64,000 bases of DNA from Jiangella muralis. Its GTDB lineage: Bacteria > Actinomycetota > Actinomycetes > Jiangellales > Jiangellaceae. A program made the position numbers and the translations under genes. The stretch spans positions 124,001 to 188,000 of the forward strand of contig NZ_KQ434756.1 in the NCBI RefSeq assembly GCF_001270745.1, in the 5' to 3' direction. Numbering within the stretch: position 1 is the first letter of the stretch; every line of letters begins with the position of its first letter. The notes under the pieces were generated by a model that was given only the letters and a program-made list of their open reading frames with translations, did not search any database and was not told the origin of the DNA. Below, piece after piece: positions 1-64,000 of this stretch.

Positions 1-582
1 CTGTTCGCCGGGCTGGCGCTGGCGATCGTCGTCGGGCTGGTCGTGGGGCTGACGGTCGGCTGGTTCCCCGTCCTGCACTTCACCGTGGCGCCGTTCCTCT
101 GGCTGCTCTACTCGACGCCGAAGGTGGCGCTGGCGCCGTTGTTCATCCTGGCCCTGGGCCTGGGCAGCGCGTCGAAGATCGCCCTGGCGTTCCTGCTGGC
201 GGTGTTCCCGATCCTGCTCAACACCATGGAAGGGGTCGAGACCGTGAACGGCTCACTGATCCGGGCCGGCCGCGTCTTCGGGTTCCGCGGGCCGGCGCTC
301 GGGCTGAAGATCGTGCTGCCGGCGACGCTGCCGTTCAGCCTGGCCGGCATCCAGCGCGGCTCGGCGCTCGCCTTCACCGGCGTCGTGCTGGGCGAGTTCC
401 TCGGCGGGGCCGGCGGGCTGGGGCACCGGCTGGAGCAGGTCGCGTTCGACTTCCGGATGGCCGAGGCGCTGGCGATCGTGCTGGTCATGGTGATCGTGGC
501 GAACGGGCTGCTGCTGACGATCTCGGCCGCCCGGCGCAAGTGGGCGCCGTGGTACGAGGCCGGCGTCAGGTCGGTCGGCTGA
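1..582 (+). CDS. ABC transporter permease, SsuC/TauC type (5' end outside window)
   Basis: The reading frame is open from the first base, so the N-terminus lies outside the window and 193 residues remain. They form hydrophobic helices around a typical importer EAA loop (EGVETVNGSLIRAGRVFG) followed by LKIVLPATLPFSLAGIQRG. This is the pattern of the membrane subunit of nitrate/sulfonate/taurine-type ABC importers (BPD_transp_1). The substrate cannot be read from this fragment. The stop shares its last base with the start of the RidA gene, so the two are probably co-transcribed. The ATPase and binding protein are presumably upstream. Confidence 0.85.
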   Translation: MFAGLALAIVVGLVVGLTVGWFPVLHFTVAPFLWLLYSTPKVALAPLFILALGLGSASKIALAFLLAVFPILLNTMEGVETVNGSLIRAGRVFGFRGPALGLKIVLPATLPFSLAGIQRGSALAFTGVVLGEFLGGAGGLGHRLEQVAFDFRMAEALAIVLVMVIVANGLLLTISAARRKWAPWYEAGVRSVG

Positions 583-983
583 TGACCGGGGTCGTGCGGC
601 GCGAAGTCGTGACGCCGCCGGACGTGTACGCGCCGACGTGGCAGTTCAGCCAGGCGGTGAAGGTGACCGGCGGCAGCACTGTCTACGTCAGCGGGATCAT
701 GGGCTTCCGGGCCGATGGCACCATGCCCGACGACATCGTCGAGCAGGCCGACCTCGTCTTCGCCAACCTGCGCGCCGTGCTCGTCGCGGCCGGCGGCACC
801 CTCGACGACGTCGTCAAGGTCACCGTCTATGTCGGCGAGGACTACCAGGCCCACCGCGACGAGCTGCGCGAGGTGCGGTCGCGCTACTTCACCGGGACGT
901 ACCCGGCCAGCACGCTGGTGCGTGTGGCCGGGTTCGCCGACCCCCGGTACCGCATCGAGGTCGAAGCCGTCGCGGTGCTGTGA
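582..983 (+). CDS. RidA/YjgF/YER057c/UK114 family protein
   Basis: A 133-residue RidA-fold protein. The family hydrolyses reactive enamine/imine intermediates released by PLP enzymes or has related deaminase roles. The start ATG at 582 overlaps the permease stop (TGATG). Family landmarks are VYVSGIMGFRADG, the helix DLVFANLRAVLVAAGGTLDDVVKVTVYV and the C-terminal strand RYRIEVEAVAVL with the expected Arg/Glu pair. Length is normal. An extended frame begins at 540, but that start lies inside the permease and gives a non-homologous Arg-rich N-terminus. Its place behind an importer suggests a role in catabolism of an imported N- or S-compound, which is inference. Confidence 0.88.
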   Translation: MTGVVRREVVTPPDVYAPTWQFSQAVKVTGGSTVYVSGIMGFRADGTMPDDIVEQADLVFANLRAVLVAAGGTLDDVVKVTVYVGEDYQAHRDELREVRSRYFTGTYPASTLVRVAGFADPRYRIEVEAVAVL

Positions 984-999
984 GGCGACGGCCACCGGC

Positions 1000-2370
1000 C
1001 TACGGCGCGATGTTCTGGTTGAGGTGGAACACGTTGTCCGGGTCGTAGACGCGCTTCACCGCCTGGAGCCGCTCGTAGTTGCCGCCGTAGTTGGCGGCGA
1101 CCCGGTCCTGATCGTCGGCCGCCATGAAGTTGACGTAGCCGCCCTCCTCCGAGAACGGCGCCGTGGCCGCGTAGTAGTCGCGCACCCAGCCGATGTTGGC
1201 CTCGTTCTGCACCGGGTCCGGCCACATCCCCGCGATCACCGTCGCGAACGTGGCGTCGCGGTGGCCGAACGCGGTCGCGTCCGGCGCGACCCGGTGGACG
1301 GCGCCGTTGATCGGGTAGATGTGCATCGTCGAGTTGACGACGGGCACCTTCGGCCCGTGCTCCAGATGCGCCGCGATCACCTCGTCACTGAGTGAGCGGA
1401 CGAAGTTCGCCTTCCAGTAGTGCTGCAACCCGGGCGGCACCAGGCCGTCGAACGCGCTGTTCAGGGCCGGATACGGCATCGGGCCGACGTGCTCGGCGAC
1501 CACGGGGGCCACGTCGCGCAGCTCCTTGAGCATCGCCTCGCCCTCGTCCAGCGGCCCGGCCCAGCAGGACACGAAGGCCAGGAACGGCTCCCCGTGCCGG
1601 TCCTCCGGGATGAACGGCAGCGGCGGCGCGATCTGGTACGCCGGGAAGCCGCCGAACTGCTCGGGCGCGTCCTGGATGAAGTCGCGGTAGAACCGCAGCA
1701 CGTCGGCGGCGTCGTCGAGCGAGAAGAACATCGGCCCGCCGTAGATGTCCTTCACCGGGTGCAGCTGGAACTCCAGCGACGTCACGACGCCGAAGTTGCC
1801 GCCGCCGCCACGCAGCGCCCAGAACAGGTCGGCGTTCTCGTCCTCGCTGGCCACCAGGATGCGGCCGTCGGCGGTGACGACGTCGGCGGAGACCAGGTTG
1901 TCGCAGGACAACCCGAAGCCGCGGGCGAGGTAGCCGATGCCGCCGCCCAGCGTCAGCCCGCCGACCCCCGTCGTCGAGATGATCCCGCCGGTCGTGGCCA
2001 GCCCGTACGGATACGTCGCGGCGTTGAAGTCGCCCCAGGTCGCGCCGCCTTCCGCGCGCGCGGTCCGGGCCGCCGGGTCGACCCGGACCGCGCGCATGGC
2101 GCCGAGGTCGATGACGACGCCGTCGTCGACGGTGCCGAAGCCGGGCACGCTGTGCGAGCCGCCGCGGACGGCGATCTCCCGGTCGTTGGCGCGGGCGTAC
2201 CGGACGGCGGTGGCGACGTCGCCGGTGTTGGCGGCCCGCACGACGACCCGCGGCCGCCGGTCGATCATCGCGTTGTACACGCGCCGGGCCTGGTCGTAGC
2301 CGTCGTCTCCGGACGCGTACACGGCGCCGCGGACCTGCTCGCGCAACTGGTCGAGCGTGAATTCGGACAT
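1000..2370 (-). CDS. FAD-binding oxidoreductase with BBE domain (covalent flavoprotein)
   Basis: A 456-residue member of the VAO/PCMH flavoprotein superfamily (6-hydroxy-D-nicotine oxidase / berberine-bridge-like). The FAD domain has GGSHSVPG near residue 71, whose His73 is the usual covalent FAD attachment residue, and a GGG loop in TLGGGIGYLARGFGL. The second Cys of bicovalent BBE enzymes is not seen, so a single covalent link is expected. The C-terminus (YDPDNVFHLNQNI) is a classic BBE end. A GGGGAG ribosome site lies just before the ATG at 2370; the longer frame upstream is shadow. A paralogue sits at 32258-33625. The substrate is unknown. Confidence 0.9.
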   Translation of the reverse strand: MSEFTLDQLREQVRGAVYASGDDGYDQARRVYNAMIDRRPRVVVRAANTGDVATAVRYARANDREIAVRGGSHSVPGFGTVDDGVVIDLGAMRAVRVDPAARTARAEGGATWGDFNAATYPYGLATTGGIISTTGVGGLTLGGGIGYLARGFGLSCDNLVSADVVTADGRILVASEDENADLFWALRGGGGNFGVVTSLEFQLHPVKDIYGGPMFFSLDDAADVLRFYRDFIQDAPEQFGGFPAYQIAPPLPFIPEDRHGEPFLAFVSCWAGPLDEGEAMLKELRDVAPVVAEHVGPMPYPALNSAFDGLVPPGLQHYWKANFVRSLSDEVIAAHLEHGPKVPVVNSTMHIYPINGAVHRVAPDATAFGHRDATFATVIAGMWPDPVQNEANIGWVRDYYAATAPFSEEGGYVNFMAADDQDRVAANYGGNYERLQAVKRVYDPDNVFHLNQNIAP

Positions 2371-2487
2371 GGTGCTCCCCCCTCGGGTGTCAGCCGATCC
2401 CCACAGTTCTCCCACCGCGCCGTGTGACGCCGCGTGTGACCTGCCCGAACTGTTGCCAGCCGGGTCCACGGGGAGTACGACTGGACG

Positions 2488-3588
2488 ATGGGGACGGTCG
2501 AGGACTGGGTGAGCGCACCGGCACGGATCGCCGATCCCGGCGAGGGCGTCTCGGTCGACGAGCTGCGGCTCGCCGCCCGCAACCACGGCCTGCCGCTGGA
2601 GGCGTTGCGCTACGACGTCACCCCGGCCGGCCTGCACTATCTGCTGACGCACTACGACATCCCGGCCGTGGACCCGGCCGCCTGGCGGCTGACGGTGTCC
2701 GGCGCACTCACCCGGCCGCTCTCGCTGAGTCTGGACGACCTGCGCGCACGGCCGCGGGTGACCCACCGCGTCACGCTGGAGTGCGCCGGCAACGGGCGGG
2801 CCCGGCTGAGCCCGCGGCCGGTCAGCCAGCCGTGGCTGGACGAAGCGGTCGGCACCGCGGAGTGGACGGGCACACCGCTGGCGGCCGTGCTCGCCGAGGC
2901 GGGCGTGGCCGCGTCCGCCGTCGACGTCGCGTTCACCGGCGCCGACAGCGGCCTCGAACGCGGGGTCGAGCAGACGTACCGGCGCGGGCTGCCGCTGGCC
3001 GAGGCGCTGCGCGACGACGTCCTGCTGGCCGACGAGATGAACGGCGCTCCGCTGCCGCCGCAGCACGGCGCGCCCGTGCGCCTGATCGTCCCCGGCTGGT
3101 ACGGCATGGCGCACGTGAAATGGCTGGTCGGCGTCGAGGTGCTGGAGTCGGCGTTCGACGGCTACCAGAACGTCACGTCGTACCGCGTCAAGCAGGCGGC
3201 CGACGACCCCGGCGAGCCGGTGACCCGCATCCTGCCGAAGGCGCTGATCCAGCCGCCCGGCGTGCCCGACTTCCAGAGCCGCGTCCGCGTCGTCGACTCA
3301 GGCGTCGTCGAGCTGACCGGGCGGGCGTGGTCGGGCTGGGCGCCGGTCGAGTCCGTCGAGGTGAGCACCGACGACGGCGGCAACTGGCGGCCGGCCGAGC
3401 TGGGCCCGCAACCCGCGCCGTACGCGTGGCGGTCCTGGCGGTTCGCGTGGACTGCCCACCCCGGACGGCACGAGCTGCGCGCCCGCGCCCGCGACGCCGC
3501 CGGCCACGAGCAGCCCGTCGACCAGGCCTGGAACCGTCAGGGCATGGCCAACAACCACGCGCAGCAGGTCACCGTCGTCGTCCGCTGA
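2488..3588 (+). CDS. Sulfite-oxidase-like molybdopterin-dependent oxidoreductase
   Basis: A 366-residue protein with an oxidoreductase molybdopterin-binding domain (about 40-220) and a C-terminal Mo-co dimerisation domain (about 240-366). The motif VTLECAGNGR carries the Cys that ligates molybdenum in sulfite oxidase-type enzymes, and VPGWYGMAHVKWL is the conserved substrate/cofactor loop. No heme domain and no signal peptide are visible, so it is probably a cytoplasmic sulfite oxidase-family enzyme with unknown acceptor. It diverges from the flavin oxidase gene across a 117-bp spacer. Length is normal for the family. Confidence 0.88.
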   Translation: MGTVEDWVSAPARIADPGEGVSVDELRLAARNHGLPLEALRYDVTPAGLHYLLTHYDIPAVDPAAWRLTVSGALTRPLSLSLDDLRARPRVTHRVTLECAGNGRARLSPRPVSQPWLDEAVGTAEWTGTPLAAVLAEAGVAASAVDVAFTGADSGLERGVEQTYRRGLPLAEALRDDVLLADEMNGAPLPPQHGAPVRLIVPGWYGMAHVKWLVGVEVLESAFDGYQNVTSYRVKQAADDPGEPVTRILPKALIQPPGVPDFQSRVRVVDSGVVELTGRAWSGWAPVESVEVSTDDGGNWRPAELGPQPAPYAWRSWRFAWTAHPGRHELRARARDAAGHEQPVDQAWNRQGMANNHAQQVTVVVR

Positions 3589-3691
3589 GGACACTCGCCC
3601 GCCCGACCTTGTCGGTATCGGCCGCTACGGTTCGACGTCTCTGTGGGGACGCACCCCTGCGCCCCCGTGGCTATGACCACGAGGAGGGGAC

Positions 3692-4495
3692 ATGAACGCT
3701 CTCGCGATCGAGGCCGAAGGCCTGGTCAAGCAGTATCGCGGCCGGGCCGGCACCGTCGACGCCGTCCGCGGCGTCGACCTCAGCGTCACCGCGGGCGAGG
3801 TCTTCGGGTTCCTGGGGCCCAACGGCGCCGGCAAGTCGACCACCGTCCGCATGCTCACCACGCTGCTCACCATCACGGCGGGCACCGCCCGCGTCGCCGG
3901 CATCGACGTCACGGCCGACCCCGACGCCGTCCGCCGGCGCATCGGCGTCGCGCTGCAGGAGGCCGGGCTGGACCCACGGCAGACCGGGCGCGAGCTGATC
4001 GAGCTGCAGGCGCGGCTGTTCGGCAGCACCGCGGCCGAGGCAGCGGCCCGGGCGGAGGAACTGCTCGAGCTGGTCGAGCTGACCGAGGCCGCCGACCGGC
4101 GCATCAAGGGCTACTCCGGCGGCATGAAACGCCGCCTCGACCTCGCGTCGGCGCTGGTGCACCGGCCCGAGGTGCTGTTCCTCGACGAGCCCACCACCGG
4201 CCTCGACCCCGCCAGCCGGCTCGGCGTCTGGGACGAGGTGCGGCGCATCAACCAGCGCGGCACCACGGTGTTCCTCACCACCCAGTACCTGGAGGAGGCC
4301 GACCAGCTCTGCCACCGGCTGGCGATCATCGACGACGGCCGCATCGTCCGCTCCGGCACGCCGGCATCGTTGAAGGCGGAGCTGCGGTCGCGGCTCGGAC
4401 TGACGTCCGACCCCACCCTGGACGAGGTGTTCCTCGACGCCACCGGCCGCACCCGCGAACGCGTGGCCGGCGACGTGCAGGAGGTGACGGCATGA
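3692..4495 (+). CDS. ABC exporter ATP-binding protein, DrrA family
   Basis: A 267-residue ABC ATPase. Walker A GPNGAGKST (42-50), signature YSGGM (141-145), Walker B VLFLDEP (161-167). The switch position reads TTQYLEEAD, with Gln in place of His as in DrrA drug-exporter ATPases. A strong GAGGAGGGGA ribosome site precedes the ATG. It overlaps the permease gene by ATGA. Together they should form a DrrAB-type exporter for a drug, lipid or other hydrophobic compound. No resistance or biosynthesis gene beside it names the substrate. Confidence 0.93.
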   Translation: MNALAIEAEGLVKQYRGRAGTVDAVRGVDLSVTAGEVFGFLGPNGAGKSTTVRMLTTLLTITAGTARVAGIDVTADPDAVRRRIGVALQEAGLDPRQTGRELIELQARLFGSTAAEAAARAEELLELVELTEAADRRIKGYSGGMKRRLDLASALVHRPEVLFLDEPTTGLDPASRLGVWDEVRRINQRGTTVFLTTQYLEEADQLCHRLAIIDDGRIVRSGTPASLKAELRSRLGLTSDPTLDEVFLDATGRTRERVAGDVQEVTA

Positions 4496-5256
4496 GCGCG
4501 CTCGTCCAGACCGAACTGCTCGGCCGCCGGGCCATCCGCGAGTCGCTGCGCACGCCCGAGGCGCTCGCGCCGACGCTGTTCATCCCGGTGTTCTTCCTGG
4601 TCGTCAACTTCGGCCAAGCCGGGCGGATCTTCCCGTCCGACTCCACCCCGTTCCTGTACGGGCAGACGTACGCGGCGTTCCAGCTGCCCAGTTCGCTGCT
4701 GCTGGCCGCCTCGTTCGGATCGGCCGCGCTGTACCTCGTCGAGGACATCGAGGGCGGCTACTTCGACAAGCTGCGGGCGGCGCCGGTGTCGCGTGCCGCG
4801 CTGGTGCTCGGCCGGCTGATCGCCGAGGGCGCGAAGACCGCCCTGCTCACGGTCGCGCTGGTCGTCATCGCACTGCCGTTCGGCGTGACGATCGCCAGCG
4901 GGCCGGCCGGCTTGGTGCTGCTGGTCGTGCTGACGTCGCTGTGGGGCATGGTGTTCGCCGGATTCATGCAGCTCATCGCGTTGAAGACGCGTAGTGCGGC
5001 GGCCACGAACTCGGGCGGGCTGGTGTTCTTCCCGCTGCTGTTCCTGACCCCGAACTTCGTGCCGCGCGAGCTGCTGACCCGGCCGATGGAGATCGCGGCG
5101 ACGTTCAACCCCGTCACGTACGTCATGGAGGCGTTGCGGTCGTTGATCCTGCAGGACCTGCAGTGGGACGTGCTGGCGCGCGGGTTCGGGGTGGTGGCGG
5201 CGTTCGGCGCGCTGATGGTGTATCTCAACCTCCGGCTGGTGCGCCGGTACGACTGA
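4492..5256 (+). CDS. ABC-2 type transporter permease, DrrB family
   Basis: A 254-residue membrane protein with about six hydrophobic segments (for example FIPVFFLVVNF and GLVLLVVLTSLWGMVFAGFM) and the ABC-2 signature FNPVTYVMEALRSLIL near the C-terminus. It starts inside the stop of the ATPase gene (ATGA at 4492-4495), so the two are translationally coupled. It forms the membrane part of the exporter with the upstream ATPase. Start and length match DrrB-type proteins. Confidence 0.92.
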   Translation: MSALVQTELLGRRAIRESLRTPEALAPTLFIPVFFLVVNFGQAGRIFPSDSTPFLYGQTYAAFQLPSSLLLAASFGSAALYLVEDIEGGYFDKLRAAPVSRAALVLGRLIAEGAKTALLTVALVVIALPFGVTIASGPAGLVLLVVLTSLWGMVFAGFMQLIALKTRSAAATNSGGLVFFPLLFLTPNFVPRELLTRPMEIAATFNPVTYVMEALRSLILQDLQWDVLARGFGVVAAFGALMVYLNLRLVRRYD

Positions 5257-5266
5257 GCCGACCTAT

Positions 5267-5297
5267 TGACAACATGTTCCCAAAATGACAACATGTT
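5267..5297. promoter_or_regulatory. Tandem TGACAACATGTT boxes, probable MarR operator
   Basis: The 12-mer TGACAACATGTT occurs at 5267-5278 and again at 5286-5297, a 19-bp period. Each contains the palindrome AACATGTT. The first overlaps a consensus -35 hexamer TTGACA (5266-5271). The pair lies directly in front of the DJ-1/MarR gene pair, so autoregulation by the MarR protein is the simplest reading (inference). Confidence 0.6.
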
Positions 5298-5301
5298 GCC
5301 T

Positions 5302-5913
5302 ATGACACCGACAGCGCACATCGCCCTGTACGACACGCTCGCCGACTCCGAGATCGGGCACCTGCTCGTGGAGCTGCGCACCGGCCGGTTCACCGGCACG
5401 CCGTGGAACGTCGTCACCGTCGCTGAGACGGCCGACCCGATCACCACCATGGGCGGGATGCGTATCGTCCCGGACCTGCTGCTCGCCGACCTCTCGCCCG
5501 AGGAGAGCGACCTGCTGGTACTGGCCGGCGCGGAGATGTGGGACACCAGCGGCGGCCAGGCGTGGACGGACGCCGCCCGGCGATTCCTCGACGCGCGGGT
5601 GCCGGTCGCCGCCATCTGCGGCGCGACGGCCGGTCTCGCGCGGGCGGGGCTGCTGGACGACCGCGACCACACCAGCGCGGCACTGGACTACGTGACCATG
5701 CAGCCCGGCTACGGCGGCCGCGACCACTACATCGACGCGCGCGCTGTCGTCGGTGGCGACGTCGTCACCGCCGGGCCGGACTCGCCGGTGCAGTTCGCCC
5801 GGGCCACGCTGAGCCGGCTGGGCCTCGCGTCGGAGGAGACGCTGCAGGCGTACGAGGGCGTGTTCCACGCCGCCGACCCGAGCGCGTACCCGGTGCTCAT
5901 GCAGGCACAATGA
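5302..5913 (+). CDS. DJ-1/PfpI family protein (class I glutaminase-like)
   Basis: A 203-residue DJ-1/PfpI-fold protein. The nucleophile elbow AAICGATAGLARAGLLDD carries Cys106, preceded by the acid-containing strand LLVLAGAEMW. The family includes YdeA-like proteins, proteases/deglycases and chaperones, and the reaction cannot be fixed here. The ATG at 5302 is chosen because both operator-like boxes then lie upstream; ATG 5293 and TTG 5266 are in frame but overlap the boxes. No clear ribosome site is present, so the message may be leaderless. Its stop overlaps the MarR start. Confidence 0.85.
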   Translation: MTPTAHIALYDTLADSEIGHLLVELRTGRFTGTPWNVVTVAETADPITTMGGMRIVPDLLLADLSPEESDLLVLAGAEMWDTSGGQAWTDAARRFLDARVPVAAICGATAGLARAGLLDDRDHTSAALDYVTMQPGYGGRDHYIDARAVVGGDVVTAGPDSPVQFARATLSRLGLASEETLQAYEGVFHAADPSAYPVLMQAQ

Positions 5914-6419
5914 GCCGAATGACGACGACGGAGGTCCCGCCGCGCGCGGAGTGGCCGGAGCCGGGGCCGGCCACTCCGGCCGGCGAGGTGCTCACCGACC
6001 TCGCCCTGACGACGTTCCGGCTCAACGCCCGGCTGATGGAGGCCGCGCAGGACATGGCGGCCGCCGGCGACATCACCGCCGCGTGGTGGCAGGTGCTCGG
6101 CGGCGTCCTCGACCAGCCGCGCACGCACGCCGACATCGGCCGGCTCGTGGGGATGTCGCGGCAGGGTGTGCGCCGGGTGGCCGACCTGCTGGTCGAGCAG
6201 GGGCTGGCGGAGTACCGCGACAACCCCGCGCACCGCCGCGCCAAGCTGCTGGCCTGCACTGAGGCGGGCTACTGGGCGATCCGGCGCATCTCGCTGGTGC
6301 AGCACCCGTGGGCCGAGCACATCGGCTCACAGCTCGACCTCGGCGACCTCACCCGCGCACTGGACACCATGCAAGCGTTGGTCGCCGTTCTCGAGGCCGA
6401 CCGCCCGGCCGGCGGCTGA
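5910..6419 (+). CDS. MarR family transcriptional regulator
   Basis: A 169-residue winged-helix regulator. The recognition region DIGRLVGMSRQGVRRVADLLVEQGLAEYRDNPAHRRAK is cut here to its core SRQGVRRVADLLVEQGL, and the wing follows with ACTEAGYWAIRRI. ATG 5910 overlaps the DJ-1 stop (ATGA); ATG 5919 is an alternative. It probably represses its own operon through the AACATGTT boxes upstream of the DJ-1 gene. The inducer is unknown. Confidence 0.87.
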   Translation: MSRMTTTEVPPRAEWPEPGPATPAGEVLTDLALTTFRLNARLMEAAQDMAAAGDITAAWWQVLGGVLDQPRTHADIGRLVGMSRQGVRRVADLLVEQGLAEYRDNPAHRRAKLLACTEAGYWAIRRISLVQHPWAEHIGSQLDLGDLTRALDTMQALVAVLEADRPAGG

Positions 6420-6424
6420 TGCCG

Positions 6425-6595
6425 TCAGGGCTGGACGCGCAGCACCGCGGCCAGCAGGGCGAGCACGATCGCCGCCGACGCGGCCCACTGGACGTGCAGC
6501 AGCGTCCCGCGCAGGTCGCGCGCGAACGCCGGCGTCAGAACGTCGGCGAACCGCCGCCGATCCGACCGGAACCGCCCCCGTCTCGGCGTCGCCAT
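6425..6595 (-). CDS. Small single-pass membrane protein (56 aa)
   Basis: A 56-residue frame with a strong GGGGAGG ribosome site 8 bases before its ATG. It begins with a very basic segment (MATPRRGRFRSDRRRF), and from about residue 37 holds one hydrophobic helix (AASAAIVLALLAAVL). It is convergent with the MarR gene, 5 bp away. I do not recognise a family. The ribosome site and clean topology argue it is real, with a cytoplasmic basic head and one membrane span. Confidence 0.55.
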   Translation of the reverse strand: MATPRRGRFRSDRRRFADVLTPAFARDLRGTLLHVQWAASAAIVLALLAAVLRVQP

Positions 6596-6690
6596 GTCGC
6601 GACCTCCCCTTCTCCCCCCGCGGGCACTCCCTCGTCGGGTAGGAGACCGCCGGTCGCGGGATCAGCACGCGAGCGGCGATGTGAGCTGCG

Positions 6691-7149
6691 TCACAGCAGG
6701 CGGGTCATGAAGACGCTGAGCGGGTCTGGACCGTAGCCGGCGAACGGCGCACAGTGCTCGAATCCGAACTTCTCGTAGAGCCGCCGGGCCGGCCGGAAGA
6801 ACTCGTCCGACCCGGTCTCGAGGCTGAGCCGCCGGTATCCCATCGCCCGCGCCTCGCCGACGATGTGGCCGAGCAGCAGCGACGCGATGCCGCTGCGCTG
6901 GCGGGCGGGCGCCGTGCGCATCGACTTCAGCTCGGCGTGCCGATCGTCCAGCCGCGTGATCGCCCCGCACCCGACGATGACCCCGGCGTCGTCGCGGACC
7001 ACCCAGAACGTGACCCCCGGCCGGCGCAGGCCGTCGAGGTCGAGGGCGTGCTTGCTCTCCGGCGGCGTGATGGACCGCAATTCCCGGACGTGGTCTTCCA
7101 GGAACGCCGCGATCTCCGCCCCCGCCAGGTCGTCGACGGCGATGCGCAT
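6691..7149 (-). CDS. GNAT family N-acetyltransferase
   Basis: A 152-residue GNAT protein. The acetyl-CoA loop is MRTAPARQRSGIASLLLGHI, with the Q/R-x-x-G-x-A pattern, and the C-terminal strand-helix is RRLYEKFGFEHC. The motif LSLETGSDEFFRPARRLYEK resembles the PhnO/YhhY-like acetyltransferase group. The substrate is unknown. It stands alone, with a strong structured element upstream that separates it from the TetR operon. Confidence 0.88.
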   Translation of the reverse strand: MRIAVDDLAGAEIAAFLEDHVRELRSITPPESKHALDLDGLRRPGVTFWVVRDDAGVIVGCGAITRLDDRHAELKSMRTAPARQRSGIASLLLGHIVGEARAMGYRRLSLETGSDEFFRPARRLYEKFGFEHCAPFAGYGPDPLSVFMTRLL

Positions 7150-7209
7150 GGTGGCGACCGTAGAACGCTCGTGTCATCCGAATGTTTCAGAACAGGACCT
7201 GGCTCTGAC

Positions 7210-7281
7210 GCGCGTCCTGGGTGTCGGGTGCGCGAAACCGCCGAATTCGGCCCGAGAACGCACCTCAGACCCAGGACGCGC
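7210..7281. terminator. Nested inverted repeat / probable transcription terminator
   Basis: Three nested dyads: GCGCGTCCTGGGT (7210-7222) pairs perfectly with 7269-7281, GGTGCG (7227-7232) with CGCACC (7259-7264), and GCCGAATTCGGC (7240-7251) is a central palindrome. It follows the stop of the TetR-SGNH-SRPBCC operon on the minus strand, so termination is the likely role. There is no T-run. Confidence 0.55.
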
Positions 7282-7299
7282 CCCACGCCGACCACGTCG

Positions 7300-7734
7300 T
7301 CACGGGGTGACGGCGCGACGGTGGATGTCGCGGAGGATGCGGGCGACGGCGAGGCGATGCGCGCCCGACGTGACGACGAGCAGGCGGTAGATGCGGCCGT
7401 GCGGGCCGGGGAACGCGGCTTCGGTGCGCGCGCTCACCGTCGTCCCGCCCGGGGCCGCGGCCAGCGTGAACGTCAGCGCATAGCGGGAGAACCGGTGCCG
7501 CCCGGCCAGCCGCACCAGCCGCTCCGGCTCCACCGCGGCCACCGCGAACCCCGGCACCGTCGCGCCCGGCTCTAGCGGCGCCCCGGACGGCCGCCGCGGC
7601 GAGGTCCCGAGGAGCCACGCGAGCACGCCCGCCCCGCGCATGCCGCCCATGTGTGCGCCGAGCGCCACCCAGACGTCGGACGGCGAGGCGGGGACCAGCA
7701 ACTGGCGCTCGTCGACGAACGGGAGGACGGTCAT
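7300..7734 (-). CDS. SRPBCC superfamily protein (polyketide cyclase/START-like)
   Basis: A 144-residue protein. It starts at MTVLPFVDERQLLVPASPSDVW, with a first strand and helix like SRPBCC ligand-binding folds, and ends in a long C-terminal helix (SGAHRLAVARILRDIHRRA). Helix-grip proteins of this kind bind lipids or polyketides. The start overlaps the stop of the SGNH hydrolase gene (ATGA). The frame is longer upstream, but that part is shadow of the hydrolase gene. The partner lipase and shared regulator suggest lipid metabolism, which is inference. Confidence 0.72.
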   Translation of the reverse strand: MTVLPFVDERQLLVPASPSDVWVALGAHMGGMRGAGVLAWLLGTSPRRPSGAPLEPGATVPGFAVAAVEPERLVRLAGRHRFSRYALTFTLAAAPGGTTVSARTEAAFPGPHGRIYRLLVVTSGAHRLAVARILRDIHRRAVTP

Positions 7735-8426
7735 CGCGGCGGGATGGCGGCGACGACGGCGGAGGCCCAGAGGCGGTAGCCGGTCGCGGACGGGTGGAAG
7801 CGGTCGGCGCTGAAGAAGTCCATCGGGGGCAGCCCGTCCGAGACGACCGTCGTCCAGGCCACCTGCGGCCGCGCCGCGCACACGTCCCGCGCCACCGCGT
7901 CGAAGGCGGCCGCCCGCTCGCCGAGGTAGCGCCGCAGCGTCCGCGGCAACCCCGGGAACAGCCCGAACGGCGGCACCCCCGCGACCACCACCCGGGCCGA
8001 CCGCGCGGCGAGGCCGTCGACGATCGCGGCGAGGTCGGCACCCCAGTCGGCCGGGGGCCGCCGGGTGAGCACGTCGTTCGCGCCGGCCAGCAGCACGGCG
8101 ACGTCGTACGAGCCGGTCAGGCGGGGCAGCAGCCGGTGCCGGACCCGCCGCGCGGTCGCGCCGAACTGCGCCGCCACCTCCCAGTCGACGGGCCGCCCGG
8201 TCGACGCGGCGAGCAGCCCCGCCAGCGCACCGGCGAACCCGTCGTCGTGCGAGTCGACGCCGGACCCGGCCGCGGTCGACTCGCCGAGCACCGCCACCCG
8301 CAGCGGCGCGCCGTCGCCGCCGCCGATCGTGCCGGCCACGCGGTCGTCGACCGGCTCGGCCAGCGTGAACGTCGAGCGCACCCAGAGCCCCTGCATCGCG
8401 ACGAGGGGCAACAGCAGCCGGTTCAC
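7731..8426 (-). CDS. SGNH/GDSL family hydrolase
   Basis: A 231-residue hydrolase. Block I is VAVLGESTAAGSGVDSH (Ser nucleophile in GEST), block III is LLAGANDV and block V is DRFHPSATGY with the Asp/His pair. These define SGNH esterases/lipases. The chosen start is a GTG overlapping the TetR stop (GTGA at 8423-8426). The first residues (VNRLLLPLVAMQGLWV) form a hydrophobic anchor or uncleaved signal. It is the middle gene of a TetR-hydrolase-SRPBCC operon. Confidence 0.9.
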   Translation of the reverse strand: MNRLLLPLVAMQGLWVRSTFTLAEPVDDRVAGTIGGGDGAPLRVAVLGESTAAGSGVDSHDDGFAGALAGLLAASTGRPVDWEVAAQFGATARRVRHRLLPRLTGSYDVAVLLAGANDVLTRRPPADWGADLAAIVDGLAARSARVVVAGVPPFGLFPGLPRTLRRYLGERAAAFDAVARDVCAARPQVAWTTVVSDGLPPMDFFSADRFHPSATGYRLWASAVVAAIPPR

Positions 8427-8980
8427 GAGGCCGCCCCGGGAAGCAGGGTGCCGACGGCGGCCCGGGTGCCGTCGCCGAGATCGACGCCGATGGCCTGCAG
8501 CAGCACCACCAGCGCACCGTCGGCCAGGAACCGGGCGAGGTCGTCGGCGCCGGCGCCGGTCAGCGCGGCCGACTCGCCGAGGAGGACGGTGATGACGCCG
8601 CGGCAGCGCGCCGCCACCACCTCGTCGCGCCGGGCGATCGCGGATGCCTGCAGCCACAGCCCGCCGGTGACGCCGCCGGAGAGCAGCTCGCGAAAGCCCG
8701 CACCCATCGCCGTCATCGGGTCGCCGGGCCGGTCGGCCGCGGCCGCGCGGAACGCCGTCCGCACCCGCGCCTCCACCTCGTCGACGCAGGCCAGCAGCAG
8801 TCCCTGCTTGCTGCCGAAGAGGCGGAAGACGTACGGCTGCGACACCCCGATCTCGTCCGCGACGCGTTGCAGCGCGGCCGTGGTCAGGCCGTCGTCGGCG
8901 ATCACCCGCATCGCGGCGGCGACGGCGTCGGCTCGCCGCTGGGACGCGGTACTACGCGCTTCTGCCATGCCTCGCAGCAT
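8423..8980 (-). CDS. TetR/AcrR family transcriptional regulator
   Basis: A 185-residue TetR protein. The N-terminal HTH reads LQRVADEIGVSQPYVFRLFGSKQGLL and is recognised by VSQPYVFRLFGSK; the C-terminal ligand domain is unassigned. The start may be ATG 8980 or ATG 8968 (MAEARS); neither has a good ribosome site. A perfect 16-bp palindrome lies 6 bp upstream and also precedes the divergent MOSC gene. The protein therefore probably represses its own operon and perhaps the MOSC gene. Confidence 0.9.
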   Translation of the reverse strand: MLRGMAEARSTASQRRADAVAAAMRVIADDGLTTAALQRVADEIGVSQPYVFRLFGSKQGLLLACVDEVEARVRTAFRAAAADRPGDPMTAMGAGFRELLSGGVTGGLWLQASAIARRDEVVAARCRGVITVLLGESAALTGAGADDLARFLADGALVVLLQAIGVDLGDGTRAAVGTLLPGAAS

Positions 8981-8985
8981 GACAG

Positions 8986-9001
8986 AAGTAAGTACTTACT
9001 T
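8986..9001. promoter_or_regulatory. Perfect 16-bp palindrome AAGTAAGTACTTACTT, probable TetR operator
   Basis: The sequence equals its own reverse complement over 16 bp. It is AT-rich in a GC-rich genome and sits in the 64-bp spacer between the TetR gene (minus) and the MOSC gene (plus). This is the position and symmetry expected of the regulator's operator. Confidence 0.7.
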
Positions 9002-9044
9002 ACAAGATCTGACCTAGACTTCTCGGCGATCCCTGGGAGGACGG

Positions 9045-9590
9045 ATGAATGGCGACGGCCGTCCGGTCGAGATCGTGGGGCTGCTGGTCTCGCCGGTGCA
9101 CGCGTACGAGGGCCGGCCACAGGACGGGCCGCGACACGATCCGGCGCCGGCCACCCGGCCGGACGTCACGGTGCGCGCTGGGCTCGGACTGGTCGGCGAC
9201 CGCTACTTCGGCCGACCGGCGCACCGCAACGCCGCGGTCACATTGATCGACGCGGCCGCGCTGGACGAACTCGCCGCGTCGCTCGGGCTGAACCATCCGC
9301 TCGATCCGCTGCTGACCAGGCGAAACATCGTGCTTCGCGGCTTCCGTGTCGACGACCTCACGGCGCGACGGCCGGAACCGGGCGCGGTGTTCACGCTCGA
9401 CTCCGGCGCGGGACCGATCCGGTTCCAGGCTCACCGGGCGGCGAACCCATGCGCCTGGATGGACGTCGCGCTGGCGCCGGGTGCGTTCCGCGGGCTCCGC
9501 GGCCGCGGCGGCGTCCGCTGCACACCCCTCGACGACGGCGCGCTTCAGCTAGGGCCGGCAACCCTCACCGTCCAACCGGCACCCCGCTGA
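9045..9590 (+). CDS. MOSC domain-containing protein
   Basis: A 181-residue protein with MOSC-type features: an opening strand VEIVGLLVSPVHAYEG, the segment GLGLVGDRYFG and the core RRNIVLRGFRVDDL (RRNI/V pattern), and NPCAWMDVALAPGAFRGLRGRGG where MOSC proteins carry their conserved Cys. The family includes sulfur-carrier and molybdenum-cofactor-related enzymes (YiiM, mARC C-terminal domain). GGGAGG precedes the ATG. It is divergent from the TetR gene. The role is unknown. Confidence 0.83.
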   Translation: MNGDGRPVEIVGLLVSPVHAYEGRPQDGPRHDPAPATRPDVTVRAGLGLVGDRYFGRPAHRNAAVTLIDAAALDELAASLGLNHPLDPLLTRRNIVLRGFRVDDLTARRPEPGAVFTLDSGAGPIRFQAHRAANPCAWMDVALAPGAFRGLRGRGGVRCTPLDDGALQLGPATLTVQPAPR

Positions 9591-9601
9591 GCCTAGCCGC
9601 G

Positions 9602-9874
9602 TCAGCCCAGGCCGAGCCGCTGCCAGGTCTGCTTGCCGGGGATGCCGTCGGCGTCGGTTCCCTTCCAGCCCTGGTCCTCCTGGAACGCCTTGACGGCGGC
9701 CTGGTCGGTGGCCGACCAGGTGCGACTGGGGCCCTCCTTGTAGAGGTCGCGGTATTTCTTGCTCCGCAGCACCAATGCCGAGCCGACCAGGAGCACATAG
9801 TCGTTGACCTTGCCCGCCCCGAACACCTCGGGACCGGGATACGGAACCACCTCGACCACAACAGCTTCGGACAT
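9602..9874 (-). CDS. Small peptidoglycan-binding-like domain protein
   Basis: A 90-residue protein starting at MSEAVVVEVVPYPG, with GGAGGGG before the ATG. The C-terminal half (SATDQAAVKAFQEDQGWKGT then DADGIPGKQTWQRLGLG) matches the PG_binding_1 repeat: AVKAFQ, G-D-G-x-x-G-x-x-T-W. No signal peptide is seen, so it may act in the cytoplasm or as an accessory module. It is convergent with the MOSC gene, 11 bp away. Confidence 0.75.
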   Translation of the reverse strand: MSEAVVVEVVPYPGPEVFGAGKVNDYVLLVGSALVLRSKKYRDLYKEGPSRTWSATDQAAVKAFQEDQGWKGTDADGIPGKQTWQRLGLG

Positions 9875-10030
9875 GTCCCCTCCAGCGTGATCGGCCACGA
9901 TCGTGGACCACAGCGTAGGGACTGCGACAGCCGGTTCGCAGCATCTTCGCTCCACGACACATGGCCACACTGCTCGTGACCTCCAGTCATGACGTCCTTG
10001 CTGCGGCCGTCACCAGATCGAGGCCCAGAA

Positions 10031-10051
10031 GTGATCAAAAATGATGATCAC
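10031..10051. repeat. Inverted repeat GTGATCA-N7-TGATCAC
   Basis: Seven-base arms at 10031-10037 and 10045-10051 lie in an AT-rich spacer between divergent genes. This could be an operator for either. It resembles no other site in the window except for a loose TGATGATCA similarity to the terminator palindromes. Confidence 0.35.
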
Positions 10052-10067
10052 GATGACTCCCAGAATC

Positions 10068-10095
10068 GTGACAAGGCGGGAATAATGGCTATGTA
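10068..10095 (+). promoter_or_regulatory. Possible promoter of the P-loop gene
   Basis: GTGACA (10068-10073), a 16-bp spacer and TATGTA (10090-10095) precede the AGGGGGAC ribosome site and the ATG at 10116. The hexamers are plausible but not strict consensus. Confidence 0.35.
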
Positions 10096-10115
10096 GTGCA
10101 GGGGGACGATCGAAG

Positions 10116-11495
10116 ATGCAGAACAGCGGCGTGCGGTGGAGCACCCCGCACCAGCAATCGGCTCGGCTGCTCGTCGTGACAGCCGTGGCAGCTTCGAGCG
10201 CCACCCTGGCCCAGTACTGGACCGGCATCCCCTGGGGGCTGCTGCTGGCTCTGTGCGCCGTCGCGGGCTTCGGCATGCCGTTGGTGTGGTGGCTGCGGCA
10301 GCGAGCGGCGAGTTGGGACCAGCGCGAGCACGCCGTCGAGTCGACCATCCGCTCGGCCCTCGGCGCCGGCTCACTGCCACGGACGGGCGACTCCACACTC
10401 CAGCTGTTCGGTGTACATCGCGCCCCGCTGCACATGACCTACCTGACGAGGACCGCGCATGCGGAGATCGTGACGACGCTGCAGACGGGCGAGCCGACGC
10501 TGCTCCTGGGGCACGCCATGGCGGGCAAGTCGCGGCTGGGTGCGGAGGTCGTCCGGCAGCACTACCCGGAGCTGCCCCTGGTCGTCCCGGCGCCGCCGCG
10601 TGGGCTGGCGCAGCTCTTCGGCGCGGGCGGGAGCCCCATGCGCACGGTGATCTGGCTCGACGACCTCGAGCGTTACCTGGGCGACGACCTGTTCCGGGTC
10701 GAGTGGCTCGATCGCGCGATCCACGCGGAGAACATCGTGGTGGCGACCATGCGGTCCGGGCCGTACGAGCAGTTCCTGCCGCATGGGGACGTCCAGCGCT
10801 CCCAGTGGGAACTCCTCGAACGGTTCCGGCCCGTGTGGCTGCACGCGAACCCTGACGAACGCAGGCGACTGGCCGGGATGATCGACGACCCGCGCATGCG
10901 GGCCGGCGTGCTGCGCTACGGCCTCGCCGAGTACCTCGGGGGTGCGGCGCTGGCGATCGAACGGCTGCACGCCGGCGAGTCCGAGCACCCCCTCGGCGCG
11001 GCCATGGTGCGCGCCGCCGCCGACTGGCGGCGCATGGGCCTCGACGGCGTCCCGGAGCCGGTCCTGGGCCGGCTGGCCCGCCGATACCTGCCGGAACCCG
11101 GCCGCCGCACCGGCGCGGACCGCACGGCCCGCGCGATCGAATGGGCCAGTGAGCTGATCGATCACACCGTCGCGCTGCTGGAACCGACGGCAGGCGGCTG
11201 GCGTGCCTTCGATCCGGTGGTCGACCACATCGCGGCAGAGGGCCGACCGGTCCCGGACTCGGCATGGGACGCCGCTCTGCGGTCGGCCGGCGACCGGCTG
11301 ATCGCCGTCTGTCATGCCGCGGCCGCGGTGCACCACCGGCAGGACATCGCGGAACGGGCCTGGCGCAGGGCGCTCCAACGCCACGGCGACACCGCCATCC
11401 TGACCGCCAGACTGCTGCGCGACCTGCAGGGTTCCGCCCCCGACGCCTCGTGGTGGACCGACCCGCCGTCGCTCCCCGACTGGCTCCAGCCGTGA
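10116..11495 (+). CDS. Membrane-anchored P-loop NTPase-like protein, unknown function
   Basis: A 459-residue protein. Two hydrophobic helices (about 17-35 and 38-60, ending PLVWWLRQR) anchor it, and the rest is cytoplasmic. A degenerate Walker A GHAMAGKS lies at 132-139 and a Walker B-like VIWLDDLE at 178-185. It has no lid or sensor motif I can name, and the C-terminal 200 residues are helical and Arg-rich, like STAND/AAA-type signalling ATPases. AGGGGGAC is the ribosome site. It is monocistronic. I do not recognise a family. A signalling or bacterial NLR-like role is speculation. Confidence 0.7.
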   Translation: MQNSGVRWSTPHQQSARLLVVTAVAASSATLAQYWTGIPWGLLLALCAVAGFGMPLVWWLRQRAASWDQREHAVESTIRSALGAGSLPRTGDSTLQLFGVHRAPLHMTYLTRTAHAEIVTTLQTGEPTLLLGHAMAGKSRLGAEVVRQHYPELPLVVPAPPRGLAQLFGAGGSPMRTVIWLDDLERYLGDDLFRVEWLDRAIHAENIVVATMRSGPYEQFLPHGDVQRSQWELLERFRPVWLHANPDERRRLAGMIDDPRMRAGVLRYGLAEYLGGAALAIERLHAGESEHPLGAAMVRAAADWRRMGLDGVPEPVLGRLARRYLPEPGRRTGADRTARAIEWASELIDHTVALLEPTAGGWRAFDPVVDHIAAEGRPVPDSAWDAALRSAGDRLIAVCHAAAAVHHRQDIAERAWRRALQRHGDTAILTARLLRDLQGSAPDASWWTDPPSLPDWLQP

Positions 11496-11624
11496 CGCGA
11501 CGCTGACCCGGCGGCGGCGTGCGGCACCGGAACCTCGCGAGGGAGGCTTGTCCGCGCGACTCTTCCCAGCTACCGTGGCACGACGTTTCATGTCGATCCG
11601 CCGGACTTGTCAGGGAGTGGACGC

Positions 11625-13589
11625 ATGCCACGCACCGCCGTCGTCGCCGCCATCGCCGCACTGGGACTCGCCGCCGGGCTGGGGGTGAGCACGACGGCCG
11701 CCGCGTCCGGTGAGGTCCGCACGTTCGACGCCGAGCCGCTCGGCGCCGCACCGGCCGGCTACGCCACGCAGGGCGACATCACCGTCGCCGAGGCGCCGTT
11801 CGGGCCACCCGGGAACCGCGCGGTGCACCTGGCCGACTACACGGCGACCCTCCAGTCCCGCCTGCAGATTCCCGCTCCCGCGGCCGCTGCCAGGCGGTTC
11901 GAGTTCGACCTCGCGATGCACACGACGCGGCAGGCGGTGTTCCTCGCCGTGCACGCCGACGGCGACAACCCGGCGCTCGGCGCGTACCGGTTCATGATCA
12001 CCCCGGTGTACGCGTACGGCGGCAGCAGCACCGCGCAGGTCCTGGTCTACGACGGACGGCAGTACCTGCGCCTGGCGACCGTCCCGATGCTCACGGCGCG
12101 CGACCACCCGAGCCGCGTCCGCATCGACGCGAGCGGCGACGCGGCCGTGCTGACGGTGAACGGAATGTCGTTCCGTACCACGGTGCGGGCATCCGGCGGT
12201 ACCGCGATCACCGGGCTCGAGCTGGCGTCCAGCGGCGCCGCCGGCGTCGGCTCCGACGCGTACCTGGACGACGTCGCGCTGAGCGAGCTGGACCCGGCCG
12301 GCCCCGCACTCGCCGAGGGGCTGCCCGTCACCGGCGTCCTCCCGTCCTACGTCGCCGAGAAACACCCGGCGTCCACCGTGGTCGCGACGATCGACGCTCC
12401 GGACCTGCGGGCGGGGCAGGTCCGGGCCAGCGTGGTCGTCGACGGCGTCGACCGGCCGTTCCCGGGCCGCGTGCACGGCGAGCCCGGCCGGCTGGTCGTC
12501 AGCGCCGCGATCGACGGCGCCGACATCGGCCTGCACCCGGTCACCGTCACCGTCACCGACCTGCGCACCGGCGTCGCCCGGTCGACCCAGCAGCGCATCC
12601 AGGCGTACTCGCCGATCCCCGCCGAGGTCGTCGCGCAGGAGCCGGCCGGCGCCGCCGAGCCGCGCTTCCCCGACGCCGTCCGGCTGGCCGACGGCACGAT
12701 CGTGCTCGCCTACCACCACGCCGACGCGCACACGAAGGCCGACGGCGTCGTCCGCATGGTCCGCTCCACCGACGGCGGCGGCACCTGGACCGACCCCGTC
12801 ACCGTCGCGGCCACCGCCGGCGCCGACAACCGCGACCCGAAGCTCAGCGTGCTGCGCGACGGCACCGTGCTGCTGACGGTGTTCCGTACCGACTGGTCGA
12901 CCAGCCCGGAGAGCAACCTCGGCACGTTCGTCTACCGTTCGGCCGACGGCGGGCTGACGTTCCCCGAGGTCACGCAGGTCGAGAGCACGCAGCCGGGCGC
13001 CTGGCAGCACGGCCCCGCCGTCGAACTGCCGAACGGCGACATCCTGCAACCGCTGTACGGGTATGGCGCGCGGGTCGCCCGCAGCACCGACGGCGGCCGC
13101 TCGTTCCCCGCGGTGAACGAGCGCACCGTCGTCGAGGACGACGAACGGTTCTCCAACGGCGAGCCGAACATCGTCCGGCTGCCCAGTGGGGAGCTGGTCA
13201 TGCAGATCCGGCGGCACGACAACCTGCTGGCGATCGAGAGCGAGTCGACCCTCGTCCGTTCCTTCGATGACGGCCACACCTGGACCGGCCCGGAGCCGAC
13301 CGGCCTGCCCGCGTCGTCGGCGCACCTACTGGTCACCGACGACGGCTCGGTGCTGATGACGTACGGGAACTACGCCCAGGCCGGGCGGCCGACGTACGGC
13401 GTGCTGATCGACGACCCGTCCGGGCCGTGGACGGGGCAGCGGCCGCTGGCGCTGTACAACTCCGGCTGGGAGGACCAGGCCAACCCCACCACCGTCCAGC
13501 TCGACGACGGTTCCTTCCTCACCTTCGGCTTCGACGTCGCCAACCGGACGGTGGTCTCCTTCCGCACCACCGCCGCCGACTACGACTGA
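11625..13589 (+). CDS. Secreted sialidase-superfamily (BNR repeat) protein with N-terminal beta-sandwich domain
   Basis: A 654-residue exported protein. A signal peptide (MPRTAVVAAIAALGLAAGLG, cleavage after the Ala-rich stretch) is followed by a LamG/concanavalin-like region to about residue 225, a linker domain, and a six-bladed propeller with at least four Asp boxes: RSTDGGGTW, RSADGGLTF, RSTDGGRSF, RSFDDGHTW. The propeller opens with EPRFPDAVRL at the place of the sialidase Arg motif. The substrate may be sialic acid or another glycan. AGGGAG precedes ATG 11625. A paralogue is at 33693-35312. Confidence 0.85.
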   Translation: MPRTAVVAAIAALGLAAGLGVSTTAAASGEVRTFDAEPLGAAPAGYATQGDITVAEAPFGPPGNRAVHLADYTATLQSRLQIPAPAAAARRFEFDLAMHTTRQAVFLAVHADGDNPALGAYRFMITPVYAYGGSSTAQVLVYDGRQYLRLATVPMLTARDHPSRVRIDASGDAAVLTVNGMSFRTTVRASGGTAITGLELASSGAAGVGSDAYLDDVALSELDPAGPALAEGLPVTGVLPSYVAEKHPASTVVATIDAPDLRAGQVRASVVVDGVDRPFPGRVHGEPGRLVVSAAIDGADIGLHPVTVTVTDLRTGVARSTQQRIQAYSPIPAEVVAQEPAGAAEPRFPDAVRLADGTIVLAYHHADAHTKADGVVRMVRSTDGGGTWTDPVTVAATAGADNRDPKLSVLRDGTVLLTVFRTDWSTSPESNLGTFVYRSADGGLTFPEVTQVESTQPGAWQHGPAVELPNGDILQPLYGYGARVARSTDGGRSFPAVNERTVVEDDERFSNGEPNIVRLPSGELVMQIRRHDNLLAIESESTLVRSFDDGHTWTGPEPTGLPASSAHLLVTDDGSVLMTYGNYAQAGRPTYGVLIDDPSGPWTGQRPLALYNSGWEDQANPTTVQLDDGSFLTFGFDVANRTVVSFRTTAADYD

Positions 13590-14257
13590 GCACGTCCGGC
13601 ACGGATGGTCAGACCCTGGGTCGCCGTCGCCGGCGAGGTGGGGTGCGTTTCGCCGGTGTTGACGCAGGCGCCAACTGTTGGCGCTGATGTCTACTCCCTC
13701 GCGACGTCATCGGCGTCCGCGTCTTGTGCGGCGCGGTCAGGTCAGCCGGTGGGGAGAGCTGCTGTGCCAGCCCGCGGGCGTACCCGCTGACCTCGTCGTC
13801 CGTCGCCGAGCAGCAGCGCGACCTGGCAGCACTGGATGACGTTGGCCGGCGCTGCCGGTCGTCGTGGCCGGCATGGTGACGAGGACGCCACATGGTGACG
13901 CTGGTGTCACCCTGCCCGAGACAGTCGTCACCGTGAGGGCTTGATCGTCCACATGGTGGACGGTGAACATCTCAGCAGGTAACCATTTGGCATTGCACTC
14001 GTCACAATTCCGCTGCTCCGGACGTGTCCGGTTGGCCGACGATCGCCGCCTTGGGCTAGCGTCACCAGCGACCGAACCAGACCAGACGCGGTTGGGGTTG
14101 TCGGCCGACGGTGCGGGCTCAGGCCCCGCGGTGCCGCTTTCGTCCCCGCTCGCGTCGCTCGTCGCGTGGCTCACCGGCCGCCTTGAACCATGGGCGCGGA
14201 AAGCGCGCCCGGTGGAGAAACCGGTGCGTCGCGTGGCAGACGAACGAAGGGGAGGGC
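13590..14257. other. 668-bp gene-poor stretch before proV
   Basis: No frame here has actinobacterial coding character or a recognisable domain. It holds several dyads: GCGCCAAC-T-GTTGGCGC (13668-13684), GGTGAC-N6-GTCACC (13894-13911) and CGTCCAC-ATG-GTGGACG (13946-13962). The part just before 14258 should carry the proVWX promoter. It may be a decayed gene, a regulatory region or an unannotated small RNA. Confidence 0.5.
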
Positions 14258-15466
14258 GTGACCGCCGTACGCGCGGAAGGACTGTTCAAGGTCTTCGGCC
14301 GAGGCGCCGACGACGCCGTTCAGCGGCTCAGGGACGGCGCGAGCCGTGCCGACGTCGTCGCGCAGGGGGCGACCCCAGCGGTGATCGACGCGAGCTTCGA
14401 AGTGCAGCCGGGCGAGATCTTCGTCGTGATGGGGCTGTCCGGATCGGGCAAGTCCACGCTGATCAGAATGCTCAACGGCCTGTGGGAGCCCACGGCCGGC
14501 CACGTCTATGTCGACGGCGTCGACATCTCCGGCATCGACGCGGGCGAGCTGCGCCGGGTGCGGCAGCAGAAGATCAGCATGGTCTTCCAGCACTTCGCGC
14601 TGCTCCCGCACCGGACCGTCGCCGAAAACGCGGCATACGCGCTGGACATCCAGGGCGTGCCGAAGGACGAGCGGCGCGCCAAGGCCGCCGAGGCGCTGGA
14701 GCTGGTCGGGCTGCGCGGGTGGGAGGACCGCTACCCGGCGCAGCTGTCCGGCGGCATGAAGCAGCGGGTCGGGCTGGCCCGCGCGCTCACCGCCGGTAGC
14801 GACATCATGCTGATGGACGAGGCGTTCTCCGCCCTCGACCCGCTGATCCGGCGCGAGATGCAGGACCAGTTGCTGGAGCTGCAGGCCAGCCTCGGCAAGA
14901 CGGTGGTGTTCATCACGCACGACCTCAACGAGGCCATGCGGCTGGGCGATCGCATCGCGGTCATGCGCGACGGCCGGATCGTGCAGGTCGGGACGGCGGA
15001 GGAGGTGCTGCGTGACCCCGCGAACGACTACGTCGCGCAGTTCGTCGCCGACGTCGACCGCACCCGGGTGCTGACGGCGTCCAGCGTCATGGTGCCGGCC
15101 CAGCTGGAGGTCAACGCGTCGGCCGGGCCTCGCGTCGCGCTGCACGGCATGCGCGACAAGCAGCTCAGCGCGGCGTTCGTCGTCACCCGGGACCGCAAGC
15201 TGCGCGGCGTCGTCCGTGACGACGACGTCGTGGCGGCCGTCAACCGGGGCGACACCACGCTCGAGCAGATCGTCGACTCCGGCGTCGCCTCCGTGCACGC
15301 CGACACGGTGCTGGCCGAGCTGTTCGCGCCGTCCGCCGAGTCGGTGCTGCCGCTGGCGGTCGTGGGCGACGACGACCGGCTGCTGGGCGTCATCCCGCGG
15401 GTGACGCTGCTGACCGCCATGGCCAGCCTGGCCGAGGCCCAGCCGGACCTGGAGGTGGCCCGATGA
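14258..15466 (+). CDS. proV: Glycine betaine/proline ABC transporter ATP-binding protein
   Basis: A 402-residue ProV/OpuAA ATPase. Walker A is GLSGSGKST, the signature is [15 protein letters not shown], Walker B is [13 protein letters not shown] and the H-loop is [18 protein letters not shown]. The last 120 residues form a CBS pair, the osmosensing module of this family. The GTG at 14258 has AGGGGAGGGC directly before it; the open frame extends to 14111 but without homology. It energises uptake of compatible solutes in osmotic stress and heads the proVWX operon. Confidence 0.95.
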
Positions 15467-16338
15467 GCGACTCCTTCGACCCGCTGGACCCCCGGCTGAG
15501 GGTCGGCACCTGGGTCTCCGACGCGTTCGACTGGTTCACCGACACCCTCCAGCCGGTGCTCGACTTCGTCGACACCGTGCTCGACGGCGCCTACAGCGGC
15601 GTCGCCGACGCGCTGAGCGCGCCGCCGTTCCTGGTGATGGTCGCGCTGTTCGCCGCGCTCGGCTGGGCGGTGCGGTCGTGGAAGTTCGCCGTCTTCACCG
15701 TGCTCGGGTTCTACCTGATCGCGGCGATGGACAAGTGGGACGCCGCCATGCAGACGCTCGCGCTGGTGCTGGTGGCCGCGTTCATCGGGACGGTCATCGC
15801 GGTGCCGCTGGGCATCTGGGCGGCCCGTTCTCCGACGGTGAGCAACCTGCTGCGGCCGGTCCTCGACTTCATGCAGACGATGCCGGCGATGGTCTACCTG
15901 ATCCCGACGCTGGGCGCGTTCGGCATCGGCGTCGTCCCCGGCATGATCTCGACCATCGTGTTCGCGATGCCGCCCGGTGTCCGGTTCACCGAGCTGGCCA
16001 TCCGGCAGGTCGACACCGAGGTCGTCGAGGCCGGGCAGGCGTTCGGGTCGTCGCCGATGCGCATCCTGCGGCAGATCCAGTTGCCGCTCGCACTGCCGAC
16101 GATCATGGCCGGGATCAACCAGGTGATCATGCTGTCGCTGTCGATGGTGGTCCTCGCGGCCATGGTCGGCGCGGCCGGGCTGGGCCTGGACGTCGTGGCC
16201 GGTCTGCAGTCCCTGAACGTGGCTCGCGGCGTGGAGGCCGGTCTGGCCGTCGTCGTGCTCGCCATCTATCTGGACCGTGTGGTGTCGGCGCTGGCCGACC
16301 GCGCTCCAGTCGTCCGGGCGTCGAGAGTGCGCGCCTGA
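15463..16338 (+). CDS. proW: Glycine betaine/proline ABC transporter permease
   Basis: A 291-residue permease with about six or seven membrane helices and the ProW-type segment [28 protein letters not shown], shown here by its EAA-loop core [21 protein letters not shown] hydrophilic N-terminal tail of about 40 residues precedes the first helix, as in ProW. ATGA overlap with proV shows coupling. It is the membrane channel of the osmoprotectant importer. Confidence 0.95.
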
Positions 16339-16402
16339 ACGTCGCTTCACGAGTAGGTCCTCGAACCCAGAGTGCCTGGTAGTCGAAATCAAGAGGAGAA
16401 TC

Positions 16403-17422
16403 ATGCGCAAGTCCACCCTCACGCTCGTGGCCGGCCTGGCCGCGAGCGGTCTGGTCCTCGCCGGTTGCGGCGACGACGACAACGGCGGCGGGTCCGCCGA
16501 CAACGGCGGCTCCGGTGACGGCGGCGGCGCCGACGTGCAGACCATCGGCGACGTCGACAGCGCCAGCTGCGACCCTGCCGAGGGCGACGCCGAGATCCCC
16601 GACGCCGAGGGCACCGGGGACGACGCGACGACGCTGACCATCGGCGTCTTCACCGGCTGGGACGAGAACTACGTCGTCGCCGAGCTGACCAAGGTCGCCC
16701 TGGAGGAGCAGGGCTACACGGTCGAGTTCGAGGAGCTCGAGGCGGGCCCGGCCTACACCGGCGTCGCCGACGGCGACATCGACATCGTCATGGACGCCTG
16801 GCTGCCGAACACCCACGCCAGCTACGTCGAGCAGTTCGGCGACGACCTCGAGGACACCGGCTGCTGGTTCGACGAGGGCTTCCTGACGATCGCCGTCAAC
16901 GCCGACTCGCCGGCGCAGTCGCTGGCGGACCTGGCCGGCGAGGCCGACGCCTACGGCAGCCGGCTGGTCGGCATCGAGCCCGGCGCCGGGCTGACCACCA
17001 CCACGCAGAACGAGGTCATCCCGACCTACGGCCTGGAGGACTGGGAGTTCCCGACCTCCTCGTCGCCGGCCATGCTGGCCGAGCTGGACAGCGCGATGGC
17101 CGCGGGCGAGGACATCGCCGTCACGCTGTGGCACCCGCACTGGGCCTACGCGGCGTACGACATCCGCGACCTGGAGGACCCGGAGGGCTCGCTCGGCGAC
17201 GCGGAGCGGCTGTACAGCCTCGGCCGGCCGGGCTTCCACGAGGAATTCCCGAACGCCGCGCAGCTGATCCGCAACCTCTACCTCTCCAACGAGCAGCTGC
17301 TGGAGATCGAGGACCTCATGGTCGTGCAGAACAACCGTGAGGACAACGCGGGCGCCGTGGCGCAGTGGCTGGAGGCGAACCCGGACTTCGTCGCGAACTG
17401 GCGGGCCGGCACGCTGACCTGA
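16403..17422 (+). CDS. proX: Glycine betaine/proline ABC transporter substrate-binding lipoprotein
   Basis: A 339-residue lipoprotein with lipobox LAGC near residue 22, a Gly/Asn/Asp-rich linker, then an OpuAC domain. WHPHWAY in the second lobe provides aromatic residues of the kind that cage quaternary amines in ProX/OpuAC. GAGGAGAA precedes the ATG. It completes the proVWX operon and is followed by a strong terminator hairpin. Confidence 0.94.
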   Translation: MRKSTLTLVAGLAASGLVLAGCGDDDNGGGSADNGGSGDGGGADVQTIGDVDSASCDPAEGDAEIPDAEGTGDDATTLTIGVFTGWDENYVVAELTKVALEEQGYTVEFEELEAGPAYTGVADGDIDIVMDAWLPNTHASYVEQFGDDLEDTGCWFDEGFLTIAVNADSPAQSLADLAGEADAYGSRLVGIEPGAGLTTTTQNEVIPTYGLEDWEFPTSSSPAMLAELDSAMAAGEDIAVTLWHPHWAYAAYDIRDLEDPEGSLGDAERLYSLGRPGFHEEFPNAAQLIRNLYLSNEQLLEIEDLMVVQNNREDNAGAVAQWLEANPDFVANWRAGTLT

Positions 17423-17439
17423 CCTGATCCGACGCCGTC

Positions 17440-17472
17440 CTGGCGGGGCCGCGGTCGCCGCGGCCCCGCCAG
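17440..17472. terminator. Bidirectional terminator hairpin between proX and MMPL gene
   Basis: CTGGCGGGGCCGCGG (17440-17454) pairs perfectly with 17458-17472 around a TCG loop, giving a 15-bp GC stem. It lies 18 bp after the proX stop and 8 bp from the convergent MMPL stop. Confidence 0.8.
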
Positions 17473-17479
17473 TGGCGTC

Positions 17480-19612
17480 TCAGGAGCTGGTGCCGACCGG
17501 ACGGGGTTCCGGTTCGGCCACGGCGACCGGCGACGGCGGGACGCGCAGCAGCCGCGCCGCCCAGACCGGCAGGTACCAGTTCCACTTCCCGAACAGCGAC
17601 ACCAGCGCCGGCGTCAGCAGCGACCGGATGATGGTCGCGTCCAGCAGGATGCCGAAGCCGAGCCCCGTCGCCATGACCTTGAGGTCGGTGGCCGGGCTCG
17701 CCGCCAGCGCCGCGAACGCCAGGAACAGGATCAGCGCCGCGCTGGTGACCAGCCGCCCCGTCCGCCCGATGCCCTGGACGATCGCCAGGTCGGTGTTGCC
17801 GGTGGCGTCGTACTCCTCCCGGATCCGGGCCAGGATGAACACCTCGTAGTCCATCGACAGCCCGTAGAGGAACGCGAAGATCAGCAGCGGCACCCAGAAC
17901 GTGATCGCGCCGGTCTCCGGTATCCCGAACACCGCGTCCGAACCCCAGCCGTACTGCCAGAACAGCACCACCAGCCCGTACGCCGCGCCGAGCGAGAGCA
18001 GGTTGAGCAGCACCGCCTTCAGCGGCAGCAGCAGCGACCGGAACGCCCGCACCAGCAGCACGTAGGTGAGCAACGCGATCAGCGCGAGCATCAGCGGGAA
18101 GTTGCCGTAGACGGCGTCGATGAAGTCCGACTGCATCGCGCCGACGCCGGACACGCCGACCACGCCGTCGAGGTCGCCGGCCCGTTCGACCACCCGGTCG
18201 ACGACGTCGACGCTGGTGGAGTCGACGGTCTCCTGGTCCGGGATGAGCACGACGACGGATTCGCCGTCGCGGCTGCTCGCGGCGTCCGTTGACACCAGCG
18301 CCCGGTCGATGCCGTCGATCCCGGCCAGGTCGCCGGCCACCGCGTCGGCGTCGTCCGTGGATACCAGCACCTCGATCGGCGTGAGCGTCCCGCGTGGAAC
18401 ACCGCCGTCGGTGAGCCGGTGCAGGTCCTCGTACGCGGCGCCGTTCTGCGCCAGCGACTCCGTCGACGCGAGCCCGATCTTGAGCCCGGAGAACGCCCCG
18501 ACCAGGGCGAGGAGGACGGCGAGCGAGGCGGCGGCCGCCACCCAGCGGGCCCGGACGACGCGCGTCGCCCAGCCGGTCCAGGCGCGGCTGGCCGTGTTCT
18601 CGCGCCGCACCCGCGGCCAGTCCACCCGCGGGCCGATGCCGCCCAGCAGCGCGGGCGTCAGGCTGAGCGTCGCCGCGACGCTGGCCAGCGGGATCAGCGC
18701 ACCGCCGATGCCGACGCTGCGCATGAACGGCACCGGCAGCACCAGCAGCGAGATCAGGCCGATGGCCACCGTCCCGCCGCTGACCAGCACGGCCCGGCCG
18801 GCCGTGCCCATCGCCACCACGACGGCGTCGTGGTTGTCGCGGCCGTGGTGCCGCTCCTCCCGCCAGCGGGTCACCAGCAGCAGCGAGTAGTCGATAGCCA
18901 CCCCCAGCCCGATCAGCGCGATCAGGAACGTCACCAACGCCGAGAAGTCGCCGAGGTAGGTCAGCCCGAGCAGCAGCACGAACGTCGCCATGATCGACCC
19001 GGCCGCCACGATCAGCGGCAGGAACGCCAGCAGCGAGGCGAACACGAACGCCAGCACCGCCAGCGCGCCGACCGAACCCGCCACCACCTCGGCCAGGACG
19101 CCCCAGCCCTCCTCCTCCGAACCGGCCGCGAGCGCGTCGTAGCCGGTGACGCCGACGGTCGTGCCCGGCGGCGCCGCCTCCTCCAGGGCGTCGCGGATGC
19201 GATCGGTCGGCAGCGACGTCGCCGTCTCGTCCCACCGCCAGAACAGCAGCGCGTACGCCGTGCTCCCGTCGTCGGTCACGAACGCGTCGTCGCCGGTGTT
19301 GCCGGCGTGCAGCAGCCGCAGGTCCGGCAGCGCCCGCCCCGCGGCGTCGAACGCCGCCGCGTCCCCCAGCTCGGCCTCCTCGCCGTCCGGGTGGGTGAAC
19401 GACACCAGGTACGGCGCCTGGTTGCCGCCGTTGCCGAATCGCTCGTCGATCCGTTCCGCGGTCTCCGCGCCCGGCTCACCGGGCAGCGAATAATCGGTCG
19501 TCAGCCGTTCGTTGGCCGGGCCGGCCGCCATCGCGCCCGCCACCACGACCAGTAGCCAGAACGCCATGACCCACCGGCGATGTGCCAGGACGAACTCAGC
19601 CCATCGACGCAT
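17480..19612 (-). CDS. MMPL family RND transporter
   Basis: A 710-residue membrane protein with duplicated architecture: one N-terminal helix, an extracellular domain, five helices, a second domain and five helices. MMPL/RND signatures include GLGVAIDYSLLLVTRWREE and, in the second half, YGLSMDYEVFILARIREEY. In mycobacteria MMPL proteins export lipids or siderophores; the cargo here is unknown. It runs divergently from the ECF41 sigma gene, whose promoter lies in the shared 91-bp spacer. Confidence 0.93.
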   Translation of the reverse strand: MRRWAEFVLAHRRWVMAFWLLVVVAGAMAAGPANERLTTDYSLPGEPGAETAERIDERFGNGGNQAPYLVSFTHPDGEEAELGDAAAFDAAGRALPDLRLLHAGNTGDDAFVTDDGSTAYALLFWRWDETATSLPTDRIRDALEEAAPPGTTVGVTGYDALAAGSEEEGWGVLAEVVAGSVGALAVLAFVFASLLAFLPLIVAAGSIMATFVLLLGLTYLGDFSALVTFLIALIGLGVAIDYSLLLVTRWREERHHGRDNHDAVVVAMGTAGRAVLVSGGTVAIGLISLLVLPVPFMRSVGIGGALIPLASVAATLSLTPALLGGIGPRVDWPRVRRENTASRAWTGWATRVVRARWVAAAASLAVLLALVGAFSGLKIGLASTESLAQNGAAYEDLHRLTDGGVPRGTLTPIEVLVSTDDADAVAGDLAGIDGIDRALVSTDAASSRDGESVVVLIPDQETVDSTSVDVVDRVVERAGDLDGVVGVSGVGAMQSDFIDAVYGNFPLMLALIALLTYVLLVRAFRSLLLPLKAVLLNLLSLGAAYGLVVLFWQYGWGSDAVFGIPETGAITFWVPLLIFAFLYGLSMDYEVFILARIREEYDATGNTDLAIVQGIGRTGRLVTSAALILFLAFAALAASPATDLKVMATGLGFGILLDATIIRSLLTPALVSLFGKWNWYLPVWAARLLRVPPSPVAVAEPEPRPVGTSS

Positions 19613-19640
19613 TGTTCAGCACTTCCTTCCAGATCCGGGG

Positions 19641-19667
19641 TGTCACACCTGCCGCCTTTCATTCGTC
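19641..19667 (+). promoter_or_regulatory. ECF41-type promoter TGTCACA-N16-CGTC
   Basis: TGTCACA (19641-19647), exactly 16 bases, then CGTC (19664-19667). This matches the known ECF41 target motif and sits 37 bp before the start of an ECF41 sigma gene, so the sigma factor should autoregulate. Confidence 0.85.
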
Positions 19668-19703
19668 AGCGCACTGACGGACCGCGACGAAGGAATGTGA
19701 CCG

Positions 19704-20600
19704 ATGAGCGACGATTGGCTGGCACGACAGTTCGAGGACCACCGCACCCACCTGCGGGCCGTGGCCTACCGGATGCTCGGCTCGACCAGCGAGGCCGACG
19801 ACGCCGTCCAGGAGTCGTGGCTGCGGGTCGCCCGGGCCGGCACCGCGGGCGTCGACAACCTGGGCGGCTGGCTGACGACCGTGGTGGCCCGGGTCAGCCT
19901 GGACATGCTGCGGTCCCGGACGGCGCGGCGCGAGCAGCCGCTGCCGCCGGAGCCGGCCGTGGCGGTGAACGGCGCCGACCCGGAGCACGAGGCGCTGCTG
20001 GCCGACACGGTCGGGCCGGCGCTGCTGGTGGTGCTGGACACGCTGGCGCCGGCCGAGCGGCTCGCGTTCGTGCTGCACGACCTGTTCGCCGTCCCGTTCG
20101 ACGACATCGCGCCGCTGGTCGGCCGGTCACCGGTAGCGACGCGACAGCTGGCCAGCCGGGCCCGGCGGCGGGTGCAGGGCGCGGGGACCCGGGCACCCGG
20201 CACGGACGACGTCAGGCGGCAGCGTGCCGTCGTGGACGCCTTCACGGCGGCGTCGCGACAGGGCGACTTCGAGGCGCTGCTGGCGGTCCTGGACCCGGAG
20301 GTCGTGATGCGGGCCGACGAGGTCGCCGTCGAGCTGTCCCTCGCCGCCCGGTCCCGCGGCGCGGCGCCGCTGGGCAGCGTGATGCGTGGCCGGCAGGCGG
20401 TCGCCGACGTGTTCCTGCGCCGGGCCGGGAACACCCGGCGGGCGCTGATCGACGGCGCGCCCGGCCTGGTGTGGTGGTCCTGCGGCGAGGTCCGCGGCGC
20501 CTTCCCGTTCACCGTCGCCGGCGGCCGGGTGGTCGAGATCGAGATCGTCATGGACCCGGACCGGATCGGCGCGTTCGACATCGAGTTGCTCCCGGACTGA
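19704..20600 (+). CDS. sigJ: ECF41 family RNA polymerase sigma factor (SigJ-like)
   Basis: A 298-residue sigma factor. Region 2 contains RMLGSTSEADDAVQESWLRV, and region 4 contains DIAPLVGRSPVATRQLASRARRRV shown by its core VGRSPVATRQLASRARRR. The rest is the SnoaL-like C-terminal extension typical of ECF41, which acts in place of an anti-sigma factor. Near the end DPDRI replaces the usual NPDKL motif, and a clear DGGGK motif is absent. The usual ECF41 partner (carboxymuconolactone decarboxylase or oxidoreductase) is not adjacent; the divergent neighbour is an MMPL gene. Confidence 0.93.
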   Translation: MSDDWLARQFEDHRTHLRAVAYRMLGSTSEADDAVQESWLRVARAGTAGVDNLGGWLTTVVARVSLDMLRSRTARREQPLPPEPAVAVNGADPEHEALLADTVGPALLVVLDTLAPAERLAFVLHDLFAVPFDDIAPLVGRSPVATRQLASRARRRVQGAGTRAPGTDDVRRQRAVVDAFTAASRQGDFEALLAVLDPEVVMRADEVAVELSLAARSRGAAPLGSVMRGRQAVADVFLRRAGNTRRALIDGAPGLVWWSCGEVRGAFPFTVAGGRVVEIEIVMDPDRIGAFDIELLPD

Positions 20601-20616
20601 CGGCCCGCGCGAGGAG

Positions 20617-20648
20617 CCGGCCGACGCCACGCCAGGCCAGTCGGCCGG
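20617..20648. terminator. Hairpin between convergent sigJ and kinase genes
   Basis: CCGGCCGAC (20617-20625) pairs with GTCGGCCGG (20640-20648) around a 14-base loop, in the 51-bp gap between convergent stops. Confidence 0.6.
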
Positions 20649-20651
20649 GCG

Positions 20652-21599
20652 TCAGGCGTCGTCGAAGCCGGAGGCGTGCAGGAACGCGCCGGCGTGCCGG
20701 GTCAGCTGCGGGTGGTCGAGCAGGCGGAGCGCACCGTCGGCGCCGTCGCCGTCCGGCGCGACGATGTGCGCGCCGGGGAGGCGAGCCAGGACCGCTCGGC
20801 GGAACGGGTCCGCGAGCAGGCTGCCGGTCCGGAACAGGCCACCGCCCCAGGAGAAGCGCGGCTCCAGCCCGGTGGCGGCCGCGACGGCCGACTCGGCGAG
20901 GCGTTCCCCGGCGCGGCGCCAGATGCTGCCCGCGACCGCGTCTCCGTCCCGCGCGGCATCGGCCACGGCCGGGGCGAACGCCGCCAGTTCGAACGACGGC
21001 GACTCGCCGTTGTACACGCGGCTCAGCAGGCCCGCCGGATCGCCGTACCGCGTCGCCACCGCGGCGGCGAGCGGCGCCGAGCCGCCGGCGCGGCCGTCGA
21101 GGTGACGAAGGGCCGCGACGAGGCCACGGCGGCCGATCCAGGCGCCGCCGCCCTCGTCGCCGAGCAGGTGCCCCCAGCCGTCGGTGCGGTTCCAGACCTG
21201 CCCGAGATCGGTGCCGAGTGCGATGACGCCGGTCCCGGCCGCCACGACCACGCCGGGACGGCCGCCGAGGGCGCCCAGATGCGTCGTGAGCGCGTCGCCG
21301 GCCACCATCACCTGGTGGGCGCCGAGCCGGTCCCGCAACTCCGCGGCCATCGCCGCGGGGTCGTCGAGCAGCCCGGGAAGGCCGGTCGTCCCGACGCAGA
21401 CGGCGTCGAGCTGGGGCGGGTGCGCCACGTCGGCCGCCCGGGTCACGGCGTCGACGGCCGCCGCGACGACGGTGGCGCCGTCGATGGTGGCGCGGCGATG
21501 CGTCGGCCGCGTCACCTGCACCCGGCGGCGTCCCGCGGCGAGTTCGACGACCGCCCGGACGCCGCTGCCTCCGACGTCCACCCCGGCCCGAATCCTCAC
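20652..21599 (-). CDS. BadF/BadG-type sugar kinase (N-acetylglucosamine/N-acetylmuramic acid kinase-like)
   Basis: A 315-residue ASKHA-fold kinase. The phosphate-1 loop is GVDVGGSGVRAVV, the phosphate-2 region is VVAAGTGVIALG, with GWGHLLGDEGGGAWIGRRGL in the middle as in eukaryotic-type NAGK and clostridial MurK. The start is a GTG overlapping the murQ stop (GTGA). Beside MurQ it most simply phosphorylates MurNAc and/or GlcNAc at O6. It is the last gene of the GH89 operon and shares the reading frame of the GH89 gene 900 bp upstream. Confidence 0.85.
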   Translation of the reverse strand: MRIRAGVDVGGSGVRAVVELAAGRRRVQVTRPTHRRATIDGATVVAAAVDAVTRAADVAHPPQLDAVCVGTTGLPGLLDDPAAMAAELRDRLGAHQVMVAGDALTTHLGALGGRPGVVVAAGTGVIALGTDLGQVWNRTDGWGHLLGDEGGGAWIGRRGLVAALRHLDGRAGGSAPLAAAVATRYGDPAGLLSRVYNGESPSFELAAFAPAVADAARDGDAVAGSIWRRAGERLAESAVAAATGLEPRFSWGGGLFRTGSLLADPFRRAVLARLPGAHIVAPDGDGADGALRLLDHPQLTRHAGAFLHASGFDDA

Positions 21600-22483
21600 G
21601 CGCGACCCTCGAACCGCGCGACGGCGGCGCGCACCGAGCCGGTCTCGGACAGCGCCGCACGCGCCTGCTCGGTGGCGGCGCCGGAGAGCAGGGTGACGAG
21701 CGCGACCTCGATGTCGCCGCCGGCATCGCGCAGCGCCGCCCGCGCGGTCGCCTCGTCGCGGCCGGTCGCCGCACGGACGACCGCGACCACGCGCTCGCGG
21801 AGCTTCTCGTTGGTCACGGACATGCCGATCATCAGGTTCGAGTACGTGCGGCCGCGGCGCACCATGAGGGCGGTCGAGAACGCGTTCAGCGCGACCTTGG
21901 TCGCCGTGCCGGCCTTCAGCCGGGTCGATCCGGTGAGCGCCTCCGGGCCGGTGTCCAGCACGATGACGTGATCGGCCTCGATCGCGGGGTTCGGGGAGCA
22001 GCTCATGAGGACGGTCGACGCGCCACGCCGGCGCGCCACGCCGAGCGCCGCGGCGACGTACCGCGTCGCCCCGGAGGCGGTGATCCCCAGGACGAGGTCG
22101 GCGTCGGTCACCTCCCGGAGGTCTTCGGCGCCGAGATCCCCGGAGTCCTCGAAGTCGAGCGCGGAGTCGACGAGGGCCGCCGAGCCGCCCGGGAAATGGG
22201 CGGTCACGAGCGAGCGGTCCACGCCGAAGGTCGGGGTGAGCTCGGTCGCGTCGAGGACGGCCAACCGGCCCGAGGCTCCGGCGCCGACGTAGTGCAGCCG
22301 CCCGCCGGCGGCGAGCCGGGCGTCGGCCAGTTCCACCGCCCCGGCGATGGCGGGCAGCGCCGCGCGCACCGCCCCGATGGCGGCGGCGTCCTCGTCGACG
22401 ATGCGCGCCAGCGCCTCCGGCGTGGGCAGCGTGTCGAGGTCGAGCGTCGCGGGGTTGCGTGCCTCGGTCGGTCGGGTGGTCAT
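21596..22483 (-). CDS. murQ: N-acetylmuramic acid 6-phosphate etherase
   Basis: A 295-residue SIS-fold lyase of normal length. It cleaves the D-lactyl ether of MurNAc-6-phosphate to give GlcNAc-6-phosphate and D-lactate. The active-site region reads GAGASGRLAVLDATELTPTFG, shown by VGAGASGRLAVLDATELTPT, and the second motif is SNLMIGMSVTNEKLRER. The start ATG 22483 has only AGAGG nine bases upstream. No stop for the preceding GH89 frame occurs before it. It is central to cell-wall amino-sugar recycling. Confidence 0.95.
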   Translation of the reverse strand: MTTRPTEARNPATLDLDTLPTPEALARIVDEDAAAIGAVRAALPAIAGAVELADARLAAGGRLHYVGAGASGRLAVLDATELTPTFGVDRSLVTAHFPGGSAALVDSALDFEDSGDLGAEDLREVTDADLVLGITASGATRYVAAALGVARRRGASTVLMSCSPNPAIEADHVIVLDTGPEALTGSTRLKAGTATKVALNAFSTALMVRRGRTYSNLMIGMSVTNEKLRERVVAVVRAATGRDEATARAALRDAGGDIEVALVTLLSGAATEQARAALSETGSVRAAVARFEGRA

Positions 22484-24629
22484 GGGAGGGGGTCCTCTCG
22501 GCCGGGGGCACGACGATGTCGGTGAAGGCGTGGATGGCCCGCCGGCTGCTGGCGGCGAGCCGGTCGAGCGGGACGGCGGGCGCTTCGACGCCGCTGTCGA
22601 CGAACCGGCGGTGCAGGTCGTCCAGGTCGCGGTCGAGCTGCGCCGCGGCGCGGGGCCGGTCGGTGCCGGCGAGGTCGGCGGCCGCCGCCCAGGCCACGAG
22701 CCGCCTGCTGTGGTGACCGCCCACCAGCCCGCGCCACAGGCGTGCGGAGTAGTCCTCCAGCGTGGTCCCCGGCGCCTCGTTCCAGCTGGTGACCAGCCGC
22801 CGCGCGGACCGGACCAGCTCGACCGGGTCGACGCCGTCAGCCGCAGCTCGAGCGGCGGCGGCCTCCCAGGCGTCGAGCCGGGACTCCGCGCGAGTCGCGA
22901 ACAGCTCGTCGAACCCGTCGAGTTCCGCGGTCAGCCGCTCGACGAGGGCAGGCCGCCGGGCCGGGTCGGGCTGTTCGGCGATGCGCAGGACGAGTTCGTC
23001 GGCGACCCGCGAGCAGGCGGCCTGCGCGAGTTCCACCAGGTCGAGACCGAGCGGACCGGAAGCGAGCGCGGGATCGTCGTCGAGCACGTCGACCAGCAGC
23101 CGCCACGACCGGGCGAACAGGTCCGGGTCGAACCAGCGCTGGGACTCGACGTCGCGACGCAGGGCGGCGGGCTCGTCGACCCAGGCGAGGGTCGGACGCC
23201 GCACGAGCACACCGTGGAAGTCCTCCGGGAAGATCGGCCGGCCACGTGCGTCGTAGATGGTGGCGAGCAGCCCGGACCAGGCGTCCTCCAGCCGGTCGTC
23301 GCGGCGGCCGTAGCGGTCGGCGGCGAAGCGGCGGACCCAGGCGTCGAGGTCAGGCGTATCGCCCCAGGCGAGGTCGGCGAGGAGCTCGAAGAACACGCCG
23401 TTGTGGTGGATCGACTCCATCGTCAAGCCGAGGCCGGCGGGTGGACGGGGCGAGGCGAGCGCGGCCTCGAACTGGTCCCGGGCCCGGGGCAGGTCGGCGA
23501 CCGCGTCGCTGCGCCCGCCGAAGTTGAGCAGCCCGCACCACTGCCAGGTCCGGCCGGAGAAGCCGTCCTGCCGCGGCCAGACCGGCGAGTGCTCGGCCCA
23601 GAGGTCGAGGACGAGCAGGGCGTCATGGGGCACGGCATCGAGGAAGGCCCGCACCCGCTCACGGGTCCAGTAGTCCGCCTGGTACGCGAACGGCCAGGCC
23701 TGCAGGACCCAGACGGCGTCCGGCTCGGCGGCGCGGAAGCCGCGCACCAACTGCCCCGCTACGCGGGTGGGGAAGTCGTCGTCCTCGTCGGCCGGCGGGG
23801 TCTCGATGAACGGGTCGGACGCGATGTGGGTGACGGCGCCGAACCGCTCCTGCTGGACCCGCACCACCTCGGCGGCGAGCCGGGCGAACCGTGGGTCGTC
23901 GGGGTCGAGGAACCAGGTGGTGTTGTCCTGCCACTGACGCGGCCGCGTCGCGTCCGGAGCGAGACTGTGCGGCACGTGCCCGGTGAAGCCGGGGAACACC
24001 GGCGTCATGCCCAGCGAGCGCATCCGCTCGATGATCCGCCGCCCGAGCCGAGCGCGCCGCTCGAGGTCGTCGGCGGTGAGCTGGACCCGGTGGCCGTCGC
24101 GGCAGCCCATGTACTGGAACGGCAGGTAGAGCGGTTCGCCGAGGAAGCTCAGGATGGTCTCGTCGTCGCAGCCGAAGCGGCGGTAGACGTCGGCCAGCAC
24201 GGCCTCGTGGCCGGCCAGCGCCAGCGGCATGGTGACGCCGTGCAGCGCCATCCAGTCGATCTCGCGCTCCCAGTCCGGCCACGACCAGTGCGCCGTGGAG
24301 TAGCTGAACGTGCAGAAGTTCAGCATGTACTGGTCGCGGACACGGGCGCGGACGGTGCGCTCGGGTGCCTCGGCGACCGGCGTGACGGCCAGGGGCGTCC
24401 GGGTGGGCCAGTGGACGGCGGTCCCGTGCTGCTGGCGCAGGTGATCGTGCAGGCCGGCGCACGCGCTGACCGGGTCGCTCGCCGTCAGCTCCAGGCGGCC
24501 GTCGCGCACGCAGTGCCGGAACCCGCGGCCGAGGCCGGGATCCCAGTGGATCGCCAGCCGGCCGGCGAACCCGGCGCCCGCGACCCGCTCGGCGAGCTCG
24601 CGGACGGCGGCTTCGTGGGCACCGTTCAT
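22482..24629 (-). CDS. GH89 alpha-N-acetylglucosaminidase (NAGLU family), no stop codon at its natural end
   Basis: About 715 residues aligned in mind with human NAGLU: an N-terminal small domain, then a TIM barrel. Glu276 (in DPFIET) and Glu405 (in TMESIHHN) match the acid/base and nucleophile of GH89, and WQWCGLLNFGGR is the family loop. There is no signal peptide, so it is cytoplasmic, unlike secreted clostridial GH89. ATG 24629 has GGAGG five bases upstream. The frame does not stop at murQ: it stays open to 20652. One extra C in the run near 22487 would create a TGA overlapping the murQ ATG. Confidence 0.88.
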
Positions 24630-24660
24630 CACGCCTCCAAATATTTACGTACGGCCCGCA

Positions 24661-24670
24661 ACTATATGCT
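24661..24670. promoter_or_regulatory. Overlapping divergent -10 elements for the GH89 operon and ROK gene
   Basis: In ACTATATGCT the minus strand reads TATAGT (24666 to 24661) and the plus strand TATGCT (24665-24670). Each is about 35 bp from its start codon. The nearby palindrome AAATATTT (24639-24646) could be part of an operator. Assignment is from sequence only. Confidence 0.4.
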
Positions 24671-24702
24671 ACGGTGACGCGCACTGACACAGGGAGGCAC
24701 CG

Positions 24703-25938
24703 GTGACGACGCACACCGTCGCGGTCGACACGCAGATCATGCGGGGCATCAACGCTGCCGCGGTGCTCACCGTCCTCCGCGCTGCGAGCCCGCTCGGCGT
24801 CTCGACCATCGCGAAGCGCACCGGTCTCTCCCGCCAGGCGGTCACCCGTGCCATCGCCGGTCTCGAGCAGCTCGGCCTGGCCGAATTCCGCGCCCCGGAC
24901 CCGCATGCGACGAAGGCCGGACGACCCGCCCAGTCGGTCGTGTTCCGCGGCGACGCGGCCGTCGTCGTCGGCGTGGCCATCGCCCCTGACGTCGTCACCG
25001 TCGCGACAGCCGACCTCGCCGGCGAGATCCTGGACCGGCGCGACCTGCCGGTGACCGAGCCGTCGTCCGTGCGCGAGCAGGTCTGCGCCGGCATCCGCAC
25101 CGCGCTCGACGAGCTGTCGATCCCGCGCGAACGGGTCTGGGCGGCCTGCGTCGCCGTCCCCGGCATCGTCGACGTCGGCACCGGCACCGTGCGGCTGAGC
25201 TCGAGCATGGCGCACCTGCATGGCGACGGCCTGCGGTCCGCGGTCGCGGGGCTCCTCGACTGCCCGGTCTACGTCGACAACGACGTCAAGCTGGCCACCG
25301 AGGGCGAGCAGTGGCGCGGCACGCCGCACGAGACGTCGTCGCTGGTCCTCGTCGAATGGGGGGAACGCGTCGGCGCCGGCCTCATGCTCAACGGCACCCT
25401 GTACCGCGGCGCGTCCAACGACTCCGGCGACATCGGTTTCCTCCGCCTTGACCCCGCGTCGCGGCCCGGCGACGCCGACCGCTCCGACGTCCTCGGCCCG
25501 TTCGAGCGGACGGTCGGAGGTGCGGCGCTGGCCCGGCTGGCGATGGACGCGGCCGGCCGGCACGACGACCACGAGTGGCTCGCCGCGCTCGCGGCCGCGC
25601 CCGCCGACGCCCGGCTGGACCTGGTGATCGAGGCCGTGCGAGCCGGCCGGGCCCCCGCGCTCGAGGCCATGCGGACCGTGGCCGCGCGGTTCGCCCGCGG
25701 GATCGCCGCGATCCGCGCGCTGCTCGACCCCGAACTGGTGATCATCGGCGGCCCGATGGCCCGCTGCGGGGACGAGCTGCTCGTCACGCTCCGGGCCGAA
25801 CTGGAGGGCGAGACCCTCAACCAGCCGGCCATCGAGCTCTCGACGCTCGGCGGCGACGCCGTCGTCCAGGGGGCGCTCCATCACGCCCTCGCCGTCGTCG
25901 AGGCGCAGCGGTTCGCCCCGGGCGCGCTCTCCGAGTGA
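24703..25938 (+). CDS. ROK family transcriptional regulator (NagC/XylR-like)
   Basis: A 411-residue ROK repressor. The N-terminal winged HTH includes STIAKRTGLSRQAVTRAIAGL, and the kinase-like domain has VYVDNDVKLATEGEQ and IGFLRLD. The Cys-rich zinc motif of ROK proteins is not obvious in the stretch after GDIG, suggesting loss of the metal or of kinase activity. GTG start with AGGGAGG. It is divergent from the GH89 operon and followed by the sugar ABC genes, so it probably controls both in response to an amino sugar or its phosphate. Confidence 0.9.
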   Translation: MTTHTVAVDTQIMRGINAAAVLTVLRAASPLGVSTIAKRTGLSRQAVTRAIAGLEQLGLAEFRAPDPHATKAGRPAQSVVFRGDAAVVVGVAIAPDVVTVATADLAGEILDRRDLPVTEPSSVREQVCAGIRTALDELSIPRERVWAACVAVPGIVDVGTGTVRLSSSMAHLHGDGLRSAVAGLLDCPVYVDNDVKLATEGEQWRGTPHETSSLVLVEWGERVGAGLMLNGTLYRGASNDSGDIGFLRLDPASRPGDADRSDVLGPFERTVGGAALARLAMDAAGRHDDHEWLAALAAAPADARLDLVIEAVRAGRAPALEAMRTVAARFARGIAAIRALLDPELVIIGGPMARCGDELLVTLRAELEGETLNQPAIELSTLGGDAVVQGALHHALAVVEAQRFAPGALSE

Positions 25939-25987
25939 GCCCCGCCCCACCCACTGTCCTGCGTCACAGCAACGAGAGGAGCAGCAC

Positions 25988-27307
25988 ATGCTCACCACAC
26001 GGAGATCCGCGGCGCTGTTCGCGGCCGGAGCGGCGGCACTCGCCCTGACGTCGTGCGGTAGCGATGCGACCGACACGCCGGGTGGCACCGCCCCGACCGA
26101 GGTCTCCACCGAGATCACCTCCGACCCGGTGACGCTCACGCTCGCCTACACCGACGACCCGCCGACGCAGGCGCTCGTCGACGGCTTCACCGCGCTGCAC
26201 CCGAACGTCACCATCGAGACCCAGCAGACGCCCTTCAGCGACTACGTCAAGTCGGTCCAGCTCGCGATGTCGTCGGAGTCGCCGCCCGACATCGCGCAGT
26301 ACAACCCCGGCGCGATGCGGTCGCTCGTCCCGGCCGGGCTGATCCTCGACCTGTCCGCGTGGAGCGACGCCTACGGGTGGGACGCGAGCTTCCCGGCGTC
26401 CAGCCTGGAGGTGCTGACCTCCGACGACGAGGCGAAGCAGTACGGCGAGGGCGGCCTCTACGCTGTGCCCGGCGCGCTGTCCGTGCTCGGCGTCTACTAC
26501 AACAAGGACCTCGTCACGGCCGCCGGCGTCGACGGCGCACCGGCGACCCTGGACGAGTTCGAGGACGACCTCGCCGCGGTGGCCGCGAGCGGCGTCGACC
26601 CGCTGACCGTCCCGTCCCTCGAGGTCGGCGGCGTGCACCTGTGGGGAGCGCTGCTGAACCGCCTCGGCGACGTCCAGGACTACAAGGACTGGGTGTACGG
26701 CGTCGACGGCTCCACCATCCAGACGCCGGCGGCCGAGGAGGCCACCGACATCATGGTCGACTGGATCGCCAAGGGCTACATCCCCGAGTCGTCGAACGCG
26801 GTCGGCTACGCCGACGCGATCGGTGAGTTCACCGCCGGGGAGGCCGCCTACCACGTCACGGGCAACTGGGCCGCCGCCGCGATCGAGGCCGAGCTGGGCG
26901 ACAACGTGGGCTTCTTCCCCATGCCGAGGCCGACGGCGGACGCACCGATGGTCGCCTCCGGCGCGAGCGTCGCGTACTCCATCTCGGCGAAGTCCGAGCA
27001 CCCCGACGTCGCGGCCGCGTTCCTCGACTACCTCGGCTCCGCCGAAGCCGCGCCGGTGCAGTTCGAGAGCGGGTTCATGCCCGTCAACGTCGACGCGACC
27101 GTGGAGGCCACCGGGCTGAAGGCCGACATCGCGACCGCGTTCTCGCAGGTGGTGGCGGTCGACGGCATCGTGCCGTTCCCCGACTTCGCGGCCCCGGCCA
27201 TGCTCGACCAGCTGGTCTCCGGCATCCAGGGCCTCATCAGCAAGCAGTCGACGACCGACCAGTACCTGGAGGGCCTGCAGAACGTCTGGTCCTCCTACCA
27301 TGGCTGA
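25988..27307 (+). CDS. Extracellular sugar-binding lipoprotein, ABC importer (family 1)
   Basis: A 439-residue solute-binding protein. Lipobox LTSC lies at about residues 17-20 after a basic head. It then has the family 1 pattern: VTLTLAYTDDPPTQALVDGF, ALSVLGVYYNKDLVTAAGV and GEAAYHVTGNW. It binds sugar at the cell surface. GAGAGGAG precedes the ATG. It overlaps the first permease by 8 bp. The amino-sugar genes next door suggest an N-acetylated saccharide ligand (inference). Confidence 0.92.
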   Translation: MLTTRRSAALFAAGAAALALTSCGSDATDTPGGTAPTEVSTEITSDPVTLTLAYTDDPPTQALVDGFTALHPNVTIETQQTPFSDYVKSVQLAMSSESPPDIAQYNPGAMRSLVPAGLILDLSAWSDAYGWDASFPASSLEVLTSDDEAKQYGEGGLYAVPGALSVLGVYYNKDLVTAAGVDGAPATLDEFEDDLAAVAASGVDPLTVPSLEVGGVHLWGALLNRLGDVQDYKDWVYGVDGSTIQTPAAEEATDIMVDWIAKGYIPESSNAVGYADAIGEFTAGEAAYHVTGNWAAAAIEAELGDNVGFFPMPRPTADAPMVASGASVAYSISAKSEHPDVAAAFLDYLGSAEAAPVQFESGFMPVNVDATVEATGLKADIATAFSQVVAVDGIVPFPDFAAPAMLDQLVSGIQGLISKQSTTDQYLEGLQNVWSSYHG

Positions 27308-28244
27308 TCCCCGCACCACCGTCGTCGCCCGCAGCTCCCCGCCCGCCGCGGGGCTGCGGCGCGGCGGGGCGCCGTCCCGGCCCGGACGACGCCGCTGGTC
27401 CGGGTGGCTCTACATCCTGCCCGCGGCCGCGGTCTACCTGGCCTTCGCGATCTGGCCGACCATCGCGGCGGCGCGGCTGTCCTTCTTCGAGTGGAACGGC
27501 ATCCTGCCGCCGCGCTGGGTCGGCCTGGACAACTACCGGGAGATCTTCGACACGCCGGCCCTGTATGGCGCGGTCGGTCACAGTCTCGTCCTGGTGGTCT
27601 TCTTCTCCGTGATCCCCGTGGCGTTCGGGCTGTTCCTCACCGCGATGCTGAGCGGGCGGGTCCGCCGGGGCATGGCGTTCTTCCGCGTGGTCTTCTTCCT
27701 CCCCCAGGTGCTGCCGCTCGTGGCGGTGGGCATCACCTGGCGGTGGCTGTACAGCGACGACGGCGTCGTCAACGAGGCGCTCACCGCCGTCGGGCTCGGC
27801 GGCATCACCCGTGCCTGGCTCGGTGACTACGGCGTGGCCCTGTTCGCGCTCGGGCTGATCGGCACCTGGGTGATGAGCGGGCTGTGCATGATGCTCTTCC
27901 TGAGCGGCGTCCAGAAGATCGATCCGTCGCTCTACGAGGCCGCCGTGCTCGACGGCGCCGGCGCCGTCCGTCAGTTCTTCGCGGTCACGCTGCCCGGCCT
28001 GCGCGGCGAGGTCTCCATCGCGGCCGTGATCACCACGATCGCCGCGCTCGCCAGCTTCGACCTCGTGTACGTGACGACGAACGGCGGGCCGGCGAACCAG
28101 ACCACCGTGCCGGGCCTGCTCGTCTACCGCCTCGCCTTCACCCAGGGCGACATCGGCGGAGCGAGCGCCCTCGCCGTCGTGCTCGCCGTCACCGTGATCG
28201 GCCTCGTGACCGTCATCCGCTGGCTCACCAAGGAGAGATCGTGA
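27300..28244 (+). CDS. Sugar ABC transporter permease, MalF/UgpA type
   Basis: A 314-residue permease with six helices after a long basic tail (first 35 residues). The EAA loop is YEAAVLDGAGAVRQFFAVTLPGL. FVVTNGGP-like sequence VYVTTNGGPANQTT precedes the last helices, as in UgpA/MalF. It starts inside the binding-protein gene and is coupled by GTGA to the second permease. No ATPase gene follows, so a shared MsiK-type ATPase elsewhere is expected. Confidence 0.93.
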   Translation: MADPRTTVVARSSPPAAGLRRGGAPSRPGRRRWSGWLYILPAAAVYLAFAIWPTIAAARLSFFEWNGILPPRWVGLDNYREIFDTPALYGAVGHSLVLVVFFSVIPVAFGLFLTAMLSGRVRRGMAFFRVVFFLPQVLPLVAVGITWRWLYSDDGVVNEALTAVGLGGITRAWLGDYGVALFALGLIGTWVMSGLCMMLFLSGVQKIDPSLYEAAVLDGAGAVRQFFAVTLPGLRGEVSIAAVITTIAALASFDLVYVTTNGGPANQTTVPGLLVYRLAFTQGDIGGASALAVVLAVTVIGLVTVIRWLTKERS

Positions 28245-29062
28245 GAGTCAGACCAGTCGGGGTCGGGCTGCGTTACGGCGTGCTGTTCGCCCTCGCCGCC
28301 CTGGTGCTGGTGCCGTTCGTCGGCATCATCCTGGCCTCGGTCCATCCGCCGGACCAGCAGGTGTCGGGGCTGAGCCTGCCCGACCGCATCTCGTGGGAGA
28401 ACTTCTCCGTCGCGTGGAACCAGGCGCACTTCGGCAGCCTGGTGAGGTCCAGCCTCATCATCGCGGCCGGCGTCGTGCCCGCCGCCGTCATCCTCGCCAC
28501 CCTCGCCGGCTACGGGCTCACCGTGCTGCGCGCGCCCGGCAGCCGCCCCGTGACCGGGGCGTTCGTGCTCGGCCTCACCATCCCGGTCGAGCTCGTCGTC
28601 GTCTCGCTCTACTTCAACCTGCGCGACGTCGGGTTGTCGAACTCCTACCTCGCGATCATCATGGCCGAGATCGCCCTGTTCCTGCCGTTCGGCGTGTACT
28701 GGATGTCGGCGCACTTCGCCCAGGTCCCGATCGAGCTCGTCGAGGCCAGCCGGATCGACGGCGCGCGCGACCTGATCGTGCTGCTGCGGGTGCTGCTGCC
28801 GATCTCCTGGCCGGCCATCACGACCCTCACGGTGCTCATCTTCATGTGGTCCTGGAATCAGTTCCTGCTGGTCCTCGTGCTCATGCAGGACCCCGAGAAG
28901 CGCACCGCACCAGCGGGCCTCGGCTACTTCGTCGGGCAGTACTCCACCAACATCCCGCTGCTCTCCGCCGCCAGCCTGATCGTCATCCTCCCGATCGTCG
29001 CGGTCTACCTGGCGTTCCAGCGCAACTTCGTCAGCGGGCTGACCCAGGGAGCGGTCAAGTAG
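28241..29062 (+). CDS. Sugar ABC transporter permease, MalG/UgpE type
   Basis: A 273-residue permease with six helices and EAA loop VEASRIDGARDLIVLLRVLLP. The GTG start overlaps the previous stop (GTGA). NQFLLVLVLMQDPEKRTAP followed by a Gly-rich turn is the conserved C-terminal region of the family. It pairs with the upstream permease. The frame annotated from further upstream is shadow. It ends 91 bp before a palindromic terminator. Confidence 0.93.
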   Translation: MRVRPVGVGLRYGVLFALAALVLVPFVGIILASVHPPDQQVSGLSLPDRISWENFSVAWNQAHFGSLVRSSLIIAAGVVPAAVILATLAGYGLTVLRAPGSRPVTGAFVLGLTIPVELVVVSLYFNLRDVGLSNSYLAIIMAEIALFLPFGVYWMSAHFAQVPIELVEASRIDGARDLIVLLRVLLPISWPAITTLTVLIFMWSWNQFLLVLVLMQDPEKRTAPAGLGYFVGQYSTNIPLLSAASLIVILPIVAVYLAFQRNFVSGLTQGAVK

Positions 29063-29152
29063 GCCCTAGATGTACCCGGCCAGGAGGTTGGTCACAGGTA
29101 GCCGCTGGGTGAGCGTCAGCCACCGCCACGGATGCTGCGACGATGACGTCCA

Positions 29153-29208
29153 CCATGATCATCCACCTTTTGAGCTGCTCTGACAGCCCAAAAGTTGGAT
29201 GATCATGG
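29153..29208. repeat. Palindromic element, copy 1; likely bidirectional terminator
   Basis: Arms of 20 bases at 29153-29172 and 29189-29208 pair with one mismatch, core ATGATCATCCACCTTTTG. GCTG/CAGC in the loop adds four more pairs. It lies between convergent genes. The same core recurs at 43870-43925 with a different loop. Confidence 0.75.
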
Positions 29209-29253
29209 CCGGCCGATCGACACGTCTGCCACCAATGTGATGGCCGGGTACAC

Positions 29254-30588
29254 CTAGACCGTGCGGACTGACGAGCACTGGCAGGCGACGAGGAGGCATT
29301 CCGCGGCCTCGGCATCGTCTCGCAGCAGAGTCTCGCCGACGCCGACGCCGACGCCGACCCCGGCCCCTTCCGTGGCAGGCTGGGTGGCCGGCGCCGCGTG
29401 CCCGCGGGGCCACACCACCACGGCCGTCACCATGCCGATAACGGCGAGTGCGCCGAGGATCGCCCATGCGAGGGTGAAGCCGGAACTGGTGCCGATCCAC
29501 CCGGCGATCGGATAGGTGACCAGCCACGCCAGGTGTGAGAGGGAGAACTGGGCGGCGAAGGCCCCGGGAAGCTGGCTGCCGTCGACGGAGGATCGGATCA
29601 CGCGTCCGGTCGGGGTGACGATCAGGGCCATGCCGCCTCCGATGAGCCCCCAGATGGGCGCGGTGACGCCCCATGCGGCGACCCCGGTGGCGGCCATCGC
29701 GACCGCCGCGCCCACCCCCGTGAGCAGCACCCCGGCGCCGGTCATCATGACGGTGCGGTCGGCGACGCGGTCGAGCACGCGCGGCAGGAGAAGCGCGACC
29801 ACGAGCGTGCCACCACCAGAGGCGGCGAGCATCCAGGAGACGTCGGCCTGCGTGCCGCCGAGTTCGTCGCGGACGTAGTTGACGGTATTGACCACCACGA
29901 TCGACCCGGCGGCGGCAACCACCAGGTTCAGCGCCATGACGCCCCGCAGCCGCGGTGTCGTGGCGAAGGTCGTGATGCCCGAGGTGACGCGATCCCAGAG
30001 GCGCGTGCGGCCGCTGGGCCTCGCGTTCGGGATGCGGGTGGAGAGCACCAACAACGCGGAGACGACGAACCCGATCGACGTGCCGACGAACAGCCAGTCG
30101 AAGGTCATGAAGGTGAGCGCCACCGCTGCGAGCACCGGGCTGAGCAGGCTCTCCATCGTGTAGGCGACCTGTGAGGCCGACAGGGCGCGGGTGAAGTCGG
30201 ATTCCTCGGTCACGATGTCGGGGATGACCGCCTGGAACGTGGGCGTGAACGCCGCTGAGGTGGCTTGCAGGACGCCGATGAGGACGTAGATGTGCCACAC
30301 CTCGGTGACGAACGGGAGTGCGAGCACGACGCCGGCGCGGATGACGTCGAGCAACGTCAGGAACGCCCGTCGCGGCAGACGGTCGGCGTAGGCGCCGACC
30401 ACGGGCGCCACCAGCACGTACATGACCATCTTGATCGTCAGCGCGGTGCCGAGGACCGCCCCGGCGCTGGAACCTGCCAGGTCGTAGGCGAGCAGCCCGA
30501 GCGCGACAGTGGCCAGCCCGGTGCCGAACAGCGCGATCACCTGGGCGCTGAACAGGTGCCGGTAGTCGCGGATGGCGAAGAGGCGCAT
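29254..30588 (-). CDS. MFS transporter, enterobactin-exporter (EntS)-like fold
   Basis: A 444-residue major-facilitator protein with about twelve helices. The family loop after TM2 is APVVGAYADRLPRRAFL (DRxxRR), and the opening FAIRDYRHLFSAQVIALFGTGL is typical of the MFS_3 group. The C-terminus has a GVGVGVGVG run from a GACGCC microsatellite, then a Cys-containing tail. GGGGGAG precedes ATG 30588. A CsoR-like operator 45 bp upstream suggests control by copper or reactive sulfur, so export of a metal-linked compound is possible (inference). Confidence 0.88.
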   Translation of the reverse strand: MRLFAIRDYRHLFSAQVIALFGTGLATVALGLLAYDLAGSSAGAVLGTALTIKMVMYVLVAPVVGAYADRLPRRAFLTLLDVIRAGVVLALPFVTEVWHIYVLIGVLQATSAAFTPTFQAVIPDIVTEESDFTRALSASQVAYTMESLLSPVLAAVALTFMTFDWLFVGTSIGFVVSALLVLSTRIPNARPSGRTRLWDRVTSGITTFATTPRLRGVMALNLVVAAAGSIVVVNTVNYVRDELGGTQADVSWMLAASGGGTLVVALLLPRVLDRVADRTVMMTGAGVLLTGVGAAVAMAATGVAAWGVTAPIWGLIGGGMALIVTPTGRVIRSSVDGSQLPGAFAAQFSLSHLAWLVTYPIAGWIGTSSGFTLAWAILGALAVIGMVTAVVVWPRGHAAPATQPATEGAGVGVGVGVGETLLRDDAEAAECLLVACQCSSVRTV

Positions 30589-30632
30589 GAGGGTCTCCCC
30601 CTGGTCTCGGGTGTCTCCACCACCACAGAAAC

Positions 30633-30651
30633 CATACCCCCAGGGGGTATG
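30633..30651. promoter_or_regulatory. CsoR/CstR-like operator CATACCCCCAGGGGGTATG
   Basis: A perfect dyad with 9-base arms around one A. The TACCCC...GGGGTA layout is that of CsoR-family (Cu(I) or persulfide-sensing) operators. It is 45 bp before the MFS start on the minus strand. No csoR gene is in the window. Confidence 0.65.
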
Positions 30652-30779
30652 TCAAATCGTGAGCCTCGACGACGGAGGGACGCGTGCGAGTCGGCGGTGC
30701 CGGACGGGCGAGTCGGGCGTTCCTCGGAGGTGAGGCCTGCGACGAGGTGGGATGCGCTGGTGAGCAGGCTACGGCGGTG

Positions 30780-30816
30780 GTGGGCCCCCAGGGGATCGAA
30801 CCCTGAACCCGCGGAT
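30780..30816. repeat. Left attachment-like repeat: copy of tRNA-Lys 3' half
   Basis: 37 bases identical to 31976-32012, which run from the anticodon loop to one base past the tRNA-Lys 3' end. It has no tRNA 5' half. It is the expected product of site-specific integration into a tRNA gene. Confidence 0.85.
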
Positions 30817-30882
30817 CAGCGAGCGAGCCCTCTCGTCATCTCGCCTCTACTTGCTCTCGCCGCTCTGGCCAGCAGTGTTCGC

Positions 30883-30888
30883 TATCAT
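30883..30888 (+). promoter_or_regulatory. -10 element TATCAT of the toxin-antitoxin pair (leaderless)
   Basis: TATCAT ends 6 bases before the antitoxin ATG at 30895, so transcription would start at or near the start codon. No ribosome site is present. A -35 is not clear. Confidence 0.45.
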
Positions 30889-30894
30889 GGTCCT

Positions 30895-31059
30895 ATGAGT
30901 GTTCCGGCGTTCAGCGATCCAGCCGTCGAGGTGGCTGCGTCGCCCGTTGACGCCGAGCGGGAGAACGACGAGTGGTGGGCGTGGTGGTCCACGCTGCCCA
31001 CCGTCGAGCGTTCCCGTTCGGTGGTTGACGTTCTCGCCGACACCCGCGACGACGACTGA
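30895..31059 (+). CDS. Putative antitoxin of a VapBC-like module
   Basis: A 54-residue acidic protein starting MSVPAFSDPAVEVAASPVDA and ending in the Asp-rich tail DVLADTRDDD. The middle (NDEWWAWWSTLPTVERSRSV) is Trp-rich. No DNA-binding fold is recognisable. Its position, size and one-base ATG overlap with the PIN toxin gene make it the partner antitoxin. It is probably translated from a leaderless message. Confidence 0.7.
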   Translation: MSVPAFSDPAVEVAASPVDAERENDEWWAWWSTLPTVERSRSVVDVLADTRDDD

Positions 31060-31463
31060 TGGCCCGTCGCTACGTGCTCGATGCCTCGGCCGGCATCGCG
31101 ATCCTCAACCACACGTCGTCGGGCGTTGCTCTCGCCGCGTTCCGGTTTCGGCCCGGTGCCGAGACCTGGACCGTCGAGCACTTCCACGTCGAGGTTGCCA
31201 AGGTGATCCGTCGCGATGTGCTCCGTGGGGATCTGACCGACACCCAGGCCGGCCAGCTCGTCACTGGACTCGTCCGCTGGCCACTCAACGTCGCACGGGT
31301 CGCTCCGCTGATCTCCGACGCTTGGACGATGCGGCACACCATCACCATCCACGATGGCCTGTACGTGGCGCTCGCCCGGCACATCGGCGCAACCCTCGTC
31401 ACCGCTGATCGGAAGCTCGCCAAGGCTCCCGGCATGGACGTACCCGTCATCGCGCCGAGCTGA
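31059..31463 (+). CDS. vapC: PIN domain ribonuclease toxin, VapC family
   Basis: A 134-residue PIN domain with the acidic metal-binding residues in place: Asp8 (VLDASAG), Glu45 (HVEVAKV), Asp99 (IHDGLYVALA) and Asp117 (TADRKL). VapC toxins cleave tRNA or rRNA and are neutralised by the cognate antitoxin. TGATG overlap with the 54-residue antitoxin gene. Codons such as CGT, GAT and GGG are more frequent than in neighbours, consistent with transfer. The target RNA is unknown; whether it is linked to the tRNA-Lys site is untested. Confidence 0.9.
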   Translation: MARRYVLDASAGIAILNHTSSGVALAAFRFRPGAETWTVEHFHVEVAKVIRRDVLRGDLTDTQAGQLVTGLVRWPLNVARVAPLISDAWTMRHTITIHDGLYVALARHIGATLVTADRKLAKAPGMDVPVIAPS

Positions 31464-31654
31464 GCGCTTCGGCAGGTAGGCGGAAGCTCGGCGACAAATT
31501 TCTACGCCGAGGTCACGAAGCGATTTTCGTAGGCACTCGGCCACGAGTGGTGCGGGCAATCAGCGAACACGCTGCAAACGGGTCTGTCGAAGTCGAGCAT
31601 GAGCAAACTGGACGCCAGACAGGAGTTTCGCGAGCTGGTCGTTGGCGGTCGCGG

Positions 31655-31860
31655 TCATTCGGTGTTCTCGCGGCCGACGGTGGTCCAGATGCTGTCGAAC
31701 CAGCGGCGGGGTTGGACGACGTACTGGGAGCCCATGGATGGCCTCCTTACCGCCGAGGTCGAGGATCGCGGTGGGCTCGTCGCCGGGCTGACCTGGTGCT
31801 CGTAGACGGGGTAGGGCCGAAGAACACCTGGGCGTCGTTGATGATGTAGAGCTTGAACAT
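31655..31860 (-). pseudogene. Frameshifted remnant of an unidentified gene
   Basis: Three coding-like segments in different frames read in order on the minus strand: MFKLYIINDAQVFFG, then PYPVYEHQVSP, then GDEPTAILDLGGKEAIHG, and finally MGSQYVVQPRRWFDSIWTTV ending in a stop. At least two single-base indels would be needed to join them. The WFDSIW end recalls regulators with a small C-terminal domain, but I cannot name the family. The rest of 31464-31976 shows nothing else I can call. Confidence 0.5.
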
Positions 31861-31975
31861 CGACAGCCGCGGACCTGCTCGATGACGCTCTACAGACGAC
31901 GGTGGTGGAAAACCATGGGTAAAGCATGGCCTCTGCTGCTGGTCGCGCTGGGTCTAGTCGCTGACCTGCTGTTTA

Positions 31976-32012
31976 GTGGGCCCCCAGGGGATCGAACCCT
32001 GAACCCGCGGAT
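31976..32012. repeat. Right attachment-like repeat inside tRNA-Lys
   Basis: The second perfect copy of the 37-bp repeat. The intact tRNA is at this end, so this copy joins the tRNA 5' half to the identity segment. Confidence 0.85.
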
Positions 32013-32049
32013 TAAAAGTCCGCTGCTCTGCCAATTGAGCTAGAGGCCC
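31977..32049 (-). tRNA. tRNA-Lys(UUU)
   Basis: 73 bases fold as a cloverleaf: acceptor GGGCCTC/GGGGCCC, anticodon arm GCGGA-CTTTTAA-TCCGC with anticodon TTT (complement of 32014-32016), T arm CAGGG-TTCGATC-CCCTG and discriminator A. CCA is not encoded. Its 3' half (31976-32012) is duplicated at 30780-30816, marking it as an integration target. Confidence 0.95.
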
Positions 32050-32257
32050 CGCGGACAGGCTACCCAGTCCCGTCGCCACCGGCCGAACCGGCAGCGGCGC
32101 CGAGGCCGGCCGACTATCCGGGGGCGCTGACAGAACGCTGACGGTTCCTGGCCGAAAACGTGCGGACTCTGTCAGTGGGCGGGGGTTGAATGGGTCTTCC
32201 ATGCCGGACGGGCACACCTTCCGATCCGGCGTGGTCACCTCGAAGGAGAACCGCCTC

Positions 32258-33625
32258 ATGACCACCCTCGACGTCTCCGCACTTCGCACCCGCTTCACCG
32301 GCCAGGTCGTCGCTCCCGGCGACGACGGCTACGACGGCGCGCGTGCGCTCTTCTACGGCGGCCACGACCCCCGGCCCGTCGTCGTCATCCGCCCAGCCGA
32401 TGCCGGCGAGGTGGCCGCCGTCATCACGCTCGCCCGCGAGACCGGCCTCGAACTCTCCGTCCGCTGCGGCGGGCACAGCCCCGTCGGCCACAGCGTCGTC
32501 GACGGCGGCATCGTCCTCGACCTCACCCACCTGCGCGCCATCGCCATCGACGTCGAGGAGCGCACGGTGTGGGCGCAGGCCGGCCTCACGGCGGGCGACG
32601 TCACCCGGGCGGTCGCCGAGCACGGGCTGGCCGTCGGCTTCGGCGACACCGGCACCGTCGGCATCGGTGGCATCACCACCGGCGGCGGGGTCGGCTTCCT
32701 GTCCCGCAAGCACGGCATGACCATCGACAACGTGCTCGCCGCCGAGGTCGTCACCGCCGACGGCCAGATCCTGCAGGTCGACGGCGCCAACCACCCCGAC
32801 CTCTTCTGGGCCATCCGGGGCGGCGGCGGCAACTTCGGCGTCGTCACCCGGTTCAAGTACCGGCTGCAGGAGGTGCCCGGCGTCGTGGGCGGCATGATCC
32901 TGCTCCCGGCCACGCCCGAGGTCATCCACGGTTTCCTCCGCGAGGCGGCCGCGGCGCCCGAAGAGCTGTCCGTCATCGTCAACGTCATGCCGGCGCCGCC
33001 GATGCCGTTCATCCCGGCCGACCAGCACGGAAACATGGTGGTCATGGGCCTGGTCTGCTACGCGGGCCCGGCCGAGGAGGGCGAGAAGGCGCTGGCGCCC
33101 ATCCGGGCGCTGGCCGAGCCCATCGCCGACCTTGTCCGGCCCATCACCTACGCCGAGATGTTCATGGAAGAGGGCGACGACGAGTACCACCCCACCGCCA
33201 CCGCCCGCACCATGTTCGCCGACGAGCTCGACCTCGGCCGCGTCACCCAAGTCCTCGAGCGGCTGCGCACGGCGCCGGCGCCCATGCGGGTCGCGCAGTT
33301 CCGGCCGCTCGGCGGCGCCATCGACCGCGTCCCCGCCGACGCCACGGCGTACGCGCACCGCGGCCGGGCGTTCATGGTCAACGTCGCCTCGTTCCTCGAC
33401 GGCCCCGACACCAAGGCCGAGCGGGAGCAGTGGGTCCTCGACACCGCCGCCGTCGCCGAGAACGGCGGCACCGGCGCCTACGTCAACTTCCTCACCGAAG
33501 ACGGCGAGACGCGGGCGCGGGAGGCCTACCCGGGCGGCACCTGGGAGCGGCTCACTCAGGTGAAGCGGCAGTACGACCCCGCCAACCTGTTCCGCCGCAA
33601 CGTCAACATCCCGCCCGCGGGCTGA
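32258..33625 (+). CDS. FAD-binding oxidoreductase with BBE domain (paralogue)
   Basis: A 455-residue covalent flavoprotein of the VAO/PCMH superfamily, clearly related to the protein at 1000-2370: the same FGG-type loops, RCGGHSPVGHS with His73 as likely FAD linkage, GGGGNFGVVTRF, and ending YDPANLFRRNVNIPP. GGVGFLSRKHG replaces the GIGYLARGFG of the other copy. AAGGAGAA precedes ATG 32258; the frame opens earlier at 32186 without homology. The substrate is unknown. It is monocistronic, after the tRNA-Lys. Confidence 0.9.
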   Translation: MTTLDVSALRTRFTGQVVAPGDDGYDGARALFYGGHDPRPVVVIRPADAGEVAAVITLARETGLELSVRCGGHSPVGHSVVDGGIVLDLTHLRAIAIDVEERTVWAQAGLTAGDVTRAVAEHGLAVGFGDTGTVGIGGITTGGGVGFLSRKHGMTIDNVLAAEVVTADGQILQVDGANHPDLFWAIRGGGGNFGVVTRFKYRLQEVPGVVGGMILLPATPEVIHGFLREAAAAPEELSVIVNVMPAPPMPFIPADQHGNMVVMGLVCYAGPAEEGEKALAPIRALAEPIADLVRPITYAEMFMEEGDDEYHPTATARTMFADELDLGRVTQVLERLRTAPAPMRVAQFRPLGGAIDRVPADATAYAHRGRAFMVNVASFLDGPDTKAEREQWVLDTAAVAENGGTGAYVNFLTEDGETRAREAYPGGTWERLTQVKRQYDPANLFRRNVNIPPAG

Positions 33626-33636
33626 GTCGCACGGAC

Positions 33637-33674
33637 GGGGTGGCCGGGCGCGGGTTCGCGCGACCGGCCACCCC
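33637..33674. terminator. Bidirectional terminator hairpin
   Basis: GGGGTGGCCGG (33637-33647) pairs with CCGGCCACCCC (33664-33674), with an inner GCGCG/CGCGC stem and GGTT loop. It lies between the convergent flavin oxidase and sialidase-like genes. Confidence 0.8.
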
Positions 33675-33692
33675 GGTGCCCTGACCGCCCGG

Positions 33693-35312
33693 TCAGCGGG
33701 CGAGGTTCAGTTCGGCGAGCATCGACGCCCCCGACGACGCGGTGATGACGATCTTGACGTGCCGGGCCGTGCTGCGATCGATCTCGGCCCAGGCGATCTC
33801 CCCGGCCACGGAGACGTGCCCGGTGCGCACGTCGACGGGGTCGCCCCAGTCGACCCCGTCAGCCGAAAGGTAGACCGACGCGGTCTCGGCGTAGCCGGGC
33901 TTGAGGTTCAGCCCGATCCACGAGATCCGCTGCGGCTCGGCGAAGCTGAGGGTGAAGTGGCGCGGCGCCTCAGGGGTGGCGACGGGGCCGAGCGAGGAGT
34001 ACCAGTACTCGGCCACGCCGTCGACCGCTCCGCCGGGCTGGGCGGTCGGGTGGTTCTGGTGGCTGCTGGTGAGGTCGGTCGTGAAGGTGGCCTCACCGGC
34101 GGCGACCATGGCGGGAAGGTCCAGGACGGCTTCCGCCGGGGGTGCCTCGGGCTCCGGCGGCTGGACGTCGACGTAGTCGCTGAGGGAGCTGAACGTCCCG
34201 ACCACGGCGTGGAGGTTGGTGTCGTAGCTGACCGTCAGGAACCGGCCGCCCCGCACGACCGCGGTGCTCGGGTCGCCCTGGTCCACGTTCTGCTGCGACA
34301 TGTACAGCAGGACGGGGCTGGTGTCGGTCCAGGCCTGGTCGCGGCGGCGGAGCCGGCCCACGATCGGCTCGTTCGAGCCGTAGTCCCGCCCGCCGTAGGT
34401 GAGCAGCACCTTGCCGCCCGGCAGCGTCATCAGGTCCGGTGCCTGCATGCTCCACGGCACCTTGCTCGCGACGCTCCAGGTGCGGCCGCCGTCGAAGGAG
34501 TCGCTGACGTACCCCGGACGGATCACCGCGGTCACGTGTCCGCCGGGGAGGACCGCCAGCTCGGTCTCGGACAGCGCGACGCCCGGCTCCGCGGGCAGCA
34601 TGACCTCGTTCTCCAGCGGCCAGGTCCGCCCGCCGTCGGTGCTGCGCACGACGCTGGCGCGGCCGAGGGTGGCGTCCGGGCGCGTGCCGTAGAGGGGGAT
34701 CAGCAGGTCGCCGTCGTCCAGTTCGACGACCTCACCGGACTCGGCCGCCCAGCCCAGGTGGTACGCGCCGCTGCGCGGGCCGCACCCGCAGCTCATCGAC
34801 GACTCCACCAACGCCGGCTCGGACCACGTCTGCCCGCCGTCCTCGGAGCGCACCACGTAGGTGCCTCGAAGCGTCGCGGCCGCGTCGGGATATCCGGTCC
34901 AGTCGGTCTGGAACCAGGTGATCACGATGGTCCCATCGCGCAGCTGGGTGATCTGTGCGTCGCGGTCGTCGACCGGCGTGTCGATCACCACCCGCGGCTC
35001 GGACCACGTCGCGCCGCCGTCCGTGCTCTCCGTCCACCGCACCTCCCCGTCGTGATCGCCTCCGGGGATGCCGGCGGAGTGCTCGTTGTTCCAGTAGTAG
35101 ACCGTGACCAGCCGGCCGTCGTCGAGGTGCACGATCTCCGGGAAGAACGGCTTCTGGTCGCCCTCCTGCGTCGCGATGAGCACGTCGGGCTGCGTCGGGT
35201 CGTCCGGGCCGGCGCCGGCGGGCGCCCCGGCCAGGCCGCTGACGACGAGGGCCGTACCGGCGGTCAGGGCGCCCAGCATGGCCCTGCGGGGGCTTCGGGA
35301 AGGTCTGGTCAT
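33693..35312 (-). CDS. Secreted sialidase-superfamily protein with C-terminal F5/8-type domain
   Basis: A 539-residue exported protein. The signal SPRRAMLGALTAGTALVVSG has a twin arginine and may use Tat. The propeller carries four Asp boxes: ESTDGGATW, RSEDGGQTW, RSTDGGRTW and DSFDGGRTW. The last 140 residues form a discoidin-like (F5/8 type C) domain with WIGLNLKPGYAETASVYLSA. AAAGGAG precedes ATG 35312; the longer upstream frame is shadow. It probably attacks a surface-bound glycan. It is preceded by paired TTCCATGTCA boxes. Confidence 0.87.
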   Translation of the reverse strand: MTRPSRSPRRAMLGALTAGTALVVSGLAGAPAGAGPDDPTQPDVLIATQEGDQKPFFPEIVHLDDGRLVTVYYWNNEHSAGIPGGDHDGEVRWTESTDGGATWSEPRVVIDTPVDDRDAQITQLRDGTIVITWFQTDWTGYPDAAATLRGTYVVRSEDGGQTWSEPALVESSMSCGCGPRSGAYHLGWAAESGEVVELDDGDLLIPLYGTRPDATLGRASVVRSTDGGRTWPLENEVMLPAEPGVALSETELAVLPGGHVTAVIRPGYVSDSFDGGRTWSVASKVPWSMQAPDLMTLPGGKVLLTYGGRDYGSNEPIVGRLRRRDQAWTDTSPVLLYMSQQNVDQGDPSTAVVRGGRFLTVSYDTNLHAVVGTFSSLSDYVDVQPPEPEAPPAEAVLDLPAMVAAGEATFTTDLTSSHQNHPTAQPGGAVDGVAEYWYSSLGPVATPEAPRHFTLSFAEPQRISWIGLNLKPGYAETASVYLSADGVDWGDPVDVRTGHVSVAGEIAWAEIDRSTARHVKIVITASSGASMLAELNLAR

Positions 35313-35398
35313 GACTGCTCCTTTCGATGCGCGTGGCCGTGCGGCACTGCCGTTCGAGAGAGCTGCTGACGCAATGACGGAACTCAACCTGGCATAGA

Positions 35399-35462
35399 GT
35401 TCCATGTCAATGGTCAGACGGAGCCAGTGGACGCCAGCCACCGGTCGGCACTGACATGGAAC
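35399..35462. promoter_or_regulatory. Paired inverted boxes GTTCCATGTCA / TGACATGGAAC
   Basis: An 11-base perfect inverted repeat at 35399-35409 and 35452-35462, 42 bp apart, upstream of the sialidase-like gene. On the minus strand the first box overlaps TTGACA (35410 to 35405), a consensus -35. This suggests a looped or two-site operator; the regulator is unknown. Confidence 0.5.
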
Positions 35463-35553
35463 ATGATTCTGCGCCGCTTCGCGAGGCGACGACCCGGCCC
35501 GCGCTGGACGCGGACGGACGCCCAGCCGGGCAGGCCGTCGTGCCGTGACGCCG

Positions 35554-36507
35554 TCAGAGAGTGACGCGGTCTCTGGTGCGGCGACGCCAGTCGCGGGCGT
35601 ACGGGCTGAGCTCGTCGTCCCGGTGGACGTCGGTGGCGACAACCGCCGGCGCGCCGCCGGCCGGGCAGCCGGCCGCCCAGCCGCCGCGCGGGCCGATGAC
35701 CCCGGCGTGCGGGCCCGACGGGTCGGCGGGGACGGCGAGGCTGATCCAGTAGCTGTTCGCCGCCGCGTAGCCGCGGGCCTCGGTGGTGACGGTCTCGCGG
35801 CCGGGCACGCCGCCGGTCTCGTACGACACCAGGACGCCGTCGACGTCGAGGCGCTCGTACTCGGTGAACAGCTCCGGGAAGTGCACGTCCATCCCGAGCG
35901 CGAGCCCGAACCGGTACCCGTCGACGTCGATGGTGCAGGGTCCGGCGCCGGGCGCGTACAGGTAGCTCAGCTTGGTGTTCGACAGGGTCCGCTCGTCGTA
36001 CCGGGCCACCACCGCACCCTCGTCGGAGACGACGTAGAGGCTGTTGTGCGGACGGGACGGCGCCGGGCGGCGATGTGGCGCGGCGAGCACCGTCCAGATC
36101 GCCAGCTCCCCCGCCAGCCGGACGACCTGGTCGAGCTCATCGTCCAGCACCGTCCACGCGGCGCGGGTCCAGTCGGCCGGCCCCACCTCGTCCGGGCCCA
36201 GTTCGGACAGGACGAACTTGTCCGGGAAGCAGATCGCGCCCTCGGTGAAGTGCACCAGCCGCGCACCGGCCGCGGCCGCGTCCGTCATCAGCCGGCGCAC
36301 CTCGGCGCCACTCGCGCGCAAGCCGTCGGCGTCGGTGGGGTCGGTCCGGACGGTCGACTGCGCGACGGCGATCGGCAGCGGCGTCTCCCTCGGCGGCTCG
36401 TCGGCGGACGGCGCCGGGCGGACGTTGCGGAGCGCGGCCGTGTAGGACTCGCCGGTCTTGGCGGCGCGGGCACGGACCCGTCGTTTGAGGTTTCGGTCTG
36501 TCGTCAT
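35554..36507 (-). CDS. Nitrilase-superfamily carbon-nitrogen hydrolase-like protein, catalytic Cys apparently missing
   Basis: A 317-residue nitrilase-fold protein. The Glu (ARLVHFTEGAICFP) and Lys (RTLSNTKLSY) of the catalytic triad are present. The nucleophile elbow reads FGLALGMDVHFPELF, with Gly where the family has Cys (usual G-x-x-I-C-x-D). It may be a pseudoenzyme or a shifted-nucleophile subgroup. The first 35 residues (NLKRRVRARAAKTGESYTAA) are a basic segment seen in short actinobacterial DNA-binding or toxin-related proteins. GGGAGG precedes ATG 36507. Confidence 0.78.
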   Translation of the reverse strand: MTTDRNLKRRVRARAAKTGESYTAALRNVRPAPSADEPPRETPLPIAVAQSTVRTDPTDADGLRASGAEVRRLMTDAAAAGARLVHFTEGAICFPDKFVLSELGPDEVGPADWTRAAWTVLDDELDQVVRLAGELAIWTVLAAPHRRPAPSRPHNSLYVVSDEGAVVARYDERTLSNTKLSYLYAPGAGPCTIDVDGYRFGLALGMDVHFPELFTEYERLDVDGVLVSYETGGVPGRETVTTEARGYAAANSYWISLAVPADPSGPHAGVIGPRGGWAAGCPAGGAPAVVATDVHRDDELSPYARDWRRRTRDRVTL

Positions 36508-36712
36508 CGCTGGCCTCCCACGCACTCGCACGTGATCCCCCAGCAATCCCGTCCGAGGCGGTAGACCAGGACGAGCGGCTCGAGATCAGGAGTCCCTTTG
36601 CCTTCAGGAGCGAGACCGGGCTGGGGCCGGCCGGCGAAGGTGAGGCGGGAGCCACGCCAGGCTCACAGCCTTCCGCACCGCTTCGGGCCGCGTCAACACC
36701 ACGCGCCGGATG

Positions 36713-37111
36713 TCAGCCCGCCCCGTGCGCCGCGACCCAGGCGTCATACTCGGCGTCGTCGTCGGGGGTGCGGTCGATCAACGCGATCAGCTGCGCCCGC
36801 GCCGCCGTCAGCTGCTCGATCGCCGACGTCAGACGGTCGCGCTCGGACTCCAGCGGCGACAGCATCGACCGGCAGCCGGGCATCAGCCCGTCGCCGGTGT
36901 CGACCATGCACGGCAGCAGGTCGGCGATCAGGTGGCTCGGCAGCCCGGCCGCGAGCAGCGACCGCACGTGCCGCACCGCGGCGACATCGGACGGGGCGTA
37001 GTCGCGGTAGCCGCTGGGCAGCCGGGCCGGTCGGAGCAGGTTCTGCTCCTCGTAGTAGCGCAGCGCGCGCTCCGTCACGCCGGTTCGCCTGGCCAGTTCG
37101 CCGATCCGCAT
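36713..37111 (-). CDS. MerR family transcriptional regulator
   Basis: A 132-residue MerR protein. The HTH is MRIGELARRTGVTERALRYY, the wing contains SGYRDY, and a coiled coil (SPLESERDRLTSAIEQLTAA) precedes a short C-terminus. Two Cys (in LLPCMVDT and PGCRSM) lie in the effector region and could sense metal or redox. It is divergent from the imine-reductase-like gene. The shared spacer holds a MerR-type promoter with a 20-bp spacer and a dyad. Confidence 0.92.
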   Translation of the reverse strand: MRIGELARRTGVTERALRYYEEQNLLRPARLPSGYRDYAPSDVAAVRHVRSLLAAGLPSHLIADLLPCMVDTGDGLMPGCRSMLSPLESERDRLTSAIEQLTAARAQLIALIDRTPDDDAEYDAWVAAHGAG

Positions 37112-37140
37112 CGCGCCCTCCGTGCTCGCCCACCGCCGAC

Positions 37141-37172
37141 TTGACCCTCACGTCGGCGTGAAGGTTTAGCGT
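37141..37172 (+). promoter_or_regulatory. MerR-type promoter with 20-bp spacer and central dyad
   Basis: TTGACC (37141-37146), 20 bases, TAGCGT (37167-37172). Between them ACCCTCAC (37144-37151) and GTGAAGGT (37158-37165) form a near-perfect dyad. The overlong spacer is the hallmark of promoters that MerR proteins untwist. The ATG follows 7 bases after the -10, so the message is probably leaderless. Confidence 0.75.
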
Positions 37173-37179
37173 ACCCGCC

Positions 37180-38076
37180 ATGACGACATCCGCGCAGGTC
37201 ACCGTCCTCGGGCTCGGCAAGATGGGGCAGACCCTCGCCCGCGCCTTCCTCGCCCACGGCCACCCGACGACGGTCTGGAACCGCTCGCCGGAGAAGGGCG
37301 ACGCGCTGGTGGCGGCGGGCGCGACCCGGGCCGCCAGCGTCGCCGACGCGGTCGCGGGCGCCGACCTCGTCGTGGTCTGTGTGGTCGACTACGCGGCCGC
37401 GCGACAGCTGCTCGAGCCGGCCGCCACCGCGCTGCGCGGGCGCACCGTCGTGAACCTCACCGCCGACACGCCGGACGCCGCGCGCTCCCTGGCCGCCTGG
37501 GCCGCCGATCACGGCGTCAACTATCTCGACGGGTCGATCATGACACCGACGATCACCATCGACACGCCGGACGCGGTGCTGATCTACAGCGGCCCGCACG
37601 ACCTCTACCGGAGGCACGCGGCGACACTGGCCGCGCTCGGCGGGACGCAGCACCACCTCGGCGCCGACCCAGGCCGCGCGGCCGCCTTCGACGTCGCACT
37701 GCTGGACTTCTTCTGGACGGCGTTCGCCGGCATGATGCACGCGTTCGCGCTGGCCAAGGCCGAGGGCATCGACGGCGCCGACCTCGTGCCGCTGGCCGAA
37801 GGGCTCGCCGCCCTGCTGAAGGACTCGGTCGCCGAGCACGGCGAGCGGCTGGACGCGGGCCGCTACGACGCCGACGTCGCGACGCTGGCGACGATCGCCG
37901 CCGGGCTGGAGCACGTCGTCGCGGCGTCGGAGCGGCGCGGCCTCGATACCAGCGTCCAGCACGCCGCGCTCGCGCAGCTGCACCGGGCCATCGACGCCGG
38001 GCACGGGGACGACGACGGGTCAGTGGTCAGCGCCGTCCTGCTCGCCGAGCGTGAGGAGGCCGGCAGCAGGGCCTGA
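37180..38076 (+). CDS. NAD(P)-dependent oxidoreductase, imine reductase-like
   Basis: A 298-residue beta-hydroxyacid dehydrogenase/imine reductase-fold protein. The Rossmann loop is VLGLGKMGQTLARAFLAHGH, then TVWNRSPEKG with an Arg/Ser pair favouring NADPH. The conserved Lys of 6-phosphogluconate-type enzymes is not at the usual place, as in imine reductases. The C-terminal helical domain has DVALLDFFWTAFAGMMHAFA. It is controlled by the divergent MerR protein, so its substrate or stressor is likely the inducer (inference). Confidence 0.87.
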   Translation: MTTSAQVTVLGLGKMGQTLARAFLAHGHPTTVWNRSPEKGDALVAAGATRAASVADAVAGADLVVVCVVDYAAARQLLEPAATALRGRTVVNLTADTPDAARSLAAWAADHGVNYLDGSIMTPTITIDTPDAVLIYSGPHDLYRRHAATLAALGGTQHHLGADPGRAAAFDVALLDFFWTAFAGMMHAFALAKAEGIDGADLVPLAEGLAALLKDSVAEHGERLDAGRYDADVATLATIAAGLEHVVAASERRGLDTSVQHAALAQLHRAIDAGHGDDDGSVVSAVLLAEREEAGSRA

Positions 38077-38090
38077 CCAGCGGCATGTTT

Positions 38091-38103
38091 GCGCCATTGG
38101 CGC
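38091..38103. repeat. Palindrome GCGCCATTGGCGC
   Basis: Six-base arms around a T, 15 bp after the imine-reductase stop and 123 bp before the subtilase. It may be a weak terminator or an operator. It resembles the dyad at 13668-13684 (GCGCCAAC/GTTGGCGC). Confidence 0.35.
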
Positions 38104-38225
38104 CTACCGGCCACGCCTAGTCCTTCCGCCCCGGGCAGCGGCGGTGCCAGATTGACCGGACCGGACATCCGGCCCATCTGGTACCGCCCACGTCTCGCCC
38201 TGCCCCGCCGAGAGAGGACGACGCG

Positions 38226-41200
38226 ATGCCCCCCACCGCGCCCGTGCCCCGATCCCGCCGACGACGACCGGCCGTCTGGTCCGCCACCGCGCTGACCGTC
38301 GCGCTGGCCGCCACCGCCGGCGCCACCGCCCCAGCGACATCGGCACCCGGCACCGCGACCACCCCGGCCGCCCCAGCTGCCCCGGCCACCGCGGCGACGG
38401 ACGACCCGACCAGCGCCGGGACCACCACCCGGGTCACGCTGGTCACCGGCGACATCGTCGACGTGACCACCACGGGCGGGAAGACGTCCGTCGCGGTCGC
38501 CGCGGCGGACCGCGGCGCGGTCGAGGCGTACGAACTGGACGGCGACACGTACGTCGTCCCGGCCCGGGTCGCGCCGCAGGTCCGCGCCGGCACCGTCGAC
38601 GACCAGCTGTTCAACGTGACGCGGCTGATCGAGAGCGGGTACGCCGACGACGCGACCACCGAGCTGCCGGTCATCGTCACCTACGACGGCGCCGCCGCCC
38701 GGTCCGCGTCCACCGTCGCCGCCAGCGCCGAGAACCTGCCGGCCAGCGACGCCACGCTGCCGCTGCCCAGCATCGACGGTGTCGCCGTCGAGGTCGCCAA
38801 GGCCGACGCCGGCACGTTCTGGGACGCCGTCCAGGCCGACGGCTCCGTCGGCGGCGTCTGGCTGGACGGCTCCGTGGCCGCGACCCTCGACGTCAGCGTG
38901 CCGATGGTCGGCGCGCCGGCGGCCTGGGAGCAGGGGTTCGACGGCACCGGCAGCACGGTCGCCGTCCTCGACACCGGCATCGACCCGGCCCACCCGGACG
39001 TCGCCGGTCAAATTGCCGTTCAACAGGACTTCACCGGTGGGAACAACCCGGTCGACGGGCACGGCCACGGCACCCACGTCGCGGCGACGGTCGCCGGCAC
39101 CGGCGCGAGTTCGGGCGGCACCCGCCAAGGCGTCGCGCCCGGCGCCGATCTGATGATCGGCAAGGTCCTCGACGACGGCGGCAGCGGCCAGGACTCCTGG
39201 GTGATCGCCGGCATGGAGTGGGCCGCGCGCAACGGCGCCGACGTCGTCAGCATGAGCCTCGGCGGATGGCCCACTGACGGCACCGACCCGCTCAGCCTGG
39301 CCGTGAACGAGCTGACCGCGGAGACCGGCGCGCTGTTCGTCATCGCCGGCGGCAACTACGGGCCCAGCGCCTACTCGCTGACCAGCCCGGGCGCCGCCGA
39401 CGCCGCGCTCACCGTCGGCAACGTCACGAAGACCGACGACCTGGCGTCGTCGTCCGGCCGCGGCCCGCGGGTCGGCGATCACGCCGTCAAGCCCGACCTC
39501 ACCGCGCCCGGCACGAACATCGTCGCCGCCCGCGCCGCCGGCACCGCGATGGGCACGCCGGTCGACAACCTCTACACCAGCGCGTCCGGCACCTCGATGG
39601 CCACGCCGCACGTCGCCGGAGCCGCCGCGATCGTCCGTCAGCAGCACCCTGACTGGACGCCCGAGCAGGTCAAGGCGGCCCTGGTGTCGACCGCGATCCC
39701 GCGCGACGGGCTCACCGTCTACCAGCAGGGCGGCGGCCGCCTCGACGTCGCGACCGCCGTCGCGCAGGGCGTGTATGCCGGCCCGGCGCCGCTGAACTTC
39801 GGCTACCTGCCCTACCCGCAGACCGGGCTGGAGCCGATCGTCCGCACCGTCACGTTCAGCAACGTCACGGCGGCGCCGGTCACGCTGGAGCTCACCGCGG
39901 CCGCCACCGCCGGCAGCACGCCCGCGCCGGCCGGCATGCTCACGCTCGGCGCGCCGTCGGTCACCGTCCCCGCCAACGGCACCGCCACCGTCGACGTCAC
40001 GCTCGACCCGTCGCTCGGCGCGGCCGGCCTGTACAGCGGCTTCGTCACCGGGACCGGCCCGGACGGGGTGAGCGTCGTGCTGCCGCTCGGGTTGAACAAG
40101 GAGCCGGAGGTCTACGAGCTGACGGTCACCGTCTTGGACCGCGAGGGCAACCCCAACCGCGGCGCGACCGTCCAGATCGGCAACGTCGACGACTCCTCGA
40201 AGCACGTATCGTTCCCGAACCTGGACGCGCGCGGCCAGGCGACCGTCCGCGTCCCACCGGGCACGTACAGCGCGCTGAGCATCTTGAGCGAGCTGGACGG
40301 CGAGCGGTACACGTACACGTTCGCCGGCGACCCGCAGATCGAGGTCGGGCCGGGCGGCGCGAGCGTCGTGCTGGACGCCCGCACCGCGGTCCCGGTGACC
40401 GCCGACGTCGGCCGCACCGTCGAGGGCGTGTCGGCGAAGCTGGAGTTCTGGCGCTTCCCGCTGGCCGGCGAGGCGATGAGCTACCGCTACCTGCTCGGCG
40501 AGCCGTTCACCGACGTGTACGCGACGCCGACCGAGGACGTCACCGAGGGCGGGTTCCACCTCGTCACGCAGTTCTCACTGGCCGAGCCGGACCTCATCGT
40601 CGACGGCTCCGGGCTGGACGCGTTCGAGCCGGAGTACTTCATCTACGCGCCGAAGCTGCCGGACGGCCGGTTCCGCCACGACGTCGTCGACGCCGGCGCC
40701 GCCACGCCGGCCGAGCTGGCCGCCGTCGACCTCGACGGGAAGATCGCGCTGGTCGAGGCGACGGGCGGGCAGTGGAGCGAGCAGATCCGGGCGGTCGCGG
40801 CGGCCGGCGCCGAGGTGGCGTTCCTCTACAGCCGGAACGGTTACCCGTTCTCCGGCGCGGTCGAGCGCGGGCTGCCGATCCCGGCGGCCGCACTGGACCT
40901 CAGCGAGGCCGAGACGCTGCTGGCCCGCGGCGGCGGCGCCGTCACCGTCCACTCGACGCCGGTCAGCGAGTTCCTCTACGACCTGCGCTTCGACGAGGAC
41001 GGCGGGGTGGGGACCGACCTCGCACACGTCGTCGACACCGACGACCTCGCCACGGTCACGAGCACGTACCACGCGGACGCGCCGGAGCGCACCGTCTCGG
41101 ACGTCAACCCGTCGTTCGCGCCCTGGCAGAACAACTCGTTCGACTCCTACCGCTACTTCCGGGCGCCGCTGGAGCGGACGGAGTACGTGCTGACCTCGCC

Positions 41201-42056
41201 GGACATGCTGTGGTTCAAGCAGCTCTCCGGCTACGAGACGGACGAGGTGGCGCTGGCCCGGCACGCCCGCGACCGGCTGCGGACGCTCGAGCCTGGCGAC
41301 GAGCTGGAGGACAGCTGGTTCGGCGGGCCGTTCGTGCCGACGCCGCGGCGCGAGGTGCTCGAGCAGGAGCGGATGGCGATCCCGTGCCCGGCCTGCCGCG
41401 ACGCCGACGAGCTGTTCTTCTGGATCGAGGACCTCGCCGACTCCGGCGACGGCCACTACGGCGCCTGGGACACCCGCTGGGAGAACTCGGCGACCCGCCT
41501 GTACCGCGACGACGAGCTGGTGGTGAGCCGGCGGACCGGGCGCGGGGTGCTGGCGGCGGTCCCGGCGGACTCGGAGTACCGGCTGGAGATCGACGCGTGG
41601 TCGGACGCCCCGTGGAGCTTCGGGACGCGGTCGTCGACGGCCTGGACGTTCCGGTCCGCGGCGCCGGCATCCGGCGTCGGCGACCTGCCCGTGCAGTACG
41701 CGTGCACCGACCGCGGGCACCGGAACTGCGCCTTCCTGCCGCTGCTGTTCGCGTCGTACGACGTGCCGCTCGACGAGCTGAACCGGGCGCCGTCCGGGCG
41801 GACGTTCACCTTCGACCTCACCGTGGGCGGGCAGGTCGGCGCACCGGAGCCGCCGGTCCGGCGGGTGCGGGTCGAGGTGTCGTACGACGACGGCGCCACC
41901 TGGCGGCCCGCGGTGGTGCGGCCGGACGACGACGGGGAGTACTCCGTCACCGTCCGGCACCCGAAGGACGCCGAGCACGTCTCGCTGCGGATCGACGCCC
42001 AGGGCGACGGCACCCGGCTGGAGCAGGAGGTGATCCGGACCTACCCGCTGGACTGA
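38226..42056 (+). CDS. Large secreted S8 family serine peptidase (subtilase)
   Basis: A 1276-residue exported peptidase. It has a signal peptide to about residue 40 and an Ala/Pro/Thr-rich linker. The catalytic triad is Asp249 (AVLDTGID), His284 (GHGTHVAAT) and Ser457 (GTSMATPHVAG), with oxyanion Asn377 (AGGNYG). A PA-like domain lies in the C-terminal half (LDGKIALVEATGG), beyond Ig-like and carboxypeptidase-regulatory-like domains. It ends with a beta-sandwich (VEVSYDDGATWRPAVV). GAGAGAGGA precedes the ATG. Like streptomycete subtilases of this size it probably degrades extracellular protein. Confidence 0.93.
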   Translation: MPPTAPVPRSRRRRPAVWSATALTVALAATAGATAPATSAPGTATTPAAPAAPATAATDDPTSAGTTTRVTLVTGDIVDVTTTGGKTSVAVAAADRGAVEAYELDGDTYVVPARVAPQVRAGTVDDQLFNVTRLIESGYADDATTELPVIVTYDGAAARSASTVAASAENLPASDATLPLPSIDGVAVEVAKADAGTFWDAVQADGSVGGVWLDGSVAATLDVSVPMVGAPAAWEQGFDGTGSTVAVLDTGIDPAHPDVAGQIAVQQDFTGGNNPVDGHGHGTHVAATVAGTGASSGGTRQGVAPGADLMIGKVLDDGGSGQDSWVIAGMEWAARNGADVVSMSLGGWPTDGTDPLSLAVNELTAETGALFVIAGGNYGPSAYSLTSPGAADAALTVGNVTKTDDLASSSGRGPRVGDHAVKPDLTAPGTNIVAARAAGTAMGTPVDNLYTSASGTSMATPHVAGAAAIVRQQHPDWTPEQVKAALVSTAIPRDGLTVYQQGGGRLDVATAVAQGVYAGPAPLNFGYLPYPQTGLEPIVRTVTFSNVTAAPVTLELTAAATAGSTPAPAGMLTLGAPSVTVPANGTATVDVTLDPSLGAAGLYSGFVTGTGPDGVSVVLPLGLNKEPEVYELTVTVLDREGNPNRGATVQIGNVDDSSKHVSFPNLDARGQATVRVPPGTYSALSILSELDGERYTYTFAGDPQIEVGPGGASVVLDARTAVPVTADVGRTVEGVSAKLEFWRFPLAGEAMSYRYLLGEPFTDVYATPTEDVTEGGFHLVTQFSLAEPDLIVDGSGLDAFEPEYFIYAPKLPDGRFRHDVVDAGAATPAELAAVDLDGKIALVEATGGQWSEQIRAVAAAGAEVAFLYSRNGYPFSGAVERGLPIPAAALDLSEAETLLARGGGAVTVHSTPVSEFLYDLRFDEDGGVGTDLAHVVDTDDLATVTSTYHADAPERTVSDVNPSFAPWQNNSFDSYRYFRAPLERTEYVLTSPDMLWFKQLSGYETDEVALARHARDRLRTLEPGDELEDSWFGGPFVPTPRREVLEQERMAIPCPACRDADELFFWIEDLADSGDGHYGAWDTRWENSATRLYRDDELVVSRRTGRGVLAAVPADSEYRLEIDAWSDAPWSFGTRSSTAWTFRSAAPASGVGDLPVQYACTDRGHRNCAFLPLLFASYDVPLDELNRAPSGRTFTFDLTVGGQVGAPEPPVRRVRVEVSYDDGATWRPAVVRPDDDGEYSVTVRHPKDAEHVSLRIDAQGDGTRLEQEVIRTYPLD

Positions 42057-42097
42057 TCCGCTTGCCGCATCGGTCTGGACGTCCTGAGCTGCACCGT

Positions 42098-42112
42098 GAT
42101 ACACCTTGTATC
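42098..42112. promoter_or_regulatory. TetR operator-like dyad GATACA-CCT-TGTATC
   Basis: Six-base perfect arms around CCT, ending at the base before the GTG start of the TetR gene. The site would block transcription of the TetR-MFS pair. Confidence 0.6.
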
Positions 42113-42688
42113 GTGAGTGAATCGACGGTGTCTCAGGACGTCCTGGCCGCGGCCAAGCGGCTGGCCGAGCGGCAGCAGCTGGGCGGCGCCTCGATGGCCG
42201 ACATCGCCAAGGAGGCCGGCATCACCCGCGTCACGCTGTACCGGCGCGGCGAGACGCGGACGGCGATCCTGGTCGCGCTGCGCGACGAGCTGGCCCGCGA
42301 GGAGCGCGAGCGGCTGCTCCCCGTCCTCACCGGCCCCGGCGACGCGCGCGCCCGGCTGACCGCGGCGTTCGAGGTCTTCTGCGCGGTCACCGACGAACGG
42401 GCCGACCTGATGGCCGGGCTCGACGACCCGACGCTGAACGCGATCTACCACGATCCCGGCGACGAGTCGCTCACCCGCACCGAGTTCACCGCACCGATCG
42501 TCCGGCTGCTGCGCGACGGCGCGCTGGACGGCTCGCTGCGGCCGTCCGCCGATCCGGACGAGACCGCAACGATCCTCTACGTCCAGGTCTGCGAGACGTA
42601 CCGCCACCTGCGCCGCGAACACCGCTGGTCGGCGAAGCGCGCCACGGACGCCGTCATCGACCTCACGCTCCACGGGCTACTGCCGTGA
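42113..42688 (+). CDS. TetR/AcrR family transcriptional regulator
   Basis: A 191-residue TetR protein. The HTH core is SMADIAKEAGITRVTLYRRG, followed by an all-helical effector domain. The GTG at 42113 directly abuts the GATACA dyad; no ribosome site is seen, so the message may be leaderless. GTGA overlap with the MFS gene shows coupling. It probably represses this pair and responds to a transported drug. Confidence 0.9.
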   Translation: MSESTVSQDVLAAAKRLAERQQLGGASMADIAKEAGITRVTLYRRGETRTAILVALRDELAREERERLLPVLTGPGDARARLTAAFEVFCAVTDERADLMAGLDDPTLNAIYHDPGDESLTRTEFTAPIVRLLRDGALDGSLRPSADPDETATILYVQVCETYRHLRREHRWSAKRATDAVIDLTLHGLLP

Positions 42689-43875
42689 CCGCCCTACTGG
42701 AACGGGTGATCCCCGGGCCGGACGTCGACCGCGGCAAGGTCGCCCGGCTCACCGTCGCGCACGCCGGCGCCGACCTGTTCCAGGCCGCCGTGCCCGCGCT
42801 GATCCCGTTCTTCGTCGCCGAACGCGGCATGACCTACGCCGACGCCGGGCTGCTGGTGCTGGCCGGCAGCCTCGCGTCGTCGGTCATGCAGCCGCTGGCC
42901 GGCGTCGTCGGCGACCGCGTCCGGGCCGCGTGGCTGCAGCCGCTCGGGCTCGCCCTGACCGGCGGCGGGCTGCTGGCCGCGACAATGCTCGACTCGTTCG
43001 CCGCCATCGCCGTCGCGCTGCTGCTCGGCGGTCTCGGCGTCGCGATCTTCCACCCCGAGGCGTTCCGCGCGACCCGCGCCGCGGCCGCCGCCAGCCCCGG
43101 CGCCGCGCTGGGCGTGTTCGCGCTCGGCGGCAACATCGGCTTCGCGCTCGGCCCGTCGCTGGTCGTCCCGCTGGGCGTGGCGTACGGGATCGAGGCGGCC
43201 GGCGCGGTCGCCGTCATCCCGCTGGCCGGCGCGCTGCTGCTGGGCCGCGGTGTGCCGTCCGACCTCGCGGCTTCGGCCGACGACGCGACCGTGGCCGGTC
43301 CGGCGCCGAGCGACTGGCGCACGTTCGGGTTCGCGACGCTCGGCGCGACGGCAGCCGCGGGCGTGCTGTTCGGGCTGATGGCGTTCGCGCCGGTCTGGTT
43401 CGACGAGACGCTCGGCACCGGCGTCGGCCTGGGCAGCGCCGCCGTCACCGGCATGCTGCTGGCCGGCGCCGTCGGAACGTACGCGGCCGGCACCCTCGGC
43501 GACCGGCACGGGCGACGGCCGGTCGTGCTGGTGTCGGTGCTGGCGCTGGTCCCGCTGTCGGCGGTGCTGCCGCTGACCGGGCCGCTGCTGGCCGTCGTGC
43601 TGCTGATCGTGATCGGGCTGGTGATCGAGGGGATCTTCTACCCGCTGGTCATCGTCGCCCAGGACGGCCTGCCGCGGCACGCCGGGCTGGCGGCGGGGAT
43701 GGCGCTCGGGCTCAGCGTCGGCGTCGCGGCCGGCACCACCAGCCTGCTCGGCGTGCTCGTCGACGCGAACGGGCCGGTCGCCGCGCTCTGGGGCTGCGCC
43801 GTCATGGCCGTCGTCGCGTTGGCCGCCGGAGCGCTGGCCGTCCGCCGCCCTCCTCCCTCGCCCTCCCTCCCATGA
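42685..43875 (+). CDS. MFS transporter, fosmidomycin-resistance (FsrA)-like
   Basis: A 396-residue major-facilitator protein with twelve helices. It begins GKVARLTVAHAGADLFQAAV and has FHPEAFRATRAAA after TM4, the segment typical of Fsr-like exporters. The GTG start overlaps the TetR stop. Its own stop TGA (43873-43875) lies inside the palindromic element at 43870, which also supplies the stop of the convergent PHP gene. It is a probable drug or small-molecule exporter. Confidence 0.9.
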   Translation: MTALLERVIPGPDVDRGKVARLTVAHAGADLFQAAVPALIPFFVAERGMTYADAGLLVLAGSLASSVMQPLAGVVGDRVRAAWLQPLGLALTGGGLLAATMLDSFAAIAVALLLGGLGVAIFHPEAFRATRAAAAASPGAALGVFALGGNIGFALGPSLVVPLGVAYGIEAAGAVAVIPLAGALLLGRGVPSDLAASADDATVAGPAPSDWRTFGFATLGATAAAGVLFGLMAFAPVWFDETLGTGVGLGSAAVTGMLLAGAVGTYAAGTLGDRHGRRPVVLVSVLALVPLSAVLPLTGPLLAVVLLIVIGLVIEGIFYPLVIVAQDGLPRHAGLAAGMALGLSVGVAAGTTSLLGVLVDANGPVAALWGCAVMAVVALAAGALAVRRPPPSPSLP

Positions 43876-43925
43876 TCATCAACCTTTTGCGTTGTGATAG
43901 CAGCGCAAAAGGTTGATGATCATGG
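43870..43925. repeat. Palindromic element, copy 2; bidirectional terminator carrying two stop codons
   Basis: Perfect 22-base arms (43870-43891 and 43904-43925), core ATGATCATCAACCTTTTG, plus three inner pairs and a TGATAG loop. The stop codons of both convergent genes are in the stem. It shares its core with the element at 29153-29208. Confidence 0.85.
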
Positions 43926-44954
43926 GGCGCCGCGGCGGGTCCAGGCCAGCAGGTCGTCGACCGGCCAGGTGTTGACGATCCTCTCCAGCGGCACGCCGCA
44001 GGCGGCCGCGCGTTCGCACCCGTACGGCTGCCAGTCCAGCTGGCCGGGCGCGTGCGCGTCAGTGTCGAGCGCGAACGAACAGCCGGCCTCGACGGCCAGC
44101 CGGAGCAGCCGCTTCGGTGGGTCCAGCCGCTCCGGCCGCGAGTTGATCTCGACGGCGACGCCGAACCGTGCGCAGGCGGCGAACACGATCTCCGCATCGA
44201 ACGTCGACTCGGGCCGGGTGCCGCGCCCGCCCGTGATGAGCCGGCCGGTGCAGTGCCCGAGGATGTCCGTGTGCGGGTTGGCGATCGCCGTCACCATGCG
44301 CTCGGTCAGCTCGTCCGACGCCATGCGCAGCTTCGAGTGCACGCTCGCCACGACGACGTCGAGCCGCCCCAGCAGCTCGTCGGACTGGTCCAGCGAGCCG
44401 TCCTCGTTGATGTCGACCTCGATGCCGGTGAGGACGCGAATCCCTTCGCCCTTGTCGTTCAACTCGGCGACGACGTCGAGCTGTTGCCGCAACCGCTCCG
44501 GCGACAACCCGTTCGCGACCGTCAGCCGCGGCGAGTGGTCCGTCAGCGCCACGTACTCATGCCCCAGCCCGGCGGCGGCCCGGACCATCTCCGGGATCGG
44601 GCTGCCGCCGTCCGACCAGTCCGAATGCAGGTGCAGGTCGCCGCGCAGCGCCGCCCTGATCTCCGCACCGCCCTCCGCGACCGGCCGGCCGCCGGTCGCC
44701 TCCAGGCGGCGCAGGTACACCGGGACCTCACCGGCCAGCGCCTCGCTGATGACCGTCGCGGTCACCTTGCCGATGCCGGGCAGCTCGGTCAGCGTGCCCG
44801 CCTCCACCCGATCCACCAACTCCGCCAGCCCGACCTCGTCGACGGTGGCCGCGGCGGTCCGGAAGGCGCGCACCCGGTAGACGGGCTCGCGGGCCCGCTC
44901 CAGCAGGAACGCGATGCGCCGCATCAGGTCGCCCGGGGTGGGATCGGCAGTCAC
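43920..44954 (-). CDS. PHP domain protein with N-terminal Pol X-like helix-hairpin-helix
   Basis: A 344-residue protein. The N-terminus (RIAFLLERAREPVYRVRAFR) and the HhH motif LTELPGIGKVTATVISEAL resemble the 8-kDa domain of family X polymerases. The PHP phosphoesterase domain has GDLHLHSDWSDGG, ALTDHSPR, GIEVDI, VVASVHSK and DTDAHAPG, so its metal site is intact. The polymerase domain itself is absent. It may be a DNA-repair phosphoesterase. GTG 44954 is chosen by homology; the ribosome site is weak. Confidence 0.85.
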   Translation of the reverse strand: MTADPTPGDLMRRIAFLLERAREPVYRVRAFRTAAATVDEVGLAELVDRVEAGTLTELPGIGKVTATVISEALAGEVPVYLRRLEATGGRPVAEGGAEIRAALRGDLHLHSDWSDGGSPIPEMVRAAAGLGHEYVALTDHSPRLTVANGLSPERLRQQLDVVAELNDKGEGIRVLTGIEVDINEDGSLDQSDELLGRLDVVVASVHSKLRMASDELTERMVTAIANPHTDILGHCTGRLITGGRGTRPESTFDAEIVFAACARFGVAVEINSRPERLDPPKRLLRLAVEAGCSFALDTDAHAPGQLDWQPYGCERAAACGVPLERIVNTWPVDDLLAWTRRGAP

Positions 44955-44992
44955 GGACTCAGTCTCGCAGGGGCCGGTTCTGTCGCGGGTGA

Positions 44993-45886
44993 TCAGTACG
45001 GTGCCGGCCTGAACACGGCGGCGACGGCCTCGGCGAGGCGCCTGGCCGTGGAGCCGTCGGGTTCGCCGTGGTCGGGGTTGAACTCGGTGAGCACCAGGCC
45101 GGCACACCCGGGGTGGCGCACCATGACCGTCACCGCGCTCATCACCTGGGCCAGCGTGAGACCGCGGTACTGCGGCACGTCGGCGGCCGGGAGGTCCATG
45201 AAGTTGACGACGTCGACGTCCAAGTGAACGACGAACCGGCTGGTCACGGACGTGAGCGCGGCCAGCGCCAAGCCGGCAGTCGCGGCGGGGTCGGGCGCGA
45301 CCGACGCCGCCGGGAACCGCCAGCTGGGGACCCGCCCATGCACGTCCTCTTCGTCGTCGGCGTACCCGAAGAAGCAGATCTGGTCGGCGGTGAGCAGCGG
45401 GCGGCGCGGGCCGAAGCCGCTCAGCGCGGGCGCGGTGCCGGGGAGGTCGAGCAGGTGCGCGACGCCCATGCCGTCGGCGATCGGTTCGTGCGGATGGTCG
45501 GCCGGCGACTGGAGATCCTGCCCGCCGTCGACGTACACCAGGCCGACGTCCTGCCCGGCGGTGGCGAACGCGCTGACGACGGCGATGGTCAGCGTGCACT
45601 CGCCCCCGACGACGACCGGTGTCTCGCCTGTCTCGATGACGGCGGTGACGGCCGCGCGGGCGTCCTCGAGCACCTCCACCACGGCGTCGAGGTTGTTCGG
45701 CCTGCCGTCCGCCGGGTTCGCGGCCCAGCGCCGGACGGGGCGGTCGCCGTGATCGTGCACCTCGTGGCCGGTCTGCCGGAGCTGCTCGACCAGCCCGGCG
45801 GCCCGCAGCACCGCCGGCGCCTGCTCCTGACCTGGCCAGTGTGCCGCCACACTCGACGGCACACCGACCAACCCCAGCGTCGTCAT
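44993..45886 (-). CDS. Arginase/agmatinase-fold protein with altered metal ligands
   Basis: A 297-residue ureohydrolase-fold protein. The usual ligand motifs are changed: GGDH becomes GGECT, DAHxD becomes VDGGQDL, while HLDVDVVNF keeps both Asp of the third motif. Two metal-binding His are therefore lost, so catalysis as an arginase is doubtful. The substrate is unknown. It is transcribed with the PCD-VOC fusion upstream (4-bp gap between its start and that stop) and lies 38 bp from the PHP gene. Confidence 0.8.
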   Translation of the reverse strand: MTTLGLVGVPSSVAAHWPGQEQAPAVLRAAGLVEQLRQTGHEVHDHGDRPVRRWAANPADGRPNNLDAVVEVLEDARAAVTAVIETGETPVVVGGECTLTIAVVSAFATAGQDVGLVYVDGGQDLQSPADHPHEPIADGMGVAHLLDLPGTAPALSGFGPRRPLLTADQICFFGYADDEEDVHGRVPSWRFPAASVAPDPAATAGLALAALTSVTSRFVVHLDVDVVNFMDLPAADVPQYRGLTLAQVMSAVTVMVRHPGCAGLVLTEFNPDHGEPDGSTARRLAEAVAAVFRPAPY

Positions 45887-45890
45887 CGCA

Positions 45891-46586
45891 TCAGTCCCGC
45901 CCCTGCCACGTGCAGATGCAGATCTCGTTCCCCTCGGCGTCGGCCAGCACCCAGAACGCCGGCGCCCGTCCGTCGTTCACCAGCCGTCCGCCGGCGTCGA
46001 GCGCCGCCGCGAGCCGTCGATGTGCCTCGTCGTGCGGGACGCTGATGTCGAAGTGGATGCGGTTGCGCTGCGGCCGCGGCGCGTCCATCTGCTGGAACCA
46101 GAACGCCGGCCCTTGGCCGAGCGGGTCGACCAGCGCGTCCGCCGGACCGTCCAGCCCGGGCTCGTCGCCGTAGGCGAGCACCGCCTTCCAGAACGGCCGG
46201 ATCGCCTGGATGTCCACCGCGTCGATGGCGAGCTCCAGCGACTGCTCCGACCGCGGCCGCCCACCGACCGCTGGGTCGGCGTCGTGCCCGGCCGCCCGCA
46301 GCGCCGTCGTGATGCGCGCCGCCGCGTCGACGTCCACGCTGGTCACGTTCGCCAGCGCGGCGTCCTGCAGGCTGAGCAGCGCGCGTCCCGGCCGCAGGTC
46401 GGCCCGCAGGTGAGCGTCGGCCGCCGGACCCGCCGCGCGCACCGCCGTCGCCGCTACGTCGACCGCCTCGGCCGGCGACCCCACCGCGACGCCGGTGTGG
46501 AAGCGCGCCAGGAGGTACCGCCAGCCCAGGTGCTCGACGGCGGCCGACGCCTCCGGTCGCCGCAGCGGCCTCGCGGTGTCGTCCAT
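45891..46586 (-). CDS. Fusion of pterin-4a-carbinolamine dehydratase-like and VOC domains
   Basis: A 231-residue protein. The first 105 residues resemble a degenerate PCD/DCoH domain (LGWRYLLARFHTGVAVGSPA). Residues about 110-231 are a glyoxalase/bleomycin-type VOC domain with IHFDISVPHDEAHRRL and ending ADAEGNEICICTW, where the Glu may bind metal. The PCD His triad is not evident. The start is ATG 46586. The function is unknown; the pair with the arginase-like gene is suggestive only. Confidence 0.75.
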   Translation of the reverse strand: MDDTARPLRRPEASAAVEHLGWRYLLARFHTGVAVGSPAEAVDVAATAVRAAGPAADAHLRADLRPGRALLSLQDAALANVTSVDVDAAARITTALRAAGHDADPAVGGRPRSEQSLELAIDAVDIQAIRPFWKAVLAYGDEPGLDGPADALVDPLGQGPAFWFQQMDAPRPQRNRIHFDISVPHDEAHRRLAAALDAGGRLVNDGRAPAFWVLADAEGNEICICTWQGRD

Positions 46587-46626
46587 CCGGCCATGCTCGC
46601 ACGCGGGTCCGACAAGGTGGCGGGTT

Positions 46627-47898
46627 TCAGCCCTGGACCCCTGCGACGTCGTCGGCCGGGCCGCGGACGGCGGCGGCGAGGTCGGTCCGGAGGGCGAACG
46701 GCACGAACACCGCCAGTACGGCCACCGCGAGTACCGTCGCCGCCAAGAACGCCGTCCGCAGCCCCCACACCTCCGCGATGACGCCGGCCAGGGCCGCACT
46801 CGCCGGGATGACGCCCCAGCTGATCATCCGCGACGCGGAGTAGATGCGGCCGAGCAGCTCCGGCGGCGACAGGTTCTGCCGGATCGTCGCCGCGAGGATG
46901 CGCCAGATGCTCGACCCCGCTCCCGCGACGACGACACCGGCCGCGACCGCCCAGATGCCGGCGTCGAACGCCACCGGCGCCACGAACAGCACCGTCCCGA
47001 CGGCGTCGGCGATCATCAGGCGGGTGGTGCCGACCCAGCGACGCAGCGGCTCCACCAGCACCGACGCGATCAGCCCGCCGACCGCCATGCCGGTCAACAG
47101 CAGCCCGTACTGCGCGGCCGTCAGCCCCAGCGGACCCGGCTCGACGGCGTAGACGACGAGCAGCGAGACCGCTACCGCCCAGACGACGTTCATCGCGGCC
47201 GTGAAGAGCGTCAACGTCCGCACGATCGGCTGGCGCCAGAGGAACCGGAACCCGGCGACCAGCTCGCTCCCGCGCCGACGGCCGGCCGCCGGGTCGCTGG
47301 TAGCGGGCGCCGGCTGGGCGTGGCGCAGCGTCATCATGAGCACCCCGCCGACGGCGAGGACGTAGAGTGCCGCGCTGGCGCCGGTCGCCAGGGCCAGCGT
47401 CGCCCCCGCGAGCAGGCCGGCGAGCGGCGGCCCGGCCAGCTGGTTCGTCACGTTGATGGTCGCCTCGATGCGCGCGTTCGCCCGGCCGCGGCCGACCGGC
47501 TCGACGACGAGTGGAATGGTCGAGGTCAGGGCGGTGTCGACCAGCGTCTCGGCGACGCCGAGCAGAGCCGCCGCGACGAGGATCAGCGGCAGCGACAGCG
47601 CATCGGCCAGGAACGCGGCCGTGACCCCGCCCAGCACCAGCCCGCGCAGCGCGTTCACGGTGCCGAGCAGCGCCCGCCGGTCCACGCGGTCCACGATCAA
47701 GCCGGCGTGCAGCCCGAACACCGGCCACGCCAGGGTGAGCGCCGCCGTCACCGCCGCGACGCCGCCCGCCGACGCGCCGACGGCAATGGCCAGCAGCGGC
47801 AGCACGAACAGCGCCATGCCGTCGCCGAGGTTGGCCGCGCCGGTCCCGAACCACAGCCCGTTGAACGATCGGCCGAGCGACACCGGCAGCACGCGCAT
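46627..47898 (-). CDS. MFS transporter, likely drug exporter
   Basis: A 423-residue major-facilitator protein with about twelve helices, of the MFS_3/tetracycline-like group (FGLHAGLIVDRVDRRALL after TM2). The start ATG 47898 (MRVLPVSLGRSFNGLW) is chosen because earlier in-frame starts (47916, 47964) fall inside the repeated TTCTCACC boxes. It is divergent from the CGNR regulator and probably controlled by it. Confidence 0.88.
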   Translation of the reverse strand: MRVLPVSLGRSFNGLWFGTGAANLGDGMALFVLPLLAIAVGASAGGVAAVTAALTLAWPVFGLHAGLIVDRVDRRALLGTVNALRGLVLGGVTAAFLADALSLPLILVAAALLGVAETLVDTALTSTIPLVVEPVGRGRANARIEATINVTNQLAGPPLAGLLAGATLALATGASAALYVLAVGGVLMMTLRHAQPAPATSDPAAGRRRGSELVAGFRFLWRQPIVRTLTLFTAAMNVVWAVAVSLLVVYAVEPGPLGLTAAQYGLLLTGMAVGGLIASVLVEPLRRWVGTTRLMIADAVGTVLFVAPVAFDAGIWAVAAGVVVAGAGSSIWRILAATIRQNLSPPELLGRIYSASRMISWGVIPASAALAGVIAEVWGLRTAFLAATVLAVAVLAVFVPFALRTDLAAAVRGPADDVAGVQG

Positions 47899-47899
47899 C

Positions 47900-47983
47900 G
47901 GCTTCTCACCCTTCATTGGCGTTTCACTGGTTGCAGTTCTGTCACATGGCTTCTCACCTGTCAACGCCCAATGAACGGTGAGA
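47900..47983. promoter_or_regulatory. Multi-copy operator region between MFS and CGNR genes
   Basis: TCTCACCCTTCATTGG (47904-47919) is the inverted copy, 15 of 16 bases, of CCAATGAACGGTGAGA (47968-47983). GGCTTCTCACC also occurs directly at 47900-47910 and 47948-47958. Three copies of one box in a divergent spacer point to cooperative binding, most likely by the CGNR protein. Confidence 0.65.
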
Positions 47984-47989
47984 TATTCT
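47984..47989 (+). promoter_or_regulatory. -10 element TATTCT of the CGNR gene (leaderless)
   Basis: TATTCT lies 6 bases before ATG 47996 and abuts the operator arm at 47983. No ribosome site is present. Confidence 0.5.
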
Positions 47990-47995
47990 GTTCAC

Positions 47996-48568
47996 ATGAC
48001 CGAGGTCGAACTGGTCGGCAACGCACTCTGCCTCGACTTCGCCAACTCCACCAACTGGCGGCCGGTCGCCCAGCGTGACTGGCTGGCATCGCCGGCAGGG
48101 GCCGTGACCTGGGCGCGCGCCGTTGGGCACCCCGTCGACGACGATCCGAGCCTGCGGTTCACGCTCCCGGTCGCCCGAGACCTGCGCGAGGCCGTGTTCC
48201 GCGTGTTCCAGCCGCTGGCGCACGGCGAGCGCCCCTCGCCCGACGACCTCGACATCGTCCACGCGGCGTACGCCGAAGGGGTCGCGCGCGGCCGGTTCGT
48301 CGACGACGGCGCGACGTTCCGGCTGTCGTGGACGGATCCGCAGACGCTGCGGGTGCTGCTCTGGGACGTGGCGGCGTCCGCCGTCGGGCTGCTCACGCAG
48401 GGACCCCTGCATCGCCTGGGCGAATGCGCTTCGTGTCCCTGGCTGTTTCTCGACACCAGCAAGAACGGCCGGCGCCGGTGGTGCAGCATGGCCACCTGCG
48501 GCAGCCGCGACAAGGCCCGCCGCTACCACGCCGCGCACGGCCCCGGCGGTGAGGCCGAGCGGCCATGA
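47996..48568 (+). CDS. ABATE/CGNR zinc-finger transcriptional regulator
   Basis: A 190-residue protein. The N-terminal ABATE domain is marked by LVGNALCLDFANS. The C-terminal CGNR zinc finger has CASCPWLFLDTSKNGRRRWC and MATCGSRDKARRY, giving four Cys (here CGSR for CGNR). This family is thought to bind DNA in stress and antibiotic-linked loci. It is divergent from an MFS gene, with three operator-like boxes between. Its TATTCT box predicts a leaderless message. Confidence 0.92.
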   Translation: MTEVELVGNALCLDFANSTNWRPVAQRDWLASPAGAVTWARAVGHPVDDDPSLRFTLPVARDLREAVFRVFQPLAHGERPSPDDLDIVHAAYAEGVARGRFVDDGATFRLSWTDPQTLRVLLWDVAASAVGLLTQGPLHRLGECASCPWLFLDTSKNGRRRWCSMATCGSRDKARRYHAAHGPGGEAERP

Positions 48569-48631
48569 GGCGGGAGGGCGGCGGCGTCCGCGGATCCGGC
48601 CCGGGGCCGACTGGGAAGGTCGAGTGTGCGT

Positions 48632-48667
48632 GGTCATGGGCCGGCGCTCGCACGCCGGCCCATGACC
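48632..48667. terminator. Bidirectional terminator hairpin
   Basis: GGTCATGGGCCGGCG (48632-48646) pairs perfectly with 48653-48667 around a 6-base loop, between the convergent CGNR and carboxypeptidase genes. Confidence 0.8.
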
Positions 48668-48698
48668 GCGGAGGGTCGAAAGCTGCTGACCTACGGCG

Positions 48699-50066
48699 TC
48701 ACGGGCGCGCCTGGTGGAACTCGCGGCGGCACTCCTTGAGGTCGACGGTGACGGTCTCGCCGAGGTCGACGTTGACGGGGACGGTCTGGAGGACGGTGCC
48801 GTCGGGGCGTTCGCAGGTCAGGATCCACGGCTCTTCGTAGAACCCGGTCTGGAATCCGTGGATCCCGTCCTCCTGGTACGCCGGGATCGGCCGGTACGAC
48901 GGGTTCACGGCCCACTCGAACTTGCCGTTCCGCCCGAGCGTGAGGTCCGACGTCAGCGTGGTCGTGAACGACGACGGCCGGGTGGCTCCGTCCGGCTGGG
49001 CGTAGGGGCTGGTGTACATGTCGAACGCCTTGGTGATGCGCAGCACGGCGCCCTTCGGCCCCTTGCCGTCGATGACGGCGTACTGGTCGGGGTCGGCGGC
49101 GGTCTCGAGCATCGTCAGCATCGCCTCACGGTGCTCGTCGTACACGTCGAGCACCTGCGTCCCATACGTCCGCGCGACGCCGGCGTCTGGGCAGGTCTCG
49201 GAGGTCAGCGCGAGCCCGCGGGTGGCGTAGTAGGCCCAGTCGATCGCCTCGCCGGTCGTCTCGTAGTCCTCCGCCGACGGCAGCGCCTTGTATCCCGGGC
49301 CGTAGATCGACGCGACCTCGGACGCGAGCGCGTGCAGCCGGTCGACGTCCTGGGCGGGGCCGGCGGCGAGCTGCAGCGGCGGGTACAGGACGACTTGGAT
49401 GCAGGTGTGCTGGGTGTTGAACACGACCGCCTGCCGGGTCGACAGCAGCCACTCGATGTTCCGCGCCTCCGGCTCCGACCACGCCGCGGCGCCACCGGTG
49501 GAGATGGGCAGCCAGCCCAGTCCGTAGTTGCGGTTCATGTCGACGTTGGTGTCGGTCTGGCGGCGCCCGCGCACGAACCCGTCGACGTTGACGATCGGCA
49601 CGACGACGACGCGGGCGCGGTCGAGCAGCCGGGTGACCTCGCGGTCGCCGGCGGCGGCACGCTGGACGAGGTCGATGGCGAACTCCATGGTCAGCTCGCC
49701 GCTCGGGAACTCGTTGCCGTGGTGCATGCCGACGTCCACGAAGGTCGGTTTGCCGTCGTCGGCGTTGACGTTGGTGCTGATCTCGACGCCGCGGACGGTG
49801 CGCCCGGACGTCGTCGGGAAGGGCAGCGTGATCGGTTTGACGAGGTCGGGGTGGTCGGCGACCAGTTCGGCCAGGTCGGCCTCGTAGTCGGCCAGCGTCC
49901 GGTAGGCGGTGTTGCCGCTGGGCAGGTCGGCGGCCGTGGTGGACGGCGCCGACTGCGACGCCGCGCCTACAGCTGTGGGGACGGCGAGCGCGGGGACGGC
50001 CAGGACGGCGGCCGCGGCCAGCATGACAGTGCGACGACTCGAACGGGAGTGACCGGTACGTCTCAT
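48699..50066 (-). CDS. Secreted M14 family zinc carboxypeptidase
   Basis: A 455-residue exported metallopeptidase. The signal MRRTGHSRSSRRTVMLAAAA has an RR pair, so Tat export is possible. Zinc ligands are His116 and Glu119 (HGNE) and His220 (NTQHTC), with MNRNYG for substrate carboxylate binding and Glu290 (LTSETCPD) as catalytic base. A C-terminal beta domain of about 120 residues follows. ATG 50066 is preferred to GTG 50072 because AGAGG is then spaced 9 bases. It probably trims extracellular peptides. Confidence 0.92.
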   Translation of the reverse strand: MRRTGHSRSSRRTVMLAAAAVLAVPALAVPTAVGAASQSAPSTTAADLPSGNTAYRTLADYEADLAELVADHPDLVKPITLPFPTTSGRTVRGVEISTNVNADDGKPTFVDVGMHHGNEFPSGELTMEFAIDLVQRAAAGDREVTRLLDRARVVVVPIVNVDGFVRGRRQTDTNVDMNRNYGLGWLPISTGGAAAWSEPEARNIEWLLSTRQAVVFNTQHTCIQVVLYPPLQLAAGPAQDVDRLHALASEVASIYGPGYKALPSAEDYETTGEAIDWAYYATRGLALTSETCPDAGVARTYGTQVLDVYDEHREAMLTMLETAADPDQYAVIDGKGPKGAVLRITKAFDMYTSPYAQPDGATRPSSFTTTLTSDLTLGRNGKFEWAVNPSYRPIPAYQEDGIHGFQTGFYEEPWILTCERPDGTVLQTVPVNVDLGETVTVDLKECRREFHQARP

Positions 50067-50102
50067 GAACACGTTCCTCTCCGCAGAACCGACAGGGGCA
50101 GA

Positions 50103-50124
50103 AACCAGTCAAGATCGACTGGTT
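50103..50124. repeat. Inverted repeat AACCAGTC-N6-GACTGGTT
   Basis: Eight-base arms in the 176-bp divergent spacer between the carboxypeptidase and DUF4190 genes. It could be an operator for either gene or a leader hairpin of the carboxypeptidase. Confidence 0.4.
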
Positions 50125-50242
50125 CGCACTGAGGTTATCGTTTCGTGACGTTTCGCACGAGGTATGGCATGTTACGTTGCGGGGCCGCTCGGCAACGCGC
50201 CGCGGGCCGGCTTGAGTCCGGGCCCGGCGCTACCGTCCGTGC

Positions 50243-51043
50243 ATGTCCGAGCCCGAGGCGCCGACCCCGCCAGCCGAGCGGAATCCCTACGCCGCGCCCA
50301 CCCCCGGGCCGCCGTCGTACGACGAGCACCGCGCCACCGCCGCACGCGAGCCGATGCGGTACGCCTACGCCGGCCCGCATGACGGCCCGCCGAGCCCATG
50401 GCCGGTCACGCCGCCACCGGAACGCGTGCCGGGCACGAGCGGCATGGCCGCCGCGGCACTGGTGTTCGGCATCATCGGCGGCATCCCGCTGGCGATCATC
50501 TTCGGCGTCATCGCCCTCGGCCGGACGGCGAACGGCCGCCAGCAGGGCCGCGGGCTGGCCATCGCGGGCCTGATCTGCGCCGGCGTCTGGCTGGCGGGCC
50601 TCGCGACGGCCGGCGTCTACGCCGCGGTCAGCGAGCCGGACCGCGACGACGCCGGCCAGATCACCGAGGAGGGCTCGCTGTCGGCCTTCGACGTCGAGAT
50701 CGGCGACTGCGTCAACGGCGTACGCGACATCGAGGTCGACAGTTACGTCACGTCGCTGCCGGCCGTCCCGTGCACCGAACCGCACGAGGGCGAGGTGTAC
50801 GCACGGTTCGACCTCACCGGCGACGCCCACCCCGGCGCCGACGGCGTCCTTGCCCAGGCCGACCAGCGTTGCGCCGACGCGCTGTACACGTACTCGACGC
50901 ACGCCTACGACGACCCGAACGTCGGCCTCTTCTACCTCTACCCCGACGAGCGCGCCTGGCCGCGGGACCGCTCGGTGGTCTGCATCGCCGTCGCCATCGA
51001 GGGGACGCTCACCGGCAGCCTCGCGGAGCGGACGGGCACCTGA
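50243..51043 (+). CDS. DUF4190 / septum-formation-domain membrane protein
   Basis: A 266-residue protein. A Pro-rich cytoplasmic head of about 70 residues leads to two helices with AALVFGIIGGIPLAIIFGVI and GLAIAGLICAGVWLAGL (DUF4190 pattern), then an extracellular domain beginning EGSLSAFDVEIGDCVN with paired Cys (GDCVNG, VPCTEPHEGEVYA), as in the septum-formation family. The function in this family is poorly known; cell-envelope work is likely. There is no clear ribosome site. Confidence 0.78.
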   Translation: MSEPEAPTPPAERNPYAAPTPGPPSYDEHRATAAREPMRYAYAGPHDGPPSPWPVTPPPERVPGTSGMAAAALVFGIIGGIPLAIIFGVIALGRTANGRQQGRGLAIAGLICAGVWLAGLATAGVYAAVSEPDRDDAGQITEEGSLSAFDVEIGDCVNGVRDIEVDSYVTSLPAVPCTEPHEGEVYARFDLTGDAHPGADGVLAQADQRCADALYTYSTHAYDDPNVGLFYLYPDERAWPRDRSVVCIAVAIEGTLTGSLAERTGT

Positions 51044-51064
51044 CAGAGCGGCTTGCGATCTGAG

Positions 51065-51083
51065 TTAGGTTAGGCAAACCTAG
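51065..51083. promoter_or_regulatory. Iron box TTAGGTTAGGCAAACCTAG (IdeR/DmdR type)
   Basis: Matches the actinobacterial IdeR/DmdR1 consensus (TTAGGTTAGGCTAACCTAA) at 17 of 19 positions. It lies 37 bp before the first siderophore gene, so the operon should be repressed by Fe(II)-IdeR. Confidence 0.88.
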
Positions 51084-51120
51084 TTGACTCCAGATCATTC
51101 TCTGTGAAAGGACCGCGCCC

Positions 51121-52509
51121 GTGGTGTACCACGAGGGTGTCAGGCTCGCCGAACCGCCAGCAAGCGGAACCGCTGAAACCGCCGATGAACTGCTGGAACG
51201 CCAGCGTCGCCGAGAATCCTCCGCTCGCTCCTATCCGCGCCGGCTGCCCATCGCCCTGGAAGCGGGACACGGGTCCACCGTCCGCGACCGCCACGGCCGC
51301 GAGTACCTCGACTGCCTTGCCGGCGCCGGCGCGCTGGCCCTCGGGCACCACCACCCGGTCGTCGTCCAAGCGCTGCGGGACGTGCTCGACGACCACGCGC
51401 CACTGAGCACGCTGGACCTGCCGACGCCGGTCCGGGACCGGTTCGTCGAGCAGCTGTTCGCCGTCCTGCCGGAGCAGCTGCGCGACGGGCGCGTCCTGTT
51501 CTGCGGCCCGACCGGCGCCGACGCCGTCGAGGCCGCCGTCAAACTGGCCCGCACCGCCACCGGCCGCTCCGGCCTGGTCGCGTTCGGCGGCGCCTACCAC
51601 GGCATGACGCAGGGCACGCTCGCGCTCTCCGGCCGCAAGGCGGTGAAGGAGCCGCTGGGCACGCTCCTCCCCGACGTCCACCACCTGCCGTTCCCGACGG
51701 CGTTCCGCTCGCCCTTCGGCCTCGAGGACGGCGCCGCGATGGCCGGCCGGCTGGTCGAATGGGCGCTGACGGACGACCTCAGCGGCATCGCGACACCGGC
51801 CGCCGTCATCGCCGAGCCGGTCCAGGGCGAGGGCGGCGTGCACCCCATGCCCGCGACGTTCGCCGCCACCGTCCGGCGCGCCACCCGGGCGACCGGCACC
51901 GTCCTCATCGCCGACGAGGTGCAGACGGGCCTCGGCCGCACCGGCGACCTGTGGGCGAGCGAGGCCGTCGGACTGGACCCGGACGTCCTGGTGCTGTCGA
52001 AGGCGATCGGCGGCGGCCTGCCGCTGGCGGTCATCGTCCACCGCGGCGAGCTGGACGGCTGGCAGCCGGGCGCGCACGCGGGCACGTTCCGTGGCCAGAC
52101 GCTGGCGCTGGCGGCGGGCGCGGCGACGATCCGCGAAGTGGTCCGCGCCGGGCTGGCGCAGCGGGCCCGCGAGGCCGGGCGCCGCCTGACCGAAGGGCTG
52201 CTCACGGTCGCCGCGGACGATCCGCGGGTCGGGCACGTGCGCGGCCGCGGCCTGATGGCCGGCGCCGAGTTGGTCGACCCGGGGGTGGCCGACGCCGACG
52301 GGGTCCCGGTGCCGGACGGCTGGCTGGCCGGTCGCGTCCAGCGGGCCATGCTGGACCGGGGCGTGATCGTCGAGGTCGGCGGCAGCCACGACGCCGTGGT
52401 CCGGTTCCTGCCACCGCTGGTCATCACCGACGAGGAGATCGACCGGGTGATCGACGCGTTCGGCGCGGCGCTGCGGGCCGTCCACGCGGACGACGGGGCC
52501 GAGCGGTGA
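51121..52509 (+). CDS. rhbA: Diaminobutyrate-2-oxoglutarate aminotransferase, RhbA-like
   Basis: A 462-residue class III PLP aminotransferase. The cofactor Lys is in VLVLSKAIGGGLPLAVI, preceded by ADEVQTGLGRTG. It makes L-2,4-diaminobutyrate from aspartate semialdehyde and glutamate, the first step to diaminopropane. The GTG start has AAAGGA eight bases upstream. It is first of six overlapping genes in the order rhbABCDEF, behind an iron box. Confidence 0.9.
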   Translation: MVYHEGVRLAEPPASGTAETADELLERQRRRESSARSYPRRLPIALEAGHGSTVRDRHGREYLDCLAGAGALALGHHHPVVVQALRDVLDDHAPLSTLDLPTPVRDRFVEQLFAVLPEQLRDGRVLFCGPTGADAVEAAVKLARTATGRSGLVAFGGAYHGMTQGTLALSGRKAVKEPLGTLLPDVHHLPFPTAFRSPFGLEDGAAMAGRLVEWALTDDLSGIATPAAVIAEPVQGEGGVHPMPATFAATVRRATRATGTVLIADEVQTGLGRTGDLWASEAVGLDPDVLVLSKAIGGGLPLAVIVHRGELDGWQPGAHAGTFRGQTLALAAGAATIREVVRAGLAQRAREAGRRLTEGLLTVAADDPRVGHVRGRGLMAGAELVDPGVADADGVPVPDGWLAGRVQRAMLDRGVIVEVGGSHDAVVRFLPPLVITDEEIDRVIDAFGAALRAVHADDGAER

Positions 52510-53957
52510 CCGCGCCGTTGTTCCTCGACGGCAGCCCGGCGGCGCACGAGGCGCTGCGCGACGCCGTCGCCGAGGTGCTCGCCGTCCTGGCCGCGACGGA
52601 CGAGCGCGCGCCGTTCCCGTCCGCCGGCCCAGCGCAGCTCCGGGAGATCGCGGCGGCGATCGAGCCGTTGCCGGACGACGCCGAGCCGCTCGGCGAGGTG
52701 CTCGCGGACGTCGGCCGGACGGTGCTCGCGCACGGCGCGCGCGTCACCGACCCGTGGTGCGCCGCCCACCTGCACCCGCCGACGCTGCTGACGGCGGGCG
52801 CGGCCGAGCTGGCGATCGCCGCGACGAACCAGTCGATGGACTCCTACGACCAGGCGCCGATGGCGACGTACGTAGAGGACCGGCTGGTCGCCCGGCTGAA
52901 CGCGCTGATCGGGCTGCCGGCAGCCGGGTCCGGCGTGCTGACCTCCGGCGGGACGGCGTCCAACCTGCTCGGGCTGCTGCTCGCCCGCGACCACGCCGCC
53001 GGCGGGGCGAACGTCAACGGGCTGCCGGCCGGCGCCGCCCGCTGGCGCATCCTCGCGTCGGCCGGGGCGCACGTCAGCGTCCGGCAGGCCGCCGCCGTGC
53101 TGGGGCTGGGCCGGGACGCCGTCGTCGCCGTCAGCACCGACGACGACGGCCGCATGGACGTCGCCGCCCTGGACCGGACGCTGGACCAGCTGGCGCAGAC
53201 CGGCGGCATCCCGATCGCGATCGTCGGGACCGCCGGCACCACCGACACCGGCGCCGTCGACCCGCTGACCGCCCTGGCCGACCGCGCGGCCGCCCACGGC
53301 GCCTGGTTCCACGTCGACGCGGCCGTCGGGTCGGCGCTGGTGCTCAGCGACCGGCTGCGGCCGCTGGTAGCCGGGCTGGAGCGGGCCGACTCCATCACCG
53401 CCGACCTGCACAAGCTCTGGTGGCAGCCGATCGGGGCGAGCGCGCTGCTGGTCCGCGACGCGTTGTCCTTCGGGAGTGTCCGCGAGCCGGCCGACTACCT
53501 CAACCGCACCGAGGACGACGACGTGCTCAACCTGGTCGACCGGTCGCTGGACACGTCGCGCCGGTTCGACGCGCTGAAGATCCTGGTCTCGCTGCGAGCG
53601 ACCGGGCGACGGCGATTGGCCGGGCTGGTCGAGCACCTGGTCGACCTCGCGGCGAAGGCCGGCGAGGCGGTCCGGCGCACGCCCGGCCTCGAGCTGGTCG
53701 CGCCGCCGCAGACGGTGACCGTGCTGTTCCGCTGCCGGCCTGATGGGGTCGACGAGTCGCTGCTGGACCGGCTGAACGTCGAGGTGCAGCGGCGGCTGCT
53801 GGCGTCCGGCCGGGCGGTCGTGGGCCGGACCCGTTACCGTGGCGCCGTCGCCCTGAAGCTCACCTTCACCAACCCGCTGACCAGCCACGACGATGTCGCC
53901 GCGCTGCTCGCTGCGGTCGCCGCCGAGGCGTCGGCCGGCGTGGGGGTGGCGGCATGA
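52506..53957 (+). CDS. rhbB: PLP-dependent L-2,4-diaminobutyrate decarboxylase, RhbB-like
   Basis: A 483-residue group II decarboxylase. The PLP Lys lies in SITADLHKLWWQPIGAS and the cofactor-stacking region is WFHVDAAVGSALV. It decarboxylates diaminobutyrate to 1,3-diaminopropane. GTGA overlap with the aminotransferase gene. Aromatic amino-acid, lysine (DesA) and diaminobutyrate decarboxylases share this fold; the choice here rests on the aminotransferase beside it. Confidence 0.88.
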   Translation: MTAPLFLDGSPAAHEALRDAVAEVLAVLAATDERAPFPSAGPAQLREIAAAIEPLPDDAEPLGEVLADVGRTVLAHGARVTDPWCAAHLHPPTLLTAGAAELAIAATNQSMDSYDQAPMATYVEDRLVARLNALIGLPAAGSGVLTSGGTASNLLGLLLARDHAAGGANVNGLPAGAARWRILASAGAHVSVRQAAAVLGLGRDAVVAVSTDDDGRMDVAALDRTLDQLAQTGGIPIAIVGTAGTTDTGAVDPLTALADRAAAHGAWFHVDAAVGSALVLSDRLRPLVAGLERADSITADLHKLWWQPIGASALLVRDALSFGSVREPADYLNRTEDDDVLNLVDRSLDTSRRFDALKILVSLRATGRRRLAGLVEHLVDLAAKAGEAVRRTPGLELVAPPQTVTVLFRCRPDGVDESLLDRLNVEVQRRLLASGRAVVGRTRYRGAVALKLTFTNPLTSHDDVAALLAAVAAEASAGVGVAA

Positions 53958-55882
53958 CCGGCCTGCTCGAGACCGCCGCGCCGACGCCCACCCAGGCCGC
54001 CGACGACGCGACGGCGCACGCGCTGCTGGCCTGCTGGCTGCGGGAGGTGCCGGGCTGGACGCTCGAGCCTGCTGACGGCGTTCGGGGTGGGCCTACCCCT
54101 CCCGGCCGGGTGGGCCACCTACTTTACGGGCAGGCACCGACAGACTCCGTGACGACCGGCAACGCCGCAGGTACGGGCGCCGCCGCGGTCACGGGCAACG
54201 GCACTGGAACCGGCACCGGTGCCGGCGGACCCCGCATCGTCGTGCCGCTGCCGCGCTGGAACGCCCGCCTGCTGGTCGGCGTCCGGCGGGTGTCGGCGAC
54301 GTACCGGCACCAATTCGAGCTGCCCGCGCTGCTCCAGCTCGGCGCCGGCGAGCCGCGCCCCGTCGGGCTCGCGCAACTGGCCGTCCTGCTCGCCGACACC
54401 TTGCCCGGCACCGGACTGCGCACCGAGCCGCTGCTCGCCCGGGTCCTCGACAGCGCCGCCGCGGTCGCCGGCTACCTCGGCGGCCGGGCGGACGAGATCG
54501 ACCGGCTGTGGTCGGCCGAGCCGCTGCCGTTCGCCGCGACCGAGCAGGCGCTGCTGCTCGGCCACCTCGTCCACCCGACCCCGAAGAGCCGCGGCGAGCT
54601 CGGCGCCGTCGAGCGGCAGCGGTTCTCCCCGGAGACCGGCGGCCGGTTCGCGCTGCGCTGGCTGGCCGTCCACCACGACCTCGTCCGGCACGGCAGCGCT
54701 CTCGACACGCCGGCGCCGGAGCTGGCGGCGGCGCTGCTGCGCGACGATCCCACCGTCGACCACGCCGCCCTGCGAGCGACCCGCGACGCCGTCGGCGGCC
54801 ACCGCGTCCTGCTGCCGGCGCACCCGTACGAGGCCGACCGGCTGGCCGCCGACCCGCTGACGGCGGACCTGTTCGACACCGGGGCCGTCGTCGACCTCGG
54901 CGCCTGGGGCGCGCCGTTCCTGCCCACGACGTCGGTGCGCACGGTGTACCGGGCCGACGCGGCATGGCAGCTGAAGTTCAGCCTGCACGTGCGCGTGACG
55001 AACTCCATGCGCGTGACGCTGCCGAAGGAGCTGGACCGCGCGGTCGAGTCGGCGGCGCTGGCGCGCACCGTCATCGGCGAACGCACCAAGCAGGCCGCGC
55101 CGCACTTCGTCCTCGTCCAGGACCCCGCCTACCTGACGCTGGCCCGCGACGGCGCGGTGCTGGACGGGTTCTCGGTGCTGCTGCGGGAGAACCGCTGGGA
55201 CCACCAAGGGCCGTCCGACGTCAGCGCGCTCACCACCCTCTGCCAGGACCACCCGTACGGCGGCAGCAGCCGGCTGGCCGCGATCGTCGCGGCCATCAGC
55301 CGCCGCGAGCACCGGGCCGAGCACGCCGTCGCCCGCGAGTGGTTCGGCCGGTTCTGCGACGTGGTCGTGCGGTCGTTGGTCCGGCTGTACCTCGACGTCG
55401 GGCTGTGCTTCGAGGCGCACCAGCAGAACACGCTGGTCGAGCTGGCGGACGGCTGGCCGGTGCGCGGCGTGTACCGCGACAGCCAGGGCTACTTCCACCG
55501 TGCCGCCGCGCACGACGACCTCGTCGCCGTCATGCCCGGGCTGGGCGAGGTGACCGAGTCGATCTTCCCGGAGGATCTCGCCGACGAGCGGCTGGTCTAC
55601 TACCTGTTCGTCAACCTCACGCTCGGCGTCGTCAACGCGCTCGGCCCATGCGTCGACGAGACCGTGCTGCTGGGCGACCTGCGCCGGGTGCTGACGGAGG
55701 AACGCTCGCGCGGCGGGCGGTACCCGGCGACGCTGCTCGACCGGCTGCTCGACGACGACCGCTGGCCGTGCAAGGCGAACCTGCTGACCCGCGCGCACGA
55801 CCTCGACGAGCTGGTCGGCGACATCTCGACCCAGTCGGTGTACGTGACGCTGCCGAACCCGCTGCTGGGGGTGCGCGCATGA
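53954..55882 (+). CDS. rhbC: IucA/IucC family NIS siderophore synthetase, RhbC-like
   Basis: A 642-residue NRPS-independent siderophore synthetase. ATP-binding features include LPAHPYEADRL, QLKFSLHVRVTNSMRV and the C-terminal FhuF-like region with LCFEAHQQNTLVEL. It condenses a carboxyl of citrate with an amine or hydroxylamine. An inserted Gly/Thr-rich linker (TGNGTGTGTGAGG, about residue 75-90) is unusual for the family. ATGA overlap upstream and downstream. Confidence 0.9.
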   Translation: MTGLLETAAPTPTQAADDATAHALLACWLREVPGWTLEPADGVRGGPTPPGRVGHLLYGQAPTDSVTTGNAAGTGAAAVTGNGTGTGTGAGGPRIVVPLPRWNARLLVGVRRVSATYRHQFELPALLQLGAGEPRPVGLAQLAVLLADTLPGTGLRTEPLLARVLDSAAAVAGYLGGRADEIDRLWSAEPLPFAATEQALLLGHLVHPTPKSRGELGAVERQRFSPETGGRFALRWLAVHHDLVRHGSALDTPAPELAAALLRDDPTVDHAALRATRDAVGGHRVLLPAHPYEADRLAADPLTADLFDTGAVVDLGAWGAPFLPTTSVRTVYRADAAWQLKFSLHVRVTNSMRVTLPKELDRAVESAALARTVIGERTKQAAPHFVLVQDPAYLTLARDGAVLDGFSVLLRENRWDHQGPSDVSALTTLCQDHPYGGSSRLAAIVAAISRREHRAEHAVAREWFGRFCDVVVRSLVRLYLDVGLCFEAHQQNTLVELADGWPVRGVYRDSQGYFHRAAAHDDLVAVMPGLGEVTESIFPEDLADERLVYYLFVNLTLGVVNALGPCVDETVLLGDLRRVLTEERSRGGRYPATLLDRLLDDDRWPCKANLLTRAHDLDELVGDISTQSVYVTLPNPLLGVRA

Positions 55883-56448
55883 CGTGGTCCGTCACGCTGC
55901 CGGGCGCGACGACGGAGTTGACGTTCGCGCCGGTCCGGGCGTCCGGCGACACCGAGCTGATCCACGACTGGATGAACCGGCCGCACGTCGTGCCGTGGTG
56001 GCAGCTGGGCGTGTCGGCGCCGGAGATCCACGCGTACCTGGCCGGGCTGACGCACCTGCGCCCGTGGCTGGTGTCGGCCGACGGGGTCCCGTTCGGCTAC
56101 GTCGAGACCTACGTGGTGACGGCGGACGCCTTGGCCGCGTACTACCCGGCCCGCGCCGACGACCAGGGCTTCCACCTGCTGGTCGGGCCGCTGTCGATGC
56201 TCGGCAGCGGCGTGCCGCGGCTGATGGGACGGGCCGTGCTGGCCTGGCTGCTGAACCGCGGGCCGCGCGCCGTCTGCGAGCCGGACGTGCGCAACGGGCG
56301 CATGCTGGCCTACTGCGACCGGCTCGGCCTGACGTCGCTGGGCGAGGTCGACCTGCCGGAGAAGCGGGCCGCCGTACTGGCCTGCGAGCGGACGGCGTTC
56401 GACGCGCGCTGGCCGGGCGACCGCGCCGCCGTGGGGGTGCTCACATGA
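55879..56448 (+). CDS. rhbD: GNAT acetyltransferase for hydroxamate formation, RhbD/AlcB-like
   Basis: A 189-residue acetyltransferase of the IucB/AlcB siderophore family. It has HDWMNRPHVVPWWQL, GYVETYVV and a C-terminal CERTAFDARW. It acetylates N-hydroxydiaminopropane. ATGA overlap with the synthetase; the frame starting at 54508 is shadow. Order and family match RhbD. Confidence 0.88.
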   Translation: MTWSVTLPGATTELTFAPVRASGDTELIHDWMNRPHVVPWWQLGVSAPEIHAYLAGLTHLRPWLVSADGVPFGYVETYVVTADALAAYYPARADDQGFHLLVGPLSMLGSGVPRLMGRAVLAWLLNRGPRAVCEPDVRNGRMLAYCDRLGLTSLGEVDLPEKRAAVLACERTAFDARWPGDRAAVGVLT

Positions 56449-57743
56449 CCGACCACGACGTCATCGGGGTCGGGCTGGGGCCGTTCAACCTCGGCCTCGC
56501 GGCCCTGCTCGACCCGGTCGGCGAGGTCGACGCGGTGTTCTTCGAGGCGGCGCCACGGTTCGCCTGGCACCCCGGCCTCATGCTGCCCGGCACCACGCTG
56601 CAGGTGCCGTTCCTGGCCGACCTCGTCACGCTGGCCGACCCCACCAGCCGCTGGTCCTTCCTCAACTACCTGCACGAGCGCGGCCGGCTGTACCGGTTCT
56701 ACTTCTACGAGCGGTTCCACGTGCCGCGGGCCGAGTACGACGCGTACGCCCGCTGGGTCGCCGGGTCGCTGCCGTCGTGCCGGTTCGGGACCCGGGTGAC
56801 GACTGTCGAGCCGGACGGCGGCGGCTGGCGGGTCACCACGCAGGCCGCCGACGGCGCCGTCGAGCAGCACACGGCCCGCTCCGTCGTGTTCGGCGTCGGC
56901 ACCCGGCCGGCCGTCCCCGCCGTCGCCCGCGACGTGCTGGGCGCGGACGTCTTCCACACCGAGGACTACCTGACGTACCGGGAGAAGGCCGTCACCGCGT
57001 CCGCCGTCACCGTCGTCGGGTCCGGGCAGAGCGCCGGAGAGGTGGTCGCCGACCTGCTCGAGGCCGGGCTGCCCGGCGGGCTGACGGTCGACTGGTTCAC
57101 GCGGTCGCGCGGATTCCTGCCGATGGAGTACTCCAAGCTCGGGCTGGAGCACTTCACGCCCGAGTACACGGCCTACTTCCACGGCCTGCCCGCGGAGCGC
57201 CGCGACGAGCTCCGGGCCGGGCAGGACCTGCTCTACAAGGGCCTGTCGGCCGAGACCAGCGAGCGCATCTACGACCTGCTGTACGAGGCGACGGTCGAGC
57301 GCGCCGACCCGCCGGTGGTGTACGCGGGCGGCTGCGAGCTGCGGTCGATCGAGCCCTCGCCGCTGCCCGGACGGCGCTGGCGGCTCAGCTGGCACCACCG
57401 CGACCAGGACCGCGCGTTCACCCGCGACACCGACGTCGTCGTGCTGGGGACGGGGCACGAGCCGGCGCCGCTGCCGGTGCCGTCCGGTCTGCTGGCCGCC
57501 GACCGGCTCGGGCGGCCGGAGGTCGCGCTGGACTATCGGCTCCGGCTGGCCTCCGGCGCGCCGTCGACGTTGTTCGCTCAGAACGCCGAGCTGCACACGC
57601 ACGGCGTCGGCGCACCCGACCTCGGGCTCGGCGCGCACCGCAACACCGTCATCGTCAACGCGCTCGCCGGACGCGAGGTCTACCCCGTCCGCGACCGCAC
57701 CGTCTACCAGCGCTTCGGCGTCCCCGAGGAGGCCCACCCATGA
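56445..57743 (+). CDS. rhbE: Diamine N-hydroxylating flavin monooxygenase, RhbE-like
   Basis: A 432-residue lysine/ornithine N-monooxygenase-family enzyme. The FAD loop is GVGLGPFNLGLAALL, the NADPH loop VVGSGQSAGEVVADLLE, and the substrate motif AELHTHGVG is near the C-terminus. It hydroxylates the amine of 1,3-diaminopropane before acetylation. ATGA overlap on both sides. Confidence 0.92.
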   Translation: MTDHDVIGVGLGPFNLGLAALLDPVGEVDAVFFEAAPRFAWHPGLMLPGTTLQVPFLADLVTLADPTSRWSFLNYLHERGRLYRFYFYERFHVPRAEYDAYARWVAGSLPSCRFGTRVTTVEPDGGGWRVTTQAADGAVEQHTARSVVFGVGTRPAVPAVARDVLGADVFHTEDYLTYREKAVTASAVTVVGSGQSAGEVVADLLEAGLPGGLTVDWFTRSRGFLPMEYSKLGLEHFTPEYTAYFHGLPAERRDELRAGQDLLYKGLSAETSERIYDLLYEATVERADPPVVYAGGCELRSIEPSPLPGRRWRLSWHHRDQDRAFTRDTDVVVLGTGHEPAPLPVPSGLLAADRLGRPEVALDYRLRLASGAPSTLFAQNAELHTHGVGAPDLGLGAHRNTVIVNALAGREVYPVRDRTVYQRFGVPEEAHP

Positions 57744-59482
57744 CCGCGTTCGGCCTGGAGCAGTGGGAGCGGGCGAACCGCGAGCTGATCGCGAAGCTGC
57801 TCACCGAGTTCGGCTACGAGGAGATCCTGACGCTGTCCGGCACGGTGTCAGTGCAGCTGCCGGGCGGGACGCTGACCGGACGGGCGACGCGGCGGGCGCT
57901 GGGCTGGTGGCGGATGGATCCGTCGTCGCTGGCGGTCGAGGGCGGCGGGCCGCTACCCGACGCCACCGCCGTGTTCACCGCGGTCCTGACGGCAGCGGGC
58001 GCCGACCCGTCCACCGTCGCAGGCGCGGTGTCGGAGCTGTCGTCGACGCTGCTCACGGACGCGCGGCAGCGGTCGACGGCGCGCCCGGCGGCCGAGCTCG
58101 TCGACCTCGAACCGGTGCTGGCCGAGGCCGAGCTGACCGGGCATCCGTGGATCGTCGCGAACAAGGGCCGGGTCGGGTTCGGCGCCGGCGACCTCGCCGC
58201 GTACCCGCCGGAGGCCCGCGCCGACGTGCGGCTGCTGTGGCTGGCCGCGTCGCCGGACGTCGCCGACGCCGTCGGGCCGGACCATCACGCGGTGGTGCGC
58301 GAGCAGGTCGGCTCCGAGGCGTTCGAAGGGCTGCGAGCGCGGGCCCAGCTGGGTGGGCTGGACCCGTCGACCTGCGTGTTCGTGCCGGTGCACCCGTGGC
58401 AGTGGGAGCACCGCATCCTGCCGCTGCACGCGCCGCAACTGGCCCGCGGCGAGCTGGTGTTCCTCGGCGAAGGGCCGGCGCGGTACCGGCCGCAGCTGGC
58501 CATCCGCACCATGACCGACCTCGACGACCCGGCGCGGCGCTACCTCAAGCTGCCGCTGTCGATCCTCAACACGTCGGTCTACCGCGGGCTGCCGCGCGAG
58601 CGGACGCTGGCCGCGCCCGCACTGACGTCCTGGCTGTCCTCGGTGGTCGACGGCGACCCGTTCCTGCGCGAGACCGGGCTGATCCTGCTCGGCGAGGTGG
58701 CCGGCGCGAGCGTCGCGCACCCGGTGTACGCGGACCTGCCCGGCGTTCCGTACCAGTACACCGAGCTGCTCGGCGCGATCTGGCGCGAGCCGGTCCAGCC
58801 GTACCTGCGGCCCGGCGAGCAGGCCGTCTCGCTGGCGGCGCTGCTGCACGTCGACCCGTCCGGCGGGACCTTCGCCGGCACGCTGGTCGAGCGGAGCGGC
58901 CTGACGGCGGCGGAGTGGGTCGAGCGGCTGCACGCGGCCGTCCTGCCGCCGCTGCTGCACGTGCTGTACAAATACGGCGCGATGTTCTCACCGCACGGGC
59001 AGAACTGCATGATCGTCCACCGTGACGGCGTGCCGACGCGGCTGGTCGTCAAGGACTTCGTCGACGACCTCGCGATCTGCTCCGAGTCGATCCCGGAGCA
59101 CGCCGGGATGCCGCCGTCCGTACGAGCGGCGCTGGCGGATGTCGTCCTGGACGGCAAGACGCTGCGGAAGTACCTGCAGAACGGGCTGCTGATCTGCGTG
59201 TACCGGTACCTGGCGGAGATCTGCGCCGACCGTCTGGACGTGCCCGAGGCCGCGTTCTGGGGATCGGCCCGCTCGGTGCTGGCGGCCTACCAGGAGCGGT
59301 TCCGCGGCGAGCTGGCCGACCGGTTCACACTGTTCGACCTCGAGTCGCCGACGTTCCCGAAGCTGTGCCTCAACCGGCTGCGCCTGTTCGAGCGCGGTTA
59401 CGCCGACGACCCCGAACGCCCGGTGATCTCCGCGGTCGGCACCGTCCCCAACCCGCTCTCCCCCTCGTTCACCCCGCAGTGA
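57740..59482 (+). CDS. rhbF: IucA/IucC family NIS siderophore synthetase, RhbF-like
   Basis: A 580-residue second NIS synthetase. It has VPVHPWQWEHRILP, KLPLSILNTSVYRGLPRER and the FhuF-like KYGAMFSPHGQNCMIVHRD. It adds the second arm to the citrate half-product. ATGA overlap with the monooxygenase gene. It is the last gene of the operon. No receptor, exporter or reductase follows, so siderophore transport must be encoded elsewhere. Confidence 0.92.
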   Translation: MTAFGLEQWERANRELIAKLLTEFGYEEILTLSGTVSVQLPGGTLTGRATRRALGWWRMDPSSLAVEGGGPLPDATAVFTAVLTAAGADPSTVAGAVSELSSTLLTDARQRSTARPAAELVDLEPVLAEAELTGHPWIVANKGRVGFGAGDLAAYPPEARADVRLLWLAASPDVADAVGPDHHAVVREQVGSEAFEGLRARAQLGGLDPSTCVFVPVHPWQWEHRILPLHAPQLARGELVFLGEGPARYRPQLAIRTMTDLDDPARRYLKLPLSILNTSVYRGLPRERTLAAPALTSWLSSVVDGDPFLRETGLILLGEVAGASVAHPVYADLPGVPYQYTELLGAIWREPVQPYLRPGEQAVSLAALLHVDPSGGTFAGTLVERSGLTAAEWVERLHAAVLPPLLHVLYKYGAMFSPHGQNCMIVHRDGVPTRLVVKDFVDDLAICSESIPEHAGMPPSVRAALADVVLDGKTLRKYLQNGLLICVYRYLAEICADRLDVPEAAFWGSARSVLAAYQERFRGELADRFTLFDLESPTFPKLCLNRLRLFERGYADDPERPVISAVGTVPNPLSPSFTPQ

Positions 59483-59549
59483 CGGGCGGTGGTGCGCGTA
59501 GTCGTATCGTGTGCGGGCCGGGCACACACATTTCGAGAGGATCGACCTC

Positions 59550-60332
59550 ATGTGGATTGCCGGCCTGATCTTGCTCGGCGTTGCCGGGTTCTGCGGATTT
59601 CTCGTCCACAAGGCACGCAGGCGGCAGCACCGGATGATCACGACCGAGACGTTCACCGCCCAGGAACTGCGCACACTCCAGGCAGCAGCGGCCGAGGCGG
59701 CGGGGCCGGGCGTGTTCCGGCAGAGCTGCGAGCTGGCAGGCATCGCCCAGCCGAGCCCGTCTGGCGCGATGAAGTCCGAGATCTCCGCCACGGAATGCGT
59801 CTGGCACAAGCACGTCGTCACGCGCAAGTTCTGGGAGACCGAACGCAAGCGCGACTCCAACGGCAACTACCGCAACCGCCGGGTCGAGAAGAAGGAACAG
59901 GTGGCCGACCAGGAGTCAGAGCAGCCGTTCCTCGTGACCGACGAGACCGGCAGCGTTCTCGTGCATCCCGGCCGAGCGGTCGAGGGCGTCGAGAAGACCG
60001 TCGACCGGTTCGAGCCGCATGACGAGGAGGAGGAGCGGACGGAGCTGTCGATCGGCTCGTTCAGCCTGTCGTTGCCGAAGACCCAGCGCGAAGGCACCAT
60101 CGGCTATCAGTACGAGGAGTGGGTGCTCGAGCCCGGGCGGAAGCTCTACGTTCTCGGCGAGGTCAGCGACGCCTCCGGAGAGCTCGCGATCGAGGCCCCG
60201 ACGCTCGTCTCGACCAAGGACGAGGAGACGCTGCTACAGGAGACTCGATCGAAGCAACGTCTCCTCCTGATCGGCGCCGCCGTCGCCGCCGTCGCCGGTT
60301 GTGTCCTCATTGTGGTCGGCGTCGTCCGCTGA
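59550..60332 (+). CDS. GIDE-domain membrane protein (E3 ligase-like fold)
   Basis: A 260-residue protein. It has an N-terminal helix (WIAGLILLGVAGFCGFLV) and a C-terminal helix (LLLIGAAVAAVAGCVLIVVG). The middle has ATECVWHKHVVTRKFWE and a charged insertion, the pattern of the GIDE family (PF12483) found with eukaryotic MUL1 E3 ligases but lacking a RING here. GAGAGG precedes ATG 59550; the earlier start is shadow. The bacterial role is unknown. Confidence 0.8.
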   Translation: MWIAGLILLGVAGFCGFLVHKARRRQHRMITTETFTAQELRTLQAAAAEAAGPGVFRQSCELAGIAQPSPSGAMKSEISATECVWHKHVVTRKFWETERKRDSNGNYRNRRVEKKEQVADQESEQPFLVTDETGSVLVHPGRAVEGVEKTVDRFEPHDEEEERTELSIGSFSLSLPKTQREGTIGYQYEEWVLEPGRKLYVLGEVSDASGELAIEAPTLVSTKDEETLLQETRSKQRLLLIGAAVAAVAGCVLIVVGVVR

Positions 60333-60337
60333 CGACG
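60318..60337. terminator. Short hairpin over the GIDE gene stop
   Basis: GCGTCGTC (60318-60325) pairs with GACGACGC (60330-60337) around a CGCT loop, spanning the stop codon at the junction with the convergent gene. Confidence 0.5.
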
Positions 60338-60339
60338 CT

Positions 60340-60948
60340 CTAGTGCAGCTCGTCGCGGCGCCAGAGACCGGCCGCGTGTTCGAGCTCTTCCGCCATGCGC
60401 AGGTTGCCCCGCGCCAGCCTCGTCTGCCGCTGCCCCTCCTCGTGCGCCATGTCGTCGGCGGAATGGGCCCGGCCGGCGGCGACGACCCGGCAGAACGCGG
60501 CCGCCCGTTCCAGCGCGACCGCGAAGTCGCCGGTGAACGCGCTGGTCAGCACCGCGTCGCCGAGGGCGGCGACCTCGGCGGGGCCGGGCGGGTGCGCGAC
60601 GCCGGCGACCGCCGTCGACACCTCGGCGACCCGCTCGCCGACGGCGAAGACGCGGGCCGCCTCGGTGCCGTTGCGGTGCACCCAGCTGCGCAGCAGGTAG
60701 AGCGACCAGAGCGTGCCGGGCAGGGTGTCGGCGCCGGAGCCGCGCCACAGTTCGGCCATCTCGTCGAGGCCGAGGCGGTCGGCGAGGTCCAGCAGCCGCG
60801 GCGCGGCGCCGGGTTCGGACCGGGCGGCCTGCAGGACGGCGGCGGCCGTCGCGTGCGCGGCGGCGGTGAGGTCGGCGGGGTCGGGGTCGCCGATCAGTTC
60901 GGGCATGTCGGGGCGCAGTTGGGGGCGCCGGTGGCTGCCTTCGGTCAC
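60340..60948 (-). CDS. Conserved actinobacterial hypothetical protein
   Basis: A 202-residue mostly helical protein starting at the GTG for VTEGSHRRPQLRPDMPELIG. Conserved-looking segments are LYLLRSWVHRNGTEAARVFA and GDFAVALERAAAFCRVVAAG. Homologues are often listed as RNA polymerase subunit beta in error; no catalytic motif is seen. The start is uncertain. Confidence 0.65.
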   Translation of the reverse strand: MTEGSHRRPQLRPDMPELIGDPDPADLTAAAHATAAAVLQAARSEPGAAPRLLDLADRLGLDEMAELWRGSGADTLPGTLWSLYLLRSWVHRNGTEAARVFAVGERVAEVSTAVAGVAHPPGPAEVAALGDAVLTSAFTGDFAVALERAAAFCRVVAAGRAHSADDMAHEEGQRQTRLARGNLRMAEELEHAAGLWRRDELH

Positions 60949-60973
60949 GTCTGCATTGTCCCTTGTCGTCGGT

Positions 60974-61603
60974 TCAGGCCTCGAACGTGCCGCCGGGAGC
61001 CACCACACGCAGCTCCGTCTCCTCCGGCGCGAGCTTCTCGTACAGGTTGTAGAAGAAGCCTGGCACGGCCAGCAGCGCCTCGTGGATCGGGATCGCGACG
61101 TTCGGCGTCAGCGCCCGCAGGTAGTCGGCCGACTCGCTCAACTTGAGCCACGGCGCCGCGGTGGGAAGGCCGAGGATCTCGACGTCGACGTCGGGGATCG
61201 TGAAGGAATCGCCGGGATGCAGGAACCGGCCGCCGACCAGGTAGGCGACGTTCGGGATGACCGGCACGTCGGGATGGATCACCGCGTGCTGGCCGCCGAA
61301 CACGTCGACGCTGGTGCCGACGTGCAGCCGCTCGCCCGGCTGGACGCCGGTGGCGGCGATGCCCGACTCGCCCAGGATGGCCGCGCTGGCGGCGTCGGTG
61401 TACAGCGTGGCGTCGGGGTTGGCCGCGAGCAGCGCGGGCAGCCGGTCGACGTCGAGGTGGTCGGCGTGCTGGTGGGTGACCAGCACCGCCGTCAGACCCG
61501 TCAGCGACTCGAAGCCGTGCGAGAAGCCGCCGGGGTCGATGAGGATGCGGGCGTCGCCGTCGTCGACGAGGACGCAGGAGTGCTCGAACTTCGTCAGCCT
61601 CAT
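60974..61603 (-). CDS. MBL-fold metal-dependent hydrolase, UlaG-like
   Basis: A 209-residue metallo-beta-lactamase-fold protein. It starts MRLTKFEHSCVLVDD with the early His of UlaG-like enzymes. The metal motif is THQHADHLD, then HPGDSF and PIHEALL. The substrate is unknown. It is followed closely, 10 bp upstream, by the adenosyltransferase gene, in the same direction. Confidence 0.87.
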   Translation of the reverse strand: MRLTKFEHSCVLVDDGDARILIDPGGFSHGFESLTGLTAVLVTHQHADHLDVDRLPALLAANPDATLYTDAASAAILGESGIAATGVQPGERLHVGTSVDVFGGQHAVIHPDVPVIPNVAYLVGGRFLHPGDSFTIPDVDVEILGLPTAAPWLKLSESADYLRALTPNVAIPIHEALLAVPGFFYNLYEKLAPEETELRVVAPGGTFEA

Positions 61604-61613
61604 GATCTCGAGG

Positions 61614-62240
61614 CTAACGCCGTTCCGGCGGTTCCGCGCGCCCGCCGCCCGGCTGCCAGAGCACGTCGCCCGCCTCGCGGTTCGCGTACCGCGACAGGAT
61701 GAACAGCAGGTCCGAGAGCCGGTTGAGGTACTTCGCGGTGAGCGGGTTGACGCCGTCGATGTCGCCGGTGCCGTACTGCTCGACCGCCGCCCACGCCGAC
61801 CGCTCGGCGCGTCGCACCACGGTCGTCGCGACGTGCAGCTGGGCGGCCGCGACGCTGCCGCCGGGCAGGATGAACGACGTCAGCTTCGGGACCTCGGCGT
61901 TGTAGCGGTCGCAGTCGGCCTCCAGCTCGTCGATCCAGGCCGGCTGCACCCGCAGCGGCGGATACTCGTACTCGGCCTTCAGCGGCACGCAGAGGTCGGC
62001 GCCGACGTCGAAGAGGTCGTTCTGCACCCGCTGCAGGACGGCGAGCACGTCCGGGCCGAGATCGCCGCCCCCGCTGCCGGACCGCTCCAGCGCCACCACC
62101 ACGCCGATGGCCGCGTTGGCCTCGTTGGCGTCGGCGTAGGCGACGAGTCGCGGGTCGGTCTTGCGGGTGCGGCTGAAGTCGCCCAACCCGGTGCTGCCGT
62201 CGTCGCCGGTGCGAGTGTAGATCTTCGTCAGCCTCACCAT
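61614..62240 (-). CDS. pduO: ATP:cob(I)alamin adenosyltransferase, PduO type
   Basis: A 208-residue PduO-type adenosyltransferase. The ATP site is YTRTGDDGSTGLGDFSRT, then FILPGGS and YLNRLSDLLFILSRYAN. It makes adenosylcobalamin from cob(I)alamin and ATP. Length is normal. It diverges from the FetB-like gene by 27 bp. No B12 riboswitch is visible upstream, and none would fit. Confidence 0.93.
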   Translation of the reverse strand: MVRLTKIYTRTGDDGSTGLGDFSRTRKTDPRLVAYADANEANAAIGVVVALERSGSGGGDLGPDVLAVLQRVQNDLFDVGADLCVPLKAEYEYPPLRVQPAWIDELEADCDRYNAEVPKLTSFILPGGSVAAAQLHVATTVVRRAERSAWAAVEQYGTGDIDGVNPLTAKYLNRLSDLLFILSRYANREAGDVLWQPGGGRAEPPERR

Positions 62241-62267
62241 GTCCCCACACTACGGTCCCGAGGTGGG

Positions 62268-63053
62268 ATGCTCGGCAGGATGTCGTCGACGCTGCTGCCG
62301 GTCGGGCCGGGCCTGGGCGTGGCGATGGGGGTCCTGGTACTGGCCGCCGTCGTCGTGAGCGCCGTCGCGCGGCTCGGGTACGACCGCGCGATCGTGACGG
62401 CGGCGCTGCGGGCGGTGGTCCAGCTCGCGGCCGTCGCACTGGTGCTCGCCGCCATCGTCAGGGTGGCGCCGCTGACGGCCGCGTTCCTGCTGCTGATGCT
62501 GGCGACGGCGACCGTGACCGCCGGGCGGCGGATGACCCGGCACCGGTCATGGACGTGGGCGGTCGTCCCCGTCGCCGCCGGCCCGCTGCTCGTCGTGACG
62601 ACGCTGCTGGCGGTGGGCGTGCTGCCGGCGACGCCGCTGGCCGTCATCGCCGTCGCCGGGATCCTGATCGGCGGGGCCATGACGGCGGCCGGGCTGGCCG
62701 GGCGGCGAGCCCTGGACGAGCTGACCACGCGACGCGGCGAGGTGGAAGCCGCGCTGTCGGTCGGGCTGCTGCCACGCGACGCCGCGTTGGAGATCGCCCG
62801 GACGCAGGCGGCGACCGCGCTGATCCCGGCGCTCGACCAGACCCGCACCGTCGGCCTCGTGGTGCTGCCGGGCGCGTTCGTCGGCATGCTCATCGGCGGC
62901 GCCTCCCCGATCCAGGCCGGCGCCGTGCAGCTGTTCGTGCTGATCGGGCTGCTGGCAGTCGAGACGGCGGCGGTCGCGCTCACCATCGAGCTGATCGCCC
63001 GCGGCGTGATCGTCCGGCCCCAGAACGACAACCGCTCAGAGGATGACCCCTGA
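62268..63053 (+). CDS. fetB: ABC transporter permease, FetB/UPF0014 family
   Basis: A 261-residue membrane protein with about seven helices. Family features are ARLGYDRAIVTAALRAVVQL, VEAALSVGLLPRDAALEIAR and PALDQTRTVGLVVLPGAFVGM. FetAB exports iron in E. coli; no FetA ATPase is adjacent. Two starts are possible (62268, 62280); GAGGTGG precedes the first. The last residues (NDNRSEDDP) are encoded by a copy of the tRNA-Asp terminator sequence. Confidence 0.87.
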   Translation: MLGRMSSTLLPVGPGLGVAMGVLVLAAVVVSAVARLGYDRAIVTAALRAVVQLAAVALVLAAIVRVAPLTAAFLLLMLATATVTAGRRMTRHRSWTWAVVPVAAGPLLVVTTLLAVGVLPATPLAVIAVAGILIGGAMTAAGLAGRRALDELTTRRGEVEAALSVGLLPRDAALEIARTQAATALIPALDQTRTVGLVVLPGAFVGMLIGGASPIQAGAVQLFVLIGLLAVETAAVALTIELIARGVIVRPQNDNRSEDDP

Positions 63054-63057
63054 GCTG
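63034..63057. repeat. Terminator-sequence copy 1, overlapping the fetB end
   Basis: GCTCAGAGGATGACCCCTGAGCTG is 24 bases, given here as GCTCAGAGGATGACC plus CCTGAGCTG. It matches 63714-63737 at 23 of 24 bases. The stem has one mismatch. It spans the fetB stop codon (63051-63053). Confidence 0.7.
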
Positions 63058-63100
63058 TGGTCACGCATGGGCGGGGCGGTACCGCTGACACAATGCCGGC

Positions 63101-63631
63101 ATGTCGCGTGCGCGCGTTCTGGACACCATGGAGACCGATCGCCTCATCCTTCGGCCTAGCAGCGTGGGGGATGCCGCGATCTATCGTCAGCTGTGGACCG
63201 AGCGGGATGTGCGGGTGCCGCCGCATCGGCAGATAGATCCCGAGGGCCGACCGACCGTGGAAGACATCGCCACGCAGATACGTGCGGCGCGCGAGGAGTC
63301 GAGGCCGGGGATTCTGACGGTGGAACGGAAGGACACGGCCGACGTCATCGGGTATTGCGGGCTGATCCCGCATGGGAACGGATCGCCCGACGAGCCTGAG
63401 TTGGCCTACGAGTTGCTGCGTGCGGCGCACGGTTGCGGTTACGCCACTGAGGCGGGCCAGGCCGTCGTCGCATGGGCGAGCGAGGTGGGCTACCGGCGGC
63501 TCTGGGCAGGGGTCTGGAACTGGAATGTCGCGTCGCGACGGGTCCTGGAGAAGCTCGGGTTCCGGGAAACGGGCCGGGTGGAGCCCGTCTCTGTTCACGG
63601 CCACAGCCTGCTGACCGTGCGACAGTTTTGA
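63101..63631 (+). CDS. GNAT family N-acetyltransferase, RimJ/RimL type
   Basis: A 176-residue GNAT protein (Acetyltransf_3). ETDRLILRPSSVGDAAIYRQ opens it; GYATEAGQAVVAWASEVGYRR binds acetyl-CoA and is represented by GYATEAGQAVVAWASEV; NVASRRVLEKLGF ends it. The start may be ATG 63101 or 63128. It lies between two copies of a terminator repeat (63034 and 63714), so it may have been inserted there. Codons are less GC3-biased than neighbours. Confidence 0.88.
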   Translation: MSRARVLDTMETDRLILRPSSVGDAAIYRQLWTERDVRVPPHRQIDPEGRPTVEDIATQIRAAREESRPGILTVERKDTADVIGYCGLIPHGNGSPDEPELAYELLRAAHGCGYATEAGQAVVAWASEVGYRRLWAGVWNWNVASRRVLEKLGFRETGRVEPVSVHGHSLLTVRQF

Positions 63632-63706
63632 CCGCGAGCTCGTGCCGGGAGCCTCCGCCACTGCCTTTTCGCTGCCTCGGCCCGTGACGTGACCGGCCCC
63701 GGACAT

Positions 63707-63737
63707 GAAAACAGCTCAGAGGATGACCTCTGAGCTG
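63707..63737 (-). terminator. Intrinsic terminator of the tRNA-Glu/Asp unit
   Basis: On the minus strand CAGCTCAGAGG-TCAT-CCTCTGAGCTG forms a perfect 11-bp stem followed by TTTT, just downstream of tRNA-Asp. It is copy 2 of the 24-base repeat at 63034-63057. Confidence 0.9.
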
Positions 63738-63749
63738 CGGGTTTTCTGG

Positions 63750-63824
63750 CGGTCCTGACGGGACTTGAACCCGCGACCTCCGCCTTGACAGGGCGGCGAG
63801 CACTCCGAACTGCTCCACAGGACC
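63750..63824 (-). tRNA. tRNA-Asp(GUC)
   Basis: 75 bases: acceptor GGTCCTG/CAGGACC, anticodon arm CCGCC-CTGTCAA-GGCGG with anticodon GTC, T arm with GGTTCAAGTCC, discriminator G. CCA is not encoded. Confidence 0.95.
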
Positions 63825-63870
63825 TTGCGTTTGCACTGCCTTACCCGGCGCCCCGTCGGAACGGGTACCG

Positions 63871-63943
63871 CATCCCCAACGGGATTCGAACCCGCGTTGC
63901 CGCCTTGAAAGGGCGGAGTCCTAGGCCGCTAGACGATGGGGAC
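63871..63943 (-). tRNA. tRNA-Glu(UUC)
   Basis: 73 bases: acceptor GTCCCCA/TGGGGAT (first pair G-U), anticodon arm CCGCC-CTTTCAA-GGCGG with anticodon TTC, T loop GGTTCGAATCC, discriminator G. It is upstream of tRNA-Asp on the minus strand, a usual actinobacterial Glu-Asp pair. Confidence 0.95.
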
Positions 63944-64000
63944 CAGATCTGACGACATGGCCCACTGGCTCGTCGCCGTTCGGGACGTTGAAAGCATAGG

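Follow-up and report, generated by a model that had tools for sequence, protein, structure and literature searches.

A 1.2-kb segment with a VapBC-like pair at a tRNA-Lys gene of Jiangella muralis is very probably the relic of a collapsed pSAM2-type AICE

Introduction

In Streptomyces, AICEs are described as decaying to cargo and a partial integrase between repeats (DAICEs and remains), and later accretion and cis-mobilisation of such remains have been proposed (PMC9513070). A definition of CIMEs is given in PMC7563491, where classical CIMEs measure 1.2–13 kb and 215 of them are cited at tRNA-Lys(CTT), from 303 S. agalactiae genomes searched. A CIME has also been reported in Streptomyces (PMC8369830). 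Frankia AICEs at tRNA-Lys, including a tandem pair, are described in PMC3218068, and AICE remnants are known from the same source. In Shewanella, the toxin–antitoxin pair HipAB helps to maintain a composite island at tRNA-Trp (PMC8978831). Among the papers listed by a literature search, none was by its title on Jiangella AICEs or on the VapBC family described below.

Here we analyse a 64-kb stretch of Jiangella muralis DNA (the window), which lies on contig C7 of a 7.27-Mb draft genome (G000). Two copies of a tRNA-Lys repeat in the window enclose a 1.2-kb segment with a toxin–antitoxin pair. The locus was compared across 12 Jiangella genomes (its own and 11 others), and a wider set of 22 Jiangellaceae genomes was used for relatives of the pair. 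The comparison indicates that the segment is very probably a collapsed pSAM2-type AICE, a relic with internal losses that kept its vapBC cargo and both att halves.

Results

The segment lies between two copies of the tRNA-Lys 3′ half

The two copies of the repeat (30780–30816 and 31976–32012) are identical over 37 bp and diverge immediately on either side. There are 14 repeated 24-mers in the window, all belonging to this pair, and the chance expectation for such a repeat pair is about 3e-11 at 70% GC. In the intact tRNA-Lys(UUU) gene called by ARAGORN, the proximal copy begins with the final anticodon-loop base and covers everything up to the 3′ end; the initial annotation was right to read the repeat as a perfect copy of the tRNA-Lys 3′ half. 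Att-type direct repeats of which one lies within a tRNA 3′ end are characteristic of AICEs, and the window has such a pair. Two other ARAGORN calls, at 3018–3105 (tRNA-Gly, 88 nt) and 22645–22735 (undefined, with a 4-base anticodon), look spurious.

When the draft genome of the strain was queried with 1.6 kb around the tRNA, the tRNA part matched only tRNA-Lys(CTT), tRNA-Asn and the window itself; the gene in the window is therefore the only tRNA-Lys(UUU) gene seen in this draft. Besides these, the query had two matches, one to another copy of vapBC and one over 33 bases of the GntR remnant. The features of the segment are listed here in order.

30780..30816, no strand: distal 37-bp core, an att half that consists of the tRNA-Lys 3′ half without a 5′ half (exact repeat; same place in the G001 and G003 elements)
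30817..30873, no strand: AICE left end, 57 bp (about 88% identity, core plus end, to the G001 and G003 left ends; homology stops at 30873–30875)
30883..30888, plus strand: −10-like TATCAT of the presumed leaderless antitoxin transcript (TANNNT 6–7 bases ahead of the start in all 11 loci)
30895..31059, plus strand: antitoxin-like ORF of 54 aa (matches no family; conserved as an ORF in 11 loci)
31059..31463, plus strand: VapC-like PIN ribonuclease toxin, 134 aa (PF01850; active-site acids; model of pLDDT 94 matching VapC structures)
31497..31688, minus strand: remnant of an AICE HAD-hydrolase gene, N-terminal part, frameshifted (tblastn E 8e-12; nucleotide alignments)
31661..31860, minus strand: remnant of an AICE GntR-family regulator gene, C-terminal part, frameshifted (tblastn E 3e-16)
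~31860..31922, plus strand: tail of an AICE tyrosine-integrase gene, comprising its ~20 final codons with the stop (aligned with the integrase ends of G001, G003 and a second G002 locus)
31923..31975, no strand: AICE right end, non-coding, 53 bp (aligned with G001, G003 and the second G002 locus)
31976..32012, no strand: proximal 37-bp core, within the tRNA gene (exact repeat; ARAGORN)
31976..32049, minus strand: intact tRNA-Lys(UUU) gene (TTT anticodon), the integration target (ARAGORN; same gene in 11 of 11 other Jiangella genomes searched)

AICE ends and gene scraps lie between the repeats

Both ends of the segment match the ends of the tRNA-Lys elements in G001 and G003. Homology to the integrase tail, right end and proximal core starts at about 31853–31862. 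On the other side, homology of the toxin–antitoxin pair to six other loci begins at 30874–30875, the next bases after the left end, and homology to the copy on contig C34 begins at 30895. The junctions are abrupt and have only a few bases in common, as is expected of illegitimate deletion.

The initial annotation had noted a frameshifted remnant and the lack of an integrase, and both statements needed amendment. The remnant is real but is not a single one: it comprises minus-strand pieces of two genes, from the N-terminal part of HAD and from the C-terminal part of GntR. The HAD protein match extends to 31431 and is probably overextended there; at the nucleotide level the GntR remnant is 76–78% identical to four of the AICE copies compared and 69% identical to another. 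The segment has no intact or functional integrase gene, but the last ~20 codons of an AICE tyrosine integrase remain at ~31860–31922. A tblastn search of the window with G003 proteins found no match to Rep or to an FtsK/TraB-like transfer gene. Apparent derivation from an ICE-type element by deletion with the parental order, both att sites kept, and no genes for recombination or transfer are the marks of a relic or CIME. The relic is thus by definition CIME-like, not an integrase-free design.

Since the repeat consists of tRNA sequence, the segment might also be explained by a duplication in which one tRNA-Lys gene has decayed and the genes in between are chromosomal and unrelated; the initial annotation, too, had mentioned a second decayed tRNA-Lys gene. 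The distal copy, however, has no 5′ half and continues into the same AICE end that follows the distal core in G001 and G003, and the copies have scraps of AICE integrase, GntR and HAD genes between them. We regard this explanation as close to impossible and dropped it.

A phage origin likewise found no support. The four ORFs gave no PHROGs match below E 0.05, and the toxin had no match at E 1e-5 among 50,697 phage records. Matches were found in 22 plasmid records; among those listed (20), 19 cover the tRNA end only, and the match of the remaining one spans 121 bp of the GntR remnant.

Larger elements at the same tRNA indicate the type of parent

In G003, which matches J. anatolica with an integrase region 100% identical to that of this species, the cores are 13.8 kb apart. 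They enclose two unnamed left-end genes (x183 and x97), cargo, an XRE regulator, GntR, x132, x175, an FtsK/SpoIIIE-type transfer protein, RepSA (E 1e-144) and a tyrosine integrase (PF00589) that ends 53 bp before the core. Judged by gene content, this element is an apparently intact pSAM2-type AICE. In G001 the distance between the cores is 9.2 kb; the element has x183, x97, cargo and HAD, its integrase is split over two frames, and no Rep or Tra match was found in it.

The exact parent AICE was not seen, because the G003 element lacks a HAD gene and its GntR gene is a different one, and the HAD and GntR scraps of the window match AICEs at tRNA-Phe and tRNA-Ala (HAD also matches G001). Rep/Tra sets lie between tRNA-Phe repeats in G005 (L066), G009 (L067) and G006 (L069), and a similar set is present in G002 (L068), where no tRNA gene was found. 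All four share one order with like orientation, HAD(−), GntR(−), x132(+), x175(+), tra(+), rep(+), and none of them yielded a close relative of the G003 integrase. Between tRNA-Ala repeats, G001 (L070) has HAD(−) and GntR(−) with more distant tra, rep and integrase genes. The order of the remnants in the window agrees with a composite of the order in L066–L069 and that of the G001 tRNA-Lys element (L034), which runs left end, cargo, HAD(−), integrase(+), tRNA.

The strain itself has an AICE-like gene set at tRNA-Asn (L087 8214–15739, G000:C4), the integrase and RepSA of which share 64–65% identity with their counterparts in the G003 tRNA-Lys element. Its genome yielded no tRNA-Lys-type integrase; the best intact relative is the one at tRNA-Asn, with 64% identity.

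Occupied and one-repeat sites in other Jiangella genomes

A perfect core is present in the same tRNA-Lys(TTT) gene in each of the 11 other Jiangella genomes searched. Within the stretches examined and with up to 5 mismatches allowed, two copies of the core were counted in G000, G001 and G003, three in G010 (with 0, 1 and 2 mismatches) and one in the other eight. Four genomes (G004, G005, G007, which matches J. gansuensis, and G011) have one core, neither end of the AICE and ordinary-looking genes beside the tRNA; AICE proteins had no match in the 19.9 kb examined. The initial annotation had offered the segment as the shrunken relic of an integrated element and had proposed a comparison with close relatives. 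That reading is borne out by the AICE ends and gene scraps, by the larger integrase-bearing elements between the same repeats (G003 and G001) and by these one-repeat sites without AICE genes in 4 of the 12 genomes.

The left flank is common to the window and G001 at 91–95% identity, but the cargo differs, and only 116 bp separate the left flank from the distal core in the window, unlike in G001, which has 1.9 kb there. Both an insertion common by descent with G001 and a separate one would fit these sequences. No genome among those compared has an empty site with an identical left flank.

The remaining genomes show other states of the site. G002 has only the AICE right end and integrase pieces, with no second core in ~33 kb, and G006 has two partial cores. 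A cassette in G008 is common to G006 and G010, with just a 19-base core piece. In G009, a 618-aa ORF (L042 5142–6998, G009:C284) with PF00589 and GntR PF00392 starts 45 bp from tRNA-Lys(TTT) and, by its domains, is an integrase–regulator fusion of another element at this gene. Downstream of it are GntR, an HTH_17 protein and distant x183/x97 homologues; no second core was found there. The sequence that abuts the tRNA in G009 sits 4.36 kb away in G006, just past a 25-bp partial core, and elements therefore stack at tRNA-Lys(TTT).

Tandem cassettes without a recognised integrase were seen at tRNA-Lys(TTT) in G010 (L043, G010:C1:7219500-7239400, at 4600–9700) and G006 (L039, G006:C17, at 4700–9300). 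One carries RibD_C and DUF6597/AraC genes; the other carries an XRE-IrrE (M78) protein and a PIN-like protein, matching PADLOC RmrA and the candidate defence family PDC-S70. Past its third core, G010 retains an AICE right end as well. Cores of the tRNA-Lys 3′ half with no tRNA gene in the examined stretch were found at L045 ~8845 (G002:C1:6378795-6378879), L046 9575 (G009:C249) and L047 10001 (G005:C68), and are possibly secondary integration sites or rearranged elements. One of the three has an integrase C-terminus attached, and L046 and L047 are alike for ~100 bp from the core onward and related to the G010 cassettes.

These data also bear on a different account, in which the segment is a functional minimal satellite or CIME, a reduced unit selected as such that still moves by means of an integrase borrowed from a tRNA-Lys AICE that visits the genome. 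In favour of this account, the segment has the two cores as well as the element ends of 57 and 53 bp, other core-bounded cassettes without a recognised integrase occur at the same tRNA (G010 and G006), and CIMEs of 1.2–13 kb as well as accretion-mobilisation are described in PMC7563491. It is nevertheless quite improbable: a tRNA-Lys-type integrase was not found in the strain (the best intact relative being the one at tRNA-Asn), the reduced 1.2-kb form was found in one of 12 Jiangella genomes, and frameshifted scraps are still carried, as in a relic. The related proposal in the initial annotation, a minimal satellite moved in trans, is unsupported because an integrase gene was once there and its best intact relative in the strain, at tRNA-Asn, is only 64% identical.

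A VapBC-like pair carried by AICEs

The toxin matches the Pfam PIN profile PF01850 with 26.3 bits (cut-off 23.6), and in an alignment of 59 sequences (the window toxin and 58 proteins among the matches listed, 120 of 203) D8, D99 and D117 are invariant and E45 is nearly so. The initial annotation of a PIN toxin with four acidic residues thus holds. The structural model (mean pLDDT 94.1) matches PAE0151 (2fe1), PAE2754 and many VapC structures, and VapC is the name that NCBI gives to the named near relatives among the matches listed. The antitoxin ORF begins 6 nt past TATCAT and overlaps the toxin ORF by 1 base at its stop. It looks leaderless, as had been claimed, and TANNNT precedes the antitoxin start in all 11 related loci, ending 6 bases ahead in 10 and 7 bases ahead in one. 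No Pfam or NCBIfam match was obtained for the 54-aa antitoxin candidate, its PHROGs match was weak (E 0.22), and a protein search returned only itself and one 69-aa relative. PADLOC matched neither toxin nor antitoxin, and a scan of genome contigs with the toxin as query gave no relative. With a PIN toxin that has the four conserved acids and a small, co-inherited antitoxin gene directly upstream, the pair is a predicted VapBC-like type II toxin–antitoxin.

Toxin relatives (≥68% identity) were found in 10 of the 22 Jiangellaceae genomes and in 7 of the 12 Jiangella genomes. An antitoxin ORF stands beside the toxin sequence in 11 of 11 loci, spread over 10 genomes, a count that leaves out toxin fragments in G004 and G007 with no antitoxin match. 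The toxin is in a single frame in nine of the 11 and frameshifted in two, in which the antitoxin ORF is intact (L048 9075–9639 on the strain's own contig, G000:C34, and L080 1242–1790, G019:C36); vapBC is therefore not always kept.

In five loci, att-type repeats flank the pair, and the interval that they bound also contains a tra homologue and a PF00589 integrase. These elements are integrated at tRNA-Gly(CCC) in G004, tRNA-Gly(TCC) in G005 and G008, an acyl-CoA dehydrogenase gene in G011 and tRNA-Ser in G020. The G011 tra homologue had no Pfam match, and the G020 integrase ORF, the shortest at 359 aa, stops at position 141 of the 172 in the profile and is possibly incomplete. Since AICEs at other tRNA genes and at a protein gene carry relatives of the pair, it is, from its genomic contexts, AICE cargo. 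For the same reason we see no special link between VapC and tRNA-Lys. The initial annotation had pointed to such a functional link, which we dropped.

Three further loci are repeat-bounded relics without a full integrase: the window, G009 and G019. The G009 relic (L089 14577–17434, G009:C384) is 2.8 kb long, lies at the acyl-CoA dehydrogenase gene and consists of a partial x183, vapBC with an intact toxin, an integrase 3′ end and repeats. Its counterpart at the same site in G011 (L085 1126–15394, G011:C113) measures 14.2 kb and has a full integrase. On this comparison, another AICE that carries this vapBC family has collapsed in G009, independently of the one in the window. The 7.3-kb G019 locus, with a tRNA-Asp-like 58-bp repeat and the frameshifted toxin, is itself a relic. 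The last three loci, in C34, G007 (beside tRNA-Phe) and G017, are counted in neither group.

The two tRNA-Lys elements with recognisable interiors, in G001 and G003, do not contain this vapBC, so the pair may have been acquired by cargo exchange, or even once decay had begun. We consider it unlikely that vapBC entered an already decayed AICE remnant and was not original cargo. The abrupt junctions with few shared bases would suit such an entry, as would the lack of vapBC in these two elements, but the G004 AICE has vapBC in the corresponding slot just inside the left end, past the x183 and x97 genes, and homologues of x183 or x97 lie directly upstream of the pair in 7 of the 10 other loci. In addition, a search of 29500–33500 for repeats gave none of the kind that would betray an insertion of vapBC.

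The pair has no indels beside decayed genes

Indels were counted from alignments with a strict gap penalty. Against five AICE copies, the HAD/GntR remnant has 4–7 frameshifting indels per 305–365 bp; the five copies compared with each other have no indel in 7 of 10 comparisons and a compensating +1/−1 pair in the other three. Aligned over 556–563 bp with each of five intact homologues, the vapBC pair has no indel; aligned with the broken C34 copy, it has one. Decay at the rate of the remnant would give the pair 7–11 frameshifts, and the Poisson chance of none is 1e-5 to 6e-4, a figure that presumes a neutral remnant and equal residence times of pair and remnants. Because the pair is free of indels while the adjacent remnants have 4–7 frameshifts, it is probably kept by selection. 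As a comparison of sequences, this contrast supports a function of the pair in its own genome, not specifically addiction. Pairwise dN/dS values, 0.18–0.25 for the toxin (8 comparisons) and 0.33–0.49 for the antitoxin (7), are averaged over all lineages and tell us little on the time since collapse.

Discussion

The comparison is most simply explained by a single AICE insertion, after which at least three stretches were lost from the interior. By analogy with its family, the tyrosine integrase of the AICE would have recombined attP, which carries the tRNA-Lys 3′ half, with the tRNA-Lys(UUU) gene, and established AICE biology implies that this would restore the tRNA and leave a second 3′ half at the far end. 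As read from the comparison, one loss then joined the left end to the toxin–antitoxin promoter, another took away most of the HAD gene, and a third brought the GntR gene up to the last ~20 integrase codons. Genes for replication and transfer disappeared in the process, and the att halves and vapBC-like cargo remained.

The tRNA-proximal end presumably persists because the sole tRNA-Lys(UUU) gene found must stay intact, as deletions into it would be lethal. The pair may persist because its loss is costly, through post-segregational toxicity, or because it serves the host; toxin addiction as the reason for its retention is our inference. With no gene for its own movement, the relic would move only after an AICE of the same specificity integrates alongside, and a later CIME-like mobilisation in cis may thus occur.

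A graded series is now seen at one tRNA gene in one genus, from one-repeat sites through an apparently intact AICE and an AICE with a split integrase to the 1.2-kb relic, and a second collapsed AICE elsewhere has retained the same toxin–antitoxin pair. Together they make it testable whether such pairs are kept by addiction or by benefit to the host. We also put forward, as a conjecture that is unlikely to hold, that the genes of this unnamed VapBC family of Jiangellaceae AICEs, whose leaderless 54-aa antitoxin belongs to no recognised family, are time and again the last to stay intact in a collapsing AICE and so fix att-bounded CIMEs in the chromosome. The cases behind it are the tRNA-Lys locus described here and, independently, the acyl-CoA dehydrogenase locus of G009; the frameshifted toxins in G019 and C34 weaken any general rule of vapBC as last survivor. 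If it were true, later AICEs could pick up the att-bounded CIMEs and spread the pair. The segment is also a caution that 'integrase-less mini-islands' can be relics with an easily missed integrase stub.

Among described systems, pSAM2-type AICEs and the Frankia AICEs of PMC3218068 are the parent type, with a tyrosine integrase, RepSA, an FtsK-like Tra and integration at tRNA 3′ ends including tRNA-Lys; unlike them, the segment has lost all AICE-defining functional genes. It resembles the CIMEs of PMC7563491 in its ICE derivation by deletion, its kept att sites, its lack of recombination and transfer genes and its size of 1.2 kb. It differs from the classical ones described there in its AICE origin (FtsK-type transfer), its actinomycete host and the lack of a mobilising element beside it in this genome. 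The pair agrees with VapBC type II systems in the PIN fold, the four active-site acids and the small upstream ORF that overlaps the toxin start, but its 54-aa antitoxin candidate has no recognised domain or family. As in the Shewanella HipAB island (PMC8978831), a toxin–antitoxin pair is present on a tRNA-borne island; that island is 48 kb long and excisable, whereas the segment is only a relic. The decayed AICEs of PMC9513070 occupy a glycosyltransferase gene, not tRNA-Lys(UUU), and the section on decay in that paper mentions no toxin–antitoxin pair in the remains, whereas the segment keeps one. The collapse of AICEs to relics is thus already known, and the mild novelty here is that one unnamed VapBC family has survived in more than one collapsed AICE.
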